Below, one piece after another: positions 1-64,000 of a stretch of DNA of 64,000 nucleotides. The notes beneath the pieces are model-generated. The model ran no database searches. It was not told the DNA's origin and saw nothing but the letters and a program-made list of their open reading frames with translations. Position numbers and translations under genes: made by a program. Each line of letters begins with the position of its first letter. Within the stretch, counting starts at the first letter, position 1. The DNA comes from Paracoccus marcusii (GTDB lineage: Bacteria; Pseudomonadota; Alphaproteobacteria; Rhodobacterales; Rhodobacteraceae), in assembly GCF_028621715.1 (NCBI RefSeq), contig NZ_CP117466.1, positions 2,678,501-2,742,500 of the forward strand, read 5' to 3'.

Positions 1-1360
1 CCTGCAACCGGCGCGCGATGCTGACCGCGCCGCGCAGGGAGACGTCCAGGCCGGGAAACTCCTTCGCGGCCAGTTCGGACGCGGAGTAGACCGAGGCCCC
101 GGCCTCGGACACGATCACCTTGGTCGGCGCCTTGATCCCCTTGGGCAGGCGCTTCAGCACATCAGCGACCAGACGCTCGCTCTCGCGGCTGGCGGTGCCG
201 TTGCCGATGGCGATCAGGTCGACGCCATGCCTGGCGATCAGCGCCGCCAGAGTGGCCTCGGCCCCGCGCAGGTCGTTCTTGGGCTGGAACGGATAGATGG
301 TCGCGGTGTCCAACAGCTTGCCGGTGCCGTCCACGACCGCGATCTTGCAGCCGGTGCGGATGCCGGGGTCCAGCCCCAAGGTCGCGCGCGGCCCGGCGGG
401 TGCCGCCAGCAGCAGGTCGCGCAGGTTGCGGGCAAAGACCTGGATCGCCTCGGCATGGGCACGGGCGCGCAATTCGGTCAGCAGATCGATATACATCGTG
501 TTCGACAGCCGTACCCGCCAGGCCCAGCCCGCGACGCCGCGCAGCCAGTCGGCGCCCGGCCCCTGTCCGACCGCGCCCAGACCCCGCGCCACGATCCCCT
601 CGGCCCGCGCGGTGCCGGTGTCCGGTTCGGGGGCGATGTCGATGGTCACGACCTCCTCCTTGGCGGCGCGCAGGATGGCCAGCGCGCGGTGGCCCGGAAT
701 GCCCGACCAGGTTTCCGAATGCGCGAAATAGTCGCTGAACTTGGCGCCCGCCTCCTCCTTGCCGGCCACCACGCGGGCGGCGATCACCGCATTGCCGCGC
801 ATGAACTCGCGCAGCGGGCCCAGAACCTCGGCATTTTCCGACAGTTCCTCGACCAGGATGTCGCGGGCGCCGTCCAGCGCGGCCTTGGCCGTCTCGACCG
901 CGCCCGTCACATAGGTGGGCGCAAGGGTCGCCGGATCGCGCGACGGATCGGCCTGGATCGCGCGCAGCAGCGGCTCCAGACCGTTTTCGCGCGCGATCAT
1001 CGCCTTGGTCCGGCGCTTGGGCTTGAAGGGCAGATAGATGTCCTCCAGCGCGGCCTTGGTCTCGGCCGCGCCGATGGCACGGGACAGATCGTCGGTCAGC
1101 TTGCGCTGGTCGCGGATCGATCCCAGGATCGCCGTGCGCCGCGCCTCCATCTCTCGCAGATAGGACAGGCGGTCGGCCAGGGTCCGCAGCTGCGTGTCGT
1201 CCAGGCCCCCCGTCACCTCCTTGCGGTAACGTGCGACAAAGGGAACCGTCGCGCCCCCGTCCAGCAGGTCGGAGGCGGCCGTGACCTGCGCGGGGCTGGC
1301 GCCGATCTCTGTCGCGATCTGGCGGGCGATGCGGGTGGCGGTCTGGGCAGAGATGTCCAT
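1..1360 (-). CDS. tex: Tex family transcription accessory / RNA-binding protein (3' end outside window)
   Basis: This is the N-terminal ~453 residues of a Tex/YhgF-type protein, usually about 770 residues; the frame runs off the left window edge. Visible are the helical Tex N-terminal region (residues 1-190, with motif VPFVARYRKE) and the start of the YqgF/RNase H-like fold around residue 328 (GLDPGIRTGCK). The C-terminal HhH and S1 RNA-binding domains would lie outside. Tex proteins bind nucleic acid and influence transcription and stress tolerance; the exact role here is inferred from family only. The start is the ATG at 1360, which opens with the usual family sequence MDISAQTA and has no longer alternative with better support. 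It is followed on the same strand upstream by the antiporter gene ending at 1400. Confidence 0.93.
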   Translation of the reverse strand, partial: MDISAQTATRIARQIATEIGASPAQVTAASDLLDGGATVPFVARYRKEVTGGLDDTQLRTLADRLSYLREMEARRTAILGSIRDQRKLTDDLSRAIGAAETKAALEDIYLPFKPKRRTKAMIARENGLEPLLRAIQADPSRDPATLAPTYVTGAVETAKAALDGARDILVEELSENAEVLGPLREFMRGNAVIAARVVAGKEEAGAKFSDYFAHSETWSGIPGHRALAILRAAKEEVVTIDIAPEPDTGTARAEGIVARGLGAVGQGPGADWLRGVAGWAWRVRLSNTMYIDLLTELRARAHAEAIQVFARNLRDLLLAAPAGPRATLGLDPGIRTGCKIAVVDGTGKLLDTATIYPFQPKNDLRGAEATLAALIARHGVDLIAIGNGTASRESERLVADVLKRLPKGIKAPTKVIVSEAGASVYSASELAAKEFPGLDVSLRGAVSIARRLQ

Positions 1361-1399
1361 GCGTGGGGGCCTTGTCGTCCGTGGGTCTTGCGCCCCGGT

Positions 1400-3949
1400 C
1401 TAGCCGCTTGCAGCGGTCTCGCCAAGCGGGGCGTCCTGGGCCAGTTCGGGCATGCGCAGGACCTCTCCGGCGACCGTCTTGCCGACGACACTGTCGCGCA
1501 CCGCCTTGCGCAGCGCAGCGGACCGTTTCAGCAGGCGGCGGAACCCGGCCTCGTCCAGTACCAACAGCGTGCTGGGGGTGATCGCTCGGACCTCCGCCTT
1601 GCGGATGCGGCGGGTCAGCACGCCCATCTGGCCGAACATCTCTCCGCGGCCAAGGCGCGCGGTCTGGCCCGCGACCTCCTGCTCGACCGCGCCCGAAGCC
1701 ACGAAGAAGACCGACCGCGCGGGCGTGTCCTTGCGGGTAATCACATGGCCCGCATTGACGTAACGCGTGCGGATCTCTCGGCTCAGGCGCTTCAGTTCGG
1801 AATCGTCCAGATCGGCGAACAGCGGGAATTGCCGCACGACCTGGTTCTTGCGCAGGGCCAGGTCCAGCTTGGGGCGGCCTTCGGACTGCTGGCGCCGCTG
1901 GCGGACATCGTCCATCAGCTGGATGTGCACCTCGGCGCCGATCAGGCCGTCGTCGCGCAGGGCGTTGTACTCGCGCTCCTCCAGCCGCAGGGCTGTGCGG
2001 CGGATGAAGCGGCGCTCCAGCTCCTCGGCATAGCCGGGAAACTGCAGGCGCAGACCCTCCAGGGCGGTCTCCACCGCCTCGATCCGCCGCTGCAGCAATT
2101 CGTGCAGCAGTTCGGCCACGCGCCGGCCGTGAATGCGCCGGATGCGCCGGTCGATGAACCCGTGAAGATCCCGCAGGATCAGACGCTTGCCCAGCAACAT
2201 CTCGAACCGGTCCGCGGTCATGCGGGCCAGCGGGCCGGCCACGCCGATGCGGTTGCGCAGGAAGGCCGCGAACCGGAACGCCGGGCCATAGCGCAGATTG
2301 CGCCGGGCCGCGCGCTGATAGCCGGTGCGCCCGCCGGAACGCGCGCCCTCGATGACCCGGTCGGCGTCGAACAGCGCCTGCTCCGACAGTCGCGCCGAGA
2401 TCGCCCGCTCGCGGAACCGCTGGACGATCATCTCGCGCTCGTGCGCGGCCAGGGCGATCAGGCCCAACGTGATGCGGTCGCGGTCCAGGATCTCGGCATT
2501 GTCCTCGGCCTCGGCGGCCTCGACGGCATTGTCCAGCCGAGCGGCAAAGCGCTTGGCTTCGGAACGTACCGTCTCTCGGGTCAGGTCATAGTTCTCGGTG
2601 ACCGAGGCGACGCCCTCGCGCACCGACTGCAGCGCCACGGCGACGACCTGGTTCGACAGCGCCCGGTCCAGCGGCGACAGCTTGTCCAGCCCCAGAAGGG
2701 CAATGACGCCGCGCAGCGTGGTGCCCTGCACGATCAGCGTGAACAGGGTGAAGCCGGTGGCCAGGATGCCGACGATGCGCTTCGTTTCGACCGGCACGCG
2801 CAGGTTCTCGGTCACCGCCAGGGCCAGCGCCAGGGTCACCGCGCCGCGCAGTCCGCCCCACATGATCGCCACGCGATAGGGTCGCTGGATCTTGGGCGAC
2901 AGGCGCAGCGTGGTCAGCATCGGCAGCAGCACGAACAGGATCAGCGCCCGCGCGACGAAGGCCGCGACCACCACCACGCTGACCAGGAACAGATCGTTCA
3001 GCCGCACCTCGCCCAGCAGGCGCGGGATCAGCAGCGCCGCCAAGATGAAGATCAGCGCCCCGGCCCAATGCGCCAGCAGGCCCCAGACCTCCTTGAGGTT
3101 GACCCAGAATTCAGGCGCCAGGCGGCCCGGACCCATCAGGTTCAGCGTCAGGCCGGACACCACGACCGCGATCACGCCCGACGCGCCCAGCAGCTGTTCC
3201 GCGCCGATGTAGGCCAGGTATGGGACCGCGACCGAGACGGATATCTGCGCCGTCTCGAACCGCCCGAACAGGCTCATCAACGCCAGCGCGATCCGCGCGA
3301 CCAGCCATCCGGCCAGCACGCCGCCCACGATCAGGCCGGGGAACTGGCCCAGGGCCTCGCCCAGCTGCGGGTTCGGGACGCCCAGCATGACATAGGTCAG
3401 GAACAAGCCGAACAGCGCGATGGCGGCGGCGTCGTTCAACAGCGACTCGCCCTCGACGATGCGGGACAGGCGCTTGGGCGCGGACAGGCTGCGGAAGATG
3501 CTGACGACCGCCGAGGGGTCGGTGGTCGACACGATCGCCCCGATCAGCAGGCCCACCATCAGCGGCAGCCCCCCGATCCAGTGCAGCGCGAAACCGATGG
3601 TCAGGGTCGCCGCCACCACGGCCACCACGGCCAGCGTCAGGATCGGCACCCAGTCATCCATCATCCGCCGGATGTTCATCTCCAGCGTCGCCTGAAAGAT
3701 CAGCGTCGGCAGGAAGACGTACATGAACACGCTGGACCGGATCGGCAGCGACAGGATGCCGACCGCCACCGGATTTAGCGTCTCTGTCACGTTGGTGCGT
3801 AGCAGGAACAGGGCGCCGCCGCCGATCAGGATACCCACCGCCGCCAGCATCACGCTGAACGGAAGGCGCAGGCGTGCGGCCAGGGGTTCCGCCGCTGCGA
3901 TCAGCAGGAACAGCACCGCGGTAAAGGCAGTCAGCAACATGATATCCAT
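1400..3949 (-). CDS. CPA1-family Na+(K+)/H+ antiporter with C-terminal cyclic-nucleotide-type domain
   Basis: Inner-membrane cation/proton exchanger of about 849 residues. Residues 1-400 form a run of hydrophobic helices with the CPA1 hallmark GESLLNDAAAIALFG near residue 166. A long basic, helix-rich cytoplasmic region (about 430-690) follows, then a CAP/cNMP-binding-type beta-roll at about 700-820 (LFADLDDSEL, GRGEMFGQMGVL). The GE motif of the nucleotide pocket is present, but the R-S-A/T-V phosphate-binding segment is not obvious, so cNMP binding is uncertain. The frame stays open back to 4141, which would run into the divergent gene's leader. The ATG at 3949 (MDIMLLTAF, directly before the first helix) was chosen; 3940 is also possible. 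Likely role: pH and cation homeostasis. Confidence 0.9.
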   Translation of the reverse strand: MDIMLLTAFTAVLFLLIAAAEPLAARLRLPFSVMLAAVGILIGGGALFLLRTNVTETLNPVAVGILSLPIRSSVFMYVFLPTLIFQATLEMNIRRMMDDWVPILTLAVVAVVAATLTIGFALHWIGGLPLMVGLLIGAIVSTTDPSAVVSIFRSLSAPKRLSRIVEGESLLNDAAAIALFGLFLTYVMLGVPNPQLGEALGQFPGLIVGGVLAGWLVARIALALMSLFGRFETAQISVSVAVPYLAYIGAEQLLGASGVIAVVVSGLTLNLMGPGRLAPEFWVNLKEVWGLLAHWAGALIFILAALLIPRLLGEVRLNDLFLVSVVVVAAFVARALILFVLLPMLTTLRLSPKIQRPYRVAIMWGGLRGAVTLALALAVTENLRVPVETKRIVGILATGFTLFTLIVQGTTLRGVIALLGLDKLSPLDRALSNQVVAVALQSVREGVASVTENYDLTRETVRSEAKRFAARLDNAVEAAEAEDNAEILDRDRITLGLIALAAHEREMIVQRFRERAISARLSEQALFDADRVIEGARSGGRTGYQRAARRNLRYGPAFRFAAFLRNRIGVAGPLARMTADRFEMLLGKRLILRDLHGFIDRRIRRIHGRRVAELLHELLQRRIEAVETALEGLRLQFPGYAEELERRFIRRTALRLEEREYNALRDDGLIGAEVHIQLMDDVRQRRQQSEGRPKLDLALRKNQVVRQFPLFADLDDSELKRLSREIRTRYVNAGHVITRKDTPARSVFFVASGAVEQEVAGQTARLGRGEMFGQMGVLTRRIRKAEVRAITPSTLLVLDEAGFRRLLKRSAALRKAVRDSVVGKTVAGEVLRMPELAQDAPLGETAASG

Positions 3950-4166
3950 GGCTTTCTGGATAGTCGCGGACCGACCGACATGGAAGGCCAACCCCGCCGC
4001 CCGCGCGCGTTTTTCCGCGCCGGTGACGGCGATGTGACGACGCGGCAGGCGGCCTTGAAATCGGGTCGCGTCACGCACAGCTGAAGGCCCGTGGGGCGCA
4101 GGGCGCCCCGCACTGACATTCCGGGCCGGACGGCCCCACAAGCAAGATCAAGAAAGGAGGACCCGC

Positions 4167-5234
4167 ATGTCCTCGATGTTCGAACCCGTGACCCTGGGGG
4201 CGGTGACGCTGCGCAACCGGATCGTGATGGCCCCGCTGACCCGGTCGCGGGCGGGCGATGCACGCGTGCCCAACGACCTGATGGTCGAATACTATCGCCA
4301 GCGCGCCGGCGCCGGTCTGATCCTGTCCGAAGCGACCAGCATCATGCCGATGGGCGTGGGATACGAGGCGACGCCCGGCATCTGGAACGACGACCAGATC
4401 GCCGGCTGGTCGAAGGTGACCCAGGCCGTGCACGAACGCGACGGCCTGATCTACCTGCAGCTGTGGCATGTGGGCCGCATTTCCGACCCGCAGCTGCTGG
4501 GCGGGCAGCTGCCGGTGGCGCCGTCGTCGATCCAGCCGGACGGGCATGTCAGCCTGCTGCGTCCCAAGCGTGCCTATGTCACGCCCCGCGCCCTGACCAC
4601 CGAGGAGATCCCCGGCATCGTCGAGGCCTATCGTCAGGCGGCCGAGAACGCGCGCCACGCGGGCTTTGACGGGGTCGAGATCCACGCCGCGAACGGCTAT
4701 CTGATCGACCAGTTCCTGCAGGACCGCAGCAACACCCGCACCGACCAGTATGGCGGCGACATCCAGAACCGCGTCCGCTTCCTGAACGAGATCACCGATG
4801 CGGTGGTCGGCGTCTGGGGCGGCGACCGGGTCGGTGCCCACCTGGCGCCCCGCGGCGACAGCCATGACATGGGCGACAGCGATGCCCGCGCGCTGTTCAC
4901 GCAGGTCGCCCGCGACATGCGCGCGCGCGGCGTGGCCTTCCTGTGCCTGCGCGAACGCGTGGCCGAGGACAGCCTGCTGGACGCCATCCGCGACGCCTTC
5001 GGCGGCCCGGTCATCGCGAACGAGGGCCTGACCCGCGAAAGCGCCGAGGCCCTGCTGGCCGAGGGTCGCGCCGATGCCGTGGCCTTCGGGCGCGATTTCA
5101 TCGCGACGCCGGACCTGCCCGAACGGTTCCGTCGCGGCCTGCCGCTGAACGACCAGGACCCGGCCACATTCTATGCAGGCGGCGCCGAGGGATACACCGA
5201 CTATCCCACCGCCTCCGACATCGCCGCGGAATGA
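4167..5234 (+). CDS. Old Yellow Enzyme / NADH:flavin oxidoreductase, NemA-like alkene reductase
   Basis: FMN-dependent reductase of activated C=C bonds or nitro-compounds, 355 residues, the usual length for the NemA/OYE branch. Typical segments are visible: N-terminal LGAVTLRNRIVMAPLTRSRA, LQLWHVGR around residue 98, the substrate-anion-binding H/N pair in IHAANGYL near 172, and the YGG..NRVRF segment carrying the active-site Tyr environment. A strong ribosome binding site AAAGGAGG lies 7 bases before the ATG. The gene is monocistronic and is transcribed divergently from the antiporter. It is followed by a clear hairpin terminator. The physiological substrate cannot be told from sequence. Confidence 0.93.
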   Translation: MSSMFEPVTLGAVTLRNRIVMAPLTRSRAGDARVPNDLMVEYYRQRAGAGLILSEATSIMPMGVGYEATPGIWNDDQIAGWSKVTQAVHERDGLIYLQLWHVGRISDPQLLGGQLPVAPSSIQPDGHVSLLRPKRAYVTPRALTTEEIPGIVEAYRQAAENARHAGFDGVEIHAANGYLIDQFLQDRSNTRTDQYGGDIQNRVRFLNEITDAVVGVWGGDRVGAHLAPRGDSHDMGDSDARALFTQVARDMRARGVAFLCLRERVAEDSLLDAIRDAFGGPVIANEGLTRESAEALLAEGRADAVAFGRDFIATPDLPERFRRGLPLNDQDPATFYAGGAEGYTDYPTASDIAAE

Positions 5235-5252
5235 TCCGGCGTCACGCATGAC

Positions 5253-5285
5253 AAAGGGGGCGGCCCATCGGACCGCCCCCTTTTT
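5253..5285 (+). terminator. Intrinsic terminator, probably bidirectional, between two convergent genes
   Basis: An 8-bp GC stem (GGGGGCGG at 5256-5263 with CCGCCCCC at 5273-5280) has a 9-base loop and is flanked by AAA and TTTTT. It lies 19 bases after the reductase stop and just beyond the stop of the convergent small exported-protein gene, so it can serve both. Confidence 0.85.
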
Positions 5286-5301
5286 GCAACGCTGACGACG
5301 A

Positions 5302-5568
5302 TCAGCTGTCGTCGCGGCTGGACCGCATGGCCGCGTCACCGGCCGACGGCAGCAGCGTGACGGACACGACATCGTCGGCCATCAGGTTGCGCTGGCCCAG
5401 TTCGCGGGCGGTGAACAGATCACCTGCGCGACGTTCGACCTTGACCTGCGCCATGGGCGCGGGCGCGAAATCGGGGCGTTCGCTCATGCCCGCCAGGCCG
5501 GCGGCGGCGGGCAGTGCGGACAGCGCCATCAGGGCGGCGGTGGTGGCGGCGGCAACAAGACGTTTCAT
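5302..5568 (-). CDS. Small exported protein of unknown function
   Basis: About 88 residues. The N-terminus MKRLVAAATTAALMALSALPAAAG is a typical Sec signal peptide with cleavage likely after AAA. The mature part is short and charged (KVERRAGDLFTARELGQRNLMADDVVSVTLLPSAG) and resembles the exported PRC-barrel-adjacent small proteins of Rhodobacterales only in composition; I do not recognise a family. Two adjacent ATGs occur (5571 and 5568). The ribosome site AGGAGA is 3 bases from the first and 6 from the second, so 5568 is preferred. The C-terminus (MRSSRDDS) is polar with no anchor. Confidence 0.72.
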   Translation of the reverse strand: MKRLVAAATTAALMALSALPAAAGLAGMSERPDFAPAPMAQVKVERRAGDLFTARELGQRNLMADDVVSVTLLPSAGDAAMRSSRDDS

Positions 5569-5694
5569 CATGTCTCTCCTGGGTGTCATGTGGGTGGACC
5601 GTGTCGATCCATGCTTACAGACACGCCGGAAACCGACTTTCGTGACACCCTGTCACCAAACCGTGTTGTCCCGTGTGGTCGTCGTGATCGCATG

Positions 5695-5723
5695 AGAAAG
5701 GGGCGGCCCCGCAGGACCGCCCC
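5695..5723 (-). terminator. Intrinsic terminator of glnA
   Basis: On the minus strand, 22 bases after the glnA stop, GGGGCGG pairs with CCGCCCC (5717-5723 with 5700-5706) and is followed by TTTCTC. The stem is strong and the U-tract short. Confidence 0.78.
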
Positions 5724-5745
5724 CCGATCTGATCCGCGGACGGGA

Positions 5746-7152
5746 TCAGCAGCTGTAATACATCGCGTATTCGATGGGATGGGGGGTATGCTCGTAGGCA
5801 TAGACCTCTTCCCACTTCAGCGCGATATAGCCTTCCAGCTGGTCGCGGGTGAACACGTCGCCCTGCAGCAGGAAGTCCATGTCCTTCTCCAGTTCCTCCA
5901 GCGCCTCGCGCAAGGATCCGCAGACGGTCGGGATTTCGGCCAGCTCTTCGGGCGGCAGATCGTAGAGATCCTTGTCCGAGGCCGGGCCCGGATCGATCTT
6001 GTTCTTGATGCCGTCCAGGCCCGCCATCAGCAGCGCCGCAAAGCACAGGTACGGGTTGGCCGAGGGGTCGGGGAAACGCGCTTCGACGCGCTTGGCCTTG
6101 GGGCTCTCCGTCCACGGGATCCGGACGCAGCCCGAGCGGTTGCGGGCCGAGAACGCGCGCAGCACGGGGGCCTCGAAGCCCGGGATCAGGCGCTTGTAGC
6201 TGTTGGTCGACGGGTTGGTCAGCGCGTTCAGCGCCTTGGCATGCTTCAGGATGCCGCCGATGAAGTACAGCGCCTCCTGCGACAGGTCCGCATATTTGTC
6301 ACCCGAGAACAGCGGCTTGCCGTCCTTCCAGATCGACATGTTGACGTGCATCCCCGACCCGTTGTCGCCCTTCATGGGCTTGGGCATGAATGTGACCGAC
6401 TTGCCATAGGCATGGGCCACGTTGTGGATGACATACTTGTATTTCTGGATGTTGTCGGCCTGCTCGACCAGACCACCGAAGATCAGACCCAGCTCGTGCT
6501 GGCAGGTCGCGACCTCGTGGTGGTGCTTGTCGACGCGCATGCCCATGCGCTTCATGGTGGACAGCATCTCGCCGCGGATATCCTGGGCGGTGTCGACGGG
6601 GTTGACCGGGAAATAGCCGCCCTTGTGGGCCGCGCGGTGACCGGTGTTGCCCATCTCGTATTCGGTGTCGGTGTTCCAGGCGGCGTCGGCCGCGTCGATC
6701 TGGAACGACACCTTCTGCGGCGTCACCGAATAGCGCACGTCGTCGAAGATGAAGAATTCGGCCTCGGGTCCGAAATAGGCCGCATCACCGATGCCCGACG
6801 CCTTCAGATAGGCCTCGGCCTTGGCGGCGGTGCCGCGCGGGTCGCGCGAATAGGGCTCGTTCGTGTCGGGCTCGACCACGTTGCAATGCACGCACAGCGT
6901 CTTTTCGGCATAGAACGGATCGATATAGACCGAGGCGGGGTCCAGGATCAGCTTCATGTCCGACTGGTCGATCGACTTCCAGCCCGCGATCGAGCTGCCG
7001 TCGAACATGAAGCCTTCCTCGAAGAAGTCCTCGTCGACCAGGTCGCGGTCCAGCGTCACGTGCTGCAGCTTGCCCTTGGGGTCGGTGAAGCGAACGTCGA
7101 CATAGGCGACATCCTCGTCCTCGATCAGCTTCAAGACATCCTTGATTTGCAT
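5746..7152 (-). CDS. glnA: Glutamine synthetase type I
   Basis: ATP-dependent amidation of glutamate with ammonia, a dodecameric cytosolic enzyme at the centre of nitrogen assimilation. At 468 residues it has the exact family length. Visible signatures: MFDGSSIAGW near residue 50, the ATP/metal segment DNGSGMHVN, and the adenylylation loop KDLYDLPPEE, whose Tyr (equivalent of Tyr397) makes it a substrate for GlnE; this is the GSI-beta form. It lies 75 bases downstream of glnB on the same strand, the standard alphaproteobacterial glnBA operon, so its activity and expression are expected to follow PII/NtrBC control. It ends at a hairpin terminator. Confidence 0.98.
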   Translation of the reverse strand: MQIKDVLKLIEDEDVAYVDVRFTDPKGKLQHVTLDRDLVDEDFFEEGFMFDGSSIAGWKSIDQSDMKLILDPASVYIDPFYAEKTLCVHCNVVEPDTNEPYSRDPRGTAAKAEAYLKASGIGDAAYFGPEAEFFIFDDVRYSVTPQKVSFQIDAADAAWNTDTEYEMGNTGHRAAHKGGYFPVNPVDTAQDIRGEMLSTMKRMGMRVDKHHHEVATCQHELGLIFGGLVEQADNIQKYKYVIHNVAHAYGKSVTFMPKPMKGDNGSGMHVNMSIWKDGKPLFSGDKYADLSQEALYFIGGILKHAKALNALTNPSTNSYKRLIPGFEAPVLRAFSARNRSGCVRIPWTESPKAKRVEARFPDPSANPYLCFAALLMAGLDGIKNKIDPGPASDKDLYDLPPEELAEIPTVCGSLREALEELEKDMDFLLQGDVFTRDQLEGYIALKWEEVYAYEHTPHPIEYAMYYSC

Positions 7153-7227
7153 CTCTTCCCTTTCTTCGTAGATGCGGCCCGGCGGCCTGGGCCTGCCGGG
7201 CGCGAAGGCCTGTGTAACTTCGGTCGA

Positions 7228-7689
<462 letters not shown>

Positions 7690-7715
7690 TCACCATTCAG
7701 CCCAAGGATTAATCA

Positions 7716-9311
7716 TTGACCATGATGGAAGGCAGTGAAATCGTCACCGTCGCTCAAATGCGCGCCATCGAATCCGCGGCGATAGGCAGCGGCGTGACGT
7801 CCGGGCTGAACCTGATGACCCGCGCGGGACGCGCCGTCGCGGGCCAGATCCGCCTGCGCTGGCCGAGTCCGGGGCGGGCGGTCGTCCTGTGCGGGCCGGG
7901 CGCGAATGGCGGCGACGGCTTTGTCGTGGCGCGCGCGCTGGCGCAGGCGGGTTGGCGGGTCGATGTGCTGGGCGCGGCCCCGCGACCGGGCTCCGACGCG
8001 GCGGCGGCGCGGGCGCAATGGCCCGGGCCGGTCCTGCCGCTGACCCGCGCGGCGCTCTGCGCCCTGCCCGATGCCGATGTCTATGTCGACGCGATCTTCG
8101 GCACCGGCCTGACCCGCCCGCCCGAGGGCGAGGTCGCGGCCCTGCTGCGCCATCTGGGCGGCGAGGGCGGCGACGCGGCCTTCTATCGCCCGCGCCTTGT
8201 CGCGGTGGATGCGCCAAGCGGTCTGTGCCTGGACAGCGGCGTGATTCTGGGCTCGGGGCGCGCGGCCCCGCCCTGGCACGCGCTGCGCGTCGCGATGACC
8301 GTGACCTTCGACAGCCCCAAGCCCGGCCACCTGCTGGAGCATGGCCCGCTGACCTGCGGGCAGCTGGTCGTGGCCGATATCGGGTTGGAGCCGTTCCGCG
8401 TCCAGGGCGGGCGCGGCCTGCGCCCGGCGCTGATGACCGCGCTCTGGCCGCGCTTCGATCTGGCCGACCGGCGCCGCCCGCAGGGGCCGGGCGGCGAAGG
8501 GCCCTGGCTGCGCAAGCAGCAATCCGAGGGCGGGCACAAATACGCGCATGGCGCGGCGCTGATCGTGGCGGGGGGCGCGGTGTCGGGCGGCGCGGCGCGG
8601 CTGGCGGCACGCGCCGCGCTGCGCGTCGGCGCGGGACTGGTGACGCTGGCGCCCCCTGCGGCGGCGATGGCCGAACACGCCCTTCCCCCCGACGCGCTGA
8701 TGCGGCGCACGGTCGACGATGCGGATGCCCTGGCAAAGCTGGCGTCCGACCGCCGCGGGATGGCGTTGTGCATCGGTCCGGGCTGCGGCGTCACGCGAGC
8801 AGCGGCGCTGCTGGAGGCCGTGCGGGCTGCGGCGCGGCCGGCGGTCCTGGACGCGGATGCGCTGACCGCGTTGGCCAAGGCACCGGGCGCCCTGCCACCG
8901 GATTGCGTGCTGACCCCGCATGGCGGCGAATTCGCCCGGCTGTTCCCCGATCTTGCCGACCAGCTGTCCACCGACGCACCCTCCCGCCCCAAACCCGCGA
9001 TCCTGCGCGAGGCGGCGCGGCGCATCGGCGCGGTGATCGTGTTTAAGGGGCCGGACACGGTCATCGCCGACCCGCAAGGACAGGTGGCGATCCATTCGGA
9101 CCCGCAAATTCCCTGGCTTGCCACCGCCGGATCGGGGGATGTTCTGGCGGGGATCATCACCGGCCTGCTGGCGCGAGGCCTGCCGGCATTCGATGCAGCC
9201 TGCCTTGGAGTACGCCTGCACGGGGCGGTCGCACGCCGGCATGGGCCGGGGCTGATCGCGGACGATCTGATCGACGGGCTGGCCCCCGTCATTGCCGAAT
9301 GGGGCGGGTGA
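7716..9311 (+). CDS. nnr: Bifunctional NAD(P)H-hydrate epimerase / ADP-dependent dehydratase
   Basis: Repairs damaged NADHX/NADPHX. It has two domains: an epimerase (YjeF_N-like, residues about 10-215, with GANGGDGFVVAR) and a ribokinase-like dehydratase (about 235-525, with the catalytic loop TAGSGDVLAGIITGL near residue 470). At 531 residues it matches the fused bacterial form. Start choice: AAGGA at 7704-7708 sits 7 bases before the TTG at 7716 but 13 and 16 bases before the ATGs at 7722 and 7725, so a TTG start is favoured; the protein differs only by two or three residues. It is divergent from glnB. Confidence 0.95.
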   Translation: MTMMEGSEIVTVAQMRAIESAAIGSGVTSGLNLMTRAGRAVAGQIRLRWPSPGRAVVLCGPGANGGDGFVVARALAQAGWRVDVLGAAPRPGSDAAAARAQWPGPVLPLTRAALCALPDADVYVDAIFGTGLTRPPEGEVAALLRHLGGEGGDAAFYRPRLVAVDAPSGLCLDSGVILGSGRAAPPWHALRVAMTVTFDSPKPGHLLEHGPLTCGQLVVADIGLEPFRVQGGRGLRPALMTALWPRFDLADRRRPQGPGGEGPWLRKQQSEGGHKYAHGAALIVAGGAVSGGAARLAARAALRVGAGLVTLAPPAAAMAEHALPPDALMRRTVDDADALAKLASDRRGMALCIGPGCGVTRAAALLEAVRAAARPAVLDADALTALAKAPGALPPDCVLTPHGGEFARLFPDLADQLSTDAPSRPKPAILREAARRIGAVIVFKGPDTVIADPQGQVAIHSDPQIPWLATAGSGDVLAGIITGLLARGLPAFDAACLGVRLHGAVARRHGPGLIADDLIDGLAPVIAEWGG

Positions 9312-9358
9312 TTTTTCCCCTCGCACTGCCCGCAGCCATTTGCTAGATCGCGGACAGC

Positions 9359-9443
9359 GCGGGTATGGCGAAATTGGCAGACGCACCAGATTTAGGTTCT
9401 GGCGCCGCAAGGCGTGGGGGTTCAAGTCCCTCTACCCGCACCA
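9359..9443 (+). tRNA. tRNA-Leu (anticodon UAG)
   Basis: An 85-base class II tRNA. The acceptor GCGGGTA pairs with TACCCGC, the anticodon stem CCAGA/TCTGG encloses loop TTTAGGT (anticodon TAG), and a long variable arm GCGCCGCAAGGCGT follows. The T-loop is TTCAAGT, the discriminator is A, and the CCA end is encoded (9441-9443). It is 47 bases downstream of nnr on the same strand. Confidence 0.97.
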
Positions 9444-9458
9444 CCACCGATCGATCGT

Positions 9459-10193
9459 TCAGCCTTCGGCCGGCGTGGTCAGGCCCAGTTCCGCCATCAG
9501 CTCCGGTTCCAGCACGTTGATCTCGGCCGGCGGGGTGCGCAGGGCATAGGTCATCAGCCGCAGATCGACCCCCATCTGCACCAGGTAATCCATCACCCCC
9601 GCCTGCGCGCGCTGCAGGTCGCTGACTGCCATGAAGGCGGGCAGGATCGTGTTCTGGCCGAAATAATGCTGGTGGACCCCCACCACGCCGCCCGCGGCCA
9701 CCTGCCGCGTGGCGCCGCCCGCCAGGATATAGGGGCAGGCCGACAGGCAGACCGCCCCGTCGCCCACGCGGGTCGCATAGCCCGCCGCGCGGATCGTGCG
9801 CCCGATGGCTAGCGCGTCGGACACCGATCCGCCCGAACTGTCCAACGTCACCTGCGTCGCCGTCGGGCGTGTCCGGTCCAGCCAGGCGGCAAAGCGGTCC
9901 GCATCGCCCGGCGCGATCTGGCCCGCGATGGTGATCGCGTCATCGGCCTGATCGAATTCCAGCGCCTCGGGCATGGCGCGCATGGCGGGACCGCCCGGCT
10001 GCGACGGGTCCGACGGGCGCAGGTCGGGGCGATAGGGGCGCACGCTTGGCCCCTGTGCGGGCGGGGCGTACAACCCCGGCGCGGCCGATCCCGGTGCGCG
10101 CATCAGGTCCAGGCCGACGATGGCGCCCGCCAACAGCACCTGCGACACCAACACGGCCCGCACCACCTTGTGCGGGGAGGAGAACAGCCCCAT
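9459..10193 (-). CDS. ClpP-like / COG3904-type periplasmic or membrane-anchored protein
   Basis: 244 residues. An N-terminal signal anchor (about 11-31, VVRAVLVSQVLLAGAIVGL) is followed by a proline-rich linker (35-75) and a crotonase/ClpP-like domain. Motifs LDSSGGSVSDALAIGRTIR and CLSACPYILAGGATR match the COG3904 predicted periplasmic family. A residue like the ClpP catalytic Ser appears in the second motif (LSAC), but a His-Asp partner could not be assigned, so proteolytic activity is only a possibility. Its start lies 3 bases from the stop of the upstream membrane-protein gene, so the two are co-transcribed. The function is unknown. Confidence 0.78.
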   Translation of the reverse strand: MGLFSSPHKVVRAVLVSQVLLAGAIVGLDLMRAPGSAAPGLYAPPAQGPSVRPYRPDLRPSDPSQPGGPAMRAMPEALEFDQADDAITIAGQIAPGDADRFAAWLDRTRPTATQVTLDSSGGSVSDALAIGRTIRAAGYATRVGDGAVCLSACPYILAGGATRQVAAGGVVGVHQHYFGQNTILPAFMAVSDLQRAQAGVMDYLVQMGVDLRLMTYALRTPPAEINVLEPELMAELGLTTPAEG

Positions 10194-10196
10194 CGG

Positions 10197-11477
10197 CTAG
10201 CCCTCGCGCCGCGGAGTGTCGGCGGCGGGCGGCGGTGCGGCATCGATCTGACGCAGCAGGTCAGAGGCCGCAAGCGCCGCACGCAGCTCTCCGACTGTCA
10301 TGCGTTCGTCGCTGTGCCCCTCTCCGCGGCCGGATCGGATCGCGGCCTGCACGACCATGATGATGAAGACCAGCACCGCGGGCAGCAGGTCGATGGCGAT
10401 GGCGCCTGCCCATGCGGGAACGAAGTTGCCGGCATAGGCGATGACCGCGTCCGCGGCCGACATGGGCGTATAGAGGGCCTCGTCCACCTGCGGCAGGGAC
10501 ATCACCTCTGTCGCGGCCTGCGCCAGGGTGGTGGCGCGCTGTTCGACCAGCGACAGGACAGAGGTGATGGTGCTGGACTGGCCCGCGCGCGTGGCCTCGG
10601 TGCTGCCGTCCAGTTCGGGCAGCACGACCGCATCGGCCAAGTCCTGCGCGGCGCGTCCGACCAGCGGCGCCGGGTTCAACTGGCGCAGCTGCGTGATCAG
10701 ACCGGCCAGCTGGACGGCGTCTTCGGAAAAGCGGACCGTGCGATCCTCCAGCGGTCCCGGCTCGACCGAGGTGCCGCGCATCCGGGACAGGATGGTGTTC
10801 CCCTGCGCAAAGGTTTCCTCGATGGGGGCTTCGGCGGCCAGCAACTGGTCCTCCAGCGCCTGCAGTTCGGCGCCCTTCTGGGTCAGTACCCGAAAGACCG
10901 CGCCGCGACCGGAAAAGCCGGACAGGGTGCCGCCCGCCTCCTGCTCGGACAGGTCCGCAAAGCTTTGCCGCACCCGGGCCACGTCGCGCGACAGCGCCTG
11001 CCCCGCCACCGCGTTTGCATGCGCGCGTTCCAGCGAGGTCTGATAGGTCTGCACGGTGGCCGCCATGTGCGTCTCGACCGCGGCCGTCCCTGCCAGTGCG
11101 GCGGCGTTCAGCCAGGACGACATCGCGACGATCGCCACCGAACCAAGCGCCATCGTCAGCAGCAGGCCAACCCGCGATGCGGCCGAGCGGACCGCCGGCA
11201 ACAGCCGCAGCATGTAGGACCAGAAGACGAAGATGCCCACCGACACCGCGATGGAATAGGCCAGCGCCGCAAAGGTCGTCCACAGGCCCGGATCGTCCAG
11301 CAGCGTCCGCACCCCAAGATAGGTATAGATGCCCGATGCGGCCGACAGCACCCCAAGCGCGGTCGAGGTGAAACTGTCCAGCCAGTCCAGGTGCCGCTCC
11401 AACTCTCGGGCATAGCGGTCGCCGACGCGGTCATGGCTGCGGTCTGGGACGGGGGCGGCGTTGGGGTCGTGGGCCAT
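10197..11477 (-). CDS. Multi-spanning membrane protein with central coiled-coil region, function unknown
   Basis: 426 residues. Three hydrophobic segments lie at about residues 35-60, 63-90 and 100-125. A long Ala/Gln/Glu-rich helical stretch with heptad character follows (about 130-330; ETHMAATVQTYQ, QALEDQLLAAEA), then one C-terminal helix (AWAGAIAIDLLPAVLVFIIMVV) and a short polar tail. I do not recognise a named family; similar proteins are annotated hypothetical in Rhodobacterales. The frame stays open to 11762, but the ATG at 11477 has GGAGA spaced correctly and avoids overlap with the regulator gene. It forms an operon with the ClpP-like gene downstream (3-base gap). Confidence 0.7.
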   Translation of the reverse strand: MAHDPNAAPVPDRSHDRVGDRYARELERHLDWLDSFTSTALGVLSAASGIYTYLGVRTLLDDPGLWTTFAALAYSIAVSVGIFVFWSYMLRLLPAVRSAASRVGLLLTMALGSVAIVAMSSWLNAAALAGTAAVETHMAATVQTYQTSLERAHANAVAGQALSRDVARVRQSFADLSEQEAGGTLSGFSGRGAVFRVLTQKGAELQALEDQLLAAEAPIEETFAQGNTILSRMRGTSVEPGPLEDRTVRFSEDAVQLAGLITQLRQLNPAPLVGRAAQDLADAVVLPELDGSTEATRAGQSSTITSVLSLVEQRATTLAQAATEVMSLPQVDEALYTPMSAADAVIAYAGNFVPAWAGAIAIDLLPAVLVFIIMVVQAAIRSGRGEGHSDERMTVGELRAALAASDLLRQIDAAPPPAADTPRREG

Positions 11478-11560
11478 GCGGTCTCCGGGTGGCGCTGAGG
11501 GACTGGCCCCAGATAACCGCAGATTGCCCGCATTCTCAGCCCCTTGCGGCCGATTGCCGG

Positions 11561-12358
11561 TCACGCTTTCGGCATGACCACGATGGGCATGGCGGCATCG
11601 GGGATGCGGGCGAACCCCTCGTCGGGCAGGACCTGGTCGCAGCCGGGTCGTGCGGACTTCAGCCGGGCGCGGTCCAGGACCCGGATCTCTCCGCGCCCCA
11701 TCTCGACGATGCCTTCGGCGCGCAGTTGCGACAGCGTCTTGTTGACGGTCTGGCGCGAGCATCCGGCGATCGCCGCCAGATCGGTCTGGCTCAGCTGGAT
11801 CCGCGGAGATTCGGCGCTGGTCATGGTCAACAGGTTGATCCGGATGCGATCTTCGGCGGCATAGAACATCGCGACCGAGTGCTGGCGGTTGTCCCGCGTC
11901 AGGCGGTCGTGAAAGATCTTGGCAAAGTTGCGCATCAGCAGGTCGGCCGGAACGTGTCGCAGGATCATTGCCGCATCCAGCAGCATCACCGTCGTGTCCG
12001 GCAGCGTGGTGCAGCTTGCCGCGCAGGTCCGGCCGGAAAACTGCTCGACCTCTCCCAGCACCTCGCCGGGAACGGCAAGATGGGCCATCACGCGATTTCC
12101 GTTGATGTCCAGATAGTTGACCTCGATCCGGCCCTTGATGATCAGATAGATCCAGTCGGCAGGCTCGCCTTGGCGCAGGATGTCCCTGGGGCGACGGATA
12201 TGAACGAGGGCAGCTTCAGCCACCAGGGCCGCCAGCTGAGGCTTGTCCAGATCGGCGATCAGCGCAGGCTTCAGGCGCGTCAGGATCGACAGCAGGTCGG
12301 GGATCTGGACAGGTGCCCTGCCCTTGGCCGAAGTCGTCCGTGGGGTAACTGCCTGCAT
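11561..12358 (-). CDS. Crp/Fnr-family transcriptional regulator
   Basis: 265 residues. The N-terminal cyclic-nucleotide-type effector domain (about 40-150) includes GEPADWIYLIIKGRIEV and AVPGEVLGEVEQFSGR; the second segment resembles the GE..GE..L pocket region. The C-terminal helix-turn-helix is at about 195-245 (LSQTDLAAIAGCSRQTVNKTLSQL). No N-terminal Fnr-type Cys cluster is seen, so oxygen sensing by an Fe-S cluster is unlikely. The ATG at 12358 is preceded by CAGGGG; the frame remains open to 12439. The upstream 276 bases hold a perfect inverted repeat (12533-12554). The effector and targets are unknown. Confidence 0.88.
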   Translation of the reverse strand: MQAVTPRTTSAKGRAPVQIPDLLSILTRLKPALIADLDKPQLAALVAEAALVHIRRPRDILRQGEPADWIYLIIKGRIEVNYLDINGNRVMAHLAVPGEVLGEVEQFSGRTCAASCTTLPDTTVMLLDAAMILRHVPADLLMRNFAKIFHDRLTRDNRQHSVAMFYAAEDRIRINLLTMTSAESPRIQLSQTDLAAIAGCSRQTVNKTLSQLRAEGIVEMGRGEIRVLDRARLKSARPGCDQVLPDEGFARIPDAAMPIVVMPKA

Positions 12359-12532
12359 GTCCCCTGCCCGATTATCGATGCAGGACCAAGTATATCGACA
12401 TGACCGCGCAGGAACAGAGGTTTTCGTATGGTCAACCAAGGTCCACGCACACGGCGGTGGCGGATCAAGTGTGCCATCACTGGTTACAGTCCACGAGGTA
12501 CCACACTCTCGACCCGCATCACCGGTTTATTG

Positions 12533-12554
12533 GACAGTTCATTGCGGAACTGTC
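12533..12554. repeat. Perfect 8-bp inverted repeat in a 276-bp intergenic region
   Basis: GACAGTTC at 12533-12540 and GAACTGTC at 12547-12554 have a 6-base spacer. It lies between the Crp/Fnr gene (start 12358) and the end of the cyclase gene (12635). There is no U-tract beside it, so an operator is as likely as an RNA hairpin. The rest of 12359-12634 is comparatively AT-rich and holds no gene I can support. Confidence 0.6.
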
Positions 12555-12634
12555 GGCAGGGCGACACAAGTCTTGTTAGCGCACGAAAAATTTCGGGAAT
12601 GCACAGGAAACAGGCGACGGGATGCCGGTTGATC

Positions 12635-13606
12635 CTAGATGATTGTCGCTCGCCCGCGCCCCGCCCCCTTGGATAGGTAGAGGGCCTTGTCCGCCATCGC
12701 CAGTACCTGCTCCGGCTGGTCCGGACCGCCGGGATGCCAGACCAGGATGCCCAGGCTGGCCGAAACCTGCAGATCGGTCAGTTCCGGCGGCGACAGCGCC
12801 CGGATCGCCACGATGATCCGGTCGGCAAGCTGCTGCAGGGCGGCCCGCGATGTCATGCCCCGCAGGATCAGGACGAATTCGTCACCCCCTATCCGCGCCG
12901 CCGTGTCGGCCTTGCGGATATGGCTGCGCAGGACCGCACCGACCGCCCGCAACAGGTCGTCCCCCGCCTGGTGCCCCAGCTGGTCGTTGACCTGCTTGAA
13001 ATGGTCCAGATCCAGATGCGCGATAGCAAAGGGATGCGCGACCTCGTCCGCGAAATCGGCCGTGCGCAGCGACAGGGACAGCGCGATCTCCAGCCCGCGG
13101 CGATTCTGCAGGCCGGTGAGCGGATCGGTCTGCGCCTGCAGCAGGGCCAGTTCGCGCGATTGCGCCAACTGGGTATTAAAGCGCGATAGTTCGGTCAGGA
13201 CGCCGCGGTTGGCCTCGTGCAGGAACAGCAGTTCCATTGCCAGTTCTGAGGGCGCAAAATCGTCATCCGTCAGCCCCGCAGCACGAATCGCACGATGAAG
13301 GCCAATGCCGAAACCCAGATTGACCAGCAGCGTCCCATCATCGACCTGAACGCCATGGCCGCGCAGGACCAGGTCGCGCGACTGGACCACGCGCAGGAAC
13401 AGGCGGCGGCGGTGTTCGACTGCGGTGCGGATCGCCTGCAGCGGACAGGGCCCCTGCCCCGCGCGCCCGCTGACCAACCGGTCCGCCAGCCCGTCTGCCA
13501 GGTCGGGGATCAGCTTGGACAGCGTCGGCCCGACGGACAGGACCTTGCCGCAGGCCGACAGCCACAAGTGCATGGGCAGCAGCTGCCCAAGCGCCTGGGC
13601 GGACAT
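12635..13606 (-). CDS. Diguanylate cyclase with N-terminal HNOBA (H-NOX-associated) domain
   Basis: Makes cyclic di-GMP from two GTP. Residues 1-135 match the HNOBA domain that couples H-NOX sensors to cyclases (LPMHLWLSACGKVLSV, LVLRGHGVQV, GLTDDDFAPSELAMELLFL). A short coiled coil is followed by a GGDEF domain (about 165-323). The active-site motif is intact (ARIGGDEFVLI), and an RKAD stretch just before it fits the RxxD product-inhibition site. It is directly downstream of the H-NOX-like gene. The ATG at 13606 is used; a GTG at 13621 overlapping the upstream TGA (GTGA) is an alternative that would imply translational coupling. Together the two genes resemble a split two-component version of soluble cyclase architecture. 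Confidence 0.92.
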   Translation of the reverse strand: MSAQALGQLLPMHLWLSACGKVLSVGPTLSKLIPDLADGLADRLVSGRAGQGPCPLQAIRTAVEHRRRLFLRVVQSRDLVLRGHGVQVDDGTLLVNLGFGIGLHRAIRAAGLTDDDFAPSELAMELLFLHEANRGVLTELSRFNTQLAQSRELALLQAQTDPLTGLQNRRGLEIALSLSLRTADFADEVAHPFAIAHLDLDHFKQVNDQLGHQAGDDLLRAVGAVLRSHIRKADTAARIGGDEFVLILRGMTSRAALQQLADRIIVAIRALSPPELTDLQVSASLGILVWHPGGPDQPEQVLAMADKALYLSKGAGRGRATII

Positions 13607-13617
13607 GGTCGGGCCCG

Positions 13618-14187
13618 TCACGACGACACCGCGCCGCTCAGCTGCGCGCCCTGCAGGCTGAAGATGCGGCCCTCGAAGAACTGTTCGTCCCAGATGTCGA
13701 TACGGATGGACAGCCCCTCGACCGAGATGAGGCACAGCGCGCCGTAATCGTCAGCCATACCGCGGATCAGCCCGACCAGAAGATGCTGCCACACCGGGTC
13801 GGGTTCCAGCATAACCAGCCAGACGGACTGATCCTCCGCCTCGACCTGCAGGCGCGGAACCTCCAGGTCGGGCAGGACCAGATGCGCGCGACCGGGCAGC
13901 TCCTCAAGACGCAGCAGGAAATCCTTGAAGTCGCGGCCCGAAAACCGCAGCAGGCGCCGCACAGGCTCGATGCGCGTCATCCATCCGCCCAGATCCTCGA
14001 ACATCTCGGGCAGCGGTTTCGACAGGCGGAACGCGGCGCGTTCCAGCGCACCCGTCCCGAACCCGGCACCAAGCGGCGCCAGTCGACCGACGGCCACGGC
14101 CTCCTCGTCGGCGACGGACTGGACCAGGTCTTCACCATACGTGGCGCGGAGGAATTCTTCGATCGCGCGATTGATCAGACTTTTCAT
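13618..14187 (-). CDS. H-NOX-like sensor protein apparently lacking heme ligands
   Basis: 189 residues, the length of a stand-alone H-NOX domain. The N-terminus MKSLINRAIEEFLRATYGED and the later VGLIRGMADDYG align with the H-NOX fold (compare VNKAIEEF and LGLIEG in known members). Aligned by eye to the Thermoanaerobacter protein, the proximal-His position falls in LEELPGRA, which has Pro in place of His. The YxSxR heme-propionate motif falls in LEPDP, with Tyr, Ser and Arg all missing. It may therefore be a heme-free or redox/protein-interaction sensor. It is encoded immediately before the HNOBA cyclase, its probable partner. The start has GAGGTGGGC directly upstream. Confidence 0.8.
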   Translation of the reverse strand: MKSLINRAIEEFLRATYGEDLVQSVADEEAVAVGRLAPLGAGFGTGALERAAFRLSKPLPEMFEDLGGWMTRIEPVRRLLRFSGRDFKDFLLRLEELPGRAHLVLPDLEVPRLQVEAEDQSVWLVMLEPDPVWQHLLVGLIRGMADDYGALCLISVEGLSIRIDIWDEQFFEGRIFSLQGAQLSGAVSS

Positions 14188-14257
14188 GCCCACCTCGATT
14201 CGAACCGAAACTAGCGGCAGGGCGTAAACAAATCGGAAAGCGCCGATGGAAAAAGGT

Positions 14258-14548
14258 CTAGTCGGCCTCCCAGCCATAGCTGCCCGGCCCCGACAGGGCC
14301 GTGCGAGCCGTCATGATGTCGCCCGGACGCACGCCAAGGCTGTCGGCAAAGCTGCACAGGCGGTCATCGTCCTCAACTAGGAAATCAAGCAGGAACAGGG
14401 CGATGTCGGGACGGCTGGCGAAATTGCGGATATCGGCGGGCTGCAGGCCGGCGGCCTCCATGAACTGCGCCAGATCCTGCGGCCGATCGGCCAACAGGAT
14501 CAGCGTCTGCGTCGCCAGATCGGCGGCCTGCTGGGCCGAATACGCCAT
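14258..14548 (-). CDS. DUF3572 family protein
   Basis: 96 residues, soluble, helix-rich. The pattern AADLATQTLILLADRPQDLAQFMEAAGL, then LALFLLDFLVEDDDRL-type residues and a C-terminal ARTALSGPG, is that of the DUF3572 family found across Alphaproteobacteria. There it commonly lies beside divK/pleD-type genes, and here too it is divergent from a PleD-like gene. No catalytic residues are recognisable. The ATG at 14548 follows GGATGGAAAA. It is 70 bases upstream of the H-NOX-like start on the same strand, so the three genes could be one transcript. Confidence 0.85.
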   Translation of the reverse strand: MAYSAQQAADLATQTLILLADRPQDLAQFMEAAGLQPADIRNFASRPDIALFLLDFLVEDDDRLCSFADSLGVRPGDIMTARTALSGPGSYGWEAD

Positions 14549-14653
14549 TTTTCCATCCGTATCGCAATTTCGTGAGCTGGCCTGCACCAGAAACTCTTTG
14601 TTAAGCATTTTAGGTGAAATTGAAATGAAGATGTCGGATTTCTGGATAGATCG

Positions 14654-16039
14654 ATGACGGCACGTATCATGGTTGCAGATGGCATAGCGACGGCGCGGAT
14701 CACGTTGAAGGTCCGGCTGTCCGCCGTGCGCTATGACGTGGCCGCGGTCGCCTCGGCCGCGCAGCTGATGCAGGAACTGGACGCGGCCCTGCCTGACCTG
14801 ATCATCCTGGGAAACTTCCCCGAGGGATCGGCCATCGACATCTGCGGGCGGCTGTCGCGCGATCCGCGGCTGGCGGATATCCCGGTGCTGATGCTGGTCC
14901 GGCCCGAACAGCGGCTGGCCGCGCTGCAGGCGGGGGCAACCGCGACGCTTGAACCCGACGTCGACGACCAGATGCTGATGGCGCGGATCCGAAACATTCT
15001 GCGCCAGTCGGATGCCCCGCAGGCCAGCCAGATGGGCATGGCCGAGGCACCGGCCGGTTTCGTCCATGCCGATCGTCCATTGATCGTGCTCATCGCGGAC
15101 AGCCAGACCCGTGCGCGGCGCTGGCGGCAGATGCTGTCCGAACGTATGCCCTGCAGGTTCGAGATCCGCGATCCTGACGAGGCGCTGGGCGCCGCATCCG
15201 CGGGGCGGACGGCGGACTTGTACTTGATCTCGGCCGATATCCGCGAGCGTGGTGACGGGCTGCGCCTGCTGTCCGAACTGCGGTCTCGTCAGGGGTCTCG
15301 GGATGCGGGCTTCGTCATCGCCATCGGGCCTGACCGGGCCGAGCTGTCGGCCATCGCCCTGGATCTTGGGGCGGGTGACGTGATGCCGGACGCGCTGTGC
15401 ACCGCTGCGACGGCCGAGGCCGCGGCAGTGTCGTTGCAGATGCTGCTGTCGCGCAAATCCAAAAGCGACCAGCGTCGGGCCGAAGTTCAGCGCCATATGT
15501 TGTGGGCGATGACCGATCCGCTGACCGGATTGTACAACCGCCGCTATGCCCTTCCCAAGCTGGCCGACATCGCGCGCGACGCGATGCTGGCGCATCAGGG
15601 ATTCGCGGTCTTTGCCATCGACCTGGACCATTTCAAGGCGGTGAATGACTGCCATGGTCACACCGCCGGCGATGCCGTCCTGGCCGAGGTCGCGCAGCGT
15701 CTGCGCGATACCATCGGCGTGGACGGCATGACGGCCCGCATGGGCGGAGAGGAGTTCCTGGCTGTGCAGGGCAACTGTCCCCCGGTACGCGCGGCCCGCA
15801 TTGCCGAGGCGCTGCGGCTGGCCGTGCAGGCGCGGCCCGTACGCCTGCCGGGCCTGTCCGGCGGCGGCGCGATCCGGGTGACGGCGTCGGTCGGGGTGGC
15901 CATGGTCGCGCCCGCGGACGACATCTGGCCGGATCAGCTGGCGCGCGTGGCGCTTGAGCGCGCGGACCGGGCGCTGCTGGCCGCCAAGGCTGCGGGGCGC
16001 AACCAGGTCGTCTGTTCGCGTGCGGAACGTGCGGCATAG
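14654..16039 (+). CDS. PleD-like diguanylate cyclase with two degenerate receiver domains
   Basis: 461 residues: receiver 1 (about 1-120), receiver 2 (about 137-260) and GGDEF (about 290-455), the PleD order. The GGDEF domain is intact (DLDHFKAVNDCHGHTAGD; MGGEEF). The receivers are not: receiver 1 has VADG where DD is expected, ILGN where the phospho-Asp should be, and LEP in place of the TKP/Lys segment. Receiver 2 has LISADI at the Asp position. An RxxD inhibition site is not evident (IGVD). Activation therefore probably does not use phosphorylation as in Caulobacter PleD. It is divergent from the DUF3572 gene; no divK is adjacent. Confidence 0.9.
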   Translation: MTARIMVADGIATARITLKVRLSAVRYDVAAVASAAQLMQELDAALPDLIILGNFPEGSAIDICGRLSRDPRLADIPVLMLVRPEQRLAALQAGATATLEPDVDDQMLMARIRNILRQSDAPQASQMGMAEAPAGFVHADRPLIVLIADSQTRARRWRQMLSERMPCRFEIRDPDEALGAASAGRTADLYLISADIRERGDGLRLLSELRSRQGSRDAGFVIAIGPDRAELSAIALDLGAGDVMPDALCTAATAEAAAVSLQMLLSRKSKSDQRRAEVQRHMLWAMTDPLTGLYNRRYALPKLADIARDAMLAHQGFAVFAIDLDHFKAVNDCHGHTAGDAVLAEVAQRLRDTIGVDGMTARMGGEEFLAVQGNCPPVRAARIAEALRLAVQARPVRLPGLSGGGAIRVTASVGVAMVAPADDIWPDQLARVALERADRALLAAKAAGRNQVVCSRAERAA

Positions 16040-16102
16040 GAGGGACTTTCAATGTGCCGCCCCGGCGCCTAGGTTTGGTCCAAGCCCGCAGAGGACCCCG
16101 TC

Positions 16103-16501
16103 ATGACAGATGCTGCCAAGATCACCCCATCGCTGACCCCCGAACGCCCGACGGGCCAGGCCATGCTGCGCGGCGCACGGGGCCGCTGCCCGGCCTGCGG
16201 AGAGGGGCGGATGTTCTCCAGCTACCTCAAGGTGGCGGATGCCTGTCCCCATTGCCACGAGGATCTGCACCACCAGCGGGCCGACGACGGCCCGGCCTAC
16301 CTGACCATCCTGATCGTGTCGCATCTGGGTGCGCCATTGTTGCTGGCATCCTTCATCGCGTGGCGCCCCAGTGCCATGACGATGATCCTGTCCTTTGGCC
16401 TTGGGGCGATTGTGCTGTCGCTGGCGATGCTGCCGGTGATCAAGGGCGCCATGGTCGGGTTGCAGTGGGCACGGCGCATGCACGGGTTCGGCCGGGCATG
16501 A
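16103..16501 (+). CDS. DUF983 family zinc-ribbon membrane protein
   Basis: 132 residues. A cytoplasmic zinc-ribbon-like N-terminus with two Cys pairs (CPACGEG at about 32, CPHCHED at about 51) is followed by two transmembrane helices (about 70-92 and 98-118). This is the DUF983 layout, often encoded near cytochrome oxidase or NUDIX genes in Alphaproteobacteria; the function is not established. AGAGGA lies 7 bases before the ATG. Its stop overlaps the start of the next gene (ATGA), showing translational coupling to the NUDIX hydrolase. Confidence 0.9.
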   Translation: MTDAAKITPSLTPERPTGQAMLRGARGRCPACGEGRMFSSYLKVADACPHCHEDLHHQRADDGPAYLTILIVSHLGAPLLLASFIAWRPSAMTMILSFGLGAIVLSLAMLPVIKGAMVGLQWARRMHGFGRA

Positions 16502-17169
16502 GCGTCGCCATCCGCGATGCCGCAACCGTTCTGGTCGTGCGCCGCGACGCGGACGGTGCGTCGGTCCTGATGGGCATGCGCGGCGCCGGCGCGGCCTTCA
16601 TGCCGTCGAAATTCGTCTTTCCCGGCGGGGCCGTCGACCCCGAGGACGCGCAGGTTGCCTTGGCCCGTCCCCTTGGCCCGACCTGCCGCGCGCGCCTGCT
16701 GCAGGAGGATGGCCTGTCCCCCGACGCCATCGCTGCCGCGGCCCTGCGCGAACTGGCCGAAGAAACCGGCCTGCTGATCGGCCGTCCGGGGGGCGCACCC
16801 TGCGGCTGGCCCGGCCATGTCAAGGCAGGTCTGACTCCTGATGCGGGTCCGCTGATCTATTTGTTCCGGGCCATCACGCCACCGGGGCGACCCCGCCGGT
16901 TCGATGCGCATTTTTTCGTCGCGGATGCGGCCGACATCGCCGGCGACCCCGATGATTTTGGCGCCGCCTGCGACGAGCTGTCCCATCTGCACTGGGTGCC
17001 GCTGACTCAGGCAAGCGCGCTGGATCTGCCCTTCATCACCGAGGTCGTGCTGGCCGAACTGACGGCGCTGATCCGCGACCTGCCGCATGACCAGCCGCTG
17101 GCCGCGCCGGACACGGTGCCCTTCTTTGATAATCGCGGGCCCGTGCCGGTCTTTCGCCAGATCGCCTAG
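16498..17169 (+). CDS. NUDIX hydrolase
   Basis: 223 residues. The Nudix box is visible as AAAALRELAEETGLLIG around residue 80, although the upstream Gly of the canonical GX5EX7REUXEEXGU motif is separated by an insertion (GGAVDPEDAQ ... ALREL). Such a split box is typical of the NUDT19/RNaseD-like group that acts on CoA or nucleoside-diphosphate substrates. The substrate cannot be fixed from sequence. The ATG at 16498 overlaps the DUF983 stop by four bases. The gene ends tail-to-tail, overlapping by a few bases, with the PaaG-like gene on the other strand. Confidence 0.88.
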   Translation: MSVAIRDAATVLVVRRDADGASVLMGMRGAGAAFMPSKFVFPGGAVDPEDAQVALARPLGPTCRARLLQEDGLSPDAIAAAALRELAEETGLLIGRPGGAPCGWPGHVKAGLTPDAGPLIYLFRAITPPGRPRRFDAHFFVADAADIAGDPDDFGAACDELSHLHWVPLTQASALDLPFITEVVLAELTALIRDLPHDQPLAAPDTVPFFDNRGPVPVFRQIA

Positions 17170-17936
17170 CGGCCGGTAAAGACCGCCGGCCGCTTTTCCA
17201 GGAACGCCGTCACCCCTTCGGCGAAATCGTGACTGCGTCCGGCCTGCCCCTGCAGACGTGCCTCCAGCGCAAGTTGCGCCTGCATGTCGTTCCCGAACGA
17301 GGCCGTCAGTGCCTGCCTGATGGCCAGAAACGCGCCGGTCGGCCCCTTGGCCAGCGCCTGCGCCCGGGCCGTGACCCCTGCGGCGAAATCGGCGTCAGGC
17401 AGCGCCTGCCAGATCATCCCCCAGTCCGCCGCCTGCCGCGCGGACACGGGTTCGGCGAACAGCATCGTCCCCATCGCGCGCGCCATGCCGACCGCCCGCG
17501 GGATGATCCAGGTCCCGCCCGCATCCGGGATCAGCCCGATCCGGGTGAAGGCCTGGATGAAGCTGGCGCTTTCCGCGGCGATCACCACGTCGGCGGCCAG
17601 CGCCAGGTTCGCCCCGGCCCCGGCCGCCACCCCGTTCACCGCGGCGATGACCGGCACGGGACAGGTAGTCACCGCGGCCAGCATCGGTTCGTACTCCTCG
17701 CGCAGGGTGCGCTCCAGATCGGCGGCGGCACCCGCATCGGTCAGGTCCTGCCCGGAACAGAACCCCCGGCCTGCCCCGGTCATCACCACGGCACGCACAT
17801 CGGGCGCCAACGTCGTCAGCACCTGCGTGATCTCGGCCCGCATGCGGGTGTTCAGCGCATTCATCACCGCGGGGCGGTTCAGCGTCAGCGTGGCGACGCC
17901 GTCGGCTGTCGCGAACTGAATGGTCTCGAAGTTCAT
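17166..17936 (-). CDS. Enoyl-CoA hydratase/isomerase, PaaG-like
   Basis: 256-residue crotonase-fold enzyme. The oxyanion-hole segments GRGFCSGQDL (about 60-70) and NGVAAGAGANLALAADVVIA (about 105-125) are present. The C-terminus GRSHDFAEGVTAFLEKRPAVFTGR strongly resembles PaaG, the ring-1,2-epoxyphenylacetyl-CoA isomerase. No other phenylacetate genes are in the window, so a general enoyl-CoA isomerase or hydratase role remains possible. GGGAGGATGAC precedes the ATG. It follows ccmH on the same strand with a gap of about 60 bases. Confidence 0.85.
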   Translation of the reverse strand: MNFETIQFATADGVATLTLNRPAVMNALNTRMRAEITQVLTTLAPDVRAVVMTGAGRGFCSGQDLTDAGAAADLERTLREEYEPMLAAVTTCPVPVIAAVNGVAAGAGANLALAADVVIAAESASFIQAFTRIGLIPDAGGTWIIPRAVGMARAMGTMLFAEPVSARQAADWGMIWQALPDADFAAGVTARAQALAKGPTGAFLAIRQALTASFGNDMQAQLALEARLQGQAGRSHDFAEGVTAFLEKRPAVFTGR

Positions 17937-17998
17937 GTCATCCTCCCGTTTCCGGCGATCATGCCGAAATTCGCGGGCGGTGAAAGCGCGACCCGGCG

Positions 17999-18457
17999 TC
18001 AGGGATCGCGCATGATCTCGGCCAGGCGCCGACGTTCGTCGGGGTCCAGGGCCTCGACCTCGGGCGCCGGGCGGTTGCGGGCGCGCAGGAAGCCGGCCGC
18101 GGTCAGCAATGCAACCAGCGCCATCAGGGGCGCGGCCAGCCACAGGATCATGTTCGCCCCATCGGGCCGCGGATTGAACAGCACGAATTCGCCAAAGCGG
18201 TCGGCGACCGCGTCGATCACCTGGTCGTTGCTGTCCCCCTCCAGCAACCGCTCGCGCACGTAGAGCCGCAGGTCGCGGCTGATCGGCGCGTTGGATTCGT
18301 CGATGTTCTCTCCTTGGCAGACGGGGCAACGCAGCTGTTGCGAAATCTCGCGGGCGCGTGCCTCCATCGCGGCGTCGGGCAGGACCTCGTCAGGCTGGAC
18401 GGCCAAGACCGGACAGGCGGTCAGGATCAGCGCCAGTGCGGCGGCCCGGACCCTCAT
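17999..18457 (-). CDS. ccmH: Cytochrome c-type biogenesis protein CcmH
   Basis: Periplasmic thiol oxidoreductase that keeps the CxxCH cysteines of apocytochrome c reduced for heme ligation; it is membrane-anchored. 152 residues: signal peptide (1-19), the redox motif LRCPVCQGENIDESN near residue 43, and a transmembrane anchor (about 103-125) with a short cytoplasmic tail. Its start overlaps the ccmF stop (ATGA-type, 18454-18457), so the two are coupled. ccmI, commonly fused or adjacent elsewhere, is not in the immediate neighbourhood. Confidence 0.96.
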   Translation of the reverse strand: MRVRAAALALILTACPVLAVQPDEVLPDAAMEARAREISQQLRCPVCQGENIDESNAPISRDLRLYVRERLLEGDSNDQVIDAVADRFGEFVLFNPRPDGANMILWLAAPLMALVALLTAAGFLRARNRPAPEVEALDPDERRRLAEIMRDP

Positions 18458-20418
18458 TCCGCGGGGACCGCGCCGGGGCGCGCCTGCCGGGCCGCACCCG
18501 CCGCCACGCGATAGCGCCGGTCGGTCAGGCTGATCAGCCCGCCGATGGCCATCATCAGACAGCCCGCCCAGATCCAGTTGGCAAAGGGCTTGATATAGGT
18601 CCGCACCGCCCATCCGCCGCCGGGCTGTTCGTCACCCAGAACGACATACAGATCGCGCCAGAAGCCGTAATCAATTGCGGCCTCGGTCGTGGGCATCCCC
18701 TGGACGGGATAGACGCGCTTTTCCGGAGAGAGGATCGCGACCGGGCTGCCGTCGCGGCTGGCCTCGATCACGGCCTTCTGGGCCAGATAGTTGGGTCCGT
18801 CCGCCCGGCGCACGTCGCGCAGGACCAAGTCATAGCTGCCGACCGCAAAGGGCTGGTCGATCTGCGCCACGCGCACATCCTCGACCTGCCAAGCCTGGAT
18901 CAGGGACACGGCCACGAAGGTGACGCCCAGCCCGGAATGCGCGACCGCCTTGCCCCAATCGGCACGAGGCAGGCGCAACAGGCGCGACGCGCCGGAACTG
19001 CCGGTCCGCAGCCACAGATCGGCCAGCGCGCCGAAGATCAGCCAGGATCCCAGCCCCGCCCCAATCACGGCAAGCGCCGAATTGCCGGTCGACACCGCAA
19101 AAACCAGCATCATGATCGCCGCCGACAGGATCAGCGGACCGCGCAGCGGGCGCAGGCTGCGGGCCAGCGTAGCGCGTTTCCACGGCATCAGCGACCCGAT
19201 GGGCAGGGCGATCGCCAACACGATCATGAACGGGGTAAAGGCCTGGTTGAAGAAGGGCGGGCCCACGGAAAGCACCCGTCCCCAGACCATCTCGGCCACC
19301 AGCGGCCAGATCGTGCCGATGAACACGACAAAGGCCGACACGGCCAACAGCACGTTGTTCAGCACCAACGCGCCCTCGCGCGACAGGGGGGCGAAGACGC
19401 CCTTGGCGGTCATCTCGGACGCGCGGGCCGCGAACAGCGTCAGGGCGCCGCCGATGAACACCGCAAGGATCGCCAGGATGAAGACGCCACGTTCAGGGTC
19501 GTTTGCGAAGCTGTGGACAGAGGTGATGACCCCCGATCGGACGATGAACGTGCCGATCAGCGAGAAACCGAACGCCATGATCGCCAGAAGGATCGTCCAG
19601 CTTTTCAACGCCTCGCGCTTTTCGACGACGATGGCGGAATGCAGCAGCGCGGCGGCCAGCAACCAGGGCATGAAGCTGGCGTTCTCGACCGGATCCCAGA
19701 ACCAGAAGCCGCCCCAGCCCAGTTCGTAATAGGCCCACCAGGAGCCAAGCGCGATGCCGATGGTCAGAAACACCCAGGCAGCCAGGGTCCAGGGACGGAC
19801 CCAACGCGCCCAGGCCGCATCCACGCGACCCTCTATCAGGGCGGCGACGGCAAAGCTGAAGGCCATCGAAAGGCCGACATAACCCAGATACAGGAACGGC
19901 GGGTGGAAAGCCAAACCTGGGTCCTGCAGCAGCGGGTTCAGGTCGCGCCCGTCGAAAGGCGGATTGCCCATGCGCCAGAACGGGTTCGACGTGAAGATGA
20001 TGAATGCATAGAACGCCACGCTGACCGATGCCTGGACCCCCAGCACCCGTGCCCGCAGACTGGGCGGCAGGTTGCCCCCGAACAGCGCCGCCGCCGCGCC
20101 GAACAGCGCGAGGATCAGCACCCACAGCAGCATCGAGCCCTCGTGGTTGCCCCAGACACCGCTGATCTTGTAGAGCATCGGCTTGAGAGTGTGCGAGTTC
20201 TCGTAGACCAGCAGGACCGAGAAGTCGGACGTGACGAAGGCGATCGTCAGTGCGCCGAAGCTGATGACCATCAGCAGCAACTGGGCCATGGCCGCCGGGC
20301 GGGCGCTGTCCATCCAGCCGTGCCATTCCTTTGCGGCGCCGATCATCGGCACGGTCATCTGATAGATCGCGACCATGAAGGCCAGGATCAGGGCGAAATG
20401 GCCAAGTTCAGCGATCAT
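18454..20418 (-). CDS. ccmF: Heme lyase / c-type cytochrome biogenesis protein CcmF
   Basis: Large polytopic inner-membrane protein (654 residues, family length about 650), the core of system I heme ligation to apocytochrome c. The WWD signature is present (WGGFWFWDPVENASFMPW near residue 235), as is the long periplasmic loop before the C-terminal helix. The start MIAELGHFAL at 20418 is the conserved family N-terminus; AAAGGA lies upstream. The open frame continues ten codons further without support. A GC-rich hairpin (20459-20484) separates it from the holin gene upstream, which breaks the usual ccmE-ccmF adjacency. Confidence 0.96.
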   Translation of the reverse strand: MIAELGHFALILAFMVAIYQMTVPMIGAAKEWHGWMDSARPAAMAQLLLMVISFGALTIAFVTSDFSVLLVYENSHTLKPMLYKISGVWGNHEGSMLLWVLILALFGAAAALFGGNLPPSLRARVLGVQASVSVAFYAFIIFTSNPFWRMGNPPFDGRDLNPLLQDPGLAFHPPFLYLGYVGLSMAFSFAVAALIEGRVDAAWARWVRPWTLAAWVFLTIGIALGSWWAYYELGWGGFWFWDPVENASFMPWLLAAALLHSAIVVEKREALKSWTILLAIMAFGFSLIGTFIVRSGVITSVHSFANDPERGVFILAILAVFIGGALTLFAARASEMTAKGVFAPLSREGALVLNNVLLAVSAFVVFIGTIWPLVAEMVWGRVLSVGPPFFNQAFTPFMIVLAIALPIGSLMPWKRATLARSLRPLRGPLILSAAIMMLVFAVSTGNSALAVIGAGLGSWLIFGALADLWLRTGSSGASRLLRLPRADWGKAVAHSGLGVTFVAVSLIQAWQVEDVRVAQIDQPFAVGSYDLVLRDVRRADGPNYLAQKAVIEASRDGSPVAILSPEKRVYPVQGMPTTEAAIDYGFWRDLYVVLGDEQPGGGWAVRTYIKPFANWIWAGCLMMAIGGLISLTDRRYRVAAGAARQARPGAVPAE

Positions 20419-20458
20419 CTGCGGGCATCCTTTGTTGCCCGACAGCATAGGGATGCGG

Positions 20459-20484
20459 CCAAGGGGGGAAAAGCCCCCCCTTGG
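20459..20484 (-). repeat. Strong 10-bp hairpin between the lysis cassette and ccmF
   Basis: CCAAGGGGGG at 20459-20468 pairs with CCCCCCTTGG at 20475-20484. There is no U-tract on either strand, so it is not a textbook intrinsic terminator. Its place, after the holin stop and 41 bases before the ccmF start, suggests an attenuating or mRNA-stabilising element that partly uncouples the two. Confidence 0.6.
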
Positions 20485-20520
20485 TCCCGGTCGCTCAGTT
20501 TTGCGTGCGGGCCTTGCGGC

Positions 20521-21048
20521 CTATTCGCGCAGGGTCGCCAGCCAGTCGCGCAGTGCCGCGTTGTCGGCGAAATCGTCCGCGGAGATGGCGACAGGCGTTG
20601 TGACGGTGCCGGAGACGATGGTCGTCTCCTCGGTCACGGGGGCGGGCCAGACGCGGTGGCGGAAATGATGCGCCTCGCGCGCGCCGAAATAGAACCCCAC
20701 GATGGCGCCCAGCAGCCACCACAGGGGTTCGGGGACGCGTTGCAGCCCCTCCATGCGGATGCCGAATCCGATCGGCTCGACCATCGCATAGATGAACAGC
20801 GCCATCGTCCCTAAAGCCAGCAGCGGGCGCGGCAGGCGGTTCAGGCCGTTGACGAACCCGTCGAACCAGCCCTGCCGCGGCACCGCGAATTCCTGGCCGT
20901 GCTGGGCGATGGCGCGGGCATAGGCCTCCTCGTCCAGTTCCATCCGGCGGGTGGCGTTCTGGGTAAAGACCTCGGCCATGCCGGTCGCGGCGCTGCCCAG
21001 GGCGGTGACGGTCGGGGCGATTCCGATGAAGCGGTCGATCAGGCCCAT
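20521..21048 (-). CDS. Holin family protein (3TM-holin type), probable GTA/phage-type lysis protein
   Basis: 175 residues. A basic amphipathic N-terminus (MGLIDRFIGIAPTVTALGSAATGMAEVFTQNAT) matches the holin family of Rhodobacterales. Two clear hydrophobic helices follow (about 75-95 and 108-122), then a soluble acidic C-terminus ending in NAALRDWLATLRE. It is co-directional with, and overlaps by 10 bases, the GH108 endolysin gene upstream, the usual holin/endolysin pairing. Expected role: making inner-membrane lesions so the muramidase reaches peptidoglycan. It lies inside the ccm operon, where it has no role in cytochrome maturation. In Rhodobacter capsulatus an equivalent pair releases gene transfer agent particles (established knowledge; orthology here is inferred). 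Confidence 0.85.
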   Translation of the reverse strand: MGLIDRFIGIAPTVTALGSAATGMAEVFTQNATRRMELDEEAYARAIAQHGQEFAVPRQGWFDGFVNGLNRLPRPLLALGTMALFIYAMVEPIGFGIRMEGLQRVPEPLWWLLGAIVGFYFGAREAHHFRHRVWPAPVTEETTIVSGTVTTPVAISADDFADNAALRDWLATLRE

Positions 21049-21650
21049 GCGGATGTCCTCTGGCGGTGCTCAGCCTCGCTGAGGCGATAGCGGGGGGCCA
21101 TGAACTCCTCGGCGCGGGTGATCCAGCCGCCCTTGCCGCCCGCCTTGCTGCGCGCGTACTTGCGGCTGGCCGGGCGCTGATCGGCCAGCGCATAGTAATA
21201 GTTGCGCCGCGCGATCCCATAGGCGTCAACCAGATGATCCGGCGCAGCCTCGGCCGCGTCTGCCACGGCCGCGATGGTCATCGGCCCGACGACCCCGTCA
21301 TCGGCGGTGCGAAAGCCCATTCGGCTGACCAGGCGCTGCAGAATCTTGACCGCATTCCCGCCTGCGTTGACATACATGTCAAAGACGCTGGCCTGCAGCG
21401 GTTCGGGCAGTTCGGCAAGGCGTGGCTTGCGAAAATAATGCTCGACGAAGATCTGTTCGGCCTGCGCCCGCGTCAGGGCGCGCACATCGGCGGCGTCGAT
21501 GCGGCCATCGCGGTTCAGGTCCATCCCCAGGGACTGCATCGTGCCGATGGTGACGCCAAAGTTGGTGGCCCCGCCCGGATCGTCGGGGTCGTTCACGTAC
21601 CCGCCTTCGCGGGCCACGATCTGACGGGCAATCTGTTCGACGCTTGGCAT
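21039..21650 (-). CDS. Holin-associated N-acetylmuramidase, GH108 endolysin
   Basis: 203 residues. The N-terminal GH108 domain has the catalytic-Glu motif IVAREGGYVNDPDDPGGATN near residue 11 and the ITIGTMQSLG-like segment after it. A PG_binding_3-type C-terminal half includes LVSRMGFRTADDGVVGPMTIAAV and GLNFYR-like NYYYAL. A DLNRDGRIDAADV stretch resembles a dockerin/EF-hand loop but is part of the GH108 fold in this family. It has no signal peptide, so export depends on the holin. The ATG at 21650 follows GGGGG. The 96-base leader holds a perfect CtrA box. It acts with the overlapping holin gene. Confidence 0.9.
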   Translation of the reverse strand: MPSVEQIARQIVAREGGYVNDPDDPGGATNFGVTIGTMQSLGMDLNRDGRIDAADVRALTRAQAEQIFVEHYFRKPRLAELPEPLQASVFDMYVNAGGNAVKILQRLVSRMGFRTADDGVVGPMTIAAVADAAEAAPDHLVDAYGIARRNYYYALADQRPASRKYARSKAGGKGGWITRAEEFMAPRYRLSEAEHRQRTSAWA

Positions 21651-21715
21651 GACACCCCCATGTCTGACGCGCGCCCCGGATCGGGGCCGCATCGGGGGAT
21701 GCTGGGGCGATGCGG

Positions 21716-21731
21716 TTAACCTGTCGTTAAC
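21716..21731 (-). promoter_or_regulatory. Exact CtrA-type binding site upstream of the endolysin-holin pair
   Basis: TTAA (21716-21719), seven bases CCTGTCG, then TTAAC (21727-21731) matches the alphaproteobacterial CtrA consensus TTAA-N7-TTAAC on both strands. It lies 66 bases before the endolysin start and just after the ccmE stop. This fits a dedicated, CtrA-controlled promoter for the lysis genes. Binding itself is inferred. Confidence 0.7.
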
Positions 21732-21746
21732 CCTGCGCGCGTTGCC

Positions 21747-22205
21747 TTAGGTGCCGGGTTCCTGATAGACGCCGGTCGCCTTCAGCGTATCCACCACCTC
21801 GCGGGGCATATAGGTCTCGTCATGCTTGGCCAGCAGGTCGCGCGCCTCGAACCGGCCGTCGCGGTAGTGACCCTTGGCGATGGTGCCCTGCCCTTCGCTG
21901 AACAGGTCCGGGCGGGGGTCGTTGCCGACATAGGTCACCGGGATCTCGACCGCGCCGTCGGTGATCACGAAATCGAACGCCATGCCGGTGCCATTGACGA
22001 TGGATCCGTCCTTAACCAGCCCGCCCAGCTGAAAGAACTCGTCGGGCTCGGGCGCCGTCTCGGCCACCTGGCTGGGAGAGCGATAGAGATTGATGCCGTC
22101 GCTGAAGCCGTATCCGATCAGCCCCACCGCCACGACCAGGGCCAGGCTTGCCGCCGCCAGAACCTGGACGCGGCGCTGCTTCTTCAGGGATTTCATGCCG
22201 GCCAT
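21747..22205 (-). CDS. ccmE: Cytochrome c maturation heme chaperone CcmE
   Basis: Covalently binds heme in the periplasm and hands it to CcmF/CcmH. 152 residues: one N-terminal membrane anchor (about 13-33) followed by an OB-fold domain with the conserved heme-binding His in LLAKHDETYMP near residue 130. Start: the ATG at 22205 has GAGGAGG five bases upstream, better than the in-frame ATG at 22196. It begins nine bases after murI ends, on the same strand. Downstream, instead of ccmF, comes the endolysin-holin pair with its own probable promoter. Confidence 0.96.
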   Translation of the reverse strand: MAGMKSLKKQRRVQVLAAASLALVVAVGLIGYGFSDGINLYRSPSQVAETAPEPDEFFQLGGLVKDGSIVNGTGMAFDFVITDGAVEIPVTYVGNDPRPDLFSEGQGTIAKGHYRDGRFEARDLLAKHDETYMPREVVDTLKATGVYQEPGT

Positions 22206-22214
22206 GGGTCCTCC

Positions 22215-23027
22215 TCAGGCGGGATCAAAGCTGATGGCGCGGCGCAGGAACTGCGTGGCCTTGCCGCCCACCCGCACCGGATCGCCGGTCGTCAGATACA
22301 TCGACGTCGTGCCCGACCCAACGAATTCGGGCCTGCGCGTCAGATAGTCGGCCAGGCTTTCGGCGACCAGCCCCGCCTGGCTGAAGACCTTGACCTGCGG
22401 CCCCAGGGCGCGCTGGAACGCGTCCTGCATCAGCGGGTAATGGGTGCAGCCCAGCACCGCGGCCTCCGGGTACGGCATACGGCGCTTCAGCGCCTCGACA
22501 TGGCTGGTGACCAGGGCCTCCGCCAGCTGCTCGTCGCCCATCTCGATCGCATCGACCACGCCGGCGCAGGGCTGGGCCTCGACATCGACGCCCACCGCGC
22601 GGAACGCCAGTTCGCGCTGAAACGCGCGGCTGGCGACGGTCGCGGGTGTGGCAAACAGCGCGACGTTGTTGACCGCCACCCGGCGCGGCGGCGAATTATC
22701 GCCCCAGGCCCGTTCGGTCAGCGCCTCGATCATGGGAACGAACACGCCCAGGACGCGCTTGTCCGCCGGCAGCCAGGTTTCCTGCATCCGCTTCAGCGCC
22801 GCGGCACTGGCGGTGTTGCAGGCCAGGATCACCAGATCGCAGCCCTCGTCCCACAGGCGCTCGACGCCCTTGCAGGTCAGATCGAAAATGTCGTCGGCGG
22901 TGCGCACCCCATAGGGCGCATGAGCGTTGTCGCCCAGATAGACCAGCGGCAGGTCAGGCAGGCGCGCGGTAATGGCCTGATGGACCGTCAGCCCGCCCAG
23001 ACCCGAATCGAACACCCCAATCGCCAT
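22215..23027 (-). CDS. murI: Glutamate racemase
   Basis: Interconverts L- and D-glutamate for peptidoglycan. At 270 residues it has family length. Both catalytic cysteines are seen, in ILACNTASA (about residue 73) and VLGCTHYPL (about 190), together with the N-terminal [12 protein letters not shown] and the [11 protein letters not shown] loop. It starts about 70 bases from the end of the indolepyruvate oxidoreductase gene upstream and leads into ccmE. Confidence 0.97.
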
Positions 23028-23094
23028 CCCAGAACCTCCCGCGTCGCGTGCCGCCCTTCATAGGGCGACACGCCGCTTTTGGAAATGACCTGGA

Positions 23095-26000
23095 TCACTC
23101 CGCCGCTTCACGGATGGGTGGGTGCCCAGCCTGCAGCTGCGCCAGCAGCTCGGCCCGCCGGGTCGCGGCAAGATCGGCAGCCTTGTCCTTGACGGGGCCA
23201 AAGCCGCGCACGCCCAGGGGCAGTTCCGCCAGTTCGATCGCCACCGGCATCATCGCATCCGTGACCGAGGCGAAGACGCGGGTCATGTCGGCCTCGTATT
23301 CGCGGATCATCGCCCGTTCGCGCCGGCGTTCGGCGCTGTAGCCGAAGGGGTCCAGCGGCGTTCCCCGCAGCCCCTTCATCCCGGCCAGAACCCGAAACGC
23401 GCGCAGCATCCACGGACCGAACTCCCGCTTTCTAGGGCGGCCGTTCGCGTCCTTGCCGGTCAACATTGGCGGCGCCAGATGAAGGGACAGGGTCACGTCC
23501 CCCTCCCACCGCGCCGCAACCTGTTCGGCGGTGGTCAGATGCAACCGTGCAACCTCGTATTCATCCTTATACGCCAACAGCTTGTAATAGCTTCTTGCGA
23601 CGCTGTCGCGAAGCTGTGCGGGCGCGGCATCGACCAGCTTGCGGTACCGGGCGGCAAGCCGCTTGTTCTGATAGCCGACCAACCGTTCCGCGCGATAGGC
23701 CACGGGATCGACCGGCAACTGCGTGACCTCGGCGGGCTTGCGCGTCTGTTCGGGATAGACAACCGCCCAACGGCCGATCTGGAATGCACGCTGGTTGGCG
23801 TCGACCTGCGCGCCGTTCAGGCGAATCGCCTCCATGATCGCCTCCAGCGACAGCGGGATCAGCCCACGCTGCCAGCACGCACCCAGCACCAGCATGTTCG
23901 AATAGATCGAATCCCCCAGCAGCCGCAGCGCCAGATCGTTTGCATCTAAGAACGCCACCCGGTCGCCCAAACGGGCCTGCAGCGACAGGCGCAGCCGGTC
24001 CGACGGGACTTGGAAATCGCGGAACCGGGTAAAGTCGCCGGTGATGATCTCGTGGTCGTTCACGACTGCGCCGGTGCGGCCCTGGGTCATCAGGCCCACG
24101 GTCTTGGCCCCCGCCGTCACCACCAGATCGCCGCCGATGACACAGTCCGCCTCGCCCACGGCAACGCGGATCGCGCTGATGTCGGCGGGGCGTTCAGCCA
24201 GGCGCAGATGGATATGCACCGCGCCGCCCTTCTGCGCCAGGCCCGCCATCTCCATCATGCCGGCGCCTTTGCCGTCCATGTGGGCGGCCTGCGCCAGCAC
24301 GGCGCCGATTGTCACGACACCGGTGCCGCCGACGCCCGTGATGACGACGTTATGCGTTCCGTTGATCGTAGGCAGCGTGGGCTGTGGCAGATCGGGCAGG
24401 TCGAACGCCTCGGCCTTGGGCTTGCGCAGCTTGCCGCCCTTGACCGACACGAAGCTGGGGCAGAACCCGTTGACGCAGCTGTAATCCTTGTTGCAGCTCG
24501 ACTGGTCGATCTGCCGCTTGCGGCCCAGTTCCGTGTCCAACGGCACGATCGAGACGCAGTTCGACTGGACGGAACAATCCCCGCAGCCCTCGCAGACGTC
24601 GGGATTGATGAAGATCCGGCGGTCCGGGTCGGGGAACTGTCCCTTCTTGCGCCGCCTGCGCTTCTCGGCCGCGCAGGTCTGGACATACAGGATGGCGCTG
24701 ACGCCCGCGACCTTTTCCAGATCGCGCTGGACGGTCATCATCTGCGCACGTTCCTCGAACCGCAGGCCCTTGGGGAACTGCGACTGATCGACGTCCTCCT
24801 TTTCATCGTGAACCACCACGACCGTGCCGACGCCCATCGCCACCAGTTCGCGGGCGATCTGCGGGGCGGTCAGGCCGCCCTCGTTCGGCTGTCCGCCGGT
24901 CATGGCGACGGCATCGTTGTACAGGATCTTGTAGGTGATGTTGGTCCCCGCAGCCAAGGCCGCGCGGATCGCCAAAGACCCGGAATGATTATAGGTTCCG
25001 TCGCCAAGGTTTTGAAAAACATGGCCTCTGTTGCTGAACGGCGCCTCTCCGATCCAGTTCGCACCCTCGCCGCCCATATGGGTGAAACCCTCGGTCTCAC
25101 GGCCCATCCACTGCACCATGTAATGGCAACCGATCCCGGCATAGGCGCGGCTGCCTTCGGGCAGCCTGGTCGAGCTGTTATGCGGACAACCCGAACAGAA
25201 CCAAGGGGTTCTGGTCGCAATCTCGGGGGCGTTGTCGTTGCGGCGCACCTCGTTCAGCCGCTCCAGCCCGGTGCGCAGACGCTCGGTGCCGCGACCCTCC
25301 TCGATCAGGATGCCGCCGATCTTCTGGGCAATCATCACAGGGTCCAGCGCATAGCGGGTCGGGAACAGCTCCTCTCCGGTGCGGTCGTGCTTCCAGCCAT
25401 GGACGCGACGCCCATGGCGGTTGTCAAAGATCGCCTCCTTCAGCTGCACCTCGATCAGCTTGCGCTTCTCCTCGACGCAGACGATCAGTTCCAGGTTCTC
25501 GGACCATTCCTGGATCGACTTCATGTCCATGGGCCATGTCTGCCCGACCTTGTAGGTGGTCAGGCCCAACCGCTCGGCCTCGGCCTCGTCGATGCCCAGC
25601 AGGGACAGGGCGTGGACCAGATCCAGCCAGTTCTTGCCCGCGGCGACAAAGCCGATCCGCGCGCCCGACTTGCCCCAGACCTTGCGGTCGATGCGGTTCG
25701 CACGGCTGAACGCCTCGGCCGCCCAACGCTTGTGGTCGATCATCCGGGCTTCCTGTGCGACGGGCGTGTCGCCAAGGCGAATGTTCAGCCCCCCCTCGGG
25801 CAGCACGCGCTCCGGAAGGGTGAACGCCATTCGATGCGGATCGCCGTCGACAACCGATGTCGCCTCGACCGTGTCCTTCATCGTCTTCAGACCCGTCCAG
25901 ACCCCTGCATAGCGCGACAGCGCGAACCCATACAGGCCGTAATCCAGGATCTCCTGCACCCCGGCAGGCGACAGCACGGGGATATAGGCGTCGATCATCG

Positions 26001-26484
26001 CCCAGTCAGACTGATGCAGCACGGTCGAGCTTTCGCCCGTGTGATCGTCGCCCATCGCCATCACGACGCCGCCATGGCGCGACGATCCGGCCATGTTGCC
26101 GTGGCGCATGACGTCGCCCGACCGGTCCACCCCCGGACCCTTGCCGTACCACAGCGCAAAGACGCCGTCGTGACGCCCCTCGCCGCGCAGTTCGGCCTGC
26201 TGGCTGCCCCAGATGGCGGTCGCGGCCAGATCCTCGTTCAGGCCGGGCTGGAACAGGACCTGCGCTGCCGCCAGGCGCTTGGCCTCGCGCGTCATCTGCA
26301 GATCGACACTGCCCAGGGGAGAGCCGCGATACCCGGTGACCAGTCCCGCCGTATCAAGCCCCGCGGCTTTGTCGCGTGCTGATTGCATCAGCATCAGCCG
26401 GACAAGTGCCTGCGTCCCGTTCAACAACACGTGACGTTTCGACAGATCGAACCGATCGGCTAGCGAAAATTCCTGCTTGCTCAT
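23095..26484 (-). CDS. Indolepyruvate ferredoxin oxidoreductase, fused alpha-beta subunits
   Basis: Oxidatively decarboxylates aryl or other 2-keto acids to acyl-CoA, passing electrons to ferredoxin. 1129 residues combine the IorA part (pyrimidine-binding and TPP-binding domains, about 1-640; GDGTYNHSG is the TPP-Mg segment), a ferredoxin-like Cys-rich region (about 625-690; CEGCGDC and SSCNKDYSCVNGFC) and an IorB gamma-type domain (about 720-900; ITGVGGTGVVTIGAVLAQAA). This one-polypeptide layout is the usual proteobacterial form. The ATG at 26484 follows GGGAGGAGAGG; a GTG lies one codon earlier. It is divergent from a LysR gene, with a dyad operator between them. Confidence 0.94.
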   Translation of the reverse strand: MSKQEFSLADRFDLSKRHVLLNGTQALVRLMLMQSARDKAAGLDTAGLVTGYRGSPLGSVDLQMTREAKRLAAAQVLFQPGLNEDLAATAIWGSQQAELRGEGRHDGVFALWYGKGPGVDRSGDVMRHGNMAGSSRHGGVVMAMGDDHTGESSTVLHQSDWAMIDAYIPVLSPAGVQEILDYGLYGFALSRYAGVWTGLKTMKDTVEATSVVDGDPHRMAFTLPERVLPEGGLNIRLGDTPVAQEARMIDHKRWAAEAFSRANRIDRKVWGKSGARIGFVAAGKNWLDLVHALSLLGIDEAEAERLGLTTYKVGQTWPMDMKSIQEWSENLELIVCVEEKRKLIEVQLKEAIFDNRHGRRVHGWKHDRTGEELFPTRYALDPVMIAQKIGGILIEEGRGTERLRTGLERLNEVRRNDNAPEIATRTPWFCSGCPHNSSTRLPEGSRAYAGIGCHYMVQWMGRETEGFTHMGGEGANWIGEAPFSNRGHVFQNLGDGTYNHSGSLAIRAALAAGTNITYKILYNDAVAMTGGQPNEGGLTAPQIARELVAMGVGTVVVVHDEKEDVDQSQFPKGLRFEERAQMMTVQRDLEKVAGVSAILYVQTCAAEKRRRRKKGQFPDPDRRIFINPDVCEGCGDCSVQSNCVSIVPLDTELGRKRQIDQSSCNKDYSCVNGFCPSFVSVKGGKLRKPKAEAFDLPDLPQPTLPTINGTHNVVITGVGGTGVVTIGAVLAQAAHMDGKGAGMMEMAGLAQKGGAVHIHLRLAERPADISAIRVAVGEADCVIGGDLVVTAGAKTVGLMTQGRTGAVVNDHEIITGDFTRFRDFQVPSDRLRLSLQARLGDRVAFLDANDLALRLLGDSIYSNMLVLGACWQRGLIPLSLEAIMEAIRLNGAQVDANQRAFQIGRWAVVYPEQTRKPAEVTQLPVDPVAYRAERLVGYQNKRLAARYRKLVDAAPAQLRDSVARSYYKLLAYKDEYEVARLHLTTAEQVAARWEGDVTLSLHLAPPMLTGKDANGRPRKREFGPWMLRAFRVLAGMKGLRGTPLDPFGYSAERRRERAMIREYEADMTRVFASVTDAMMPVAIELAELPLGVRGFGPVKDKAADLAATRRAELLAQLQAGHPPIREAAE

Positions 26485-26526
26485 CACCCTCTCCTCCCAT
26501 GACCAAAGGCCTCCACGGTCATTATA

Positions 26527-26543
26527 GGTCAGAAATGCTGACC
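26527..26543. promoter_or_regulatory. LysR-type T-N11-A dyad in the ior/lysR divergent promoter
   Basis: GGTCAG-AAATG-CTGACC is a perfect 6-bp dyad with a 5-base centre and contains the T-N11-A core typical of LysR operators. It lies 43-59 bases before the oxidoreductase start and about 100 bases before the lysR start, as expected for a recognition site serving both. Binding by the neighbouring regulator is inferred. Confidence 0.6.
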
Positions 26544-26620
26544 AACGAAGCGGAAATTCTTTCCTTGACGTGACCTTGCCGGAATCGCAGGGGAAGGTTA
26601 GGTCTGCAAAATTCGCATGG

Positions 26621-26632
26621 CTGTCATGACAG
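26621..26632. promoter_or_regulatory. 12-bp perfect palindrome just upstream of lysR
   Basis: CTGTCATGACAG ends 13 bases before the lysR ATG. It could be an autoregulatory half of the operator system or the binding site of another factor; the T-N11-A form is not present here. Confidence 0.4.
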
Positions 26633-26645
26633 GATTGTAACAGGG

Positions 26646-27551
26646 ATGGACTGGGACAAGCTTAGAATATTTCACGCTGTGGCCGATGCCGGCAGCCTGA
26701 CGCATGCGGGCGACGTGCTGCACCTGTCGCAATCGGCGGTCAGCCGCCAGATCCGCGCACTGGAGGAGTCGCTTGGCACGACGCTGTTCCACCGGCACGC
26801 GCGGGGGTTGATTCTGACCGAACAGGGAGAGCTGCTGTTCGAGGCAACCTCGTCCATGTCGCGAAAGCTGGACAGCGCCTCGGCCCGCATCCGCGACAGC
26901 GAGGAAAACGTCTTCGGCGAACTCAAGGTGACGGCCACCGTGGGCTTTGGTACGCTGTGGCTGGCACCCCGCCTGGTCAAGCTGTACGAAAAGTATCCCG
27001 ACCTGCGCATCGACCTGCTGCTGGAGGAGCGCGTCCTGGACCTGCCCATGCGCGAGGCCGACGTCGCCATCCGCATGAAGGAGCCCAGCCAGTCCGACCT
27101 GATCCGCCGCCGGTTGCTGAACATCCGGATGCGCCTGTACGCCAGCCCGGATTACATCGCGGCGCATGGCGCGCCGGAATCTCTGGCCGACCTGTCCAAC
27201 CACCGTCTGATCTGCCAGAAACCCGACCAGCCTCAGGTGGCGGCCGGCGCGCGCCTGGTGCAGGAGCTGATGTCCCAGAACGTCGGATCGACCCTGACGG
27301 TGAACAACTATTTCGGCGTGCTGCAGGCAGTGCTGGCCAATCTGGGCATCGGCGTCCTGCCCGACTATCTGACCGCCGACCACCCGAACCTGATCCGCGT
27401 GTTCCCGGACACCGAATCGGGAGAGGTGCCGGTCTTCCTTGCCTATCCCGAGGAAATGCGCCAGACGCGCCGCGTCGCGGTGTTCCGCGACTTTGTCCTG
27501 GAAGAGATCCAGGCCTATCGGCGCCATCAAAGCGAGGCCGGGCAGGTCTGA
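26646..27551 (+). CDS. LysR-family transcriptional regulator
   Basis: 301 residues. The winged helix-turn-helix is at about 1-60 (LRIFHAVADAGSLTHAGDVLHLSQSAVSRQIRALEE, split here by family positions), followed by a periplasmic-binding-protein-like effector domain (about 90-295). It is divergent from the indolepyruvate oxidoreductase gene, so it probably controls that gene and its own expression in response to a keto acid or aromatic precursor; the effector is unknown. Translation starts at the ATG at 26646 (MDWDKLRIF), the common start for this subgroup, with AGGA and AGGG upstream. Confidence 0.93.
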   Translation: MDWDKLRIFHAVADAGSLTHAGDVLHLSQSAVSRQIRALEESLGTTLFHRHARGLILTEQGELLFEATSSMSRKLDSASARIRDSEENVFGELKVTATVGFGTLWLAPRLVKLYEKYPDLRIDLLLEERVLDLPMREADVAIRMKEPSQSDLIRRRLLNIRMRLYASPDYIAAHGAPESLADLSNHRLICQKPDQPQVAAGARLVQELMSQNVGSTLTVNNYFGVLQAVLANLGIGVLPDYLTADHPNLIRVFPDTESGEVPVFLAYPEEMRQTRRVAVFRDFVLEEIQAYRRHQSEAGQV

Positions 27552-27649
27552 CCTGCCCAAACCGCAGGCAAAACCGGGATGATGCACGCGCCGCGTGCAG
27601 CCATTACGCCAGCGCATGGCGGCTATGCTGCAGCCGCAGCGCCATTTGT

Positions 27650-27678
27650 CTTGAAGAGTTCACAGACTGCACATAGAT
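27650..27678 (+). promoter_or_regulatory. Possible promoter of a small RNA, RpoH-like spacing
   Basis: CTTGAA (27650-27655), a 16-base spacer and CATAGA (27672-27677) resemble an alphaproteobacterial heat-shock-sigma promoter; it can also be read as TTGAAG-17-TAGATC for the housekeeping sigma. The -10 match is weak either way. Transcription would begin near 27684, just before a stable hairpin. Confidence 0.35.
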
Positions 27679-27681
27679 CGG

Positions 27682-27768
27682 GCTTAGAAGGCGATGATCA
27701 GCGTAATCGCTCATCACCTTCTACCTCCCTGTTGGACTTAGGCCGGGCCTTGTGCCCGGCTTTTTTTT
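27682..27768 (+). ncRNA. Candidate trans-acting small RNA between lysR and purL
   Basis: The 303-base gap 27552-27854 holds no open frame I can support but has RNA-like structure. Hairpin 1 is AAGG/CCTT plus GATG/CATC plus AGCG/CGCT with loop TAAT (27688-27720). An unpaired pyrimidine stretch CTACCTCCCT (27721-27730), complementary to ribosome-binding sites, follows. A terminator hairpin ends in eight T (27742-27768). A promoter-like element lies just upstream. The size would be about 85 nt. It could alternatively be only the 3' end of the lysR transcript, so confidence is moderate. Confidence 0.45.
27742..27768 (+). terminator. Intrinsic terminator upstream of purL
   Basis: GCCGGGC (27742-27748) and GCCCGGC (27754-27760) with a 5-base loop are followed by eight T. 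It is the strongest terminator in the window and ends either the lysR message or the candidate small RNA. Confidence 0.92.
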
Positions 27769-27854
27769 GTCCCGCGCCCGGGTTCTGCGGCCTTTCCATG
27801 GACGCCGCCAGCGCCTAGAAGACGCGTGATTTCATGCGCAGGAAGGGTCGTGTC

Positions 27855-30035
27855 ATGCAGGAACCACAGCTTACCCCGGAACTGATCGCGGCCCACGGGC
27901 TGAAGCCGGACGAGTATGCCAGCATCCTGCAGATCATCGGGCGCGAACCGACCTTCACCGAACTGGGCATCTTCAGTGCCATGTGGAACGAGCACTGTTC
28001 CTACAAGTCGTCCAAGAAATGGCTGCGTACCCTGCCCGTCGACGGCCCCCAGGTGATCTGCGGTCCCGGAGAGAACGCGGGCGTTGTCGATATCGGCGAC
28101 GGTCAGGCGGTGGTCTTCAAGATGGAGAGCCACAACCATCCCAGCTATATCGAACCCCATCAGGGCGCGGCGACCGGCGTGGGCGGCATCCTGCGTGACG
28201 TCTTCACCATGGGCGCGCGCCCGATCGCGGCGATGGACGCGCTGTCCTTCGGGCGCACCGATCACCCCAAGACCCCGCATCTGGTCAAGGGCGTGGTCGA
28301 GGGGATCGGCGCCTATGGCAACGCCTTCGGCGTGCCGAACGTCGGCGGAGAGGTTCGTTTCCACCCGAGCTATGACGGCAACTGCCTGGTCAACGCGTTT
28401 GCGGCGGGCTTGGCGGATGCCGACAAGATCTTCTATTCGGCGGCCTCGGGCGTGGGCATGCCCGTCGTCTATCTGGGCGCCAAGACCGGGCGCGACGGCG
28501 TCGGCGGCGCGACCATGGCCAGCGCCGAGTTCGATGACACGATCGAGGACAAACGTCCCACCGTGCAGGTCGGTGACCCCTTCACCGAGAAATGCCTGCT
28601 GGAGGCGTGCCTTGAGCTGATGGCGTCGGGATCGGTGATCTCGATCCAGGACATGGGGGCTGCGGGCCTGACCTGTTCAGCGGTCGAGATGGGCGACAAG
28701 GGCGGCCTGGGGATCAAGCTGATCCTGGACAGCGTGCCCCAACGCGAAACCAACATGACCGCCTACGAGATGATGCTGTCGGAATCCCAGGAGCGAATGC
28801 TGATGGTGCTGAAGCCCGAGAAGGAGGCCGAGGCGCGGGCGATCTTCCAGAAATGGGACCTGGACTTCGCCATCGTCGGAGAGACCATCGCCGAGGACCG
28901 CTTCCTGATCGTTCATCGCGACGTGGTCATGGCCGACCTGCCGCTGTCAAAGCTGTCCTCCAGTGCGCCGGAATATGACCGCCCCTGGGTCGAGACGCCT
29001 GCGGCCACGCCCGCGCCGGCCCTGCCCCCGATCGCGCCCATCGCCGGCCTGCGCGCGCTTGTCGGCAGCCCGAACCATGCGCACCGTGCCTGGGTCTGGG
29101 AACAGTACGACACGCAGGTCGGTGCCGACACGATCCGCCGTCCCGGAATGGGCGCGGGCGTCGTTCGCGTGCACGGGACCCGCAAGGCGCTGGCCTTCAC
29201 CAGCGACGTCACCCCGCGATATGTCAAGGCAAACCCGTTCGAGGGCGGCAAGCAGGCCGTGGCCGAGGCCTATCGCAACCTGACCGCGGTGGGCGCCCTG
29301 CCCCTGGCCACGACCGACAACCTGAATTTCGGCAACCCCGAAAAGCCCGAGATCATGGGCCAGCTGGTCGGTGCCATCAAGGGCATCGGAGAGGCCTGCC
29401 GCGCGCTGGACTTTCCCATCGTGTCGGGCAACGTGTCGCTGTACAACGAAACCGACGGCAAGGGCATCCTGCCCACGCCGACCATCGGCGGCGTCGGCCT
29501 GATCGCCGATCTGGACGACCTGATCGCGGGCCTGCCCGCGCAGGGTGACCTGGCCCTGGTGATCGGTGCCACGCGCGGTCACCTTGAACAGTCGGCCCTG
29601 GCGTGGGAGGCGTTCCGCATCGAATCCGGCGATGCGCCGCATGTCGATCTGGACGACGAACGCCGCAACGGCGAATTCCTGCGCGCCAACCGGGGCCACC
29701 TGGCATCGGCGACCGACCTGTCGGACGGCGGCCTGGCGCTTGCCGCCTTCGAGATGGCCGAGGCCGCGGGCCTGGGCGTCACGCTGGACAGCGGTGACAT
29801 CGCCCAACTGTTCGGAGAGGATCAGGCCCGCTATCTGGTCGCCTGCCGCCCCGACACCGCAGGCGCCCTGACCGCCGCGGCCCAGGCCGCGGGCGTGACC
29901 ATTGCTACCGTTGGCCGCTTTGGCGGCGACAGCGTGACCCTGGGCGGCGACAGTGCGCCGCTGGCCGAACTGTCGAGCCTGTATCGGACGGCCTTTGCGG
30001 CTGCGATCCAGGGCGACATGCCCGATCACGCATGA
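27855..30035 (+). CDS. purL: Phosphoribosylformylglycinamidine synthase subunit II
   Basis: Fourth step of purine synthesis: converts FGAR to FGAM using ATP and ammonia channelled from PurQ with PurS. 726 residues is the small PurL type. Visible: the ATP/Mg segment [19 protein letters not shown] near residue 90 and the repeated AIR-synthase-like halves. The start is the ATG at 27855 ([10 protein letters not shown]), with AGGAAGGG seven bases upstream; the frame is open seven codons earlier. purS and purQ are not in the window. The last bases overlap the start of ispDF. Confidence 0.97.
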
Positions 30036-31174
30036 TCAGCGCGCCTGCGGGCTTTGCCGCGCTGATCACGGCGGCGGGACGGGGCACGCGGGCCGGGGAC
30101 GGCCTGCCCAAGCAGTGGCGCGATCTTGCCGGGCGTCCTGTCCTGGACCGAACCCTGGCGGCCTTTGCGGGCTTTGAACGGATCGTTCTGGTCGTTCACC
30201 CCGATGACATGGGGCAGGCCATCGCCCGCTATGCCGGCGGCATCACCATCGTCGCGGGCGCCGAGACCCGCGCCGCCAGTGTCCGCGCTGGCCTGACCGC
30301 CCTGCAGGGTCAAGCCAGTCATGTCCTGATCCATGACGGGGCACGCCCGCTGGTCGCACCATCGGTCATCGACGACGTGATCCGGGCGCTGCAAGAGGGT
30401 GCGGACGCCGCCGCACCCGCGTTGCCCGTGTCGGACGCGCTGTGGCGGGGGGACGGCGCGCGTGTCGCGGCCATCGCGCCGCGTGACGGGCTGTTCCGGG
30501 CGCAGACGCCGCAGGGTTTCGTTCTGGACAGGATCCTGCAGGCGCATCGCGATCATCCGGGGGATGCGGCCGACGACGTCCAGCTGGCGCTTGCCGCGGG
30601 GATGGAGGTTGCCATCACCCAAGGTTCGGAAGACAATCTGAAGATCACCTTTCCCGCCGATTTCGCGCGGGCCGAACGCATTCTGGGGACCGACATGGAT
30701 ATCCGCCTTGGCAATGGCTATGACGTGCACGCCTTTGGACCCGGGGACCACGTCACCCTGTGCGGCGTGCAGGTGCCGCATGACGCGGGCCTGCTGGGCC
30801 ATTCCGATGCCGATGTTGGCATGCATGCGCTGACCGACGCCATCTATGGCGCCTTGGCGCAGGGCGACATCGGGCGGCATTTCCCGCCCTCGGACCCGCA
30901 ATGGAAGGGTGCCGACAGCGCGATCTTTCTGGCCCATGCGGCCAGCATGGCCCGCGACAAGGGGTTCCGCATCAGCAATGCCGACGTGACCCTGATCTGC
31001 GAGGCGCCCAAGATCGGGCCCCATGCGCTGGCGATGGCCCACCGCCTGTCCGAAATCATGGGCGTTGAGGAAGCGCGCATCAGCGTCAAGGCCACCACGT
31101 CCGAACGCCTTGGCTTTACCGGCCGGCGCGAGGGGATCGCCGCCATCGCGACCGCCACCCTGATCAAGGAATGA
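30032..31174 (+). CDS. ispDF: Bifunctional MEP cytidylyltransferase / MECDP synthase
   Basis: Two non-consecutive steps of the MEP isoprenoid pathway in one 380-residue protein. IspD covers residues 1-215: the CTP-binding [16 protein letters not shown] starts near residue 13, and [11 protein letters not shown] and QTPQGF follow. IspF covers about 222-380: metal ligands in YDVHAF and [14 protein letters not shown], and the C-terminal [19 protein letters not shown]. The fusion is common in Alphaproteobacteria. The start overlaps the purL stop by four bases (ATGA), and the stop overlaps the pgpA start in the same way. Confidence 0.97.
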
Positions 31175-31668
31175 CCATGGATCGCATGCTGGCCACCTGG
31201 TTCGGCGCAGGCTTGCTGCGCCCCGCCCCGGGCACCTGGGGGTCGGCGGTCGCCGTTGCGATGGGGTTGATCCTGCACCGCATCGGGCATTTTCCGCTTC
31301 TGGCGCTGGCCACGGGGCTGGTGATCCTGTTGGGGTTCTGGGTCGTGCCGCGCTACACCGTCGGCATGGACGACCCCGATCGCAGCGAGATCGTCATCGA
31401 CGAGGTCGCTGGCCAGTGGCTGGCGCTGATGGCGCCGTCCTTCGGGTTCTGGCACGCGGGGCTGCCCGCCGACAGCTTTCCCTATCCGGGCTGGGTCGCG
31501 GCCTTCCTGTTCTTCCGGCTGTTCGACATCTGGAAGCCGTGGCTGGTCGGCCGCGCCGATCGCCGCCATGACAGTGCCGGCGTAATGCTGGACGACCTGT
31601 GGGCGGGCATCTTTGCGGCGCTGGCCACGATGGCCGCCGCGGCCTTTGCCCATACGGTGCTGATGTGA
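31171..31668 (+). CDS. pgpA: Phosphatidylglycerophosphatase A
   Basis: Removes phosphate from phosphatidylglycerophosphate to give phosphatidylglycerol. 165 residues with several membrane helices. Family motifs [12 protein letters not shown] (near residue 15), [14 protein letters not shown] (near 70) and [10 protein letters not shown] (near 115) carry the conserved acidic residues. It is translationally coupled on both sides: the start overlaps ispDF by four bases, and the stop overlaps the GTG start of pncC. Confidence 0.96.
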
Positions 31669-32135
31669 GCCAGGCGGCGCAGGTCCTTGACGCCGCCCGC
31701 GCCCGGCGCGTCATGATCGCGACGGCCGAAAGCTGCACCGGCGGCCTGATCGCCGGCGCCCTGACAGAGGTTGCGGGATCGTCCGACGGATTCGACCGGG
31801 GCTTTGTCACCTATTCGAACGCGGCCAAGATGCAGATGCTGGGCGTCCGGGCCGAAACCCTGGATACGCATGGCGCGGTCAGCGAACAGGTCGCGGCCGA
31901 GATGGCCCAGGGTGCGCTGCGCCAGTCCGATGCCGGGATCGCCGTCTCGGTCACCGGCATCGCGGGCCCCGGCGGATCCGAGCACAAGCCCGAAGGGCGG
32001 GTCTGCTTTGGCATCAGCCAGCCCTTTGGCACCTTCACCCAAACCGTCGAATTCGGTGCGATCGGCCGTCACCGCGTGCGTGCGGCAACCATCGAACATG
32101 CGCTGCAACTGTTGCTGGACGCGCTGCGCAACTAG
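31665..32135 (+). CDS. pncC: Nicotinamide-nucleotide amidohydrolase, CinA C-terminal type
   Basis: Deamidates nicotinamide mononucleotide to nicotinate mononucleotide for NAD recycling. 156 residues, the stand-alone CinA C-terminal domain: TAESCTGGLIAGALTEVAGSS (near residue 22), SVTGIAGPGG and KPEGRVCFG. The start is the GTG at 31665, which overlaps the pgpA TGA (GTGA); this gives the usual family N-terminus, with no ATG nearby before the catalytic motif. It ends tail-to-tail with ltaE, overlapping by four bases. Confidence 0.94.
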   Translation: MSQAAQVLDAARARRVMIATAESCTGGLIAGALTEVAGSSDGFDRGFVTYSNAAKMQMLGVRAETLDTHGAVSEQVAAEMAQGALRQSDAGIAVSVTGIAGPGGSEHKPEGRVCFGISQPFGTFTQTVEFGAIGRHRVRAATIEHALQLLLDALRN

Positions 32136-33172
32136 CCGCGCAGGATCGCGGCCATCGCCGCGACGTCCGCATCGGGCGTATCCCACGCGGTGACCAGGCG
32201 CAGCGGCACGGGGTCTGCCCCCTGCACCGTCTTGTCGGGCCACAGGTGATACAGCACGCCAGCCGCCTGCGCCCTGTCATGGGCCGCCTTCGGGATCGCG
32301 GCAAAGACGCCGTTCGACTGGACCGGCTGCAGCAGCCGACCCCCGACATCGACGACCGCCTGTCCCAAGACCTGCGCCTTGGTGTTTGCGCGATGCGCGA
32401 GGTCCAGCCACAACCCGTCGGTCGCCAGCGCAAGCATCTGCGCCGCAAGATAGCGGTTCTTGGACATCACGTGGCCGGACTGCTTGCGACGGTAATCGAA
32501 CCCCTCGGCTCGGGCGGGGTCGAAGAACACCATCGCCTCGGCCCCCATCGCGCCGTTCTTGGTGCCGCCCAGGCACAGCGCATCGACACCGGCGCGCCAA
32601 GTCAGATCGGCAGGCGAACAGCCAAGCGTCGCGACCGCATTTGCGAACCGCGCCCCGTCCATGTGCAGCGGCAATCCCGCCGCATGGGCGACGGAGGCCA
32701 GCGCCGCGACCTGGTCCGGGTCATAGACCGTGCCCCATTCGGTGGCATTCGTGATCGACACCAGCGCGCTGCGCCCGCCGTTCAGGCCCACCCCGGCACC
32801 GACCTGCAGCGTCTGCGCCAAGGTGGCCGCATCGATCCGACCGCCCTCGCCCGTCAGGGTCACCAGCTTTGCCCCGTGAGAGAAGAACTCGGGCGCGGCA
32901 CATTCGCTGGTCTCGATATGCGCGTCGTCGTGGCAGTAGATGCGCCCGAAGGACGGCGACAGCTGCGCACAGACCAGCGCATTCGCGGCCGTCCCGGTGG
33001 CGACAAAGCGGACGACGGCCTCGGGTGCCTCCAGCAGATCGCGGATCGCGGCCTCGGCCCGCGCGGTGACCGGGTCGGCGCCATAGCCCATGACCGCGCC
33101 GGAATTGGCATCGGCCACCGCGGTCAGGACGGCAGGATGCGCAGCATACGAATTGTCCGAGGCGAAATTCAT
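32132..33172 (-). CDS. ltaE: Low-specificity threonine aldolase / beta-eliminating lyase family
   Basis: PLP enzyme that cleaves L-threonine or L-allo-threonine to glycine and acetaldehyde. 346 residues. The PLP lysine lies in CLGGTKNGAMG near residue 205, the phosphate-binding segment is FVATGTAANALV near 65, and the MDGARFANAVATLG segment follows. MNFASDNSYAAHP at 33172 is the typical N-terminus. The start overlaps the stop of the YcgN-like gene, forming a ribF-ycgN-ltaE run on this strand. Confidence 0.9.
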   Translation of the reverse strand: MNFASDNSYAAHPAVLTAVADANSGAVMGYGADPVTARAEAAIRDLLEAPEAVVRFVATGTAANALVCAQLSPSFGRIYCHDDAHIETSECAAPEFFSHGAKLVTLTGEGGRIDAATLAQTLQVGAGVGLNGGRSALVSITNATEWGTVYDPDQVAALASVAHAAGLPLHMDGARFANAVATLGCSPADLTWRAGVDALCLGGTKNGAMGAEAMVFFDPARAEGFDYRRKQSGHVMSKNRYLAAQMLALATDGLWLDLAHRANTKAQVLGQAVVDVGGRLLQPVQSNGVFAAIPKAAHDRAQAAGVLYHLWPDKTVQGADPVPLRLVTAWDTPDADVAAMAAILRG

Positions 33173-33609
33173 GACAGATCCTCGATGATGTGGTCCTCCC
33201 AATCGTCCTCGGTGACCGACAGCTCGCTGACGGTCCAGCCACGGACGCTGACACCTGCTTCGTGCACCGTCTCGGTCGAGCCCGAGATCAGGTGGTGCCA
33301 GTCATACAGCGGCCGCCCCTCATGGCGCAGGCGATAGGCGCATGTGACGGGCAGCCACCAGGCGACCTCCTTGATCTTGGCGGGGGTCAGCACCACGCAG
33401 TCCGGGACATAGTCGTGGCGGTTCGGATAGCTGCTGCACCGGCAGGCGTCCCCGTCCAGCAGTTTGCAGGCGACGCGCGTGAAGGCCAGCTCGTTCGTGT
33501 CCTCGAACTCGATCTTGTTAAGACAGCACTTGCCACAGCCGTCGCACAGCGCCTCCCATTCGTCGGGGGCAAGGCGGGGCAGCGGCAGTTCCCAGAAACG
33601 CTCGCGCAT
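33169..33609 (-). CDS. YcgN/UPF0260-family cysteine-cluster protein
   Basis: 146 residues with the family's conserved Cys pattern: LCDGCGKCC near residue 22, ACKLLDGDACRCSSYPNR near 50, then PDCV and TCAYR. It probably binds an Fe-S or zinc cluster; the function is not established. Family length is about 145-150. It overlaps ribF upstream by one base and ltaE downstream by four, so the three are tightly coupled. Confidence 0.93.
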   Translation of the reverse strand: MRERFWELPLPRLAPDEWEALCDGCGKCCLNKIEFEDTNELAFTRVACKLLDGDACRCSSYPNRHDYVPDCVVLTPAKIKEVAWWLPVTCAYRLRHEGRPLYDWHHLISGSTETVHEAGVSVRGWTVSELSVTEDDWEDHIIEDLS

Positions 33610-34538
33610 CAGCGGCCCGACAGCAGGGCGCGGGCCTGGGCGCCGTCCTGCTCCATCTGGTCGATCAGCGCCTGCAGGCTGTCGAACCTGGCCTCGTCGC
33701 GCAGGAAGTCGACCAACGCGACCGACAGGTGTTGTCCGTACAGATCGCCCGAAAAATCAAACAGGTTCACCTCAAGATTCGGGGTGTTCACCCCGAACAT
33801 CGGCCGCACCCCAAGCGAGGCCACGCCCTTGCACGGGCCGCGGTCCGGGCCGGTCAGGATGTCGACCAACACCGCATAAACGCCAAGGCGCGGCAGGTGC
33901 AGCCCGTCCATCGCCAAGTTCGCGGTGGGCCAACCCAGTTCCCGGCCCCGCTTTTCGCCGTGGATGACCTCACCCTCGATGCGGTGCCAATGGCCCAGCA
34001 TGCGCTCGGCCTCGTGGGTCAGCCCCTGCGCCAGCGCCGTGCGGATCGCCGTCGAGCTGTATTCGGCCTCTCCCGCGCCGATCAGCGGGACGATGGTCAC
34101 GCCGAAGCCGTATGTCCGACCCAGATCCTGCAACGTCTGCGCCGTGCCCGCGCGGTTCTTGCCGAAACAGAAATCCGCGCCCACGGTGACATGCGCGATG
34201 CCCAGCCCGTCGGCCAGAACCTCCTGCGCGAAGGCCTGCGGGGTCAGGCCCGCCAGCACCGGGCCAAAGGGCAGTTCGTAGAGGTGCTGAACGCCAAGGC
34301 GGGACAGGCGGTTGGCCCGTGCCTCGGAGTTCATCAGGCGAAAGGGCGGCGCGTCGGGGGCGAAATACTCGCGCGGGTGCGGCTCGAAGGTCAGGATGCC
34401 CAAGGGCGCGTCGCTGGCGGCGCGGGCGGCGTCGATGACCGCGCGGTGACCCTTGTGGACGCCATCGAAATTGCCCATGGCAACCGATGCGCCGCGTGCC
34501 TCGGCCTTCAGCCCGGTCCAGTCGCGATGGATCTGCAA
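33609..34538 (-). CDS. ribF: Bifunctional riboflavin kinase / FAD synthetase
   Basis: Makes FMN and FAD from riboflavin. 309 residues. The N-terminal nucleotidyltransferase has GNFDGVHKGHRAVI (about residue 23). The C-terminal flavokinase domain (about 180-305) has GEVIHGEKRGRELGWPTANL containing the PTAN motif. It is first in a run with the cysteine-cluster gene and ltaE, and begins about 30 bases after maoC ends. No FMN riboswitch-like structure is seen upstream. Confidence 0.97.
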   Translation of the reverse strand: MQIHRDWTGLKAEARGASVAMGNFDGVHKGHRAVIDAARAASDAPLGILTFEPHPREYFAPDAPPFRLMNSEARANRLSRLGVQHLYELPFGPVLAGLTPQAFAQEVLADGLGIAHVTVGADFCFGKNRAGTAQTLQDLGRTYGFGVTIVPLIGAGEAEYSSTAIRTALAQGLTHEAERMLGHWHRIEGEVIHGEKRGRELGWPTANLAMDGLHLPRLGVYAVLVDILTGPDRGPCKGVASLGVRPMFGVNTPNLEVNLFDFSGDLYGQHLSVALVDFLRDEARFDSLQALIDQMEQDGAQARALLSGR

Positions 34539-34567
34539 TGCGCCCCCAACAGGGCGCCACGCACCCC

Positions 34568-35035
34568 TCAGTCGAACTTGCGGCTTGGGGCCAGCACGAC
34601 CGCCTCGCCTTTCAAGACGACCGTATCGCCGACGAGGCAGCGGGTTGCAAGCGTGACCCGCCGTTTCGCATGGTCGATGGCCTGAACCTCGACCTCGGCG
34701 CGGACCATGTCGCCGGGGCGCACGGGGGCCATGAACTTCAGCGTCTGGCCCAGATAGACGGTGCCGTGACCGGGCAGCTGTTCGCCGATCACCGCAGAAA
34801 TCAGCCCCGCGGTCAGCATGCCGTGGGCGATCCGGCCTTCAAAGATCGTATCCTGCGCATAAGCGTCGTCCAGATGGACCGGGTTCCGGTCGGTCGACAC
34901 CTCGGCGAACAGTTCGATGTCGCGATCAGTCACCTGCTTTTGCAGGTGCCGGACCATGCCGATCTCCAGATCCTCGATGACGATGGTGCCGCGTGGAAGA
35001 TTGTCCAACATATTGCTGCTCATCCGGAATGCCAT
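34568..35035 (-). CDS. MaoC-like (R)-specific enoyl-CoA hydratase
   Basis: Hot-dog-fold dehydratase of 155 residues. The hydratase-2 motif appears as STDRNPVHLDDAYA near residue 60 with the expected catalytic Asp and His, followed by FEGRIAHGML. It is likely to hydrate 2-enoyl-CoA or a related substrate; the preferred chain length is unknown. Several in-frame starts exist. The ATG at 35035 has GAGG eight bases upstream and was chosen, with 35023 and 35011 as alternatives. A nested dyad (35039-35073) covers the leader. Confidence 0.88.
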   Translation of the reverse strand: MAFRMSSNMLDNLPRGTIVIEDLEIGMVRHLQKQVTDRDIELFAEVSTDRNPVHLDDAYAQDTIFEGRIAHGMLTAGLISAVIGEQLPGHGTVYLGQTLKFMAPVRPGDMVRAEVEVQAIDHAKRRVTLATRCLVGDTVVLKGEAVVLAPSRKFD

Positions 35036-35038
35036 AAT

Positions 35039-35073
35039 CCATGCCTCATGCTGCATAGCAGCACAAAGCATGG
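35039..35073. repeat. Nested inverted repeats over the maoC leader
   Basis: Outer pair CCATGC (35039-35044) and GCATGG (35068-35073); inner pair TGCTGC (35049-35054) and GCAGCA (35058-35063) around ATA. The outer arm covers part of the GAGG ribosome site of the maoC-like gene, so it may be an operator or an mRNA structure that limits translation. Confidence 0.45.
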
Positions 35074-35152
35074 ATGGCAACAATATTTCCTAATACCTTC
35101 GATCTGCGTTCCATTGTTGCGCCGTGACCCGCGCATCGCGGGCCGCGTCGCC

Positions 35153-36022
35153 TCAGCGCAGCCGCCCGATCGCGAAGGTCGGCGCCCGTCCCTGCGATCC
35201 CAGCCATTCAGGCAGCATCCCGGAATCCGGCTGTTCGACGTCCGGACCGAAGGCGTCCGCGGCCAGACCGCCGGTGACGAAAATCGAATCGATCCCCTGC
35301 GCCTCGGCACCCGCGATGTCGGTGGCGATGCCGTCGCCCACCGCAAGATACCGCGCGTCGGGGCCAAGTCCCATCAGCGCCCGCGCCCGCTCATAGATCG
35401 GCGCATGCGGCTTGCCGTAATACAGCGCCGTCCCGCCAAGCGACTGATAGAAATCGGCCAATGCGCCAGCGCAATAGATGCGCGTCTCGCCCATGTCGAC
35501 GACGATGTCGGGGTTCGCGCACAGCATCGGCAGACCACGGTCGACCGCCCCCTGGAACCGGTCGCGGTAATCCTCGGGCGTTTCGTTCAGCTCGTCGAAC
35601 GGCCCCGAGGCGATGATCCCCTCGGCCTGCTCCAGCGGGACGCGCCGGATGGGCGCCGCATCGCGATGGGCGTCAGGAATGTCGGTAAAGAACCCGTGGT
35701 CCTTCTCGATCCCGATATGCCAGACGTTCCGCCCGACGGCGCCCGCGAACATCGCGTCCTGCGCCGCGTCGCCGGAACTGACGACCAGATCCCAGGCATC
35801 GCGCGGAACGCCCATGCGGTCCAGCTGAGCGATCACGTACTGGTTCGGGCGCGGGGCGTTGGTCATCAGGCAGACCTGGCCACCCTGCGCGCGGAACGCC
35901 TGCAGCGCCGCGACCGCAGCCGGAAAGGGCTGCCTGCCGTTGTGCAGGCAGCCCCAGAGATCGCAGAACAGCGCGTCATAGCTGGCCGAAACCTCGGCCA
36001 GCGACGAAATGATGCGGGTCAT
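35153..36022 (-). CDS. HAD-superfamily hydrolase, TIGR01459-like
   Basis: 289 residues. HAD motif I is FCDLWGCLHNG (nucleophile Asp; DLWG form typical of the TIGR01459 subgroup). Motif II is VCLMTNAPRP, the lysine segment is YYGKPHAPIYERA, and motif III is AVGDGIATDIAGA near residue 250. These belong to the NagD/PGP-like class IIA group and are probably small-molecule phosphatases; the substrate is unknown. The start touches the stop of ppaC (shared base at 36022), so the two are co-transcribed. Confidence 0.9.
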   Translation of the reverse strand: MTRIISSLAEVSASYDALFCDLWGCLHNGRQPFPAAVAALQAFRAQGGQVCLMTNAPRPNQYVIAQLDRMGVPRDAWDLVVSSGDAAQDAMFAGAVGRNVWHIGIEKDHGFFTDIPDAHRDAAPIRRVPLEQAEGIIASGPFDELNETPEDYRDRFQGAVDRGLPMLCANPDIVVDMGETRIYCAGALADFYQSLGGTALYYGKPHAPIYERARALMGLGPDARYLAVGDGIATDIAGAEAQGIDSIFVTGGLAADAFGPDVEQPDSGMLPEWLGSQGRAPTFAIGRLR

Positions 36023-36939
36023 CAGACGGCCAGGACCGGGATGATCTGCTTCTTGCGGCTCATGACGCCGGGCAGAACAACGGTGTCACCGGTGACGGTG
36101 ACGCCAAAGCTGCGCTCGGCCACGAACTTGACATAGTCGTTGGGCACCAGCAGCGTCGCCTGTTCACGCAGGATGTCAACGACGAACAGCATGACCTCGT
36201 CCGCACCATCTTCGGCGGCAACGGCAGGCATGGCGGCGATCAGGGCATCCTTGCGGTCCAGGATCACCTGCGGCGCGGTCGTCTCCAGGACCGAGATGCG
36301 CAGCTGCTTGCCGCCCAGTTCGTATTCCTTGCTGTCCATCTTCAGCAGCGCGGCCTCGCTGAAGGCGCTGACATCGGATTTCGCGGCGAACATCTCGGCG
36401 GCGAACTCGGCGATGTCGACGCCCAGGTCGGCGGCCAGCTTCTCGGCCACGGCGCGGTCATGCGGGGTCGTGGTCGGGCTGCGGAATTCCAGCGTGTCCG
36501 ACAGGATGCAGGTCAGCATCGCGCCCTTGATCCCTTCGGGGGCCTGCGCCAGATCGTCGCCGATCAGGTCGTGCATGATCGTCGCGGTGCAGGCCAGCGG
36601 GCGGATGGTGATGTTGATCGGTGCACGGGTCTTGATGCCGCCGGCCAGCAGGTGGTGGTCGATGATCTCGATCACCTCGGCATGCTCCAGGTTGGCGGGC
36701 AGTTCGGCGGGGTTGTTGGTGTCAACGATCACGCAGACGTCGTCGGCGGTCACGTCGTCGATGATGCGCGGCTTGGACAAGTTCCAGCGGTCCAGCATCC
36801 ACAACGCCTCGGTGTTCGGCTCTCCCTGCAGCACGGCCTCGGCCGGGGTCTTGCGGCACTCGTTCAGATACCAGGCCCAGATGATGGGCGAGCCGGTGGA
36901 ATCCGTGTCGGGGGAAGTGTGGCCGAAGACCTTGATCAT
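36022..36939 (-). CDS. ppaC: Manganese-dependent inorganic pyrophosphatase (family II)
   Basis: Hydrolyses pyrophosphate to drive biosynthesis. 305 residues, DHH phosphoesterase fold: metal ligands in VFGHTSPDTDS (residues 4-14), VIVDTNNP and IDHHLLAGG (about 95). The C-terminal DHHA2 domain ends SRKKQIIPVL, with the conserved R-K-K. The ATG at 36939 follows GAGGCGCATC. It lies between carD and the HAD gene; a terminator hairpin sits in the gap before carD ends. Confidence 0.97.
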   Translation of the reverse strand: MIKVFGHTSPDTDSTGSPIIWAWYLNECRKTPAEAVLQGEPNTEALWMLDRWNLSKPRIIDDVTADDVCVIVDTNNPAELPANLEHAEVIEIIDHHLLAGGIKTRAPINITIRPLACTATIMHDLIGDDLAQAPEGIKGAMLTCILSDTLEFRSPTTTPHDRAVAEKLAADLGVDIAEFAAEMFAAKSDVSAFSEAALLKMDSKEYELGGKQLRISVLETTAPQVILDRKDALIAAMPAVAAEDGADEVMLFVVDILREQATLLVPNDYVKFVAERSFGVTVTGDTVVLPGVMSRKKQIIPVLAV

Positions 36940-37024
36940 GATGCGCCTCGAAGGGTGTTGGGTATGGATGGCCGCCTTATAGGCAGGCGGGGCAGCGTTG
37001 TCCACGTTCGGCACAACGGTCCAC

Positions 37025-37057
37025 CAAAGCGAAAGGGCGCCCGGTCGGGGCGCCCTT
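37025..37057 (-). terminator. Intrinsic terminator of carD
   Basis: A perfect 10-bp stem AAGGGCGCCC (37033-37042) / GGGCGCCCTT (37048-37057) has a 5-base loop. On the minus strand it is followed by TTTCGCTTT and starts 20 bases after the carD stop. Confidence 0.75.
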
Positions 37058-37077
37058 GGGGTCGTCGTGGTCAGCGC

Positions 37078-37587
37078 TCAGGCGGCGCGGGTCAGCAGGA
37101 CTTCGCCCACACGCTTCTGCGCGCCGCCTTCGTCCAGACCGCCGACGGCCGCGACTTCGCGGGTCAGGCGGTCAAGCGCTGCCTCGTACAGCTGACGCTC
37201 GGAATAGGACTGTTCGCGCTGATCGTCGCAGCGGTGCAGGTCGCGCACGACCTCGGCGATGGACAGCAGGTCGCCGGAATGGATCTTCTGCTCATACTCC
37301 TGCGCCCGGCGCGACCACATCGCGCGCTTGACGCGGGCCTTGCCCTTCAGGGTCTCCAGCGCGCGGTCGATCAGGTCAGGGGTCGACAGGCTTCGCATGC
37401 CGATCTCGCTGGCGCGGGCAGTGGGCACGCGCAGGGTCATCTTGTCTTTGTCGAACGAGATCACGAACATCTCCAGCCGCAGGCCCGCGACCTCCTGTTC
37501 CTCGATCGAGACGATACGACCGACCCCATGGGCCGGATAGACAACAAAGTCATCGGGGCGGAATTCGTTCTTCTTCGATTTCGACAT
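37078..37587 (-). CDS. CarD-family transcription regulator
   Basis: 169 residues. The N-terminal Tudor-like RNA-polymerase-interacting domain (FRPDDFVVYPAHGVGRIVSIEEQEVAG, split around residues 9-30) is followed by the helical DNA-contacting part with the conserved MWSRRAQEYEQKI near 105. CarD-type proteins stabilise open promoter complexes, particularly of rRNA and housekeeping genes; in Alphaproteobacteria they often lie near fdxA. The start at 37587 has GAGGAAG six bases upstream; the frame is open further without similarity. It ends at its own terminator. Confidence 0.95.
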   Translation of the reverse strand: MSKSKKNEFRPDDFVVYPAHGVGRIVSIEEQEVAGLRLEMFVISFDKDKMTLRVPTARASEIGMRSLSTPDLIDRALETLKGKARVKRAMWSRRAQEYEQKIHSGDLLSIAEVVRDLHRCDDQREQSYSERQLYEAALDRLTREVAAVGGLDEGGAQKRVGEVLLTRAA

Positions 37588-37788
37588 CTGGCTTCCTCTG
37601 ACATGCGCCCGCGAGACGGGCACAAAGGGCCGCAGGGGGGCAAGGCCACCCTCGGTCCGTTTTCGATCATGTTTGACGACCCCTGCCTGCAGTCGGCACG
37701 GATCCGGCAGTTTGGGATGCGACACAGTCCTGTTGACAAGCAGCAGCACAAGGCGCGACATAAGGGACTATAACACAAAAATGACGCC

Positions 37789-37816
37789 AAAAAAAGCACC
37801 GCCTTTCGGGCGGCGC
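37789..37816 (-). terminator. Intrinsic terminator of fdxA
   Basis: On the minus strand, GCGCCGCC and GGCGGTGC (one mismatch) around CGAAA are followed by seven T (37789-37795). It begins 63 bases after the fdxA stop. Confidence 0.85.
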
Positions 37817-37879
37817 ATCGGCATTGTCCGGGCATTTAATGGCGGCGAAAGAGGACCTTGCAGGCCCTGCCCGGTCGAA

Positions 37880-38218
37880 TCAATCGCCTTCGCCGGGCGT
37901 TTCCGAGAAATACTTTTCCAGCTTGCCTTCCTGACCGTCCATCTCGGCGGCGGTCGGCAGGGGGTCCTTCTTCCGGGTGATCACCGGCCACAGTTCGGAA
38001 TATTTGCGGTTGAACTCAACCCAGCTTTCCATCGCCGGCTCGGTATCCGGGCGTATCGCGTCTGCGGGGCATTCCGGTTCGCAGACGCCACAGTCGATGC
38101 ATTCGTCGGGATGGATGACCAACGTGTTCTCGCCCTCGTAGAAGCAGTCCACGGGGCACACTTCGACGCAATCAGTGTATTTGCACATGATGCAGTTGTC
38201 AGTCACGACATAGGTCAT
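37880..38218 (-). CDS. fdxA: 7Fe ferredoxin FdxA
   Basis: 112 residues of the Azotobacter FdI type, carrying one [3Fe-4S] and one [4Fe-4S] cluster. The N-terminal motif [17 protein letters not shown] and the second [12 protein letters not shown] supply the ligands. The C-terminal extension ([14 protein letters not shown]) is characteristic. The start MTYVVTDNC is the family start; the frame runs 19 codons further upstream. It could serve as electron acceptor for the indolepyruvate oxidoreductase in this window, but that is only inference. It is followed by a strong terminator. Confidence 0.97.
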
Positions 38219-38249
38219 CGGGGCGCTTTCGTCTGGTCTGTTCGGGCTG

Positions 38250-38543
38250 TCACCTAGACATTCCCGGGGGATCAATCAAGTCTTCGCGATACAGCAGCTG
38301 CGCCTCGGGGGCCGGGCCGCGCCGGTCCGACAGGTCCAGCACGGTCAGCACCCGCACACGCTGATAGGCGGATACCGTCAGCACGTCGCCGGGCCGCACG
38401 GCGCGCCCCGGCTTGCGGCAGGGCTGGCCGTTGACCCGGATGCCGCCCGCCTCGATGCGGGCGGCGGCCAGGCCGCGCGTCTTGAAGATCCGCGCATGGC
38501 ACAGCCATTTGTCCAGCCGAAGGCCGGCGGCGGCCTCGGTCAA
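38250..38543 (-). CDS. S4-domain RNA-binding protein, Hsp15-like
   Basis: About 97 residues with an S4 fold ([41 protein letters not shown]). Hsp15 recycles free 50S subunits carrying nascent peptides; this alphaproteobacterial relative is shorter. No ATG is available before the domain, so a TTG at 38543 is assumed; AAGGA lies about 13 bases upstream, inside the end of the helicase gene whose stop is one base away. It is coupled to the helicase and lies 31 bases before fdxA. Confidence 0.88.
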
Positions 38544-38544
38544 G

Positions 38545-41475
<2,931 letters not shown>

Positions 41476-41484
41476 GTTCATGCC

Positions 41485-42066
41485 TTAGATATCGGTGCCG
41501 ATGCGCTTGTGTTCCAGACGTGCCTGGCCATCGATGGCTTCCTGCTGGTGGGGATGGATCGCCAGGCTGGCGCGATAGGCCGCCAGGGCGCGGGCGTCGT
41601 CGCCCATCTCCTCCAGCATGGCGCCCAGCTGGGTCAGCGCCGCAAAGTGGCGCGGCTCCAACTCCAGCGTGCGGCGCAGGTCGGCCAGCGCGGGCCCGAA
41701 CTGGCCTGCCGTCGCATAGGCCGCGGCCCGCGTCTGGAAGCCTGCCGCAAAGTCGGGGGCATGGTCGGTCAACGCGGTCAGATGACCGATGGCCGACGGG
41801 ATGTCCCCCATGTCCAGCGCCGCCTCTCCCCGCTGCAGCAGCAGGTCCATCGCCGGGGATCCGGACCGCGACCATTCACGCAGGATGTCGCTTTCCGCGA
41901 TGCGCCAGCCCTCGCCCTCGGGCTGGGCCAGGCGCGCGAAGGCGTCGTCCAGCCCCTGGCCCGCGGCCGCGATCGGTACCACGCTTGCAATAACCACGAA
42001 AATCGTCAGAACTTTGTGACGCAATGCCGTGACGGCAGAGTGGAAATTCAGGCGGACCGCGTTCAT
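41485..42066 (-). CDS. Exported TPR-repeat protein
   Basis: 193 residues. A signal sequence or anchor (about 20-36, VLTIFVVIASVVPIAAAG) follows a basic N-terminus. Three or so tetratricopeptide repeats (about 70-185) include LLQRGEAALDMGDIPSAIGHLT and LADLRRTLELEPRHFAALTQLG. It is probably a periplasmic protein-interaction scaffold; partners are unknown. The ATG at 42066 (MNAVRLNF) lies in the gap to the divergent SCP2 gene. The helicase gene follows ten bases later. Confidence 0.83.
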   Translation of the reverse strand: MNAVRLNFHSAVTALRHKVLTIFVVIASVVPIAAAGQGLDDAFARLAQPEGEGWRIAESDILREWSRSGSPAMDLLLQRGEAALDMGDIPSAIGHLTALTDHAPDFAAGFQTRAAAYATAGQFGPALADLRRTLELEPRHFAALTQLGAMLEEMGDDARALAAYRASLAIHPHQQEAIDGQARLEHKRIGTDI

Positions 42067-42127
42067 ATGTCTGGTGTAGCCCAGGCCGCAGGTCGGGCGC
42101 CAGACAAAGCGCACCAGGAGACGTGAA

Positions 42128-42412
42128 ATGAGCGAAGTCGTGACCAAGGCCGTCCAGAAGCTGGGCGAAAAGATCGACAGCTTCGATTCTGTCGCAAAGT
42201 TCGTCATCACCGGCGAAGGCGCGATCATGATCGACGAAGACGGCGTGCGCGCCGGCGACGAGGATGCCGAGGTGACCCTGACGGCAAGCCGCGAGACATT
42301 CGAAGGCATTCTGAACGGCGACGTGAACCCCGCGACCGCCTTCATGATGGGCAAGCTGAAGATCGACGGCTCGATGGGCGTCGCGATGCAGCTGGGCCAG
42401 AAGCTGTCCTAA
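42128..42412 (+). CDS. SCP2 sterol-carrier-type lipid-binding protein
   Basis: 94 residues, a stand-alone SCP2 domain (VAKFVITGEGAIMIDEDGVRAG; FMMGKLKIDGSMGVAMQLGQ), the size normal for bacterial single-domain members. It probably binds acyl-CoA or other lipids in the cytosol. AGGAGACGTGAA precedes the ATG. It is followed nine bases later by the alpha/beta hydrolase gene and may form an operon with it. It is divergent from the TPR gene. Confidence 0.92.
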   Translation: MSEVVTKAVQKLGEKIDSFDSVAKFVITGEGAIMIDEDGVRAGDEDAEVTLTASRETFEGILNGDVNPATAFMMGKLKIDGSMGVAMQLGQKLS

Positions 42413-42420
42413 GCGCCCGC

Positions 42421-43359
42421 GTGCAGCAGGCACCCTTCCATCAGCTTCCGGACGACCGGTCGCAGCCCGCCCGCGCATTCTGGGCGCAGGCCGGCGATGG
42501 GGTCCGCCTGCGCATGGCGCATTGGCCCGCGGATGCGGCACGCGGCAGCGTGCTGCTGTTCCCCGGGCGGACCGAATACGTCGAGAAATACGCCCCCGTC
42601 GCCCATCGCCTGATGGCCGAGGGTTACGACGTCCTGTCGATCGACTGGCGTGGTCAGGGCATGTCGGACCGCCTGCAGCCCAATCCCCGCCCCGGCCATA
42701 TCCGCGATTTCGCGGATTACCAGCACGACGTGGTCGAGATGATCGTGGCGGCGGAACAGCTTGACCTGCCCCGTCCGTGGCATTTGCTGGCGCATTCGAT
42801 GGGCGGCTGCATCGGGTTGGCCGCGCTGGAGGGCGGCATGGCCGTGCAGAGCGCGGTGTTCTCCGCGCCCATGTGGGGCATCAATCTTCGCCGGATGCAG
42901 CAGGGCGTGGCCCTGGGTATCGCCTATCTGGCCGGACGCGTGGGGCGTGGCGGCCTGACGGCACCGGGCAGCGGCGGGGCGGCGACGACCTATCCTCTGG
43001 ACGAGAGCTTCAACGCCAATCTGCTGACCGGCAACGGTGACGAATGGGCGCGTCTGGTGCGCGAGGCGGTGGCTTGGCCCGACCTGACCATCGGCGGTGC
43101 CACCTTCGATTGGGTTGGCAGGGCACTGAACGAATGCGCCCGCCTGTCGCGCATTCCATCGCCCGACATGCCGATGCTGGTGTCTGTCGGCAGCGAGGAA
43201 AAGGTCGTGTCGTCGCAGGCCATCCGGGACCGTGCCGCGCGCTGGCCGCAATCGGAGCTGCTGACCATTCCGGGGGCCAAGCACGAAATCCTGATGGAAA
43301 CGGATGCGCTGCGCGACCTGTTCTACGAGGCGATGCTGGCCCGGTTCGAGGCCAGCTGA
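42421..43359 (+). CDS. Alpha/beta hydrolase, lysophospholipase/monoacylglycerol lipase-like
   Basis: 312 residues. The nucleophile elbow LLAHSMGGCIG (Ser near residue 124), the oxyanion segment LLFPGRTEYVEKYAPVA near 45, and the late His in GAKHEILME near 285 complete the triad. A GTG at 42421 is the best start: it gives the conserved N-terminus (QQAPFHQL..), and no ATG occurs before the strand that precedes the fold. Its ribosome site is weak, consistent with coupling to the SCP2 gene. The likely substrate is a membrane lysolipid or monoglyceride. Confidence 0.9.
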   Translation: MQQAPFHQLPDDRSQPARAFWAQAGDGVRLRMAHWPADAARGSVLLFPGRTEYVEKYAPVAHRLMAEGYDVLSIDWRGQGMSDRLQPNPRPGHIRDFADYQHDVVEMIVAAEQLDLPRPWHLLAHSMGGCIGLAALEGGMAVQSAVFSAPMWGINLRRMQQGVALGIAYLAGRVGRGGLTAPGSGGAATTYPLDESFNANLLTGNGDEWARLVREAVAWPDLTIGGATFDWVGRALNECARLSRIPSPDMPMLVSVGSEEKVVSSQAIRDRAARWPQSELLTIPGAKHEILMETDALRDLFYEAMLARFEAS

Positions 43360-43396
43360 CGCGACACGGACCGGGGGCCGTACGCCCCCCGACCCA

Positions 43397-44326
43397 TCAG
43401 GATTGGGCGCTTTTCCGATCGGACGGCGTGCTGATGCTGGGCATGCGCAGGCGGATCCGCTTCAGGCGACGCGGATCGGCATCCACGACCTCGAACTCGG
43501 CGCCCGAGGGATGGGCGATCACCTCTCCGCGCAGCGGCACGCGCCCCGCCAGCATGAAGATCAGACCGCCAAGCGTGTCGATATCCTCGTCCTCGTCGCC
43601 GATCAGGCGCAGGCCGGTCTCAGCCTCGACATCGTCCAGCGCGGCACGGGCCTGGATCAGCCACTGGCCGGTCTTCTCATGCACCCACAGGCCGCCCTCG
43701 ACCTCGTCATGCTCATCCTCGATCTCGCCGATCACCTGTTCGATCAGGTCCTCGATGGTGACCAACCCGTCGACGCCCCCGTATTCGTCGATGACCAGCG
43801 CCATGTGGATGCGCTTGGTCTGCATCTGCTGCAGCAGCACCCCGATGGGCATCGAGGGCGGAACGTACAGCAACGGCCGCAGCATCGGGCGCATGGTAAA
43901 TTTGCCCCCCGCACCGAACCCGTGCTTCAGCGCCAGGTCCTTGAGATGGATCAGGCCAAGCGGGCTGTCCAGCGTGCCGCGAAAGACCGGCATCCGTGAA
44001 AACCCGTGCTCACGGAACATCTCGACCAGATCCTCCAGCGACAGGTTCGCGGGGGCGGCCACGATCTCGACCTTGGGGATGGCGACGTCATCGACCCGCA
44101 TGCGGCGCAGATTGACCAAGCCGGGGGTGCCCACGACATGACGGTCCTGATGATCGTCGTCCGCGCCGCTTTCGGACCCTGTCAGGGCCGACAGCACGCG
44201 GCCAAAGAATCCTTTGCCATTACCGGCCTCCTTCTCCTCGGTGGCGCCACCGTCGACGGCGATCGCCGTGACTTCCTCGATGGCCGGCTGAGGAGCGGGC
44301 TCGGATAATCGGCTTTCGGAATTCAT
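43397..44326 (-). CDS. CBS-domain hemolysin-like / CorC family protein
   Basis: 309 residues without the N-terminal DUF21 membrane domain. A disordered N-terminus (1-60) is followed by two CBS domains (about 85-205; VFRGTLDSPLGLIHLKDL, MALVIDEYGGVDGLVTIEDLIEQVIGEIEDE) and a CorC_HlyC domain (about 225-300). Proteins of this form influence magnesium/cobalt efflux or membrane homeostasis. The start overlaps the ybeY stop (44323-44326). The phoH-ybeY-corC order is a classic conserved cluster; lnt, often next, is not present. Confidence 0.93.
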   Translation of the reverse strand: MNSESRLSEPAPQPAIEEVTAIAVDGGATEEKEAGNGKGFFGRVLSALTGSESGADDDHQDRHVVGTPGLVNLRRMRVDDVAIPKVEIVAAPANLSLEDLVEMFREHGFSRMPVFRGTLDSPLGLIHLKDLALKHGFGAGGKFTMRPMLRPLLYVPPSMPIGVLLQQMQTKRIHMALVIDEYGGVDGLVTIEDLIEQVIGEIEDEHDEVEGGLWVHEKTGQWLIQARAALDDVEAETGLRLIGDEDEDIDTLGGLIFMLAGRVPLRGEVIAHPSGAEFEVVDADPRRLKRIRLRMPSISTPSDRKSAQS

Positions 44327-44820
44327 CGGTCTTTCTCCTGGTAAGGGTCTGGAATGCCGAGCCGGGACAGGATGGCGCGCTCGGTCGCCTCCATCAGTTC
44401 GGCATCGGGATCGTTCAGATGGTCGTAACCCAGCAGATGCAGGGTCGCATGGACCAGCAGGTGCTGGACGTGATGGTCGAAGGGCTTGCCCTGATCCTCG
44501 GCCTCGGCCGCGCAGGTATCATAGGCGATCGCGATGTCGCCCAGTTCCTCCTCGTCCGGCATCTCGGGCGCCTGACCGGGATCATGCGGCAGATGCTCGA
44601 CCGACGGCCATGACAGCACGTTCGTGGCCCGGGGCTTGCCGCGGAAGTCGGCATTCAGCGCGGCGATGCGGGCGTCGTCGCAGCCCATGACGACCACCTC
44701 CCCGCCCAAGCGGTGGTGGTCCAGCGCGGCAGTGACGGCAAGGGCCGCCAGGTCCTCAAGACCGGCGGCCTGCCATCGGTCATCCTCGATGACGCAGTCG
44801 ACGGAAATCTCGTCAGGCAT
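44323..44820 (-). CDS. ybeY: Endoribonuclease YbeY, 16S rRNA maturation factor
   Basis: Single-strand endoribonuclease needed for 16S 3'-end maturation and ribosome quality control. 165 residues. The zinc-binding H-x3-H-x5-H motif appears as HATLHLLGYDH near residue 122. NVLSWPS is the preceding conserved segment. The start at 44820 (MPDEISVDC) overlaps the phoH stop by eight bases, so the two are translationally coupled. Confidence 0.97.
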   Translation of the reverse strand: MPDEISVDCVIEDDRWQAAGLEDLAALAVTAALDHHRLGGEVVVMGCDDARIAALNADFRGKPRATNVLSWPSVEHLPHDPGQAPEMPDEEELGDIAIAYDTCAAEAEDQGKPFDHHVQHLLVHATLHLLGYDHLNDPDAELMEATERAILSRLGIPDPYQEKDR

Positions 44821-45889
44821 CGTTTCTGAATGCGCGGCGGGGAACGTACTGGCCGCGCGGCTCCTCTGTTTCACCGCGGGCAAGGGCGGCGTTGTCCTCG
44901 ACCTCATACGCCTTGATGATGCGCGCGACAAGCGGGTGGCGCACGACGTCATCGGCGGTGAAATAGCTGAAGCTGATGCCCTTGACGTCCTTCAGGATGC
45001 GCTCGGCGTCCATCAGGCCCGACATCATGCCGCGCGGCAGGTCGATCTGGGTGCGGTCGCCGGTGATGACCATCCGCGAGCCTTCACCAAGACGGGTCAG
45101 GAACATCTTCATCTGCATGCTGCTGGCGTTCTGCGCCTCGTCCAGCACGACGAAGGCGCGCGACAGGGTGCGCCCGCGCATGAAGGCCAGCGGCGCGATC
45201 TCAATGCGCTTCTCCTCCATCAGCTTCTGCATCTGCTTTCCGGGGAGAAAGTCGTTCAGCGCGTCGTAGAGCGGCTGCATGTACGGATCGACCTTCTCCT
45301 TCATGTCGCCCGGCAGGAAGCCCAACCGCTCCCCGGCCTCGACGGCGGGGCGCGACAGGATGATCTTGTCGACATGGCCGCCGATCAGCATCGTCACACC
45401 CACGGCCACCGCCAGATAGGTCTTGCCGGTGCCCGCAGGCCCGATGCCAAAGGCCAGCTCGTTCTGGAACAGCGACCGGACATACGCTTTCTGCGCATCC
45501 GTGCGCGGCTCGACCGACTTCTTGCGGGTTCGCAGTTCGTAGTTGCCCTGCGCGAACATCTCCAGCTGTTCGGCCGGGGTCACGTCGGTGGCGGGTTCGA
45601 CCCCCATGCGCAATGCGGCCTCGACCTCGTCGGGGCCGACGGGGCGGTGCTGTTCTAGCCGCGCATACAGGCCGCGAAGCAGGTTCGCGGCCTCGGACTG
45701 GGCCTCGGGGCCGCCGACCACGGCAATCTGGTTGCCGCGACGCAGGATATGGACGCCAAGTGCCTCCTCGATCCGGGCCAGATGGCGGTCGTTGGGACCG
45801 CACAGGTCGATCAACAGCCGGTTGTCGGGGAATTCAAGCAGGGTTTCGGCAGAAGCCGCGGTGACGGGTGGCGTCGGGGTCAGGCCCAA
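44813..45889 (-). CDS. PhoH-like ATPase
   Basis: About 358 residues. The RecD-like ATPase domain has Walker A FGIGPAGTGKTYLAV near residue 150 and Walker B AFVVLDEAQNAS near 250. An N-terminal KH-like region (about 25-95) supports RNA binding; the PhoH-YbeY pair is linked to rRNA processing. Start choice: AGGAG followed by six bases and TTG at 45889 gives the best initiation site, although the frame is open to 45928. The 136 bases upstream, to the ABC gene, hold only a weak hairpin. Confidence 0.93.
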   Translation of the reverse strand: MGLTPTPPVTAASAETLLEFPDNRLLIDLCGPNDRHLARIEEALGVHILRRGNQIAVVGGPEAQSEAANLLRGLYARLEQHRPVGPDEVEAALRMGVEPATDVTPAEQLEMFAQGNYELRTRKKSVEPRTDAQKAYVRSLFQNELAFGIGPAGTGKTYLAVAVGVTMLIGGHVDKIILSRPAVEAGERLGFLPGDMKEKVDPYMQPLYDALNDFLPGKQMQKLMEEKRIEIAPLAFMRGRTLSRAFVVLDEAQNASSMQMKMFLTRLGEGSRMVITGDRTQIDLPRGMMSGLMDAERILKDVKGISFSYFTADDVVRHPLVARIIKAYEVEDNAALARGETEEPRGQYVPRRAFRNDA

Positions 45890-46024
45890 ATGTCTCTCCT
45901 GGTCAATCTGGTCGGTCCATGGTGGCAAGCCGGTCGGATTCGCACAAGTTCATGTTCGTGGTAAATGGGGCGCAACTGCCCCCGTTTGTGGCAGAACGGC
46001 CAAGCCTGTGCAAAAGTTGCATCC

Positions 46025-46747
46025 TTATCGCGCATGATCATTGACCCCGGCAGACGGGATTCCCAGAAAACCGGACAAGGCGGGCGCGCGGTCCATGTCC
46101 GCCACCGGGCCGTCATGCGCGATGCGACCATCCGCCAACAGCGCGACACGGTCGCCGATGATCCGGCAGCTGGCCATGTCATGCGTGATGGTGATCGCGG
46201 TGGCCCCTGTTTCGGTCACGATGCCGCGGATCAGCGCATCGATGGCCCGCGCGCGGATCGGGTCCAACCCGGTAGTCGGTTCGTCGAAGAAGATCACCGC
46301 CGGGTCGTCGGCAATGGCGCGGGCCAGGCCGACGCGCTTGGCCATGCCGCCCGACAGCTGCGCGGGCATCAGGTCGGCGATGTCCGAAGCCAGCCCCACG
46401 CGCGCCAGCTTGTCCAGCGCGATAGCGCGGGCGCGGCGGTCGTCCATCCGCTGGCGCAGGCGGAAGGCGACGTTCTGCCAGACCGACAGGCTGTCGAACA
46501 GGGCCGCCCCCTGAAACAGCATCCCGAACCGCGCCATGAAGCGTGCCCGGTCCAGCGGCTGGCCGTTCCACAGCACCTGCCCCGCATCGGGGCGTTCCAG
46601 CCCCAGGATGCATTTCAGCAGGACCGACTTGCCGGTGCCGGACTGGCCGATCACGCACAGGCTCTCGCCCGTGGCGACGCTCAGATCGACGCTGTCGAGG
46701 ACCCGCTTGGCGCCAAAGGATTTGCTAAGGCCGCAGGTCCGAATCAT
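46025..46747 (-). CDS. ABC transporter ATP-binding protein, MlaF-like
   Basis: 240 residues: Walker A GQSGTGKSVLLK near residue 34, signature LSGGMAKRVGLARAI near 133, Walker B VIFFDEPTTGLDP near 155, H-switch THDM. GGMAKR is typical of Mla/Ttg2-type phospholipid transporters that maintain outer-membrane lipid asymmetry. Its ATG overlaps the TGA of the permease gene upstream (ATGA at 46744-46747). A substrate-binding MCE protein (MlaD) is not encoded next to it. Confidence 0.92.
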   Translation of the reverse strand: MIRTCGLSKSFGAKRVLDSVDLSVATGESLCVIGQSGTGKSVLLKCILGLERPDAGQVLWNGQPLDRARFMARFGMLFQGAALFDSLSVWQNVAFRLRQRMDDRRARAIALDKLARVGLASDIADLMPAQLSGGMAKRVGLARAIADDPAVIFFDEPTTGLDPIRARAIDALIRGIVTETGATAITITHDMASCRIIGDRVALLADGRIAHDGPVADMDRAPALSGFLGIPSAGVNDHAR

Positions 46748-47502
46748 TCGAAGAACAGCCCGGTCAGCGCAAAGTTCGCAGCCAGGATGCCGACGGCGGC
46801 GGCGACGACCGCATTGGTCGTGGCCCGTCCGACGCCTGCCGCGCCGCGCCCCGACCGCATGCCGAACCAGCATCCCGACAACGCGATGACCAGTCCGAAG
46901 ACCGCCCCCTTGATTAGGCCAGAGGTAACGTCCCACGGCTCCAGATATGCCCAGCTGTTCGCGATGTAGCTGGCCGAATTGAACCCAAGCGACGTCGTGC
47001 CCACCAGCCAGCCGCCCATGATGCCGATGATGTCGCCCGTGGCCACCAGCACCGGCATGCACAGGATCGCCGCCCACAGCCGGGGCGTGACCAGCCAGCG
47101 GACCGGGTCGGTCGACAGAGTCACCAACGCGTCGATCTGTTCGGTGACGCGCATGGTCCCGATCTCGGCGGCGATGCTGCTGGCGACGCGGGCGGCGACC
47201 ATCAGGCCGCCCAGGACGGGCCCCAGTTCGCGAACCATGCCGATGGCCACGATTGCCGGGACGACGTCGCCGGCCTGAAACCGCTCTCCGCCCGAATGGA
47301 TCTGCAGGGCCAGCGCCGCTCCGGTGAACAACGCCGTCAGCCCTACGACCGGCAGCGACAGCCAGCCGATCTGCATCACCTGGCGCACGATTGCACGGGG
47401 TGTCCCGAACCCCGACAGCCCCCGCATCGCGAACAGCGCCACCGCCCCGATGGTCCGGGTGGCGCGTAGGGCGGGTCGTCCGATCGCCCGGATGGGCGTC
47501 AC
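46744..47502 (-). CDS. ABC transporter permease, MlaE-like
   Basis: 252 residues with five to six hydrophobic segments. The family signature region includes MVRELGPVLGGLMVAARVASSIAAEIGTM near residue 95 and a C-terminal TTNAVVAAAVGILAANFALT. It works with the overlapping MlaF-like ATPase, probably in lipid transport across the inner membrane. Its start overlaps the alr stop (47499-47502), so alr, mlaE-like and mlaF-like genes are one transcriptional unit. Confidence 0.93.
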   Translation of the reverse strand: MTPIRAIGRPALRATRTIGAVALFAMRGLSGFGTPRAIVRQVMQIGWLSLPVVGLTALFTGAALALQIHSGGERFQAGDVVPAIVAIGMVRELGPVLGGLMVAARVASSIAAEIGTMRVTEQIDALVTLSTDPVRWLVTPRLWAAILCMPVLVATGDIIGIMGGWLVGTTSLGFNSASYIANSWAYLEPWDVTSGLIKGAVFGLVIALSGCWFGMRSGRGAAGVGRATTNAVVAAAVGILAANFALTGLFFE

Positions 47503-48515
47503 AGATAGGTCCGCTGGTAGCGCAGCCCAAGCGAGGTCAGCACCTCGTATCCGATGGTGCCGGCGATGTCGGCCAGACGGTCGATGGGTTGATGCGCGCA
47601 GATCAGGTCAAGCCGGTCTGGCACCGCATCCAGATCGCTGACGTCCACCGTGATCAGGTCCATCGACACGCGCCCGACGACCGGACAGGCCGCATCGCCG
47701 GCGAACAGCTGCGCGCCCTTGCCCGACAGCGAACGCAGGATGCCGTCGGCATATCCCGCATCGACGGTGGCGATGCGACAGTCGCGCGGCGCGTGCCAAC
47801 TGGCGCCATAGCCGACCATCTCTCCCCTCCGCACGTCACGGGTCTGGATCACGCGCAGCGACAGCGTGACGACGCCGCGGGCCTGCGCAAAGGGCAGCCC
47901 GCCGTACAGACCCACGCCGGGGCGCACCATGTCGAAGTGATAATCCGGTCCCAGCAGGATGCCCCCGGTCGCGGCCAGCGACCGCGGCACGTTACAGCCA
48001 TCGGTCATTGCGCGGAACGTGGACAGCTGCGCCGCATTGGCGGGGTGGTCGGGCTCGTCCGCGCAGGCCAGGTGCGACATGATGAAGGCCGGTCCGGCGG
48101 CCAGCGCCTCGTCCCGGATGGCGCCCCATTCGACGGCCTCCATGCCAAGGCGGTTCATCCCGGTGTCCAGCTGGATGGCGAAGGGCTGGCCGGGGCGCAT
48201 GGCGCGATCACGAAAGAACTGTGCAGGACTGTTCAGGACCGGGGTCAGCCCGGTCAGGTCCGCGCCCTCCATGTGCCCCGACAGCACGTTGATGCGCGCG
48301 TCCTGCGGCAGCAGCGGCCGGATCGCCCGTCCCTCATGCGCCAGGGCCACGAAGAAATCGCGCACGCCGGCGGCATAGAGGGCCGGGGCGACGCGGTCGG
48401 CGCCCAGGCCATAGGCATCGGCCTTGACCACGGCGGCGGCACGGGCGCCGGGGGCCAGTGCGGCCAGTGCCGCGTGATTGGCCACGATGGCCGCGATGTC
48501 GATCTGCAATCCCAT
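47499..48515 (-). CDS. alr: Alanine racemase
   Basis: PLP enzyme supplying D-alanine for peptidoglycan. 338 residues. The PLP lysine lies in AVVKADAYGLGA (near residue 33), the catalytic Tyr in GYGASWHAP (near 240), and RPGVGLYGG and GRVSMDLITVDV are also present. The start MGLQIDIAAI at 48515 is preferred because it opens the barrel directly; the frame stays open to 48584. It is divergent from pccB, with palindromic sites in the shared 170-base region. Confidence 0.96.
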   Translation of the reverse strand: MGLQIDIAAIVANHAALAALAPGARAAAVVKADAYGLGADRVAPALYAAGVRDFFVALAHEGRAIRPLLPQDARINVLSGHMEGADLTGLTPVLNSPAQFFRDRAMRPGQPFAIQLDTGMNRLGMEAVEWGAIRDEALAAGPAFIMSHLACADEPDHPANAAQLSTFRAMTDGCNVPRSLAATGGILLGPDYHFDMVRPGVGLYGGLPFAQARGVVTLSLRVIQTRDVRRGEMVGYGASWHAPRDCRIATVDAGYADGILRSLSGKGAQLFAGDAACPVVGRVSMDLITVDVSDLDAVPDRLDLICAHQPIDRLADIAGTIGYEVLTSLGLRYQRTYL

Positions 48516-48571
48516 ATGCGTGGCTTGCCCCCCTGCCCGGCCCGCGTCAAGAGGCTGCCGCAGCATGTGTT

Positions 48572-48583
48572 TGCATATATGCA
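48572..48583. promoter_or_regulatory. 12-bp palindrome in the alr-pccB intergenic region
   Basis: TGCATATATGCA is preceded by TT, giving TTTGCATATATGCA, which shares the TTTGCA half of the nearby TTTGCAAA site. It lies 57 bases before the alr start and about 100 bases before the pccB start. The role is unknown. Confidence 0.4.
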
Positions 48584-48609
48584 CTTAGCATGAACAGTCG
48601 CTTCTGTAT

Positions 48610-48617
48610 TTTGCAAA
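48610..48617 (+). promoter_or_regulatory. TTTGCAAA palindrome upstream of pccB, possible ScfR/PccR operator
   Basis: TTTGCAAA lies 69-76 bases before the pccB ATG, and CTTTGC occurs again 15 bases later. Short-chain-fatty-acyl-CoA regulators of the ScfR family (PccR in Rhodobacter sphaeroides) recognise TTTGCAA-type repeats in front of propionyl-CoA carboxylase genes. Only one perfect unit is present, and the regulator gene is not in the window. Confidence 0.5.
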
Positions 48618-48685
48618 TTCCCCCGAATTGTCTTTGCTGCACCTGCATCGCAGTCTAGCCTGGGACACCGGATCAGGAGGGTGCG

Positions 48686-50218
48686 ATGAAGGACATTCTG
48701 CAGCAGCTGGAAGAACGCCGACAGCAGGCCCGGCTTGGCGGCGGCCAGCGGCGCATCGACGCCCAGCACGCCCGCGGCAAGCTGACCGCCCGCGAACGCA
48801 TCGACCTGCTGCTGGACGAGGACAGCTTCGAGGAGTTCGACATGTTCGTCGCCCATCGCAGCACCGATTTCGGCATGCAGGACGACCGCCCGGCAGGCGA
48901 CGGGGTGGTGACCGGATGGGGCACCATCAACGGCCGCATGGTCTATGTCTTTTCTCAGGACTTCACCGTATTCGGCGGATCGCTGTCGGAAACCCATGCC
49001 CAGAAGATCTGCAAGATCATGGACATGGCGATGCAGAACGGCGCGCCGGTGATCGGGCTGAACGATTCGGGGGGCGCGCGCATCCAGGAGGGCGTGGCCA
49101 GCCTTGCGGGTTATGCCGACGTGTTCCAGCGCAACGTGCTGGCATCGGGCGTCGTGCCGCAGATCAGCGTGATCATGGGCCCCTGTGCAGGTGGCGCGGT
49201 CTATTCGCCCGCGATGACCGACTTCATCTTCATGGTGCGCGACACGTCCTACATGTTCGTGACCGGGCCCGACGTGGTCAAGACGGTCACGAACGAGGTC
49301 GTGACCGCCGAACAGCTGGGCGGTGCGTCCACGCATACCCGGAAATCCTCCGTCGCGGACGGCGCGTTCCAGGACGACGTCGAGGCGCTGTCGGAGATCC
49401 GCCGGCTGTTCGACTTCCTGCCGCTGAACAACCGCGAAAAGGCCCCGACCCGGCCCTTCTTCGACGACCCCGCGCGGATCGAGCCCAGCCTGGACACGCT
49501 GATCCCCGACAACCCGAACCAGCCCTATGACATGAAGGAGCTGATCGCCAAGGTCGCGGACGAGGGCGATTTTTACGAGATCCAGAAGGATTTCGCGGGC
49601 AACATCATCATCGGCTTCATCCGCATCGAGGGACAAACGGTGGGGGTCGTCGCCAACCAGCCGATGGTGCTGGCCGGTTGCCTGGACATCGACAGCTCGC
49701 GCAAGGCCGCGCGCTTCGTGCGGTTCTGCGACGCGTTCGAAATCCCGATCCTGACGCTGGTCGACGTTCCGGGCTTTCTGCCGGGGACCGGCCAGGAATA
49801 TGGCGGCGTCATCAAGCATGGGGCGAAGCTGCTGTTCGCCTATGGCGAGGCGACGGTGCCCAAGGTCACGGTCATCACCCGCAAGGCCTATGGCGGCGCC
49901 TATGACGTGATGGCGTCGAAGCATCTGCGCGGCGATTTCAACTATGCCTGGCCCACCGCCGAGATCGCGGTGATGGGCGCCAAGGGCGCGGTCGAGATCC
50001 TGTATCGCAGCGAACTGGGCGATGCCGACAAGATCGCCGCCCGCACCAAGGATTACGAGGACCGCTTTGCCAACCCCTTCGTGGCCGCTGAAAAGGGCTT
50101 CATCGACGAGGTGATCCAGCCCCGGTCGACGCGTCGCCGGGTGGCCCGCGCCTTTGCCAGCCTGCGCGGCAAGCGGCTGACGAACCCGTGGAAAAAGCAC
50201 GACAACATTCCGCTGTGA
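48686..50218 (+). CDS. pccB: Propionyl-CoA carboxylase beta subunit
   Basis: Carboxyltransferase subunit converting propionyl-CoA to (S)-methylmalonyl-CoA with biotin-CO2 from PccA. 510 residues, family length. Visible are the N-terminal [23 protein letters not shown], the acyl-CoA-binding [12 protein letters not shown] near residue 128, and the C-terminal-half oxyanion segment [22 protein letters not shown] near 355. GGAGGGTGCG precedes the ATG. It begins a plus-strand run to pccA that includes four small genes; mcm lies further on. Confidence 0.97.
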
Positions 50219-50423
50219 CTGACGGGGACGGGCGCGCGATGCACAAGGTCGTGAATGATGCAGCCGGGCCACAGGGGGACGGCGCTTTGGTGCCCGCCTT
50301 CCTGCGTCCCTGTCTGATCGCGGCGGGCTTCTCTATCATGCCGCGCAGGCCGGCAGATCAACAAGCCGACCACAACCCGAGCAGCCGGGCGCAACACCGC
50401 CCGCCCTACAGGAGCATGTTTCC

Positions 50424-50579
50424 ATGTCGAAAAAGATCATCCTCGGCCTCGTGCTGGTTTCCGCCTTCGCCGCGTGCCAGCGCCAGCAGCCTGCCGACGT
50501 CTATGTCCCGACCGCCCCGGCCGCGCCCATGGTCAACCCCGTCACGACCGAGCCTGTCTACAACAGCAAATTCGGCTAA
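50424..50579 (+). CDS. Very small lipoprotein in the pcc gene run
   Basis: 51 residues, found by reading the sequence. MSKKIILGLVLVSAFAAC is a lipoprotein signal peptide with lipobox FAAC and Cys18. The mature part of 34 residues is Pro/Ala-rich (DVYVPTAPAAPMVNP) and ends KFG. AGGAG lies nine bases before the ATG. No family is recognised. Lys-Lys-Ile-Ile after the start and Gln after the Cys predict outer-membrane sorting. It sits 205 bases after pccB. Confidence 0.72.
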   Translation: MSKKIILGLVLVSAFAACQRQQPADVYVPTAPAAPMVNPVTTEPVYNSKFG

Positions 50580-50666
50580 GACGAGACGTCCGACAATTGC
50601 GCGCGGGCGGCCAGCCTGCCCGTGCGCAGCGATCCGGCCCGCGCGCCCCAGCACAGGGGCCCTGCC

Positions 50667-51080
50667 ATGCTGAAGCATCGCGGCTTTCCCGGGCGTCTGC
50701 CCGGCACCGATTTCCAATTCGTCATCCGGCGCGAGAATCGCAAGAAGGGCGCAACGCCCATCACGCGCCGCGAGCGGTTCAAGGACCGCAGGCCCGCCGA
50801 CAAGCGCGCCGATGCGGGCTTTCTTTCGGCGCTGATCGCGCATTTCGGCGACGAACCCTTTCCCCGCGGCAATCTTGATGCCGGTCGGCTGTCCTGGCTG
50901 ATCGGCCGCGAGGTCAAGCCGGTGGGCCAGTTCGACCCTGCCGATTACGACCAATTGCTGCAGGTCGACATGGCCGAGGCGGAGGCCGCCTTCCCCGAGC
51001 TGTTCGTCAAGGATGCGCCCCAGGAGTTCGACTGGGACGACCAGGACGGCTGGGACGACGACGAGGCCGACGACGACTGA
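50667..51080 (+). CDS. Uncharacterised protein with acidic C-terminus, between pccB and pccA
   Basis: 137 residues, soluble. A basic N-terminal third (RRENRKKGATPITRRERFKDRR) is followed by a helical middle and a strongly acidic tail rich in Asp/Glu/Trp (DWDDQDGWDDD and more). I do not recognise a domain. The ATG at 50667 has AGGGG seven bases upstream; a GTG at 50622 in the same frame is less well supported. The charge asymmetry suggests binding to a polyanion or a basic partner. It is encoded among pcc genes, so a role there is possible but unproven. Confidence 0.65.
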   Translation: MLKHRGFPGRLPGTDFQFVIRRENRKKGATPITRRERFKDRRPADKRADAGFLSALIAHFGDEPFPRGNLDAGRLSWLIGREVKPVGQFDPADYDQLLQVDMAEAEAAFPELFVKDAPQEFDWDDQDGWDDDEADDD

Positions 51081-51207
51081 TGCGCAGGTTGATGCTGAAC
51101 CCCTTGAAGTCACACGCATGTCAGTTTGACGCAGGCATCAGCTATGCGATAACCCCTTACCACCTCCCATCGGCCCCCGACGGGCCCATTACGACAGGTT
51201 TCTTATC

Positions 51208-51450
51208 ATGCAGAAATTCTTCTCGCTTCGCGTTGCCGGCCTGGCCCTGGTTGCCGCCGGTCTTTCGGCTTGCGCCCCCGGCTATCAGGGCGGCGGCATC
51301 TCGCCCGACGCGCAGCGCGCCGCAGGCGGTGCCGTTGCCGGTGCCGTCATCGCGAAGGCCCTGGACGAAGACCTGGCAACCGGCGCCGCGATCGGTGCCG
51401 TCGGCGGCGCGCTGTGCGACGACGCCGGTGTCTGCCAGCGTCGCTACTGA
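51208..51450 (+). CDS. Glycine-zipper lipoprotein, copy 1
   Basis: 80 residues. The signal peptide has lipobox LSAC (Cys22). The mature part has a Gly/Ala-rich zipper (GGAVAGAVIAKALDEDLATGAAIGAVGGALC) and ends in a conserved CDDAGVCQRRY-like pair of cysteines. The same plan appears in the next gene, so the two are tandem paralogs. It is likely an outer-membrane-anchored small lipoprotein of unknown function. Confidence 0.8.
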   Translation: MQKFFSLRVAGLALVAAGLSACAPGYQGGGISPDAQRAAGGAVAGAVIAKALDEDLATGAAIGAVGGALCDDAGVCQRRY

Positions 51451-51525
51451 TCGCTGCGGCAACCTCTCACCCTATCGGCAGCCCGCGCCCGGCGCGGCTG
51501 CCGCCCAACCCACGGGATCTTCACC

Positions 51526-51738
51526 ATGTCCAAATTCCTTGCCATCGCTGCCCTGGTCGGCACCACGGCCATCGCCGGCTGCACCCAAGGCATCAACCCG
51601 ACCGACACTGACCGCGCGCTCATCGGCGCCGGCGTCGGCGCGACCGTCGCATCGGTCGGCGGCACCAACGTCGTCAAGGGCGCGGCCATCGGCGGCGCCG
51701 CTGGCGCGCTGTGCAACGACTTCCGTCTGTGCCAGTGA
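51526..51738 (+). CDS. Glycine-zipper lipoprotein, copy 2
   Basis: 70 residues, a paralog of the gene 75 bases upstream. Lipobox IAGC (Cys19), Gly/Ala zipper (GAGVGATVASVGG; GAAIGGAAGALC) and the same C-terminal two-Cys ending (LCNDFRLCQ). It is directly followed by a strong terminator before pccA, so the run from pccB may end here and pccA may have its own promoter or depend on read-through. Confidence 0.8.
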   Translation: MSKFLAIAALVGTTAIAGCTQGINPTDTDRALIGAGVGATVASVGGTNVVKGAAIGGAAGALCNDFRLCQ

Positions 51739-51775
51739 CCTGCTGATCGGCGCGCCCGTCGCGCCGACCGTCTGC

Positions 51776-51812
51776 AAAGCCGTCCGAAGCCCTGCGCTTC
51801 GGACGGCTTTTT
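51776..51812 (+). terminator. Strong intrinsic terminator between the lipoprotein genes and pccA
   Basis: A perfect 12-bp stem GCCGTCCGAAGC (51779-51790) / GCTTCGGACGGC (51796-51807) has a 5-base loop and is followed by TTTTT. It is only 26 bases before the pccA start, leaving almost no room for a pccA promoter after it. Confidence 0.92.
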
Positions 51813-51837
51813 CACGTTCCGTCCTGGGGGGGAGCCC

Positions 51838-53883
51838 ATGTTCAAGAAGATCCTGATCGCCAACCGGGGCGAGATCGCCTGCCGTGTCATCAAGACCGCC
51901 CGCAAGATGGGCATCGCCACCGTCGCCGTCTACTCCGACGCCGACCGCAATGCGCTGCATGTGCGCATGGCGGACGAGGCCGTCCATATCGGCCCGGCCC
52001 CCGCCAACCAGTCCTATATCGTGATCGACAAGATCATGGACGCGATCCGCCGGACCGGCGCCGAGGCCGTCCATCCCGGATACGGCTTCCTGTCCGAGAA
52101 CATGAAGTTCGCAGAGGCGCTGGAGGCCGAGGGCGTCGTCTTCATCGGCCCCCCGTCCGGCGCGATCGAGCAGATGGGCGACAAGATCACCTCCAAGAAG
52201 CTGGCGCAGGCCGCGGGGGTCAGCACGGTTCCGGGTCACATGGGCCTGATCGCGGACGCGGACGAGGCCGCGGCCATCAGTGCCCAGATCGGCTATCCGG
52301 TGATGATCAAGGCCAGCGCGGGCGGCGGCGGCAAGGGCATGCGCATCGCCTGGTCCGACGAGGAGGCGCGCGAGGGTTTCCAGTCCTCCAGGAACGAGGC
52401 CGCCAACAGCTTTGGCGACGACCGGATCTTCATCGAGAAATTCGTGACGCAGCCGCGCCACATCGAGATCCAGGTCCTGGCCGATCAGCACGGCAACGCG
52501 GTCTATCTGCACGAGCGCGAATGCTCGATCCAGCGCCGCAACCAGAAGGTCATCGAGGAGGCGCCGTCGCCCTTCCTGGACGAGGCCACCCGCGCCGCGA
52601 TGGGTCAGCAGGCCGTGGCCCTGGCCAGGGCCGTCGGATACACCAGCGCGGGCACGGTCGAATTCATCGTCGACGGAAGCCGCAACTTCTATTTCCTGGA
52701 GATGAACACCCGCCTGCAGGTGGAACACCCTGTGACCGAGCTGATCACCGGCGTCGACCTGGTCGAGCAGATGATCCGCGTCGCGGCCGGAGAGCCGCTG
52801 CCCTTCGCGCAGTCCGACCTGACGATCACCGGGTGGGCGATGGAGAGCCGGCTGTACGCCGAGGACCCCTATCGCGGTTTCTTGCCCTCCATCGGACGTC
52901 TGACCCGTTACCGCCCACCGGTCGAGGTGGCGGCGGGGCCGATGCTGACCGGGGGCAAGTGGCTTGCCCATGGCGCGCCGACGGGTCCGGCCGCGGTCAG
53001 GAACGACACCGGCGTCTATGAGGGCGGCGAAATCAGCATGTTCTATGACCCGATGATCGCCAAGCTGTGCACCTGGGCACCGACCCGCGGTGAGGCGATC
53101 GAGGCGATGCGTACCGCGCTGGACGCCTTCGAGGTCGAAGGGATCGGGCACAACCTGCCCTTCCTGTCGGCGGTGATGGATCACCCGAAATTCGTCGCGG
53201 GCGACATCACCACGGCCTTCATCGCCGAGGAGTATCCAGACGGGTTCCACGGCGCGGCCCTTCCCGAGGACGAGATGCTCCGCATTGCCGCCGCCGCCGC
53301 CGCCATGCACCGCGTGGCCGAGATCCGGCGCACCCGTATCAGCGGCCGCCTGAACAACCACGAACGCCATGTGGGCGACGATTGGGTGGTGTTCGCGGAC
53401 AAGCATGACTGGCCCGTCCGCATCACCGCCAATACCCATGGTGCCGACGTCGCCATCGCGGGGCGCACGATCCGGGTCGAGGGCGATTGGCGCCCCGGCC
53501 AGTCGCTGGCGCGGCTGGAGGTAAACGGACGCCCCCTGGTGCTGAAGGTGGACAAGATCGCCGCCGGGCTGCGCCTGCGTGCGCGCGGGGCTGACCTGCG
53601 CGTGCATGTGCGTCGGCCCCGTGCGGCGGAGCTGGCACGGCTGATGCCCGAAAAGCTTCCGCCCGACACGTCCAAGTTCCTGCTGTGCCCGATGCCCGGC
53701 CTGATCGTGATGATCAATGTCGCCCAGGGGGACGAGGTCCAGGAGGGTCAGGCGCTGGCCACCGTCGAGGCCATGAAGATGGAGAACATCCTGCGCGCCG
53801 AACGCCGGGGCATCGTGAAATCCGTCAATGCCGCGCCGGGCGAAAGCCTGAAGGTCGACGACGTGATCATGGAGTTCGAATGA
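51838..53883 (+). CDS. pccA: Propionyl-CoA carboxylase alpha subunit (biotin carboxylase and carrier)
   Basis: 681 residues. The biotin carboxylase domain (1-450) has the ATP-grasp loop KASAGGGGKGMRIAW near residue 160 and EMNTRLQVEHPVTE near 290. A BT linker region (about 480-600) is followed by a biotin carrier domain (about 605-681) with the biotinylated Lys in VEAMKMENIL near 645. It pairs with PccB. The ATG at 51838 follows GGGGGGAG. The stop overlaps the start of the next small membrane-protein gene (ATGA). Confidence 0.97.
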   Translation: MFKKILIANRGEIACRVIKTARKMGIATVAVYSDADRNALHVRMADEAVHIGPAPANQSYIVIDKIMDAIRRTGAEAVHPGYGFLSENMKFAEALEAEGVVFIGPPSGAIEQMGDKITSKKLAQAAGVSTVPGHMGLIADADEAAAISAQIGYPVMIKASAGGGGKGMRIAWSDEEAREGFQSSRNEAANSFGDDRIFIEKFVTQPRHIEIQVLADQHGNAVYLHERECSIQRRNQKVIEEAPSPFLDEATRAAMGQQAVALARAVGYTSAGTVEFIVDGSRNFYFLEMNTRLQVEHPVTELITGVDLVEQMIRVAAGEPLPFAQSDLTITGWAMESRLYAEDPYRGFLPSIGRLTRYRPPVEVAAGPMLTGGKWLAHGAPTGPAAVRNDTGVYEGGEISMFYDPMIAKLCTWAPTRGEAIEAMRTALDAFEVEGIGHNLPFLSAVMDHPKFVAGDITTAFIAEEYPDGFHGAALPEDEMLRIAAAAAAMHRVAEIRRTRISGRLNNHERHVGDDWVVFADKHDWPVRITANTHGADVAIAGRTIRVEGDWRPGQSLARLEVNGRPLVLKVDKIAAGLRLRARGADLRVHVRRPRAAELARLMPEKLPPDTSKFLLCPMPGLIVMINVAQGDEVQEGQALATVEAMKMENILRAERRGIVKSVNAAPGESLKVDDVIMEFE

Positions 53884-54248
53884 TCCCCGCTCTGCCCGCC
53901 TATCTGCTGTCGGCCGGACTTGGGCTGGCGGGCGCGGCGGGCGTCCTGTCGGCGGTGGCGGCGCAGACCGCGCCCTTGCTCGGCACGCAGGTGCCACTGG
54001 CCTACCTGCTGCCGCCGATTGTCGGGCTGGCGCTGTTCCAGCTGGTTTTCGGGGTTTTCACCGGACGCTGGCGCGGGTGGCGGTTCTGGGCGGCGGCCAT
54101 CCCGCTGTCGGCGGTCATCTGGGGCGCGGCATTGATGGCACTGCTGGGCGGTCATGCGTCGTGGCAGGCTGCGCTTGCCGTGGCGGCTGTCGGTCATGTC
54201 GCCGCAGGTCTGGCGGCGCTGTCGCTGACACGGGGGCGCGTGGCATGA
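53880..54248 (+). CDS. Small four-helix membrane protein coupled to pccA
   Basis: 122 residues, almost entirely hydrophobic, with four predicted helices (about 5-28, 38-60, 68-90 and 95-117) separated by short loops (FTGRWRGWRF). No family is recognised. Its start overlaps the pccA stop by four bases, so it is translated with pccA; a transport or membrane-tethering role for propionate metabolism is possible but not shown. Confidence 0.72.
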   Translation: MIPALPAYLLSAGLGLAGAAGVLSAVAAQTAPLLGTQVPLAYLLPPIVGLALFQLVFGVFTGRWRGWRFWAAAIPLSAVIWGAALMALLGGHASWQAALAVAAVGHVAAGLAALSLTRGRVA

Positions 54249-54258
54249 GGCGCGGGGG

Positions 54259-54645
54259 CTATCGCATCTCCTGCTGGCGCATCGGCATGCTGTCGATCAG
54301 GGACAGGATGTCCTCTGCCGCGACGGGTGTGGCCGAGCTCATCTTGACCCCGCCATCCTTGCCGATCAGCAGAACCTGGAACCCCTGCCCGTCGCGCAGC
54401 GCGTCTGCACCGGGTCCGTCGGTCAGGATGACCACCTCGCGTTCTGCCAACTGTTCCGCGTGTGCCTGCAGGTCGGCGATCTGCCGTGCGACCTGCGCCT
54501 CGGGTCCAAGGACAACGACAGGGCGCGCCTGCCAACGCAGTGCGGCAAGCGTGTCCGCCTGCAGCGGCGCGGGACCGCGGGCGGTGTCGGCGGGTGCCAT
54601 GGCAGGCCACAGGGCCAGGACGGTAGACAGGCAGAATCGGTGCAT
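54259..54645 (-). CDS. DUF4174-like exported protein, copy 1
   Basis: 128 residues. Signal peptide (1-19, ending PAMAPA). The mature thioredoxin-like domain of the DUF4174 family has RWQARPVVVLGPEAQVARQ, LAEREVVILTDG, FQVLLIGKDGGVKMSSATPVAAEDILSLID, and the C-terminal MPMRQQEMR. A CxxC motif is absent, so it is not a standard thiol oxidoreductase. A second member of the family lies 1 kb away on the same strand (55621-56208). Confidence 0.82.
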   Translation of the reverse strand: MHRFCLSTVLALWPAMAPADTARGPAPLQADTLAALRWQARPVVVLGPEAQVARQIADLQAHAEQLAEREVVILTDGPGADALRDGQGFQVLLIGKDGGVKMSSATPVAAEDILSLIDSMPMRQQEMR

Positions 54646-54692
54646 GGTCGCTCCTTCCGAAACAGGACGCGCATGGCGCGGGACGGGTTCCC

Positions 54693-55370
54693 ATGGCGCC
54701 GCTTGACCAATGGCTCAGCCCGCAGCTGCAGCAGGCGGTCGTCACTGGCCTTTTCGTGGCCATCGGTTGGATCGTCGTCGCGTCCCAGACCCGCCGCCGC
54801 GACGCCACGCTGCGCCGCGCGCGCGAGACCGACCTACAGCGCGCCCTGCTGGCAGAGATCCGGGCGCATGTCTTTGCCCTGGAGCAGCAGGTGCCGTCGC
54901 CGCAGGATGCGGCCTTGCTGGTGTCGCGCATCGAGTCGGGAGATTTCGTGCCGACCCTGCCGCAGCAGGCCAACGACCGCATCTTTGCAGCCGTGATTTC
55001 CGACATACACATCCTGCCCGCGCCGGTCATCGACCCGATCGTGCTCTACTATCGGCTGCTGTCGATCATGGGCGCGCTGGCCACCGACCTGCGCCAGATC
55101 GCGCGCAGCGACGGCAAGCGGGCGGCGCAGATGATGGCCGATTATCTGGAGCTGATGGAAGAAACCCGCGATACCGGCCTGCAGGCGATGCGGGTGCTGA
55201 CCGAATGCCTGCGCGGCGGTGCCGACGCGGTCGAGGCGATGCTGGACGAGGACGAGGCGCAGGCCGCGGCACAGATCGGTGCGCGCCTGCCGCAGGAACT
55301 GGCGCAGATGCGCGAGCGTCTGTGGGCGACCGAGGTCAGTAGCCGATCTTTGGACCCGAGAGGCCGGTGA
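54693..55370 (+). CDS. Membrane-anchored protein of unknown function
   Basis: 225 residues. One N-terminal helix (about 14-31, AVVTGLFVAIGWIVVAS) is followed by a basic segment and a long Ala/Leu/Gln-rich helical cytoplasmic or periplasmic domain (TLRRARETDLQRALLAEIRAHVFALEQQ; TDLRQIARSDGKRAAQ). No known domain is recognised. It is transcribed between and opposite to the two DUF4174 genes, so its relation to them is uncertain; its end overlaps the small gene on the other strand by 35 bases. Confidence 0.68.
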   Translation: MAPLDQWLSPQLQQAVVTGLFVAIGWIVVASQTRRRDATLRRARETDLQRALLAEIRAHVFALEQQVPSPQDAALLVSRIESGDFVPTLPQQANDRIFAAVISDIHILPAPVIDPIVLYYRLLSIMGALATDLRQIARSDGKRAAQMMADYLELMEETRDTGLQAMRVLTECLRGGADAVEAMLDEDEAQAAAQIGARLPQELAQMRERLWATEVSSRSLDPRGR

Positions 55371-55527
55371 TGGGACGCAATCCGATGGCACGCACGATTT
55401 CGTTCGCACGACTGACGGCGGTCGGTTTCGGCTTGGCTTCGCTGCGCAGCACGGGTGCGTCGGGTCGGGCGGGCGCCTTGGGCGCGCGCGGTTGCGACAG
55501 GCTGCGGTCGGAACGCGAATTGGCCAT
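55336..55527 (-). CDS. Small basic protein of unknown function
   Basis: 63 residues: MANSRSDRSLSQPRAPKAPARP, a Pro/Ala/Arg-rich disordered half, then AKPKPTAVSRANEIVRAIGLRPITG. The excellent ribosome site GGAGGG six bases before the ATG supports it being real. It overlaps the 3' end of the plus-strand gene by 35 bases. The function is unknown. It is 93 bases upstream of nothing on its own strand except the gap to the DUF4174 copy 1 leader. Confidence 0.6.
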   Translation of the reverse strand: MANSRSDRSLSQPRAPKAPARPDAPVLRSEAKPKPTAVSRANEIVRAIGLRPITGLSGPKIGY

Positions 55528-55620
55528 GATCAACCCTCCTGCTGATCCGGCAACCGTGCCGGATACCGGTCATGATATAGGGAACGCGCCGCAAATCCAC
55601 AAGTTTCGCGGCCCTGCGCC

Positions 55621-56208
55621 TTATCGCATCACGCTGCCGCGCCCGATCTCCTGCCGGCGCAGGGGCAGACGGTCGATGGCACGGCCGATCTCTCGGGCAT
55701 CCCATGGGACGGGGCGGCGGATCTTGACCTGTCCATCCTTGTCGATCAGCACCAGCGAGAACCCCTGCGGGCGCAGCTGCTGTCGCCACGCGCTGTTGGC
55801 CGACGGGTCGCTGTCGAGAACAAGCACCACGTCGCGCGACACCAGCGCCCGACCGTCACGGCGCAGCGATGCCACCTGGTCGACAAAGGCCGGGTCGTCC
55901 GCCGTGTCGGCAAAGATCACCACGGGGCGCGCCGTCCACAGGAACTGGTCCGGGTTGACCGTCGCGGCGTCCAGCACCTGCGGAGAGCCGTCGTCCAGGG
56001 GGGACGCGTCCGGCAACGGGTCGGGCTCGACGCGCTGCGCGACTGGGGGCAGACGGGCGGGGTTGCGTTGCGGCACCGTGTCGCGCGGCCGCGTCGTGGC
56101 CGCCGCCCCGTCTGGTGTCCGGACGGCGGCGCCATCCGGCGGGGGGGCGTCGCGCGCGGGGCCCATCGCCGCAAGCGCCATCACGAATATCATAAATTTC
56201 AACTTCAT
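55621..56208 (-). CDS. DUF4174-like exported protein, copy 2 (long form)
   Basis: 195 residues. Signal peptide (1-18, MKLKFMIFVMALAAMGPA). A low-complexity Pro/Arg-rich linker (about 20-80) is followed by a DUF4174 domain (about 85-190) sharing with copy 1 TARPVVIFADTADD, LVSRDVVLVLDS, FSLVLIDKDGQVKIRRPVPW, AIDRLPLRRQEIGRG. The ATG at 56208 has GAGGTGCCG directly upstream. The linker is the main difference from copy 1. It is divergent from mcm with a 57-base gap. Confidence 0.82.
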   Translation of the reverse strand: MKLKFMIFVMALAAMGPARDAPPPDGAAVRTPDGAAATTRPRDTVPQRNPARLPPVAQRVEPDPLPDASPLDDGSPQVLDAATVNPDQFLWTARPVVIFADTADDPAFVDQVASLRRDGRALVSRDVVLVLDSDPSANSAWRQQLRPQGFSLVLIDKDGQVKIRRPVPWDAREIGRAIDRLPLRRQEIGRGSVMR

Positions 56209-56265
56209 CGGCACCTCGTCATGTCTTGAATATAGGGCAGGACCGTCGGCAGGAAAGGATGGATC

Positions 56266-58398
<2,133 letters not shown>

Positions 58399-58416
58399 GA
58401 TTTGCATCCCGCGACG

Positions 58417-58436
58417 GCGGGGGGCCAGCCCCCCGC
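58417..58436 (+). repeat. GC-rich hairpin after mcm
   Basis: GCGGGGGG (58417-58424) and CCCCCCGC (58429-58436) around CCAG form a stem 18 bases after the mcm stop. No U-tract follows, so it may end transcription only weakly or stabilise the message end. Confidence 0.5.
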
Positions 58437-58524
58437 ACCCCCCGTGGCCTGCGCGGAACCGTGAGGTCTGCTTGCCTCGCGGTGCGCGCTGTGAAACCCT
58501 GCACCCAAAGCGAATGGGTGAGAC

Positions 58525-59349
58525 ATGGACGACGGGCGCAACGGATCGGTCAAGCAGATCATCTGCATCAAGTGGGGTGCCAAGTTCGGTCCCGAATATG
58601 TCAACCGCCTTCATGCGATGATCGCCCGCAACATCACGCCGCCTTTCCGGCTGTTCTGTTTCACCGATGACGGGACCGGTCTGCATCCGGATGTCGCTGT
58701 GCGCCCGCTGCCCGATTTCGCCTATCAGGCCCCGGTCAACACCCGCGGCAAGTGGCCCAAGTCGCGGCTGTGGGGGGATCTGGGCGACGTCACGGGGGTG
58801 GTGCTGTTCCTGGACCTGGACGTGATCGTCACCGGCAGCCTTGACGCGTTCTTCGAACATGGCGATCCGGACGACACGATCCTGGGCCTGAACCCCAACA
58901 CGCCGTTCGAGAAGATGGGCCAGACCTCGGTCTATCGGATGCGGGTCGGCAATCTGGCGCCGCTGCAGAAGATCTTTGCCGCCGACCCACAAGCCGCCGC
59001 TGACAAGTACAAGTACGAACAGCGCTTTGTCACCCGCAATGCCCCGGGCGGGGTCAAGTTCTGGCCGCGCGGGTGGCTGGCCCATTTCCGCTTTCACTGC
59101 GTGCCGACATTCCCGCTGAACTATCTGCGCGATCCCAAGATTCCGCGCGGGACGCGCATCGTGATGTTCCCCGGCAGCCTGAACCCGCCCGATGCGATTT
59201 TGGGCCGATGGGACGAGGCCGACGAGGCCCGCGCCCCGTTGGACCACCTGCGCGCGGCCCTCACCGGCCAGCGGCGCGAGGGTTTCCTGAAGCATCTGCG
59301 CCACTATGTCCGGCCGACCCCGTGGGTGGCGCAGCTTTGGCGTGAATGA
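58525..59349 (+). CDS. Glycosyltransferase-like protein (DxD type)
   Basis: 274 residues. A metal/nucleotide-sugar DxD motif in VVLFLDLDVIVTG near residue 94 and the early LFCFTDDG resemble GT8/GT-A folds. A Cys/His in FRFHC and RFVTRNAPGGVKFWPRGW follow. No membrane helix. The acceptor and sugar are unknown. GGTGAG precedes the ATG. The stop overlaps the next gene's ATG (59346-59349), so the two are co-translated. Confidence 0.75.
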   Translation: MDDGRNGSVKQIICIKWGAKFGPEYVNRLHAMIARNITPPFRLFCFTDDGTGLHPDVAVRPLPDFAYQAPVNTRGKWPKSRLWGDLGDVTGVVLFLDLDVIVTGSLDAFFEHGDPDDTILGLNPNTPFEKMGQTSVYRMRVGNLAPLQKIFAADPQAAADKYKYEQRFVTRNAPGGVKFWPRGWLAHFRFHCVPTFPLNYLRDPKIPRGTRIVMFPGSLNPPDAILGRWDEADEARAPLDHLRAALTGQRREGFLKHLRHYVRPTPWVAQLWRE

Positions 59350-59864
59350 TGCCCCTGCCCCGCGCGCCCGATCGTCTGCCCGATGAGATGGCCGCGGCAT
59401 TGGGCCATGCCGTCGCGGCCTTCGGCTTTCTTGAGGAGGCGCTGAAGCGCGCGATCTTTTCGCTGACCCGCAAGGGTCTGGGCCAGGATGCGCAGGACCA
59501 CGCCCTGGAGGCCTGGCTGCGCCGCATGGAGGAGATCGCCGACGACACCCTGGGCACGCTGATCGACAGCTTTCTGGCCGCCGCCCGCCGCAGCGAGGGG
59601 GTCGAGCTGGGTGCGCTGCCACCGACGCTGACCGACCTGCGGCGGATGCGCAACCTGCTGTGCCATGCGTCTTGGCGGCCGGGGGCACGGCCCGGCATGT
59701 GGCACCCGACCTTCATCAACACCCGCGGGGAACGCCATCCTCATGACATGGGGGCAGAAGACGTCCTGCAGGTCCGCGACCGGACCCTGCAGGCGGCGCG
59801 CCAGGTCGTGTCGGTGATGCGGCGGACCGGGATCGATGGGGAATGGGCGGGCGCCGACCCGTGA
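59346..59864 (+). CDS. Uncharacterised helical protein coupled to the glycosyltransferase
   Basis: 172 residues, mostly helical (LGHAVAAFGFLEEALKRAIFSLTR; LEAWLRRMEEIADDTLGTLIDSFLA). A conserved-looking RNLLCHASWRPG segment lies near 103. No signal or membrane segments. I do not recognise a family. Its start overlaps the glycosyltransferase stop by four bases, which suggests a shared pathway. It ends about 100 bases before hom. Confidence 0.72.
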   Translation: MMPLPRAPDRLPDEMAAALGHAVAAFGFLEEALKRAIFSLTRKGLGQDAQDHALEAWLRRMEEIADDTLGTLIDSFLAAARRSEGVELGALPPTLTDLRRMRNLLCHASWRPGARPGMWHPTFINTRGERHPHDMGAEDVLQVRDRTLQAARQVVSVMRRTGIDGEWAGADP

Positions 59865-59971
59865 TCGGTTCGTCGGCACGCATGCCACAGGACCGCGCCG
59901 CGACCGCATCGCGCGTTGCAACACGCGGCCCGGCGCGCTAACACCCGCAAAATCAAGGATGAGAGGCACTC

Positions 59972-61261
59972 ATGTCGTCCCCCCTCCGCCTCGGCATCGC
60001 CGGGCTTGGCACCGTCGGGATCGGTGTCGTCAAGATCGTTCAGAAACACGCCGACCTGCTGGCGATGCGGTCGGGTCGCCCGGTGGCGATCACCGCCGTC
60101 AGCGCACGCGACCGCATGAAGAACCGCGACGCGGACCTGTCGTCCTATCGGTGGGAGGCGGACCCGATGGCGGTCGCCACCGCCGATGACGTCGATGTCT
60201 TCATCGAACTGGTCGGCGGGGATGCGGGCGTCGCGCGCGACAGCATCGAGGCCGCGCTGCGGTCCGGCAAGGATGTCGTGACCGCGAACAAGGCGCTGCT
60301 GGCCATGCACGGTCAGCACCTGGCCAAGCTGGCCGAGGATTTGGGCCGCGTGATCCGGTTCGAAGCCGCCGTCGCGGGCGGCATCCCGGTGATCAAGTCG
60401 ATGACCGAGAGCATGGCCGGCAACCGCATCACCCGCGTGATGGGCGTGATGAACGGCACCTGCAACTACATCCTGACCCGAATGGAGAGCGCGGGCCTGC
60501 CCTATGACGCCGTCTTCGAAGAGGCCCGCCAGCTTGGCTATCTGGAGGCCGACCCGACGCTGGACGTGGGCGGCATCGATGCGGGCCACAAGCTGGCGAT
60601 CCTGTCGTCGATCGCCTTTGGCACCCAGGTCAACTTCGACGCGGTCGAGATCGAAGGCATCGAACGCGTCAGTATCGACGACATCCACCGGGCCCGCGAC
60701 ATGGGCTACCGGATCAAGCTGCTGGGCGTCGCGCAGATGACCGCCCGCGGGCTTGAACAGCGGATGTCGCCCTGCCTGGTGCCCGCCGACAGCCCCCTGG
60801 GGCAGCTGGTGGGCGGCACCAACATGGTCGTGATCGAGGGCGACAGCGTGGGCCAGATCGTCCTGCGCGGCGCAGGCGCGGGCGAAGGCCCGACCGCCAG
60901 CGCGGTCATGTCTGACATCGTCGAGATCGCGCGCGGTGTCCGCATGCCGGTCTTCGGACAGCCTGCCGGATCGCTGACCGCGGCTCAGCCCGCCCGCACG
61001 GCCGTGCCTGCAGCCTATTACATCCGTCTGGAGTTGCAGGACAAACCCGGTGCCTTGGCCAAGGTCGCTACGGTCCTGGGCGATGCCGGCATCTCGATCG
61101 ACCGGATGCGCCAGTACGGCCAGCACAGCCCGGCCAGCGTCCCGGTCCTGGTCGTGACCCACAAGACCACGCCCGAAGCCATCGACTACGCCATCGAGGC
61201 CCTGCCCCGCACCGGAGTCCTGGTCAGCGACCCGGTCGAGCTGCGCATCGAGGAAGTATGA
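59972..61261 (+). CDS. hom: Homoserine dehydrogenase
   Basis: NAD(P)H-dependent reduction of aspartate semialdehyde to homoserine, the branch to threonine and methionine. 429 residues. The Rossmann N-terminus has LGIAGLGTVGIGVVK. The catalytic segments are GKDVVTANKALLA near 100, EAAVAGGIPVIK near 130 and the substrate-binding NGTCNYILTRM near 165. A C-terminal ACT domain (about 350-425) is the usual site of threonine feedback. GAGAGG precedes the ATG. It is convergent with the aldolase gene, with two hairpins between them. Confidence 0.97.
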   Translation: MSSPLRLGIAGLGTVGIGVVKIVQKHADLLAMRSGRPVAITAVSARDRMKNRDADLSSYRWEADPMAVATADDVDVFIELVGGDAGVARDSIEAALRSGKDVVTANKALLAMHGQHLAKLAEDLGRVIRFEAAVAGGIPVIKSMTESMAGNRITRVMGVMNGTCNYILTRMESAGLPYDAVFEEARQLGYLEADPTLDVGGIDAGHKLAILSSIAFGTQVNFDAVEIEGIERVSIDDIHRARDMGYRIKLLGVAQMTARGLEQRMSPCLVPADSPLGQLVGGTNMVVIEGDSVGQIVLRGAGAGEGPTASAVMSDIVEIARGVRMPVFGQPAGSLTAAQPARTAVPAAYYIRLELQDKPGALAKVATVLGDAGISIDRMRQYGQHSPASVPVLVVTHKTTPEAIDYAIEALPRTGVLVSDPVELRIEEV

Positions 61262-61283
61262 AAAAAGGGGGCCACCGGCCCCC
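61261..61283 (-). terminator. Intrinsic terminator for the aldolase gene
   Basis: On the minus strand GGGGGCC and GGCCCCC (61277-61283 with 61267-61273) around GGT are followed by TTTTTT. It overlaps the last bases of hom. A second GC stem CGCGCCCCC/GGGGGCGCG lies at 61312-61335, nearer the aldolase stop, without a U-tract. Confidence 0.75.
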
Positions 61284-61344
61284 GTCCCGCGCCGCAAGGC
61301 GCTGATCGCGTCGCGCCCCCGTTTCCGGGGGCGCGTCCGTTTGG

Positions 61345-62277
61345 TCAGGCGTCCTTGCCCAGATAGATGTCGACCAGCTTGCCCAGCATCGCCAGCGCAT
61401 CCTCGCGCGACCGCTGAAAGCTGTTGCGCCCGATGATCGAGCCGTTGCCGCCGCCGTCGCGGATCGCGCGCGCGTCGTCATAGACCGCATCGGTTCCCTT
61501 GGCCGCCCCGCCCGAGAACACCACGATGCGGCGTCCGCCAAAGCTGGCCTGCATGCAATGCTCGACGCGTTTGGCCTGGCTGGACACGTCGATCGCCTTC
61601 TCCTCGTAGACCTTCTTGGCCTCGGGCAGCATCAGGTGGTCGGTCGACAGCTTGATCTTGATGATATGCGCGCCGATCAGCGCCGCGATCTGGGCGGCAT
61701 AGGCGGCCACGTCGATCGCGGTCTCGCCGTCCTTGGTGATCGCCTCGCCGCGCGGATAGGACCAGATGACGGTCGCCACGCCCTTGGCGGCGGCTTCCTT
61801 GCGCATGGCCACGATCTCCTCGAACATGTCCAGCGCCATGTCCGACCCCGGATAGATCGTGAAGCCGATCGCCGCGCAGCCCAGCCGCAGCGCGTCATCC
61901 ACCGATGCGGTGATCGCCTGGTTCTTGCCCGCCGTGCCCGACATCAGGCTGTTGGCGCTGTTCACCTTCAGGATGGTGGGGATCTGGCCTGCAAAGGTGT
62001 CCGCGCCCGCCTCGATCATGCCCAGCGGCGCGGCATAGGCGTTCAGCCCCGCATCGATCGCCAGCTGATAATGGTAATGCGGGTCATAGCCGGCCGGGTT
62101 CGGCGCAAAGGACCGTGCGGGACCATGCTCGAACCCCTGGTCCACGGGCAGGATGATCATCTTGCCGGTGCCGGCCAGCTTTCCGGTCATCATCATGCGG
62201 GCCAGCTGCGCCTTCACGCCCGGCGTCTCGCCCTCGTAATTGGCCAGGATGCGGCGCACCGTGTCGGTCATCTGCAT
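61345..62277 (-). CDS. Class I fructose-bisphosphate aldolase (DhnA/FbaB type)
   Basis: Schiff-base aldolase of glycolysis and gluconeogenesis. 310 residues. The DhnA-type barrel has ILPVDQGFEHGPARSF near residue 43, the likely Schiff-base Lys in IIKIKLSTDHL near 197, and phosphate-binding segments GGRRIVVFSGGAAKG and DGGGNGSIIGRN near 245-280. It differs from the class II enzyme common in many Proteobacteria. A pgk gene lies 0.5 kb upstream on the same strand with a small divergent gene between. Confidence 0.93.
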   Translation of the reverse strand: MQMTDTVRRILANYEGETPGVKAQLARMMMTGKLAGTGKMIILPVDQGFEHGPARSFAPNPAGYDPHYHYQLAIDAGLNAYAAPLGMIEAGADTFAGQIPTILKVNSANSLMSGTAGKNQAITASVDDALRLGCAAIGFTIYPGSDMALDMFEEIVAMRKEAAAKGVATVIWSYPRGEAITKDGETAIDVAAYAAQIAALIGAHIIKIKLSTDHLMLPEAKKVYEEKAIDVSSQAKRVEHCMQASFGGRRIVVFSGGAAKGTDAVYDDARAIRDGGGNGSIIGRNSFQRSREDALAMLGKLVDIYLGKDA

Positions 62278-62481
62278 GGGTCTCTCCTATCATTGTCGGG
62301 TGCTGGATAGCATGCGCCGGACCCGCGGCAATGCTGGTTACGCTAACAAATTCAGGCAGATGCGGTTTTCCGCCGCGTCGCGGCGCGGGCGATCCCTAAA
62401 AGCTTAATCACAGATGAATCGATTTTCTGACGAATTGTCCGCATCCTGCATGGCAGGGACAGACCCCGACAGGAGGATGCC

Positions 62482-62742
62482 ATGTTCATGACCACGACCC
62501 TGGCGCATTATCAGCTGCCGATCTTCGGCATCGGGTCCAGCGCGCTGGAAACCCGCATCGGCGCGGACCAGCGGACGGTCTGGATGCGCCCCATCACGGC
62601 GGGTGCCAGCCAGACCGAACTGCTGCCCGCGTCCACGGTGCAATCGGCGGAACGCGTCACCCCGCCGATGGCCTATGCCCAGTGGCTCAAGATGCTTTGG
62701 GCCTATGAAGACGGCGCCAAGGCCGCTCAGACCGGAGGCTAG
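62482..62742 (+). CDS. Small protein of unknown function
   Basis: 86 residues, soluble (MTTTLAHYQLPIFGIGSSALETRIG; AERVTPPMAYAQWLKMLWAYEDG). No family is recognised. A very good ribosome site AGGAGGATGCC precedes the ATG. It lies opposite the aldolase and pgk genes, between them. The 204-base leader (62278-62481) carries no other feature I can support. Confidence 0.62.
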   Translation: MFMTTTLAHYQLPIFGIGSSALETRIGADQRTVWMRPITAGASQTELLPASTVQSAERVTPPMAYAQWLKMLWAYEDGAKAAQTGG

Positions 62743-62764
62743 GGCGCGCCGCCACCGGCGCGCC
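62743..62764. repeat. GGCGCGCC direct/inverted repeat pair at the pgk end
   Basis: Two copies of the palindrome GGCGCGCC (62743-62750 and 62757-62764) can pair across GCCACC. It is placed between the stops of the small gene (62742) and pgk (62771), so it may be a shared transcript-end hairpin; no U-tract. Confidence 0.45.
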
Positions 62765-62770
62765 GTTCGC

Positions 62771-63973
62771 TCAGCGCTTGGCGGCTTCCAGTGCTGCGAC
62801 GCCCGGCAGGGTCTTGCCCTCCATCCACTCCAGGAACGCACCTCCGGCGGTCGAGATGAAGGTGAACTCCTCCGCCGCACCCGCCTTGTTCAGCGCCGCG
62901 ACGGTGTCGCCCCCACCCGCGACCGACACGAGCTGTCCCTGCGCGGTCAGTTCGGCCGCGGCGCGCGCGGCGGCGTTGGTGGCCGCGTCGAAGGGCTCGA
63001 TCTCGAAGGCGCCCAGCGGGCCGTTCCAGATCAGCGTCTTGCAGGCGGTCATCGCCTGACGCAATGCCTCGACCGTCTCGGGGCCGGCATCCAGGATCAT
63101 CGCATCGGCCGGGCACTGATCGACGGGCAGCGTCTCGGATGCCGCGCCCGCCTTGAACTCGCGTGCCACGACGATGTCCACCGGCAGGTGGATCTTGCAG
63201 CCGGTGGCATCGGCCTTTTCCAGGATGGCACGGGCGGTATCGGCCATGTCGCGCTCGGCCAGCGACTTGCCGACCTCGACGCCCTTGGCCACCAGGAAGG
63301 TGTTGGCCATGCCTCCGCCGATCACCAGATGGTCGACCTTCTCGACCAGGTTCGTCAGCAGGTCCAGCTTGGTCGAGACCTTGGCACCACCCACGACCGC
63401 CATCACCGGCCGTTGCGGATCGCCCAGCGCCGCGTCCAGCGCCTTCAGCTCTGCCTCCATCAGGCGACCTGCACCCGCATACATCAGCCGCGCCAGCCCC
63501 TCGGTCGAGGCATGGGCGCGATGGGCCGCCGAGAAGGCATCGTTCACATAGGCACCACCCAGCGCCGCCAGCGATGCGGCGAAGGTGCCGTCGTTCTGTT
63601 CCTCGCCTGCGTGAAAGCGGGTGTTCTCCATCAGGGCCACCTGCCCCGGCTGCAGCGCCGCGACGACGCGCTTGGCGGGACCGCCGATGCAGTCGTCGGC
63701 GAAGACGACCGGCTGGCCCAGCGCCGCCTCCAGCGCTGGAACGATCTGGCGCAGACTCATGCCCTCGACGCGCTGTCCCTTGGGGCGGTCGAAATGTGCC
63801 AGCAGCACGGGGATGCCGCCCTTGGCCTGGATGTCCTTGACCGTCGGTACGATCTTGTCGATGCGGGTGGTGTCGGTGACCTGGCCGTCCTCGACGGGGA
63901 CGTTCACGTCGACCCGGGTCAGCACGACCTTTCCGTCAAGATCCATGTCGTCGATGGTGTTGAACTTTGCCAT
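62771..63973 (-). CDS. pgk: Phosphoglycerate kinase
   Basis: Transfers phosphate from 1,3-bisphosphoglycerate to ADP. 400 residues, complete. N-terminal substrate region: [15 protein letters not shown] near residue 20 and [13 protein letters not shown] near 115. The nucleotide domain has [16 protein letters not shown] near 220, [11 protein letters not shown] near 320 and [12 protein letters not shown] near 355. The start MAKFNTIDD at 63973 has AAGGATGCGAC upstream; the frame is open seven codons more. The 27 bases after it to the window edge hold no other feature. Confidence 0.98.
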
Positions 63974-64000
63974 GTCGCATCCTTCAGGGTCCAAGAGTTG

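Follow-up and report, generated by a model that had tools for sequence, protein, structure and literature searches.

A gene transfer agent lysis cassette between ccmE and ccmF of Paracoccus marcusii, with a CtrA promoter that is probably merged with an RNA lock on the endolysin

Introduction

Gene transfer agents (GTAs) kill the cell that produces them, and how lysis is kept off until the particles are ready is an open question. The question arises in Paracoccus marcusii, where, within the window (the whole stretch of 64,000 nucleotides analysed here, lying in a single contig of 3,175,811 bases), a muramidase gene and a holin gene stand between the housekeeping genes ccmE and ccmF. How can so lethal a pair be tolerated at such an address, and how can ccmF be expressed through it? 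The pair resembles rcc00555/rcc00556 of the Rhodobacter capsulatus GTA (RcGTA). There too a holin and an endolysin of the GH108 type are encoded apart from the head-tail cluster, and two papers place them under CtrA and GafA control (PMC9638019, PMC6363796); for the pair described here, such control is predicted from sequence. For the R. capsulatus lysis promoter, putative CtrA half-sites are reported, with CtrA-P acting together with GafA (Sherlock and others, PMC9638019), and the up-regulation of the endolysin by GafA is reported to be diminished without ctrA (Fogg, PMC6363796). Here, we propose that the P. marcusii pair, a GTA lysis module set into an old ccmE-ccmF-ccmH gene order, probably has a CtrA promoter and an RNA lock on the endolysin merged into one element.

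Gene identities and genomic context

The gene identities and gene order computed for the locus are as follows.

22205-21747, minus strand: ccmE (Pfam CcmE, E 3.3e-25), adjoining the 5' side of the endolysin gene; stop codon at 21749-21747
21692-21039, minus strand: longest endolysin ORF, from the ORF list
21039..21650, minus strand: GTA endolysin (GH108 muramidase with PG_binding_3, by Pfam), from the probable start codon at 21650
21048-20521, minus strand: GTA holin of the three-transmembrane type (PF11351 GTA_holin_3TM, E 1.5e-27)
20459..20484, minus strand: perfect 10-bp hairpin between holin and ccmF, lacking a T run, from sequence inspection and folding
18454..20448, minus strand: ccmF (Pfam CcmF), downstream of the holin
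17999..18454, minus strand: ccmH (Pfam CcmH), the downstream gene

The initial annotation had placed a GH108 muramidase and a holin with a 10-bp overlap between ccmE and ccmF, and both the ORFs and the Pfam matches bear this out. The endolysin ORF matches Glyco_hydro_108 (E 6.3e-28) as well as PG_binding_3, the two ORFs overlap at 21039-21048, and the holin family carries the Pfam description 'Holin of 3TMs, for gene-transfer release'. We picked the endolysin start at 21650 from the ends of homologues and the position of the Shine-Dalgarno sequence. The holin start is preceded by a separate purine-rich stretch, which leaves the coupling of the holin to the endolysin uncertain. Among named endolysins, the closest is from P. 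marcusii (100%), in a comparison that may leave out records very similar to the own genome. As to the hairpin at 20459-20484, it may separate the lysis from the ccm transcripts or protect an RNA end.

A search of the same genome for the GTA structural cluster, a check suggested at the outset, located it about 256 kb from the lysis pair, around a single-copy GTA_TIM (gp15-type) gene (E 1.6e-147) whose neighbourhood holds terminase, portal, head protease, major capsid and tail families, with PHROG matches in 9 of the 10 ORFs given. The outcome named at the outset as refuting, a genome lacking such a cluster, is therefore not what is seen. The GTA structural genes do not adjoin the pair; the earlier remark was that no capsid, integrase or other phage gene is near it. 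The genome also encodes CtrA (71% identical to Caulobacter CtrA) and a GafA-like gene with DUF6456 and weak HTH matches; GafA itself carries DUF6456, and we take this gene to be of the GafA type. Among 100 Rhodobacteraceae genomes, some of them incomplete, the holin family occurs in 86 and GTA_TIM in 87, with both in 80, the holin only in 6, GTA_TIM only in 7 and neither in 7 (Fisher p 2.4e-4). The view of the pair as a detached GTA lysis module is thus upheld by the gene-transfer-release family in Pfam and by the GTA cluster, CtrA and GafA-like gene of the same genome; it is an RcGTA-type lysis cassette at its usual address in the family. We rejected a prophage origin of the pair: structural genes are missing from its surroundings, and the ccmE address is common to its best relatives. 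Separately, a DUF2793 gene (L113:18570-19298), of what we take to be the type of the RcGTA tail fibre, comes after the gp15-type gene of the GTA cluster.

Conservation of the ccmE address

Our comparison, with one locus per genome, covered 122 Paracoccus genomes (125 less one with no match, one in fragments and one at a contig edge) and 78 other Rhodobacteraceae genomes (84 with the holin family, less 6 not taken in; second copies left out). The gene directly upstream of the endolysin is ccmE in 104 of the 122 and in 63 of the 78. Moreover, a set of 80 named loci chosen for endolysin similarity has ccmE no more than 350 bp upstream in 70 cases and ccmF no more than 1.7 kb past the holin in 61. 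The position is thus shared across the family and no peculiarity of this genome. The premise that ccmE and ccmF are otherwise adjacent finds support in 14 family genomes negative for PF11351: ccmE was found in 12 of them, with ccmF directly following, within about 140 bp, in 6, separated by a gap of about 0.9-1.0 kb in 2, and not seen in the sequence piece covered in the other 4. The 6 with direct succession display the junction as it is when no cassette is present. Two loci, L123 and L128 (genomes G048 and G083), have GTA_TIM and no GTA holin family, with about 0.9-1.0 kb between ccmE and ccmF.

Among the Paracoccus exceptions (L049, L144, L056, L058, L173), the cassette stands behind other, apparently codirectional genes, two of which resemble CinA and MltG as judged by eye from the ORFs; the relocated cassettes have mostly kept a CtrA half-site or box together with the hairpin described below. 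At L344 (G213:C1 3756800-3757450), close to a contig end, the start of the GTA endolysin recurs as a frameshifted second copy that has a full box; an intact copy lies near the beginning of the same contig, whose ends possibly overlap as those of a circular contig. We also note that ccmE is reported as one of 14 gene families on the translational-efficiency trend of GTA genes (PMC9765227), on which its linkage to the lysis genes could bear.

The CtrA box and predicted -10 hexamer

The promoter elements in front of the endolysin are listed here from the CtrA box downstream.

21715..21730 (plus-strand match 21716-21731), minus strand: CtrA box TTAA-N7-TTAAC, exact, with half-sites at 21730-21727 and, as TTAAC, 21719-21715
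21699..21704, minus strand: predicted -10 hexamer CAGCAT, by its position relative to the right half-site
21692..21692 (right half-site +27), minus strand: predicted transcription start, from the -10 position, 42 nt before the start codon

The exact TTAA-N7-TTAAC noticed earlier in the leader of the pair is present and matches on both strands, because both half-sites read GTTAAC. In the 3.18-Mb genome, this pattern gives 12 strand-matches versus 2 for the reversed pattern. Within the 105 bp that precede the endolysin start, a full box occurs in 107 of 122 Paracoccus genomes versus none of the 78 others, a single one of which has it without the final C; in dinucleotide shuffles of the leaders its frequency is about 0.000. 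TTAAC alone, sought at -85 to -36, is found in 113/122 Paracoccus and 56/78 other genomes (absent from this zone in 22 of the latter), compared with 4% and 3% of the shuffles. Conservation falls on the box as such, its N7 spacer differing from species to species. In its full form, the CtrA box is a trait of Paracoccus, strongly constrained there. The expectation of a CtrA site at an RcGTA-type lysis pair holds for Paracoccus in the form of the full box, but does not extend in that form to the 78 other genomes, or to R. capsulatus, for which putative half-sites are reported.

The distance from the right half-site to a -10 signature is fixed. The two key bases of a -10 hexamer are A and T, and these stand at +16 and +20 of the right half-site in all 119 anchored Paracoccus leaders and in 39 of 56 other anchored leaders (the signature is missing in the remaining 17), whereas the best other offset gives 3 and 7. 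From this we infer a start near +27. The box would then span about -38 to -23, which agrees with the R. sphaeroides flgB2 promoter, where CtrA elements are reported at about -35 and -27/-28 (PMC6180460). CtrA-activated promoters of Caulobacter and R. sphaeroides fla2 are described as having TTAA-N7-TTAA, or one half-site TTAA, at about -35 (PMC6180460, PMC11264516). Such a site and a predicted -10 are present here; unlike in those promoters, they precede a lysis gene, and the -10 is predicted to be part of an RNA hairpin.

The CG-N2-CG element

Upstream of the CtrA box lies one more conserved element.

21736..21745, minus strand: GCAACGCGCG, CG-N2-CG element and candidate GafA site, from conserved columns in anchored leaders

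Of the anchored leaders, 115 of 119 from Paracoccus and 48 of 56 from the other genomes have CG-N2-CG at -22 to -17 relative to the half-site. The leaders of GTA structural clusters, located by the large terminase in the own genome and in 19 of 20 fetched ones (one was without a terminase match), have CG-N-purine-CG four bases behind TTGAC in 12 of 20 cases, with a mean of 0.26 and a largest count of 2 in shuffles. According to PMC9638019, GafA binds the RcGTA cluster promoter and acts on the lysis genes; because the element is shared with GTA cluster promoters and GafA acts at both, we propose CG-N2-CG as a candidate GafA site. The form common to lysis and cluster leaders is only the looser CG-N-purine-CG, and not the ten-base Paracoccus element: around the own genome's GTA cluster and gafA-like gene, GCAACGC-N-CG shows no excess at up to one mismatch (12 versus 18.6 expected) or up to two (31 versus 33.1 expected), and genome-wide it is not rarer than its reversed control (54 versus 75). 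A shared CG-N2-CG element would give a sequence signature for GafA-controlled promoters. In the cluster leaders themselves (L113 at about 4479-4515, and L306-L325), the arrangement in those 12 of 20 genomes is TTGAC-N4-CG-N-purine-CG followed by a TATA-like hexamer.

A predicted hairpin over the endolysin Shine-Dalgarno sequence

RNA folding of the leader gives a hairpin with the following arms.

21694..21702, minus strand: 5' arm (GCATCCCCC), overlapping the -10 region
21651..21659, minus strand: 3' arm (GGGGGTGTC), containing the Shine-Dalgarno sequence

In RNA reading through from ccmE, this hairpin is predicted to cover the Shine-Dalgarno sequence. For the window, the G run is unpaired with a probability of 0.00-0.08 in the long RNA and of 0.33-0.76 in RNA from 21692; in the same way, the 99-nt leader piece has an MFE z of -2.58 versus shuffles, and the 56-nt own-start piece one of -0.58. 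Across the sets, the Shine-Dalgarno zone has an unpaired probability of 0.27 (others) and 0.25 (Paracoccus) versus 0.44 and 0.42 in shuffles. The first paired base of the 5' arm has a fixed place, its median position relative to the half-site being +17 in the others and +17.5 in Paracoccus. The arm sequences vary widely between genera, with their complementarity kept. When anchored by position, a column test for covariation showed nothing beyond weak and scattered signals, since the arms shift in register and the loops differ in length. We therefore used an arm-swap test, in which the pairing of a 5' arm with its own 3' arm is compared with its pairing with the 3' arms of other genomes. Here, the arms covary: the preference for the own arm reaches z -8.2 in the 78 other genomes and -5.1 in 93 non-redundant Paracoccus, or -9.3 and -5.9 with anchored leaders. 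A control stretch at the same locus, upstream of the half-site, gives z 0.1 and 1.1, and control genes of the same loci, which are not all flat, give 1.2 (ccmE), -3.1 (ccmF), -2.0 (murI) and -0.5 (ccmH).

We considered whether this is an ordinary GTA lysis cassette under CtrA and GafA, in which C-rich promoter DNA happens to meet a G-rich Shine-Dalgarno sequence and the hairpin regulates nothing. The pairing energy is indeed largely compositional, at -14.5 (others) and -16.5 (Paracoccus) kcal/mol for own arms and about -11.7 and -15.0 for swapped ones, and most single leaders are not significant against shuffled 5' arms, p 0.05 being reached by 29 of 78 others and 15 of 122 Paracoccus, although the leaders are significant as a set. 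We nevertheless hold this account to be unlikely, given the own-arm preference with its flat same-locus control, and given the open ribosome sites of distant GH108 genes in the same genus. These genes, presumed prophage genes with 30-53% identity (n 17, one of 18 leaders having been dropped for want of a start codon), have an unpaired probability of 0.55 (p 3.7e-8 and 1.6e-6 versus the two GTA sets).

The place of the hairpin just behind ccmE, and its strength in the window leader (the MFE z given above), would also suit a terminator or attenuator of ccmE transcription in place of a cover for the ribosome site. We regard this as quite improbable: a T run at the hairpin end (at least 6 T in 10 nt) occurs in 0 of 200 leaders, a pattern scan of 20380-22300 has no terminator-like site at the hairpin, the 3' arm is the Shine-Dalgarno sequence itself, and termination there would cut off ccmF and ccmH unless these had a promoter of their own. 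As for the inverted repeat being a DNA operator of a dimeric regulator, its overlap with the -10 region is what one would look for, but sequence conservation, as seen in the CtrA and CG elements, would be expected of an operator, whereas the arms differ widely between genera and stay complementary; we give this reading hardly any credence.

Long and short leader RNAs

The preferred reading, a ribosome-site cover merged with the promoter, predicts that the long and the short RNA differ in how far the site is open. With a start at +27, 77% (others) and 82% (Paracoccus) of the partners of the Shine-Dalgarno zone fall 5' of the start, and the unpaired probability of the zone rises from 0.25 to 0.53 in 56 others and from 0.25 to 0.55 in 119 Paracoccus. 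The zone is opened by more than 0.2 in 36 others and 84 Paracoccus, and closed by more than 0.2 in 0 and 0. Shortening opens control leaders too, from 0.46 to 0.58 (ccmE), 0.47 to 0.60 (ccmF), 0.45 to 0.63 (murI) and 0.31 to 0.37 (ccmH); in the same comparison the endolysin leader goes from 0.24 to 0.58, a larger change than in the controls. The -10 signature and the geometry fit a promoter lying within the DNA of the 5' arm, with the start site deduced from them.

Were the start instead upstream of the 5' arm, all transcripts would carry the hairpin, and the structure would be shut on the promoter's own RNA as well, to be opened at lysis by a trans-acting factor, either a protein or a small RNA. 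This strikes us as very improbable, because the -10 signature at +16/+20 (119/119 and 39/56) sets the start past most of the 5' arm; also, no conserved sequence was noticed in the hairpin loop.

The upstream neighbour gives mixed evidence on the lock, fitting it outside Paracoccus by two of three measures and opposing it within Paracoccus by the Shine-Dalgarno measure. At non-Paracoccus loci without ccmE as neighbour, the site is more open (0.33 versus 0.23, p 0.02) and the MFE differs (p 0.0004), with p 0.46 for the arm duplex. At the corresponding Paracoccus loci, the site is less open (0.18 versus 0.27, p 0.011), contrary to the lock; those upstream ORFs of the exceptions that were inspected look codirectional, judging from ORFs only, so that read-through would stay possible there. 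Eight loci whose upstream gene is divergent show no significant difference when compared with the 63 ccmE loci (p 0.09, 0.14 and 0.50).

Proposed mechanism and comparison with known systems

The promoter would thus be read, from upstream to downstream, as CG-N2-CG (candidate GafA site), the CtrA site at -38 to about -23, and the -10 hexamer, with the -10 region doubling as the 5' arm that, in the predicted hairpin, pairs with the endolysin Shine-Dalgarno sequence as 3' arm. We propose that read-through RNA from ccmE, as it carries both arms, would have its ribosome site shut, so that endolysin would not be made, and the same long RNA could serve ccmF and ccmH. RNA from the CtrA promoter, starting at about half-site +27 and without most of the 5' arm, would be translated and lead to lysis. 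The hairpin, the placement of the -10 and the CG-N2-CG element hence bear on how ccmF can be expressed through the cassette.

This arrangement is like that of phage T4 gene e (lysozyme), in which the promoter lies in the DNA encoding the 5' strand of a hairpin over the ribosome site (here a predicted one); in PMC3014915, long upstream transcripts are described as shut, and late transcripts from the promoter in the 5'-strand DNA as well translated. T4 gene e relies on a sigma factor of the phage and on phage transcripts of the early and late phases, whereas the GTA cassette is chromosomal and vertically kept, lies behind a housekeeping gene and involves a cell-cycle regulator of the host; the likeness would be one of convergence. 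The lysis module itself is already known as the RcGTA type, of which the full CtrA box is a Paracoccus-wide variant, unlike the putative half-sites reported for R. capsulatus. The hairpin and its overlap with the promoter appear undescribed in the literature searched: the passages on the R. capsulatus lysis genes make no mention of them, and the search as a whole, which covered mainly the main text of open papers, gave no account of a hairpin hiding the ribosome site of the GTA endolysin, or of the linkage to ccmE.

More broadly, the chances seem to us evenly balanced that the Rhodobacteraceae made a lethal module safe within a housekeeping cluster by letting the CtrA -10 region serve as an antisense arm, such that only RNA started by GafA and CtrA is translatable and the ccm transcript passes without lysis, with Paracoccus having swapped a half-site for a full site. 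Were the lock true, it would explain the persistence of a lysin gene between housekeeping genes across a bacterial family, and would present a domesticated element in which the T4 gene e design is combined with a cell-cycle regulator of the host. The model of hairpin and promoter is specific and cheaply testable.

Finally, among other occurrences of the pattern, an exact TTAA-N7-TTAAC stands about 40 bp before the start of a ComM/YifB-type gene (Mg_chelatase, ChlI; L118:889-2442, at about 2005941 of the own genome). ComM acts in GTA recipients, and through the box of this ComM-type gene donor lysis and uptake may share CtrA control.
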